From Actinomycetota bacterium (GTDB lineage Bacteria > Actinomycetota > Thermoleophilia > Solirubrobacterales > Solirubrobacteraceae): 14,807 nt of DNA. The stretch spans positions 1 through 14,807 of the forward strand of contig VAYD01000023.1 in assembly GCA_005883905.1 (NCBI GenBank), written 5' to 3'. How positions within the stretch are numbered: the first letter of the stretch is position 1; each line of letters begins with the position of its first letter. Shown piece after piece: positions 1 through 14,807 of the stretch. A model generated the notes under the pieces. That model had not been told where the DNA came from. It saw only the letters and a program-made list of their open reading frames with translations, and did no database searches. Both the position numbers and the translations under genes were made by a program.

Positions 1-1
1 G

Positions 2-910
2 CTGAAGGGGCGCGACCGCGACCTCAACGACGTGGTCGGGAACGCCGGGCCGCTGCTGCAGGACAGCGGCAGCCTGTTCACGATCCTCGACAGCCAGAAG
101 GGCGCGCTGCGGCGACTCGTCCGCGACACCGGCGTGACGTTCGACGCGCTCGGGCGCAACCAGGCGGCGGTGCGCACGCTCGTGACGGCGGGCAACCGGC
201 TGTTCGCCACCACCGCCGCGCGCGACGCCGACCTGCAGCGCACGTTCAAGCTGCTGCCGACGTTCCTGGACGAGCTGCGCCCGACGCTCAACGTCGCGCG
301 CGCGACGGCGGCCGACGCGGCGCCGGTCGTGCACGCGCTGGCGCCGGCGGCGCCGCGGCTTGCGCCCGTCCTCAGCGACACGATCCGCCTGACGCCGGAC
401 CTGCGTGCGCTCCTGCGCGAGACCTCGCCGCTCGTCGCCGCCGCGCGCGGCGGCCTGCCCGCCGCGACGCGCACGCTGCGCGCGGCGCCGGCGCTCGTGG
501 ATCAGCTCGAGCCGCTCGCGCGCGACCTGCGGCCGGTCGCCGACTATCTCGGCCTCTACAAGCGCGAGGTCATGCAGTCCTGGATGAACGTCGCGGCGGC
601 GACGCAGGCGACGTTCCAGAACCCGGGCGCGGCCAAGCCGGTGCACTACCTGCGCGTGCTGATCCCGCTCACGACCGAGGCGTTCGTCACCCAGGGCAAG
701 CGCATGGCGTCCAACCGCCACAACCCGTACTTCGCCCCGGGCGGGTTCGACAAGCTCGCGACCGGCTTGGAGGCGCTGGACTGCGCGAACACGTCCAATC
801 CGCAGTCGCTCCCGGTCCTCGGCTCGGCGCCGCCGTGCAAGGCCCAGGCTCCGATCACGTTCGACGGCGCGACGCGCTCGTTCCCGCAGCTGCGCCGCGA
901 TCCGCCGTAG
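2..910 (+). CDS. Mce/MlaD family protein, C-terminal part (5' end outside window)
   Basis: The frame is open from position 2 to TAG at 908-910, giving 302 codons. A GTG at 32 could be taken as a start, but the upstream codons already read LKGRDRDLNDVVGN, which is ordinary Mce sequence, so the gene begins left of the window. The visible part lacks the N-terminal membrane helix and the MCE beta domain. It is the Ala/Leu/Arg-rich helical region followed by the tail typical of actinobacterial Mce proteins, including VADYLGLYKREVMQSWMN, the following NVAAATQATF, and a C-terminal part with two Cys residues. Mce proteins form periplasm- or envelope-spanning channels that move lipids or sterols with a YrbE/MlaE permease and an MlaF-like ATPase. 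Those partners would lie upstream. As the last gene before a convergent neighbour, it is probably the end of an mce operon. The family call is fairly safe; the substrate is unknown. Confidence 0.8.
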   Translation: MKGRDRDLNDVVGNAGPLLQDSGSLFTILDSQKGALRRLVRDTGVTFDALGRNQAAVRTLVTAGNRLFATTAARDADLQRTFKLLPTFLDELRPTLNVARATAADAAPVVHALAPAAPRLAPVLSDTIRLTPDLRALLRETSPLVAAARGGLPAATRTLRAAPALVDQLEPLARDLRPVADYLGLYKREVMQSWMNVAAATQATFQNPGAAKPVHYLRVLIPLTTEAFVTQGKRMASNRHNPYFAPGGFDKLATGLEALDCANTSNPQSLPVLGSAPPCKAQAPITFDGATRSFPQLRRDPP

Positions 911-1006
911 GCTGGCGATCAGCGCGTTGGTAGGCGGGGCTGCTCCACGTGGTTCGATCGGCGAGGGGAAGGGTGGATCGGGCCTCGTGTCGCAGGAGTG
1001 ACGTTG

Positions 1007-1048
1007 GTTGCGCCTGCCGCAACATCTGTCAGCCAAACGCTGGCTTTC
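1007..1048 (+). terminator. two small hairpins in the convergent gap, possible weak terminator
   Basis: The 155-nt gap between the Mce gene and the convergent kinase holds no credible gene. It contains two adjacent perfect stems: GTTGCG/CGCAAC around a CCTGC loop at 1007-1023, and AGCCA/TGGCT around AACGC at 1031-1045, followed by TTT then C. The second could act as a weak rightward terminator, but its stem is only 5 bp and the T run is short. The rest of the gap shows nothing I can name. Confidence 0.3.
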
Positions 1049-1065
1049 CCGCTCCCTCGCCGCCC

Positions 1066-2001
1066 CTAGTCGCGCAGCGCCAGCGGCACCGTGCTGAAGC
1101 TCGTCATCTGCGCGAGGTCGTTGACGCGCTCGGAGACCTCGTCGGCGGTCAGGCGCGCGACGCGCTCGGTGCCGAACTCCTCGACGTTGTAGGAGGCCAG
1201 CGCCGTGCCGTAGGCGATCGCCCGGGTGAGGAGCTCGTGGTTGACCGGGTCGCCGGGATGCGCCGCGACATAGCCGGCCAGCCCGCCGGCGAACGTGTCG
1301 CCGGCGCCGGTCGGGTCGATCACGCGCTCCAGCGGATAGGCGGGCAGCGCGAAGAAGCCCTCGTCCGTGATCAGCGCCGCGCCGTACTCGCCCTGCTTGG
1401 CGACGACCGCGCTCGGGCCCCACGAGAGCAGCTCGCGCGCGGCGCGCACGACCGACGGGCGGTTCGTGAGCTGCCGAATCTCGGCGTCGTTCAACACCAG
1501 GCAGTCGACCCGCTCGACGACCTTGACGAGGTCGTCGCGCGCGATGTCGATCCACAGGTTCATCGAGTCCAGCGCGGTCCAGCGCGGGCCGTGGCACTGG
1601 TCGAGCACGTCGAGCTGCAGCGTCGGCTGGATGTTCGCCAGGAACAGCACGTCGCAGTCGCGCGCGGGCTCTGACAGCTTCGGCTCGAAGTGCTCGAACA
1701 CGTTGAGCTGCGTGTCGAGCGTCTCGCGCGAGTTGAGGTCCCACCCGTACTCGCCCGCCCAGAAGAACGTCTTGCCGTCGGGGATGACCTCGACGTCGTC
1801 GGTGATCGTGCCGCGCGTGCGCAGCACGGCGAAGTCCTCGTCGGTGAAGTCGCCGCCGACCGGGCCGACGACGCGCACCTCGTCGAAGAACGAGCCTGCC
1901 AGCGCGAAATGGGTCGCGGCGCCGCCGAGCATCCGCTCGCGCTCGCCGAACGGGGTCTTGACGGCGTCGTACGCGATCGATCCGACGACGGTGACGCTCA
2001 T
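1066..2001 (-). CDS. PfkB-family (ribokinase-like) sugar kinase
   Basis: This 311-residue protein has the PfkB fold signatures in order: GSIAYD at 8-12, the glycine pair MLGG at 24-27 near the substrate pocket, NDAE at 171-174 (the NxxE motif that positions Mg and phosphate), KQGEYGA at 202-208, and the C-terminal signature DPTGAGDTFAGG at 229-240. The usual catalytic base is Asp235. It should transfer the gamma-phosphate of ATP to a sugar or nucleoside hydroxyl in the cytoplasm. The subfamily and substrate cannot be read from sequence. The length is normal and the frame intact. ATG at 2001 is preceded by a TAGGGT -10 box ending 10 nt upstream, with no Shine-Dalgarno sequence. It is divergent from the oxidoreductase at 2082 and shares an 80-nt promoter region with it. 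Confidence 0.85.
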   Translation of the reverse strand: MSVTVVGSIAYDAVKTPFGERERMLGGAATHFALAGSFFDEVRVVGPVGGDFTDEDFAVLRTRGTITDDVEVIPDGKTFFWAGEYGWDLNSRETLDTQLNVFEHFEPKLSEPARDCDVLFLANIQPTLQLDVLDQCHGPRWTALDSMNLWIDIARDDLVKVVERVDCLVLNDAEIRQLTNRPSVVRAARELLSWGPSAVVAKQGEYGAALITDEGFFALPAYPLERVIDPTGAGDTFAGGLAGYVAAHPGDPVNHELLTRAIAYGTALASYNVEEFGTERVARLTADEVSERVNDLAQMTSFSTVPLALRD

Positions 2002-2011
2002 GCGGCGCGGA

Positions 2012-2017
2012 ACCCTA
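2012..2017 (-). promoter_or_regulatory. predicted -10 box TAGGGT for the PfkB kinase
   Basis: On the minus strand TAGGGT ends 10 nt before the ATG at 2001. The expected start site, 7 nt downstream, is near 2005, giving a leader of about 4 nt. No convincing -35 element is seen. It belongs to a recurring start-proximal TANNNT pattern in this window. Confidence 0.4.
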
Positions 2018-2061
2018 GGGGATCAGCAGGGACGCGGGAGTTCACGGCGCAATCCACGCCG

Positions 2062-2075
2062 CGAGCATATGCTCG
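2062..2075. promoter_or_regulatory. 14-bp perfect palindrome over the oxidoreductase promoter
   Basis: CGAGCATATGCTCG is its own reverse complement. It contains the predicted -10 box TATGCT (2068-2073) and ends at the first base of the GGAGGA ribosome-binding stretch (2075-2080). A dimeric repressor bound here would cover the -10 region, so it is a plausible operator. The palindrome is directly visible; the operator role is inference. Confidence 0.4.
2068..2073 (+). promoter_or_regulatory. predicted -10 box TATGCT for the oxidoreductase
   Basis: TATGCT fits TANNNT and ends 8 nt before the ATG at 2082, predicting a start site near 2080. GGAGGA at 2075-2080 lies only 1 nt from the ATG, too close for an efficient Shine-Dalgarno, and would be mostly excluded from such a transcript. 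A leaderless reading is therefore favoured. Confidence 0.45.
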
Positions 2076-2081
2076 GAGGAC

Positions 2082-3035
2082 ATGCGCGCGATCCAGATGC
2101 AGGCGTTCGGCGGGCCCGAGGTGCTCGAGCTCGTCGACATCCCGATGCCCGAGCCGGCCGAGGCCGAGGTCCTGATCAAGGTCAGCCGCGCCGGGCTCAA
2201 CTACGCCGACACGCACCAGCGCACCAACAGCTACCTGGCGAAGGCGACGCTCCCGCTTGTCCCGGGCTCGGAGGTCGCGGGCGTGCGCGAGGACACGGGC
2301 GAGCGTGTCGTCGCGCTCTGCGGCGACGGCGGCTACGCGGAGTACGCGACCGCTCCCGGCGCGCTCACGTTCCCGATCCCCGACGGCGTCGACGACGCCA
2401 CCGCCCTGGCGCTGCTGCTCCAGGGCCTGACCGCGTGGCACCTCTACAAGACATGCGCGCGCGTCCAGCCGGGCGAGACCGTCGTGATCATCGCCGCGGC
2501 CGGCGGCGTCGGCTCGCTGGCGGTGCAGCTCGGCAAGCCGCTCGGCGCGGGCCGCGTGATCGCGGTGGCCTCGAGCGAGTCCAAGCGCGACCTCGCGCTC
2601 GAGCTCGGCGCGGACGCCGTGGTCGACGCCTCGCCGGACGGCCTGGCCGACCGGCTGATCGAGGCGAACCTCGGCGAGCGCGTGGACGCGGTCTTCGAGA
2701 TGGCCGGCGGCCAGGTCTTCGAGGAGTGCATGGCGGCGCTGGCGCCGTTCGGCCGCTGCGTCACCTACGGGATCGCCTCCGAGGAGCCAAACACGGTCCA
2801 GACCGGCGCGCTGATGCGCCGCTCGCACGCGGTCGTCGGCTTCTGGCTGATGCACTGCATCGGGCGCCCGGCGATGATCGACGAGGCGCTGGCCGACCTG
2901 TTCGCGCGCGTGGCGGCCGGCGAGCTGCGCGTGGTCGTCGGTGGCACCTACCCGCTCGACCAGGCCGCGCAGGCGCAGGTGGATCTCCGCGAGCGCCGCA
3001 CCACCGGCAAGGTGCTGCTCGACCCGACGGCCTAG
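2082..3035 (+). CDS. zinc-free MDR oxidoreductase, quinone oxidoreductase (QOR) type
   Basis: This 317-residue medium-chain dehydrogenase/reductase opens with MRAIQMQAFGGPEVLEL, typical of the NADPH:quinone oxidoreductase branch. A GroES-like N-terminal half (about 1-120) is followed by a Rossmann half with the nucleotide-binding motif AAAGGVG at 138-144. The usual zinc ligands of alcohol dehydrogenases (GHE plus the four-Cys lobe) are absent, as expected for QOR/crotonyl-CoA-reductase relatives. It likely reduces a quinone or an activated double bond with NADPH. The end TGKVLLDP is also typical. ATG at 2082 is favoured over the in-frame ATG at 2097 because it keeps the first strand of the fold. 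Its TAG stop at 3033-3035 also forms the start of the next gene's predicted -10 box. The substrate is unknown. Confidence 0.85.
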   Translation: MRAIQMQAFGGPEVLELVDIPMPEPAEAEVLIKVSRAGLNYADTHQRTNSYLAKATLPLVPGSEVAGVREDTGERVVALCGDGGYAEYATAPGALTFPIPDGVDDATALALLLQGLTAWHLYKTCARVQPGETVVIIAAAGGVGSLAVQLGKPLGAGRVIAVASSESKRDLALELGADAVVDASPDGLADRLIEANLGERVDAVFEMAGGQVFEECMAALAPFGRCVTYGIASEEPNTVQTGALMRRSHAVVGFWLMHCIGRPAMIDEALADLFARVAAGELRVVVGGTYPLDQAAQAQVDLRERRTTGKVLLDPTA

Positions 3036-3038
3036 ACT
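3033..3038 (+). promoter_or_regulatory. predicted -10 box TAGACT for the helicase, containing the upstream stop codon
   Basis: TAGACT begins with the TAG stop of the oxidoreductase and ends 9 nt before the helicase ATG at 3048. The predicted start site is near 3045. The 12-nt gap has no Shine-Dalgarno sequence (only GCGGG), so a short-leader transcript or read-through coupling must serve the helicase. Confidence 0.4.
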
Positions 3039-3047
3039 GGCGCGGGC

Positions 3048-4457
<1,410 letters not shown>

Positions 4458-4463
4458 GGCGTC

Positions 4464-4469
4464 TAGGCT
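4464..4469 (+). promoter_or_regulatory. predicted -10 box TAGGCT for the zinc-ribbon protein
   Basis: TAGGCT lies in the 20-nt gap after the helicase stop (TGA 4455-4457) and ends 8 nt before GTG 4478. The predicted start site near 4476 lies downstream of the alternative GTG at 4472, which is why 4478 is preferred as start. The same hexamer with the same 8-nt spacing and GTG start occurs before the HD-GYP gene. Confidence 0.45.
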
Positions 4470-4477
4470 GTGTGAAC

Positions 4478-5473
4478 GTGGACACGCTCGTCCGAGATCC
4501 CCACGCCCCTGCCGACGAGGCGCGCTTCGCGCACAACGAGCAGCCGCCGGCGGAGCAAGCGCCGACGCGCACGTGTGAGCACTGCGGCGCATCGCTGGCC
4601 CCCGGCCAGGACTGGTGCCTGGAGTGCGGGACGGCCGCCCCTGGCCGCCTTGGCCGGCGCCCCGGCATGCGCACGGCCGCGACCGTCGCCGGCCTGACGC
4701 TGGCGCTGGTGGCCGGCGCGGTCACCGCGGGCTACGCCGCGATCAGCGGCGACGCCGGCCGCGAGACCGCCAAGCCGCCCGCCGCCTCCGGCGCGCCGAT
4801 CGCTCAGGCGCCGCCGAGCACGCCGGTCGCGCCGCCGCCGACGACCGCGGCGCCCGCGACGCCCGCGACGCCGCTGCCCACCGTGAAGCCGCCGAAGACC
4901 GCGACGCCCGCGCCGCCCGTGTCGCACCCGTCGACGCCGGCGCCGACCACCAGCACGCCCGCGCCCGCGACGAGCACGCCCACCACGAGCACGCCGGCAC
5001 ACACCACGCCTTCGACGCCCGCAGCGCCCTCGATCGAGCCGGTCGACCTCGGCGCCGACGCCGCGTCGCTGTACGACCCGTACACGCGCTCGACCGCCAA
5101 CAGCGATCCGGCCGACGCCTACGACGGCGACACGACGACGGCCTGGAAGGTCACGACGGTCGGCGACGGGCAGGCGATGCAGGTCGGCCTCGTCGTCGAC
5201 CTCGGCAAGAAGCGCTCGATCAAGCAGCTCAACCTGCGCACCGGCACGCCCGGGTTCCGCATCGAGACCTACGCGGCCGACACCGCGCAGGTGCCCCCCG
5301 ACATCCTCGACACCCGTTGGGCGCACCTGCACAACAAGTCCGCCGTCGCCAAGAGCGACACCGTCGCGCTGGCGAGCGACAGCCACAAGTACCGCTACGT
5401 GCTGCTGTGGTTCACCGCGCCGCCGAAGAAGGGCCCGACCGTGAAGATCAACGAGCTGACGATCCTGGGGTGA
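4478..5473 (+). CDS. zinc-ribbon, single-pass membrane protein with MurJ-type discoidin-like domain
   Basis: From GTG 4478 the protein has 331 residues; an in-frame GTG at 4472 would add two. Order: hydrophilic N-terminus; zinc ribbon CEHC...CLEC with Cys at 33, 36, 47 and 50; one membrane helix at about 66-88; a Pro/Thr/Ala/Ser-rich linker at about 96-185; and a C-terminal beta-rich domain from about 190. The last has AYDGDTTTAW, VGLVVDLGKK, YRYVLLWFT and INELTILG. This pattern resembles the discoidin-like extracytoplasmic domain on actinobacterial MurJ/MviN and some kinases. Topology is probably cytoplasmic ribbon, extracellular linker and ligand-binding domain. The ligand is unknown, possibly cell-wall sugar. 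Five nucleotides separate its stop from the cyclophilin gene, so the two are probably co-translated. The function is not established. Confidence 0.75.
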   Translation: MDTLVRDPHAPADEARFAHNEQPPAEQAPTRTCEHCGASLAPGQDWCLECGTAAPGRLGRRPGMRTAATVAGLTLALVAGAVTAGYAAISGDAGRETAKPPAASGAPIAQAPPSTPVAPPPTTAAPATPATPLPTVKPPKTATPAPPVSHPSTPAPTTSTPAPATSTPTTSTPAHTTPSTPAAPSIEPVDLGADAASLYDPYTRSTANSDPADAYDGDTTTAWKVTTVGDGQAMQVGLVVDLGKKRSIKQLNLRTGTPGFRIETYAADTAQVPPDILDTRWAHLHNKSAVAKSDTVALASDSHKYRYVLLWFTAPPKKGPTVKINELTILG

Positions 5474-5478
5474 CCTGA

Positions 5479-5937
5479 ATGCCGAGCCAGGCGACGATGC
5501 AGACGAACGCGGGCACGATCGGCCTCGAGCTGTTCGACGAGGACGCGCCAAAGACCGTCGCGAACTTCAAGAAGCTCGCCGGCGAGGGCTTCTACGACGG
5601 CCTCATCTTCCACCGCGTCATCAAGGACTTCATGGTCCAGGGCGGCTGTCCGCAGGGCACCGGCACCGGCGGCCCCGGCTACACGTTCGAGGACGAGATC
5701 AACGACCACAAGATCGTCCGCGGCGCGCTGGCGATGGCCAACGCCGGCCCGAACACCAACGGCTCGCAGTTCTTCGTCGTCACGACGGAGGCGGCGCCGT
5801 GGCTCGACGGCAAGCACACGGTCTTCGGCCGCGTCACCGACGGCATGGATGTCGTCGACACGATCGAGGGCACGCCGACCGACGGGCGTGACAAGCCGGT
5901 CGACGACCAGCGCATCGAGTCGATCACGTTCGACTAG
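5479..5937 (+). CDS. cyclophilin-type peptidyl-prolyl cis-trans isomerase
   Basis: This 152-residue single-domain cyclophilin has the complete active site: FHRVI at 44-48 with the catalytic Arg46, FMVQGG at 51-56, [17 protein letters not shown] at 83-99, [10 protein letters not shown] at 108-117 with Trp108 and His113. It catalyses cis-trans isomerisation of Xaa-Pro bonds during folding. There is no signal peptide or lipobox, so it is cytoplasmic, like PpiB. ATG 5479 follows the previous stop by 5 nt and sits within CTGAATG, so it is likely translated by coupling; ATG 5497 is a weaker alternative. The Pro-rich linker of the upstream product would be a natural but speculative client. The TAG stop forms the start of a TAGGAT box. 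Confidence 0.93.
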
Positions 5938-5940
5938 GAT
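5935..5940 (+). promoter_or_regulatory. possible -10 box TAGGAT for the aldehyde dehydrogenase, containing the cyclophilin stop
   Basis: TAGGAT includes the cyclophilin TAG stop. A start site near 5947 would give a leader of about 35 nt before the ATG at 5982. This is the one internal gene here with a real leader and a good ribosome-binding site. No clear -35 is seen. Confidence 0.3.
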
Positions 5941-5941
5941 C

Positions 5942-5957
5942 CTGGCTACACAGCCAG
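5942..5957 (+). terminator. 6-bp hairpin with 4-nt loop between cyclophilin and aldehyde dehydrogenase
   Basis: CTGGCT-ACAC-AGCCAG is a perfect inverted repeat 4 nt after the cyclophilin stop. It lacks a following T run (TCTTC follows). It may be a weak terminator or an mRNA-end stabiliser for the upstream pair, or a structure at the start of the aldehyde dehydrogenase leader. Confidence 0.3.
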
Positions 5958-5967
5958 TCTTCAGCTC

Positions 5968-5975
5968 GGAGAGGG
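5968..5975 (+). promoter_or_regulatory. strong ribosome-binding site of the aldehyde dehydrogenase gene
   Basis: GGAGAGGG lies 6 nt before ATG 5982. It is the only well-spaced Shine-Dalgarno sequence seen in the window and fixes the start of the gene. Confidence 0.6.
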
Positions 5976-5981
5976 TTATCC

Positions 5982-7535
5982 ATGGCCGGTACGGAGGAAC
6001 AGGCTGCCCCTGAGGCAGCCGCGACGAATGGCCACCAGGCGGGGCAGGTTCCCGTCGAGAATCCCGCCACGGGCGAGGTCGTCGCCCACGTGCCGAACCT
6101 GTCCGCGGACGAGGTCCGCGACATGGCCAAGCGCGGGCGCGCCGCCCAGCCGGGGTGGGAGGCGCTCGGGTTCGCCGGCCGCGCGCGCGTGATGCTGCGC
6201 ATGCAGAAGTGGCTCCTCGACAACGCCGAGCGCGTCATCCAGACGATCGTCAAGGAGACCGGCAAGTCCTGGGAGGACGCGCAGCTCGCCGAGATCTCCT
6301 ACGGCGCCAACGCGTTCGGCTTCTGGGCCAAGAACGCCGAGAAGTACCTCGGCGACGAGAAGGTCAAGTCCAGCGCCGTGCTCGTCAAGGGCAAGAAGCT
6401 GATGGTCCGTTACCGGCCGCTCGGCCTGATCGGCGTCATCGGCCCGTGGAACTACCCGCTGACGAACTCGTTCGGCGACTGCATCCCGGCGCTGATGGCC
6501 GGCAACAGCGTGATCCTCAAGCCGTCGGAGATCACGCCGCTGACGAGCATGCTGATGCTCGAGGGCCTCAGGGAATGCGGCATGCCGGAGAACGTCTTCC
6601 AGGTCGCGACCGGCTACGGCGAGACCGGCGCCGCGCTCGTCGACGAGGTCGACATGATCATGTTCACCGGCTCGACCGCGACCGGCAAGAAGGTCATGCA
6701 GAAGGCCGCCGAGACGCTGACGCCGGTGTCGCTGGAGCTCGGCGGCAAGGACCCGATGATCGTGCTGTCCGACGCCGACCTCGAGCGCGCCGCGAACGCC
6801 GCGACCTACTACTCGATGCAGAACTCCGGCCAGACCTGCATCTCGGTCGAGCGCGTCTTCGTCGAGGAGCCCATCTACGACGAGTTCGTCGCGAAGGTGA
6901 CCGAGAAGGTCAAGGCGATCCGCCAGGGCGATCCCTCCGGCGGCGCGGGCACCGTCGAGGTCGGCTCGATGACGTTCCCCAAGCAGGTCGACATTGTCGA
7001 GAAGCACGTCAATGACGCCCTCGCCAAGGGCGCAAAGGCGCTCACCGGCGGCCACCGCGGCTCGGGCAAGGGCTACTACTTCGAGCCCACCGTGCTCGTC
7101 GACGTCACGCCCGAGATGGACTGCATGCGCGAGGAGACGTTCGGCCCGACGCTGCCGATCATGAAGGTGCGCGACGCCGAGGAGGCCATCCGGCTGGCGA
7201 ACGACTCGCCGTACGGGCTCGCGGCGTCGGTGTTCTCCAAGGACGTCGGCCGCGGCGAGGCCGTGGCGCGGCGCATCGAGGCCGGGGCGGTCTGCGTCAA
7301 CGACGCAATGCTCAACTACTCGGCGATCGAGCTGCCGATGGGCGGCTGGAAGGCCTCCGGGCTCGGGCATCGCCACGGCGCCGGCGGCATCCGCAAGTAC
7401 TGCGCGCAGCAGGCGCTGCTGGTCTCGCGCTTCAACATGAAGCGCGACCTGCACATGTTCCCCTACACCAAGAAGAACACCGACCGCCTGATGAAGGCGT
7501 TCAGGTTCCTCTGGGGTCGCGGCAAGCGGGACTGA
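5982..7535 (+). CDS. aldehyde dehydrogenase family protein, succinic-semialdehyde-dehydrogenase-like
   Basis: The 517-residue protein has a full ALDH active site: GPWNYPL with Asn157, LKPSE with Lys180 (cofactor), FTGSTATG at 228-235, LELGGKDP with general base Glu252, NSGQTC with nucleophile Cys286, and EETFGP at 384-389. It oxidises an aldehyde to an acid with NAD(P)+ in the cytoplasm. The region MVRYRPLGLIGVIGPWNYPL is close in style to mycobacterial GabD2-type succinic semialdehyde dehydrogenases, but conserved residues do not settle the substrate. An unusual basic tail (about 480-517, ending FRFLWGRGKRD) extends past the catalytic domain. The first 25 residues are a low-complexity Ala/Glu-rich lead. 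The last 35 nt overlap the convergent small gene. The enzyme class is certain; the exact substrate is not. Confidence 0.9.
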   Translation: MAGTEEQAAPEAAATNGHQAGQVPVENPATGEVVAHVPNLSADEVRDMAKRGRAAQPGWEALGFAGRARVMLRMQKWLLDNAERVIQTIVKETGKSWEDAQLAEISYGANAFGFWAKNAEKYLGDEKVKSSAVLVKGKKLMVRYRPLGLIGVIGPWNYPLTNSFGDCIPALMAGNSVILKPSEITPLTSMLMLEGLRECGMPENVFQVATGYGETGAALVDEVDMIMFTGSTATGKKVMQKAAETLTPVSLELGGKDPMIVLSDADLERAANAATYYSMQNSGQTCISVERVFVEEPIYDEFVAKVTEKVKAIRQGDPSGGAGTVEVGSMTFPKQVDIVEKHVNDALAKGAKALTGGHRGSGKGYYFEPTVLVDVTPEMDCMREETFGPTLPIMKVRDAEEAIRLANDSPYGLAASVFSKDVGRGEAVARRIEAGAVCVNDAMLNYSAIELPMGGWKASGLGHRHGAGGIRKYCAQQALLVSRFNMKRDLHMFPYTKKNTDRLMKAFRFLWGRGKRD

Positions 7536-7842
7536 GCTCCGCCGGCAGCGGCACGTCCCACTCGAAGACGATCTCGACCGGCGCCCGCTCCAGGGCGCCG
7601 GCGGGGAGCTCGAAGTCGTCGTAGTCGTCGGCGACGTCGTCCTGCGCCCACTCGATGACCGTCTCGAGGTCGGGGTCCTCGGGCGTGGTCCCCAGCACCG
7701 GCGGGCCAAGCAACCGTTCGACGTGGCCGTCGCCGAAGCGAAGGTCGGCGAACGGCAGGCCGACGACATGCATCTCCGGCCCCAGGGTCTCGGCGGGGAT
7801 CTGCACGATCGCGCCGCGGCGCAGGAGGGTCACCTCGGTCAT
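7501..7842 (-). CDS. small acidic protein of unknown function
   Basis: I do not recognise a family. The 113-residue product has no signal peptide, membrane helix or metal motif. The first part (MTEVTLLRRGAIVQIPAETL) is probably a beta strand and turn. The middle is strongly acidic (WAQDDVADDYDDFELP), and the end is Pro-rich. Codon use is normal for the window and the position makes sense: it lies 20 nt downstream of the receiver gene on the same strand. It has its own TAGCGT box 6 nt before the ATG and could also be read from the signalling transcript. Its 3' end overlaps the end of the convergent aldehyde dehydrogenase gene by 35 nt. It is a likely real gene, but this rests on frame, start context and neighbours rather than homology. 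Confidence 0.6.
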   Translation of the reverse strand: MTEVTLLRRGAIVQIPAETLGPEMHVVGLPFADLRFGDGHVERLLGPPVLGTTPEDPDLETVIEWAQDDVADDYDDFELPAGALERAPVEIVFEWDVPLPAELSPACRDPRGT

Positions 7843-7848
7843 GGCCCG

Positions 7849-7854
7849 ACGCTA
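7849..7854 (-). promoter_or_regulatory. predicted -10 box TAGCGT for the small acidic protein gene
   Basis: On the minus strand TAGCGT ends 6 nt before the ATG at 7842, so the expected start site falls on the A of the ATG. That is the exact leaderless geometry. It lies in the 20-nt gap after the receiver gene's stop. Confidence 0.45.
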
Positions 7855-7862
7855 GCGCCGGG

Positions 7863-8222
7863 TCAGGACGGCATCGAGTCGACAAGCTGGAGCAGATCCA
7901 GAGGCGAGAAGGGCTTGGTCAGGAAGAGGTCGGCGCCGGCCGCTCGGGCCTCGGCCTCGGCCTCCGGCCCGGCGGCGGTCAGCATGACGATCGTCGGCTT
8001 CCCGTCGAGCGAGCGCAGCTCGCGGCAGGCCTCGATGCCGTTCATGCGCGGCATGTCGATGTCGAGGAAGACGATCGCCGGCTGCTTGTCGCGCGCGGCC
8101 GCGACCGCTTCCACGCCGTCCCCGGCCTCCTCGATGTGGAACCCGGCGACGTCCTCGAGCGTCGTCGCGATCAGGCGCCGGATGAACGGGTCGTCGTCGA
8201 CGATCAGGACCGAGCGACTCAT
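7863..8222 (-). CDS. stand-alone response-regulator receiver (CheY-like)
   Basis: The 119-residue product is one receiver domain with nothing attached. Acidic pocket residues are Asp9-Asp11 (IVDDDPF), the phosphoacceptor is Asp54 (FLDIDMP), the switch Thr is at 82 (MLTAAG) and the conserved Lys103 is in LTKPF. It should be phosphorylated by a histidine kinase, most simply the hybrid kinase two genes upstream, and act by binding a partner. The ATG overlaps the TGA of the HD-GYP gene (ATGA at 8219-8222), so translation is coupled. This suggests 1:1 production and possibly a complex with HD-GYP, as if an RpfG-type REC-HD-GYP protein were split. The partner is inferred. Confidence 0.92.
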   Translation of the reverse strand: MSRSVLIVDDDPFIRRLIATTLEDVAGFHIEEAGDGVEAVAAARDKQPAIVFLDIDMPRMNGIEACRELRSLDGKPTIVMLTAAGPEAEAEARAAGADLFLTKPFSPLDLLQLVDSMPS

Positions 8223-8917
8223 GAGATCCCCGTTCGCAGCTCTTCGAGGCGCTCGTCGGAGACGGTCTCCAGCGCCGCGACCGACGTTGGACAGAACTGC
8301 CTGCCGGCGCCCGCGCGGATGATCGCGCGCGCGTCGGCGAACGAGCCGGCCGGGCGGTAGGGGCGATCGGTCGTCAGCGCGTCGAGCGTGTCGGCGACGG
8401 CGAACACGCGCGCGGCCGGCGGGATGTCGTCGCCCGCGAGGCTGTCCGGGTAGCCGCGGCCGTCCCAGCGCTCGTGGTGGTGGCGGACCACGAGCTTGGC
8501 GTCGCCGAGGAAGTCGATGTCGCGCAGGATCTCCCAGCCGATCACCGGATGGCGCTCCATCAGCACGCGCTCCTCGTCGGTCAGCGGCGCGGGCTTGAAC
8601 AGGATCGCGTCCGGGACCGCGACCTTGCCGACGTCGTGCAGCAGGAAGCCGAACTCGGTCTGCGGGTCGTCGGCGATGTCGAGCGCCGCCGTGCGCGCGA
8701 GCTCGAGCCCGTACGCGGCGACGCGCTCGGCGTGATGGCCGGTGTAGGCGTCGCGCGCCTCGACCGCGTTGGCCAGCGCGCGCACTGTCGCCATGTAGGA
8801 CGCGCGCAGCTGCGCCGAGCGGGCGCGCTCGGCCTTGAACGTCTCGCGCAGGTCCGCCGCGTAGCGCTCGAGCTGGCGCTCCTTCTCCTCAAGCCGCGCA
8901 ACGAGGTCCGCCTCCAC
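8219..8917 (-). CDS. HD-GYP domain phosphodiesterase (c-di-GMP type)
   Basis: The 232-residue protein begins with a charged heptad-like helix (about 1-45, a probable coiled coil) and then a complete HD-GYP domain. Key residues are His61/His62 (YTGHHAERV), His94-Asp95 (LLHDVGK), His123 (ERHPVIG), His146-148 (RHHHERWDGRGYP, with GYP at 155-157) and Asp176 (VADTLDALT, TDRPYR). All metal ligands and the GYP motif are kept, so hydrolysis of cyclic di-GMP is expected. There is no receiver or sensor domain of its own; the start is GTG 8917. The gene follows the hybrid kinase closely (11-nt gap), carries its own TAGGCT box, and overlaps the receiver gene by ATGA. It is probably the output of this phosphorelay. 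Confidence 0.92.
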   Translation of the reverse strand: MEADLVARLEEKERQLERYAADLRETFKAERARSAQLRASYMATVRALANAVEARDAYTGHHAERVAAYGLELARTAALDIADDPQTEFGFLLHDVGKVAVPDAILFKPAPLTDEERVLMERHPVIGWEILRDIDFLGDAKLVVRHHHERWDGRGYPDSLAGDDIPPAARVFAVADTLDALTTDRPYRPAGSFADARAIIRAGAGRQFCPTSVAALETVSDERLEELRTGIS

Positions 8918-8925
8918 GACGCCGC

Positions 8926-8931
8926 AGCCTA
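8926..8931 (-). promoter_or_regulatory. predicted -10 box TAGGCT for HD-GYP, containing the kinase stop codon
   Basis: On the minus strand the TAG stop of the sensor kinase (8929-8931) is the first half of TAGGCT, which ends 8 nt before the GTG at 8917. The predicted start site is near 8919. The hexamer and spacing match those before the zinc-ribbon gene at 4464. Confidence 0.45.
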
Positions 8932-11250
8932 TCCGCCCTCGAGCAGGTTCAGGACGGCTGCGCCGGCGTCGTCGAGCTCGACCGGGTCGGCGTGCAGGCG
9001 CGCCAGGCCGGGCGCGGCATCACCGGTCGAGAACACGACGACGCTGCGCTGCAGCCGGCGGCCGCGCAGATCCAGGGCGGCGAGCGCGTTCTCGGCGTGC
9101 GCGAGCCCGGCGTCGACGAGCGCGACCTCGAAGTGGCGCTGCTGGCACAGCCGCGCCGCCGCGCCCGAGCTCGTCGCCCACTCGTGCTCGATCCCGAGCT
9201 CGGCGAGCCGCGGCTCGAGCTGGTCGCGTGTCTGGTTGCGGCCGACGACGAGCACGCGGACGCGGCCGGCGAGCAGCGCGGCGCCGAGCGCGTCGACCAG
9301 CTCGTCCGCGTCGATCGGCTTCGCCACGACCCACTCGCCGGCGAGCGCCTCGTTGCCGGAGAAGACCGAGACGACGACGACCGGCAGCCCGCGCAGCTCG
9401 GGGTCCGCGCGCAGCTGGCGCAGCACTTCGAAGCCGCTCATGCCGGGCATCAGGATGTCGAGGGTGACGGCGTCGAACGGCTCGGCGCGCAGGCGTTCGA
9501 GCGCCTCGGTGCCGGAATGCGCCACCGCGGCGTCGATCTCGAACGGCTGCAGGCGCGTCGCGATCAGGCGCGCGATCGCCGGCTCGTCGTCGATCACGAG
9601 CACGCGCTTGCCGCGCAGGGCCTCGCGCGGCGCCAGGCGCTGCCGGCCGGCCGGCGCCGGCGCCTTGGGGATCAGCACGGTGAAGCACGAGCCCTCCCCG
9701 GGCGCGGTCTCGAGGTCGACGCGCCCGTCGTGCAGCTCGACCAGCGACTGGACGATCGCCAGGCCGAGGCCGCTCCCCGGCCCGTTGCCGTCGCCCGCCC
9801 GGTAGAAGCGGTCGAACGCGTGGCGCGCCTCCTCCTCGGTCATCCCGCGCCCGGTGTCGGCCACGTCGAGCGCAACGTAGTGGCCGTCGTCGCGCGCTGC
9901 GAGGGTCAGCGTCCCGCCCTTGTCGGTATAGAGGTGCGCGTTCGTCAGCAGGTTCGTCAGCACCTGGCGGATGCGCGCCGGGTCGGCGAGCGCCGGCGGC
10001 AGCTCGGCGGGCAGCTCGAGTTCGAGCCGCTGCTGCTTGCCGTCCACGCGCGGCCGCATCAGCGTGGCGACCTCGTCGATCACCTCGCGCAGGTCGGTCG
10101 CGCGCAGGTGGACCTCGGCGCGGCCGGCTTCGACGCGGGCGACGTCGAGCAGGTCGTTGACGAGGTCGACGAGCCGGTTCGTCGACACCGTGATGATCTG
10201 GGTGAACTCGCGCTGGCGGTCGGATAGCGAGTCATCGGCGGCCAGCAGCTCGATGAAGCCCTTGATCGAGGTGAGCGGGCTGCGCAGCTCGTGCGAGGCG
10301 GTCGCGATGAACTCCGACTTCAGTCGCTCGAGCCGGGCGCGCTCGGTCGCGTCGCGCACCGTCCAGACGATGCTCGAGTCGCCGGCAAGCCGCGCGGCGG
10401 TGAGCTCGAGCGTGCGGCCGCCGTGCTCCATGGTGACCTCGCGGCCGAGCGCGTCGGGCGCGGCCGGCAGGGCCGAGGGGTCGGGCACGAGGAACGTGGC
10501 GCGCTCGTTGGTGTGCTCGACCGAGCCATCGGGCGCTACGACGAGCAGGCCGTCGTTGAGCGAGCGGATCGTCGTATCCAGGCGCGCGCGTTCGGCCTCG
10601 ATCCGGCGGGTCGCGGTCTCGAGGTCGGCGGCCATCGCGTTGAACGAGCGGCCGAGCGCGCGCAGCTCGCCGGGGCCGCTCTCGCGCACGCGCGCGCTCA
10701 GGTCGCCGGCGGCCAGCCGGCCGGTGGCGCCGACCAGCTCGTCGAGCGGCCGTCTGAGCGAGGCGACGAGCGTCGCCACCAGGGCGAGCGCCGCGAGCAG
10801 CGCGAGCAGGCCGCCCGCGACGACCACCGCCACGGCGCGGCGTGTGTCGTGGCGCGCGGTGCGGCGGGCGGCGGCGAGGCGGTTCTCCTGGCGGGCGGAC
10901 AGGGCCGCGGCGGCCGCGCGCGCGGTGCTGCCGCCGCCGGCCGCGCGGTCGACGAGCTGCTCGCTGCGTGTCTCGCTGCGGGCCAGGCGGCGCGCATGTG
11001 CGATCTCGACGTCGAACGCCTGGCGCGCCTGCGCCGCGCGCGGCGTCGCGCGCGCCGCCTCGGCGACGACGCCGGCGGCGAGCAGCCGTCCCGCCGACGC
11101 CTGCAGGCCGTAGGCGTTCGCGAGGCGGTCCTCGTAGTCCTGGCGCGCGGAGTACAGCCCGGCGACCCCCAGCCCGGCGATCACGGCGAGCACCAGCGCG
11201 AGCCCCAGCAGTGCCACGCGCAGGGAGCGCGCGATCGACAGCCTTCCCAC
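8929..11250 (-). CDS. hybrid sensor histidine kinase with HAMP, PAS-like, HisKA, HATPase and two receivers
   Basis: Layout of the 773 residues: membrane helix 1 (about 11-33); an Ala/Arg-rich extracytoplasmic helical sensor (34-138); helix 2 (139-163); HAMP (164-216); a short PAS-like segment (about 225-303); HisKA with His320 (ATASHELRSPL); HATPase with N437 (NLLTNA), DTGRGM (465-470) and GSGLGLAIV (492-500); receiver 1 (about 548-660) with Asp554-Asp555, Asp598 (TLDILMPG), Ser628 and Lys644; and receiver 2 (665-770). Receiver 2 lacks the acidic pair and the conserved Lys and keeps only Asp713, so it is probably a pseudo-receiver. It would sense an envelope or soluble signal and pass phosphate to the downstream receiver/HD-GYP pair. 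The start is GTG 11250, 7 nt after a TAACGT box. The signal is unknown. Confidence 0.92.
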   Translation of the reverse strand: MGRLSIARSLRVALLGLALVLAVIAGLGVAGLYSARQDYEDRLANAYGLQASAGRLLAAGVVAEAARATPRAAQARQAFDVEIAHARRLARSETRSEQLVDRAAGGGSTARAAAAALSARQENRLAAARRTARHDTRRAVAVVVAGGLLALLAALALVATLVASLRRPLDELVGATGRLAAGDLSARVRESGPGELRALGRSFNAMAADLETATRRIEAERARLDTTIRSLNDGLLVVAPDGSVEHTNERATFLVPDPSALPAAPDALGREVTMEHGGRTLELTAARLAGDSSIVWTVRDATERARLERLKSEFIATASHELRSPLTSIKGFIELLAADDSLSDRQREFTQIITVSTNRLVDLVNDLLDVARVEAGRAEVHLRATDLREVIDEVATLMRPRVDGKQQRLELELPAELPPALADPARIRQVLTNLLTNAHLYTDKGGTLTLAARDDGHYVALDVADTGRGMTEEEARHAFDRFYRAGDGNGPGSGLGLAIVQSLVELHDGRVDLETAPGEGSCFTVLIPKAPAPAGRQRLAPREALRGKRVLVIDDEPAIARLIATRLQPFEIDAAVAHSGTEALERLRAEPFDAVTLDILMPGMSGFEVLRQLRADPELRGLPVVVVSVFSGNEALAGEWVVAKPIDADELVDALGAALLAGRVRVLVVGRNQTRDQLEPRLAELGIEHEWATSSGAAARLCQQRHFEVALVDAGLAHAENALAALDLRGRRLQRSVVVFSTGDAAPGLARLHADPVELDDAGAAVLNLLEGG

Positions 11251-11257
11251 GGCGGGA

Positions 11258-11263
11258 ACGTTA
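11258..11263 (-). promoter_or_regulatory. predicted -10 box TAACGT for the hybrid kinase
   Basis: TAACGT on the minus strand ends 7 nt before GTG 11250, predicting a start site one nucleotide before the start codon. It overlaps the forward box at 11262-11267 by two bases. The 24-nt gap between the two start codons has no room for separate ribosome-binding sites. Confidence 0.45.
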
Positions 11264-11267
11264 CGCT
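11262..11267 (+). promoter_or_regulatory. predicted -10 box TACGCT for the Pro-rich membrane protein
   Basis: TACGCT is followed by 7 nt (CCTTTTT) and GTG 11275. The predicted start site is 11274, so the mRNA would be essentially leaderless. Its -35 region would lie inside the kinase's first codons. Confidence 0.45.
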
Positions 11268-11274
11268 CCTTTTT

Positions 11275-11766
11275 GTGGTCCAGAGCTGGATCCGCCAGGC
11301 GCTGCGCGCCTCAGGGGTGGCGATCCTCGTTCCCGCGGCGATCGTGGCCGCGATCGCGCTGTCGGTCGTGGACGGCGGCGGCAGCGCCCGCTCGCTCGGC
11401 CAGGTGCTCACCGGCCCGGCCGCGCCGCCGGCCGAGGCGTCGCCGCCGCCGCCCGAACACACGCGCCGCGACGTGAGAATCAGGGGTCAGACCCCTCATT
11501 CTCATGGCCCGCGCCGCACGCCGATCACGACGCTGCCCGATCGGCGCCCGTCGCGGGTTCCGCCGAGCACTGCGCCGGCGCCCTCTCCGACCGCGTCGCC
11601 CGCGCAGCAGTCGCCGAGCGCGCCACCGCCTTCGGCTCCGACGCCGAACCCGATCCACGACACCGGCACGCAGGTCGCCGAGACCGTGCGGCCGCTCCCG
11701 GTCGCCGGCCCGGTCGCCGCCAATGCCGTGGAGGCCGTCGTCGACCTCGTCGATCCGCCCATGTAG
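11275..11766 (+). CDS. small membrane-anchored proline-rich protein, unknown function
   Basis: GTG 11275 to TAG 11764-11766 gives 163 residues. Residues 1-11 are basic, about 12-32 form a membrane helix (GVAILVPAAIVAAIALSVV) with no signal-peptidase or lipobox site I can identify, and the rest is an extracytoplasmic Pro/Ala/Ser/Thr-rich chain. The last part (HDTGTQVAETVRPLPVAGPV, then NAVEAVVDLVDPP) resembles the repeated Val/Gly/Thr tails of secreted proteins in this group. Residues 67-77 are encoded by a 31-bp palindrome that looks like an inserted REP-type element, and the frame is kept across it. The frame is open far upstream, but that part is antisense to the kinase; the -10 box and the hydrophobic N-terminus support 11275. 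No known family is recognised. It is divergent from the kinase and could share its regulation. Confidence 0.6.
   Translation: MVQSWIRQALRASGVAILVPAAIVAAIALSVVDGGGSARSLGQVLTGPAAPPAEASPPPPEHTRRDVRIRGQTPHSHGPRRTPITTLPDRRPSRVPPSTAPAPSPTASPAQQSPSAPPPSAPTPNPIHDTGTQVAETVRPLPVAGPVAANAVEAVVDLVDPPM
11474..11504. repeat. 31-bp REP-like palindrome around GGGGTC-A-GACCCC
   Basis: Left arm TGAGAATCAGGGGTC, a single central A, right arm GACCCCTCATTCTCA. Fourteen of the 15 pairs match, with one C:C mismatch. The outer arms are AT-richer than anything nearby. The short direct repeats GCGCCGCGACG (11463-11473) and GCGCCGCACG (11511-11520) flank it, though in such GC-rich DNA these may be chance. The shape resembles palindromes mobilised by REP-associated tyrosine transposases. 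I saw no second copy in the window. Confidence 0.6.
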
Positions 11767-11775
11767 GCGGGCTGA

Positions 11776-11781
11776 CAGGAT
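11776..11781 (+). promoter_or_regulatory. possible -10 box CAGGAT for the EamA transporter
   Basis: CAGGAT ends 6 nt before GTG 11788, placing the start site on the first base of the start codon. It departs from TANNNT at the first base, so it is the weakest of the series. Confidence 0.25.
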
Positions 11782-11787
11782 CATGGC

Positions 11788-12624
11788 GTGGGCATCGTCT
11801 TTGCACTCGCCGCCTCAGCCGCGTGGGGATCCGCCGACTTCATGGGCGGCATCAAGTCGCGCACGTACTCCGCGATCGCCGTGCTGTTCACGATCGAGAT
11901 GTCGGGGTTGGTGCTTGCCTTGGTCGTCCTCGCCGTCGTCCAGGACCCCTTCCCATCGACGCGCGCGACGCTCTGCGCGATCGGCGCCGGGGCGGCAGGC
12001 ATCATCGCCCTCGCCGCGTTCTACCGGGCGCTGGCGATCGGGACGATGTCGATCGTCGCGCCCATCAGCGCGACCGGCGTCGCGCTGCCGGTGATCGTCG
12101 GGATCGCGACGGGCGACCGCCCGAGCCCCGTGGTCGTGTCCGGCCTCGTCATCACGACGCTCGGCGTGATCCTCGCCTCGCGCGAGGTGCACGAGGACGT
12201 CGACCAGGCTGCGGTCGCCCGGATGAGCGTCGTGCTTGCCCTGCTCGCGGCGATCGGCTTCGGCACGTACTTCATCGGTGCCGACGTCGCCGCAGACGAC
12301 TCGGTCATCTGGACGATCCTGCTCGGGCGGCTGGTGGCGATTCCACTCATCGGCGGCGCGTTGCTCGTACGTGGGGCGACGCTGCCGCGCGGCGGGGACC
12401 TCGTGGTCCTCTGCATCGCCGGTTGCGGCGACCTCATCGCGACCGGCCTCTATGGCCTCGCCAACACCCACGGCGCCCTGAGCATCGTGTCTGTCGTCGG
12501 CAGCCTCTATCCGATCGCGACGATCCTGCTCGCGCGGGCGGTCCTGCACGAGCGCGTCCGCCGCGTGCAGGCTGCCAGCGTGTTCGCGGCCCTGACGGGC
12601 GTAGCCTTGATCGCCGTGGGATGA
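11788..12624 (+). CDS. EamA/DMT-superfamily transporter
   Basis: The 278-residue product is almost entirely hydrophobic, with about ten predicted membrane helices in two repeats. It starts MGIVFALAASAAWGSADFMG, a typical EamA beginning with a small-residue-rich first helix. The first repeat contains AAFYRALAIGTMSIVAPISA and the second ANTHGALSIVSVVGSLYPIA, the duplicated helix pair expected of drug/metabolite transporters. A hydrophilic linker (REVHEDVDQ) separates the halves. It exports or imports a small metabolite; the substrate cannot be told. GTG 11788 is chosen because the nearby ATG at 11783 is in another frame. Its TGA overlaps the ATG of ctaG (ATGA at 12621-12624), so the two are co-transcribed and translationally coupled. 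Confidence 0.88.
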   Translation: MGIVFALAASAAWGSADFMGGIKSRTYSAIAVLFTIEMSGLVLALVVLAVVQDPFPSTRATLCAIGAGAAGIIALAAFYRALAIGTMSIVAPISATGVALPVIVGIATGDRPSPVVVSGLVITTLGVILASREVHEDVDQAAVARMSVVLALLAAIGFGTYFIGADVAADDSVIWTILLGRLVAIPLIGGALLVRGATLPRGGDLVVLCIAGCGDLIATGLYGLANTHGALSIVSVVGSLYPIATILLARAVLHERVRRVQAASVFAALTGVALIAVG

Positions 12625-13491
12625 CGTTCGAGCTCGCCCACGTCGGGGGCGGGACGTTCGCCCCTCTGCAGCTCCTCCCGGCGACGATCAGCGGCGTCCT
12701 CTACGCGCTGCGCGCGCACCACCTGGAAAACACGCCGCGCGCCGTCCCGCACTGGCGCCAGACCTGCTTCTACGGCGGCCTGACGCTCGCGGTCGTCACG
12801 CTTGCGAGCCCGCTCGGCCACATCAGCGACGAGCTGTTCCTCGCGCACATGGTCGAGCACCTGATCCTGTCCGACATCTGCGCGCTGCTGCTCGTCCTTG
12901 GGCTCACCGGCCCGCTGCTCGCGCCCGTCCTGCGCATCCGCCTCTTCGACCGGATGCGCGTCCTCACGCACCCGTTCGTCGCGCTGCCGCTGTGGGCGAT
13001 CAACCTCTACGCCTGGCACATCCCGGCGCTGCACGAGGCCGCGGTGCGCCACGGCGGTGTCCATGCGCTGCAGCACCTGCTGTTCATCACGCTCGGCGCG
13101 AACATGTGGATGTGCCTGTTCGGGCCGCTGCCGAAGCCCGCCTGGTTCGGCAACTTCGCGCAGCTCGGCTACATCATCTCCGTGCGCCTGATCGGCGCCG
13201 TCCTGGCGAACATCTTCGTGTTCGGCGGCAACGCCTTCTACGACGTGTACGCCAAGGGCGAGGCGTTCTGGAAGATCAGCCCCGCCGGCGACCAGAACGC
13301 GGCCGGCGCGATCATGATGGTCGAGGAGTCGATCCTCACGATCTGCCTGTTCGCGTGGCTGTTCGTCAAGGCCGCGCGCCAGTCCGACGAGCGCCAGGAG
13401 CTGCTCGAGCTGGCGCAAGCGCGCGGCTACGACGGTCGCCGCCGGGCGCGGCGCGGACCTGCGCGCGCGGATCGAAGCAGGCTCGCGCTAA
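12621..13491 (+). CDS. ctaG: CtaG-like cytochrome c oxidase assembly protein, frame broken near the 3' end
   Basis: About 271 residues read normally: several membrane helices with conserved histidines (His67, HMVEH at 76-80, His133, His138, HALQH at 148-152) and the helix after SVRLIGAVLANIFVFGG. These fit the caa3-type CtaG family, thought to help insert copper into the oxidase. After ELAQARGYD (about 13433) the frame goes wrong. One base over, the sequence reads TVAAGRGADLRARIEAGSR and stops at TAA 13489-13491, a charged tail typical of the family and lying at the end of the convergent GAF gene. Without a shift, the frame stays open to 14669, opposite two genes. The coordinates given assume the shift. 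Causes could be a sequencing error, a natural mutation or, less likely, programmed frameshifting. Losing the cytoplasmic tail may not abolish function. Confidence 0.8.
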
Positions 13492-14000
13492 CTCGCGCGC
13501 GCCCGTTCGAGCCGGCGCCGCTCGATCTGCTTGGAGACCGCTGCGGCGAGCTCGCGCAGCGCGTCGGCCTGCTCGTCGCTGAGGCCGCGCGGCGCGGCGT
13601 CGATCACGCACAGCGTCCCGATCGGGTAGCCGTCGGGCGTGAAGATCGGCGCGCCGGCGTAGAAGCGGATGTTCGGGTGCTCGGTGACGAGCAGGTTGTC
13701 GGCGAAGCGCTCGTCCTCGCGCGTGTCGGGCACGATCGTCAGGTCGTCGGGGTTGAGGATCGCGTGGGCGCAAAAGGCGAGGTCGCGGTCGGTGGACTCG
13801 AGCTCGAGGTTCACGCGCGCCTTGAACCACTGGCGCGCCTCGTCCACGAGCGTGATCACGGCGATCGGGGCGCCGGTCGCCTCGGCCGCGCGGCGCACGA
13901 GCTCGTCGAACTCCTCTTCCGGTTCGGTGTCGAGGATCTCGAGCTCACGCAGCGCTCGAAGGCGCTCCTCCTCGTTCGGGGGAAGGTCCGCCGCTGGCAT
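13488..14000 (-). CDS. GAF domain protein
   Basis: The 170-residue protein is one GAF domain (about 28-160) with a short N-terminal helix. Recognisable segments are LEILDTEPEEEFDELVR, VITLVDEARQWFKARV, DLAFCAHAIL, VPDTREDERFADNLLV and IRFYAGAPIFTPDGYPIGTL followed by CVID. This subgroup is often found at the front of GGDEF, kinase or phosphatase proteins; here it stands alone. The ligand is unknown; Cys77 and Cys131 are present, but no chromophore-binding motif is evident. ATG 14000 directly follows the TAG of the HAD gene (TAGATG), so translation is probably by re-initiation. Its TAG stop overlaps the shifted-frame TAA of ctaG. Confidence 0.88.
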   Translation of the reverse strand: MPAADLPPNEEERLRALRELEILDTEPEEEFDELVRRAAEATGAPIAVITLVDEARQWFKARVNLELESTDRDLAFCAHAILNPDDLTIVPDTREDERFADNLLVTEHPNIRFYAGAPIFTPDGYPIGTLCVIDAAPRGLSDEQADALRELAAAVSKQIERRRLERARAS

Positions 14001-14612
14001 CTAGCTCAATGCTACGCCGAGCAGGTCTTCCAGCTGGACGATGGTCTGCTCGGCGTCGGTGTGCAGGACCGTGGCCATCCCGAGCTCCTTCGCGGGCTTC
14101 AGGTTGAAGCCCAGGTCGTCGACGAACACGCACTCGTCAGGCGCCAGACCGACCGCCTGCGCGCCCATCGCGTAGATCTCCGGGGCGGGTTTGCGGATGC
14201 CCACGACGCCGGAGATCACGACGCCGTCGAACAGCTCGTCCATGAGCTGCCGCGGGTAGCGGTCCACGCCCCAGGAGTTCGAGATCAGGCCGGTGCGGAT
14301 GCCGGCGTCGCGCGCGGCCTTCACCGCGCCGAGCATCCGCGCGTCGGGCGCGCTGCCGGCGAACAGCCGCTCGACGAGGCCCTCCTCGTCGACGCCGAGC
14401 ATCGCGGCGAAGCGCCGCTCGAACTCGCGCTCGTCGACGCGCCCGCACTCGAACTCGATCAACAGGTCGCGCGCGGCCTCGTCGGAGCGGAACAGGTCGC
14501 GCACCTTCGCGGCCTCGAGGCCCTCGGCTTCGCAGAACGACGCGAACGAGGCGAACAGGTCGGTCGTCAGCACGCCGCCCCAGTCGGTCAGCAGGCCGCG
14601 CCTACTCGCCAC
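14001..14612 (-). CDS. HAD-superfamily hydrolase-like protein with Asp-to-Gly change in motif I
   Basis: The 203-residue protein has a HAD core with a helical cap (about 18-85). Motif I reads LLTDWGGVLT: nucleophile Asp10 is kept, but the general acid/base at position 12, usually Asp, is Gly. Motif II is LISNS (Ser111), motif III is RKPAPEIY with Lys141, and motif IV is VFVDDLG with Asp165/Asp166. The DWGGVLT form is seen in the subgroup that includes the N-terminal domains of ACAD10-like proteins, so phosphatase activity is uncertain. GTG 14612 lies inside the end of the upstream phosphotransferase gene (11-nt overlap), and the GAF gene follows at once. A role with that phosphotransferase is likely. 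Confidence 0.88.
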   Translation of the reverse strand: MASRRGLLTDWGGVLTTDLFASFASFCEAEGLEAAKVRDLFRSDEAARDLLIEFECGRVDEREFERRFAAMLGVDEEGLVERLFAGSAPDARMLGAVKAARDAGIRTGLISNSWGVDRYPRQLMDELFDGVVISGVVGIRKPAPEIYAMGAQAVGLAPDECVFVDDLGFNLKPAKELGMATVLHTDAEQTIVQLEDLLGVALS

Positions 14613-14807
14613 GGGTCAGCGCCTCCGCGCGCTCGGCCAGCTGCACGACGCCCTCGCCGAAGCCCTTGAGGTACGGGTCGTCGGTGGCGCCCGCGACCGC
14701 GCGCTTGTAGTTGCCCTCCATGAACACGATCGACTTCCACAGCGCCAGCGTCTGGTACCAGCGGATGTCGGTCATCGAGCGCCCCGAGCGCTCCTCGTAG
14801 CGGGCGA
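14602..14807 (-). CDS. APH-fold phosphotransferase, C-terminal end (continues past the right edge)
   Basis: Reading leftward from the window edge, 67 codons end in TAG at 14602-14604. The visible tail ARYEERSGRSMTDIRWYQTL, then ALWKSIVFMEGNYKRAVAG, then DDPYLKGFGEGVVQLAERA matches the C-terminal helices of the aminoglycoside-phosphotransferase/ACAD10-11 kinase-like family, where an IRWYQ-type helix and a KxxxxxEG segment are common. The catalytic HxD and DxD motifs lie outside the window. Known relatives phosphorylate hydroxyacyl-CoAs or small metabolites; antibiotic resistance is not implied. Its 3' end overlaps the HAD gene by 11 nt, showing one operon. The family call rests on the tail only. 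Confidence 0.65.
   Translation of the reverse strand, partial: ARYEERSGRSMTDIRWYQTLALWKSIVFMEGNYKRAVAGATDDPYLKGFGEGVVQLAERAEALTRGE

Follow-up and report, generated by a model that had tools for sequence, protein, structure and literature searches.

A 26-nucleotide lesion near the end of a ctaG gene probably opens a long antisense reading frame by accident

The ctaG gene described here raises the question of why its reading frame continues far past the point where the gene should end. In the window (the whole stretch of 14,807 nucleotides that was analyzed), the open frame begins with an ATG at position 12621 and ends with a TGA at 14667-14669, a total of 682 codons. From residue 272 onward, Arg and Ala are abundant in the predicted product (15% each). 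The first-pass annotation described a frame that is CtaG-like to residue 271 and then open to 14669, and both the frame and a Pfam search bear this out. We estimate a probability of about 93% that a lesioned ctaG gene and the local codon usage make the 682-codon ORF by accident, and that its antisense part is no gene.

Residues 1-271 are encoded in the normal frame by positions 12621 to 13433 of the plus strand, as indicated by their Pfam match, their identity to a database protein and their third-position GC content. Pfam profile PF09678 (Caa3_CtaG) matches residues 26-253 with an E value of 4.6e-46 and 157.6 bits, where the cut-off of 27.7 bits defines membership in the family. Nearly the entire profile of this family, to which Bacillus subtilis CtaG belongs, is represented, with positions 1-236 of 237 covered. 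According to the relevant passages of two reports (PMC9145763, PMC13344008), Caa3_CtaG proteins have several membrane spans, ctaG of B. subtilis is required for active cytochrome caa3, and the gene has been tentatively assigned to assembly of the copper site of cytochrome c oxidase. Judged by its sequence, the product of the window gene is predicted to be an assembly factor of this family. The nearest named relatives found, in a search that may omit very near records, are from Solirubrobacterales assemblies (for example L063, at 69% identity). The forward frame of ctaG is also open upstream of the gene, from a GTG at 10842 to 14669 (1275 codons); this extended frame begins opposite a histidine kinase gene and then passes through EamA and ctaG.

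The best database match, protein P0001, has 298 residues and is identical to the window product over residues 1-271. After this point, P0001 carries nine residues that are absent from the window, followed by 18 residues that are identical to the translation of another window frame. Specifically, positions 13435-13488, read one base over, encode VAAGRGADLRARIEAGSR, and a TAA follows at 13489-13491. This remaining natural end of ctaG (13435 to 13491, plus strand) overlaps the stop codon of the convergent GAF gene (13488-13490). The nine residues of P0001 are represented in the window by a single base, 13434, and so the window is short by 26 nucleotides, a count derived from the P0001 protein sequence and the window codons. 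The lesion can therefore be placed at 13433 to 13435, a location that agrees with the spacing observed in relatives. The proposal that ctaG is frameshifted just past residue 271 and has its natural end one frame over, at 13491, was correct, as demonstrated by the match with the 18 C-terminal residues of P0001. However, the accompanying estimate of one extra or two missing bases does not hold. The 26-nucleotide gap equals two missing bases only modulo 3, and a one- or two-base error is thus ruled out as the whole explanation.

P0001 represents 13 member sequences and is recorded for two contigs, neither longer than 3436 bases. Its source entry is a dash, the mark given to proteins of the window itself, and the protein may come from the same sample. 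Because a matching intact protein exists in the databases, the window appears to carry an ordinary lesion, either real or an assembly error. When the intact sequence is used as a query against the window's own genome, the match is split in two, with the parts lying in different frames. A second, intact copy of ctaG was not found in this assembly, which is 65% complete. The genome does carry two distant CtaG relatives that are 45% and 33% identical.

Comparison with close CtaG relatives confirms the shift and indicates what has been lost. The tail stretch, defined by a looser pattern, occurs at fixed spacing in all 120 listed proteins (P0001-P0120, the closest 120 of 5174 proteins below an E value of 1e-60) and at all 29 orthologous loci checked (L004-L032, the top matches among 60 relatives searched). 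The same looser pattern is present in only six of the 13 longer proteins P0121-P0133. Of the 133 proteins, 109 contain a strict tail motif and 86 fit a strict spacing pattern, all with a spacing of 13. Another pattern matches 115 of the 120 proteins, and a poorly built spacing pattern matches six of the 29 loci. Proteins P0002-P0014, with 87-93% identity to the query, have lengths of 296-299 residues. Inspection by eye reveals that the tail pattern G-9-R[AT][VA]x[AS]G is absent from the continuous frame of the window, whose sequence past residue 271 is different.

A genus search offered no other genome for comparison, and a family search yielded some match in 143 of 146 genomes. All 73 of its non-self matches with E values below 1e-90, counted by eye with one per genome, extend to query residue 293-298 in a single frame without a stop, whereas the window matches in two frames. 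The missing residues include R276, A277, R279 and A280 (P0001 numbering), which are invariant in 30 aligned proteins that we selected from the 120 listed. Thus, the window gene differs from these Caa3_CtaG relatives in that its end is shifted and the core of the conserved tail is absent. The lost tail lies beyond the Pfam match and, as judged from these alignments, is conserved in the relatives examined. The intact tail gives only a sub-threshold Pfam match to Nif11 (18.4 bits, with a cut-off of 23.8).

These comparisons suggest how the long ORF probably arose. Loss of 26 nucleotides within the codons for the conserved C-terminal tail shifts the reading frame into the register antisense to the two genes behind ctaG. 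One is the convergent GAF-domain gene (13488 to 14000, minus strand; Pfam GAF, E value 6.5e-18) and the other is a HAD-family hydrolase gene (14001 to 14612, minus strand; Pfam Hydrolase, E value 5.8e-11). The shifted frame then meets no stop for 411 codons, given that these genes hardly use TTA, CTA or TCA.

The accidental part of the frame, 411 codons plus the TGA, occupies positions 13434 to 14669 of the plus strand. The codons of the GAF and HAD genes on the minus strand line up exactly with those of the ctaG frame, and stops in this antisense register arise only opposite TTA, CTA or TCA. These three codons account for four of the 4574 codons in 15 window genes, and for none in the GAF and HAD genes. 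The contig has a GC content of 72%. The long run without a stop is therefore explained by the exact codon register together with the near-absence of these codons. In 2000 simulated 375-codon genes, assembled at random from 3771 codons that came from 11 genes of the window (excluding GAF, HAD, 2-910 and 7501-7842), the in-register antisense frame is fully open in 69% of cases, whereas the other two antisense frames are open in 1.5% and 0%. Thus, the simulations show that the openness of the frame is to be expected. Its length is not beyond chance: the frame is no longer than codon usage predicts, whereas a case for an overprinted gene would demand a longer one. Among relatives of the HAD gene, the antisense frame lacks a stop over the matched stretch at ten of 14 loci and has a stop at four; this count omits the second copies L036, L038, L043 and L051 and the partial match L063.

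The tail shows no sign of coding. Its third-position GC is 296 of 411 codons, compared with 264 of 271 for ctaG and 16 of 18 for the shifted end. On their own strand, the GAF and HAD genes have values of 159 of 170 and 195 of 203, respectively. No Pfam match is listed within the antisense tail at an E value threshold of 10. We therefore infer that the long 682-residue product is without function. The frame had been described as antisense to the GAF gene, which is correct, and to most of the HAD gene, which is an understatement. It spans the entire HAD gene as called and 57 nucleotides beyond before it ends; the next minus-strand gene (stop codon at 14602-14604) is in another register. Other long frames lie opposite ordinary genes in the window, including 864 codons at 1998-4592 and 597 codons at 5976-7769, both on the minus strand.

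Such shadow frames are a known feature of GC-rich genomes. PMC3454372 reports the view of Merino et al. (1994) that they are frequent and result mainly from codon usage, and also cites Silke (1997). The authors of PMC3454372 themselves argue that long shadow frames exceed their statistical model and may be selected. The window frame resembles these examples in being a long stop-free stretch opposite real genes, due here to codon usage, but differs in that the lesion fuses it to a real gene.

If the long frame encoded a maintained protein, relatives of that protein might be expected. A search with the complete 682-residue product, in which 8000 candidates were scored, produced 13 matches, of which none is a CtaG carrying this tail. 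Twelve are confined by BLASTP to query residues 13-277, the CtaG part. The remaining one, P0129, is not a CtaG protein and matches residues 305-454 at 75% identity, within the part opposite the GAF gene. The terminal stretch of P0129 resembles a GAF gene translated from its opposite strand, and so the same accident seems to have happened independently in this protein. Its match is of the kind expected when a conserved gene is read in antisense. For the 120 closest proteins, matches to the continuous frame extend no further than residue 294. As judged by the 13 matches, the long product is not conserved in relatives. By eye, P0126, P0130, P0132 and P0133 resemble frame-damaged CtaG predictions. 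Another of the longer proteins, P0127 (627 residues), combines CtaG with COX2 and cytochrome c domains, and is either a genuine fusion or a further case of an accidental frame.

The first-pass annotation regarded the 682-residue product as a false fusion and proposed that relatives sharing the unshifted frame and a long extension would speak against this view. No such relatives were found in the proteins, loci and genomes searched, and the judgement is strengthened by the expected openness of the frame. For the same reasons, a real gene fusion was dropped as a candidate. A true fusion or an overprinted antisense gene would account for the 682 open codons, but this openness is expected from codon usage, no CtaG with the tail has been recovered, and the tail has a weak third-position signal and no listed Pfam match, which together make this reading very improbable. 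Less probable still, in our estimation, would be a true and maintained allele that yields a CtaG of 682 residues, of which the final 411, encoded opposite the neighboring genes, are a newborn C-terminal extension in the process of arising. It had also been suggested that the organism might make a CtaG with a foreign tail, for which we found nothing in favor, or might use frameshifting. Programmed ribosomal frameshifting to recover the natural end of ctaG is compatible with the presence of that end one frame over. However, no shift can supply the 26 absent nucleotides, in relatives the end lies in one frame with the rest of the gene, and no slippery heptamer was seen when the sequence at 13420-13445 was read by eye. 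This mechanism therefore finds no support and its chances are close to nil. The preferred explanation is that the long ORF looks like an ordinary lesion combined with a codon-usage effect, and not like a new gene.

Under this explanation, the odds that the lesion is a real allele rather than an artefact are about even. The loss might be confined to the assembly or stem from erroneous reads, whether chimeric or GC-skipping, where coverage is low, while the gene of the organism is intact, a scenario to which we give a one-in-two chance. Consistent with this scenario, the matching intact P0001 is found on two other contigs, which cannot be the window's own 14807-base contig given their maximum length of 3436 bases. 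In addition, the genome is fragmentary (556 contigs, 64.75% complete), and positions 13400-13500 are 78% GC. Against an assembly error, there is no direct repeat at the junction, and the stretch folds no better than shuffled sequences (z 0.00). Moreover, no internal break was noticed in the 14 other genes used for codon counts, nine of which were analyzed with Pfam, with gene 2-907 giving no match.

The 26-nucleotide loss could instead be a true deletion in the strain or in part of the population, a tentative reading to which we assign somewhat less than an even chance. This deletion would deprive the protein of the core of its conserved tail, give it a foreign one and probably constitute a poorly working or dead allele. 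No direct repeat of at least eight bases occurs in 13380-13520, and, with P0001 taken as the parent, only a single base is common to the two breakpoints, as judged from codons. Repeat-driven collapse requires a repeat, and so some read probably spans the junction. The two distant CtaG relatives in the genome might soften the loss of ctaG. However, a true deletion must be reconciled with the invariance of the four lost residues noted above and with the existence of an intact, otherwise identical protein. Two specific causes were considered and rejected: a hairpin at the lesion, on account of its unremarkable folding, and a repeat-mediated loss, on account of the missing direct repeats. Four inverted repeats are listed in 13380-13520.

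The gene neighborhood has features of its own. At 13998-14003, the TAG of the HAD gene abuts the ATG of the GAF gene in the same frame, an arrangement that suggests coupled translation. Among loci L001-L071, many of which extend just ~1.4 to 1.5 kb past ctaG, a GAF match is found only in L001 and L033, both of which are the window itself. The loci L005, L006, L007 and L011 lack a GAF match; there, the HAD match comes after ctaG at a distance of 33 to 321 bases. Thus, the GAF gene between ctaG and HAD appears to be a lineage-specific insertion. At the edge of the contig, another gene (14602-14807, minus strand) is strongly conserved, with up to 88% DNA identity in relatives, and adjoins HAD in each of the 14 distinct loci where HAD is matched in full. 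Its 67 residues in the window give no Pfam match, and the gene may encode the end of an APH-like phosphotransferase.

For GC-rich assemblies, this locus illustrates that a small lesion near the end of a gene can yield a long and plausible but false fusion, because an antisense frame aligned codon on codon with real genes is almost free of stops. The example of P0129, with its terminal stretch resembling a GAF gene in antisense, indicates that such products enter the databases. If the lesion is real, the window gene would provide a natural test of the role of the conserved CtaG tail.
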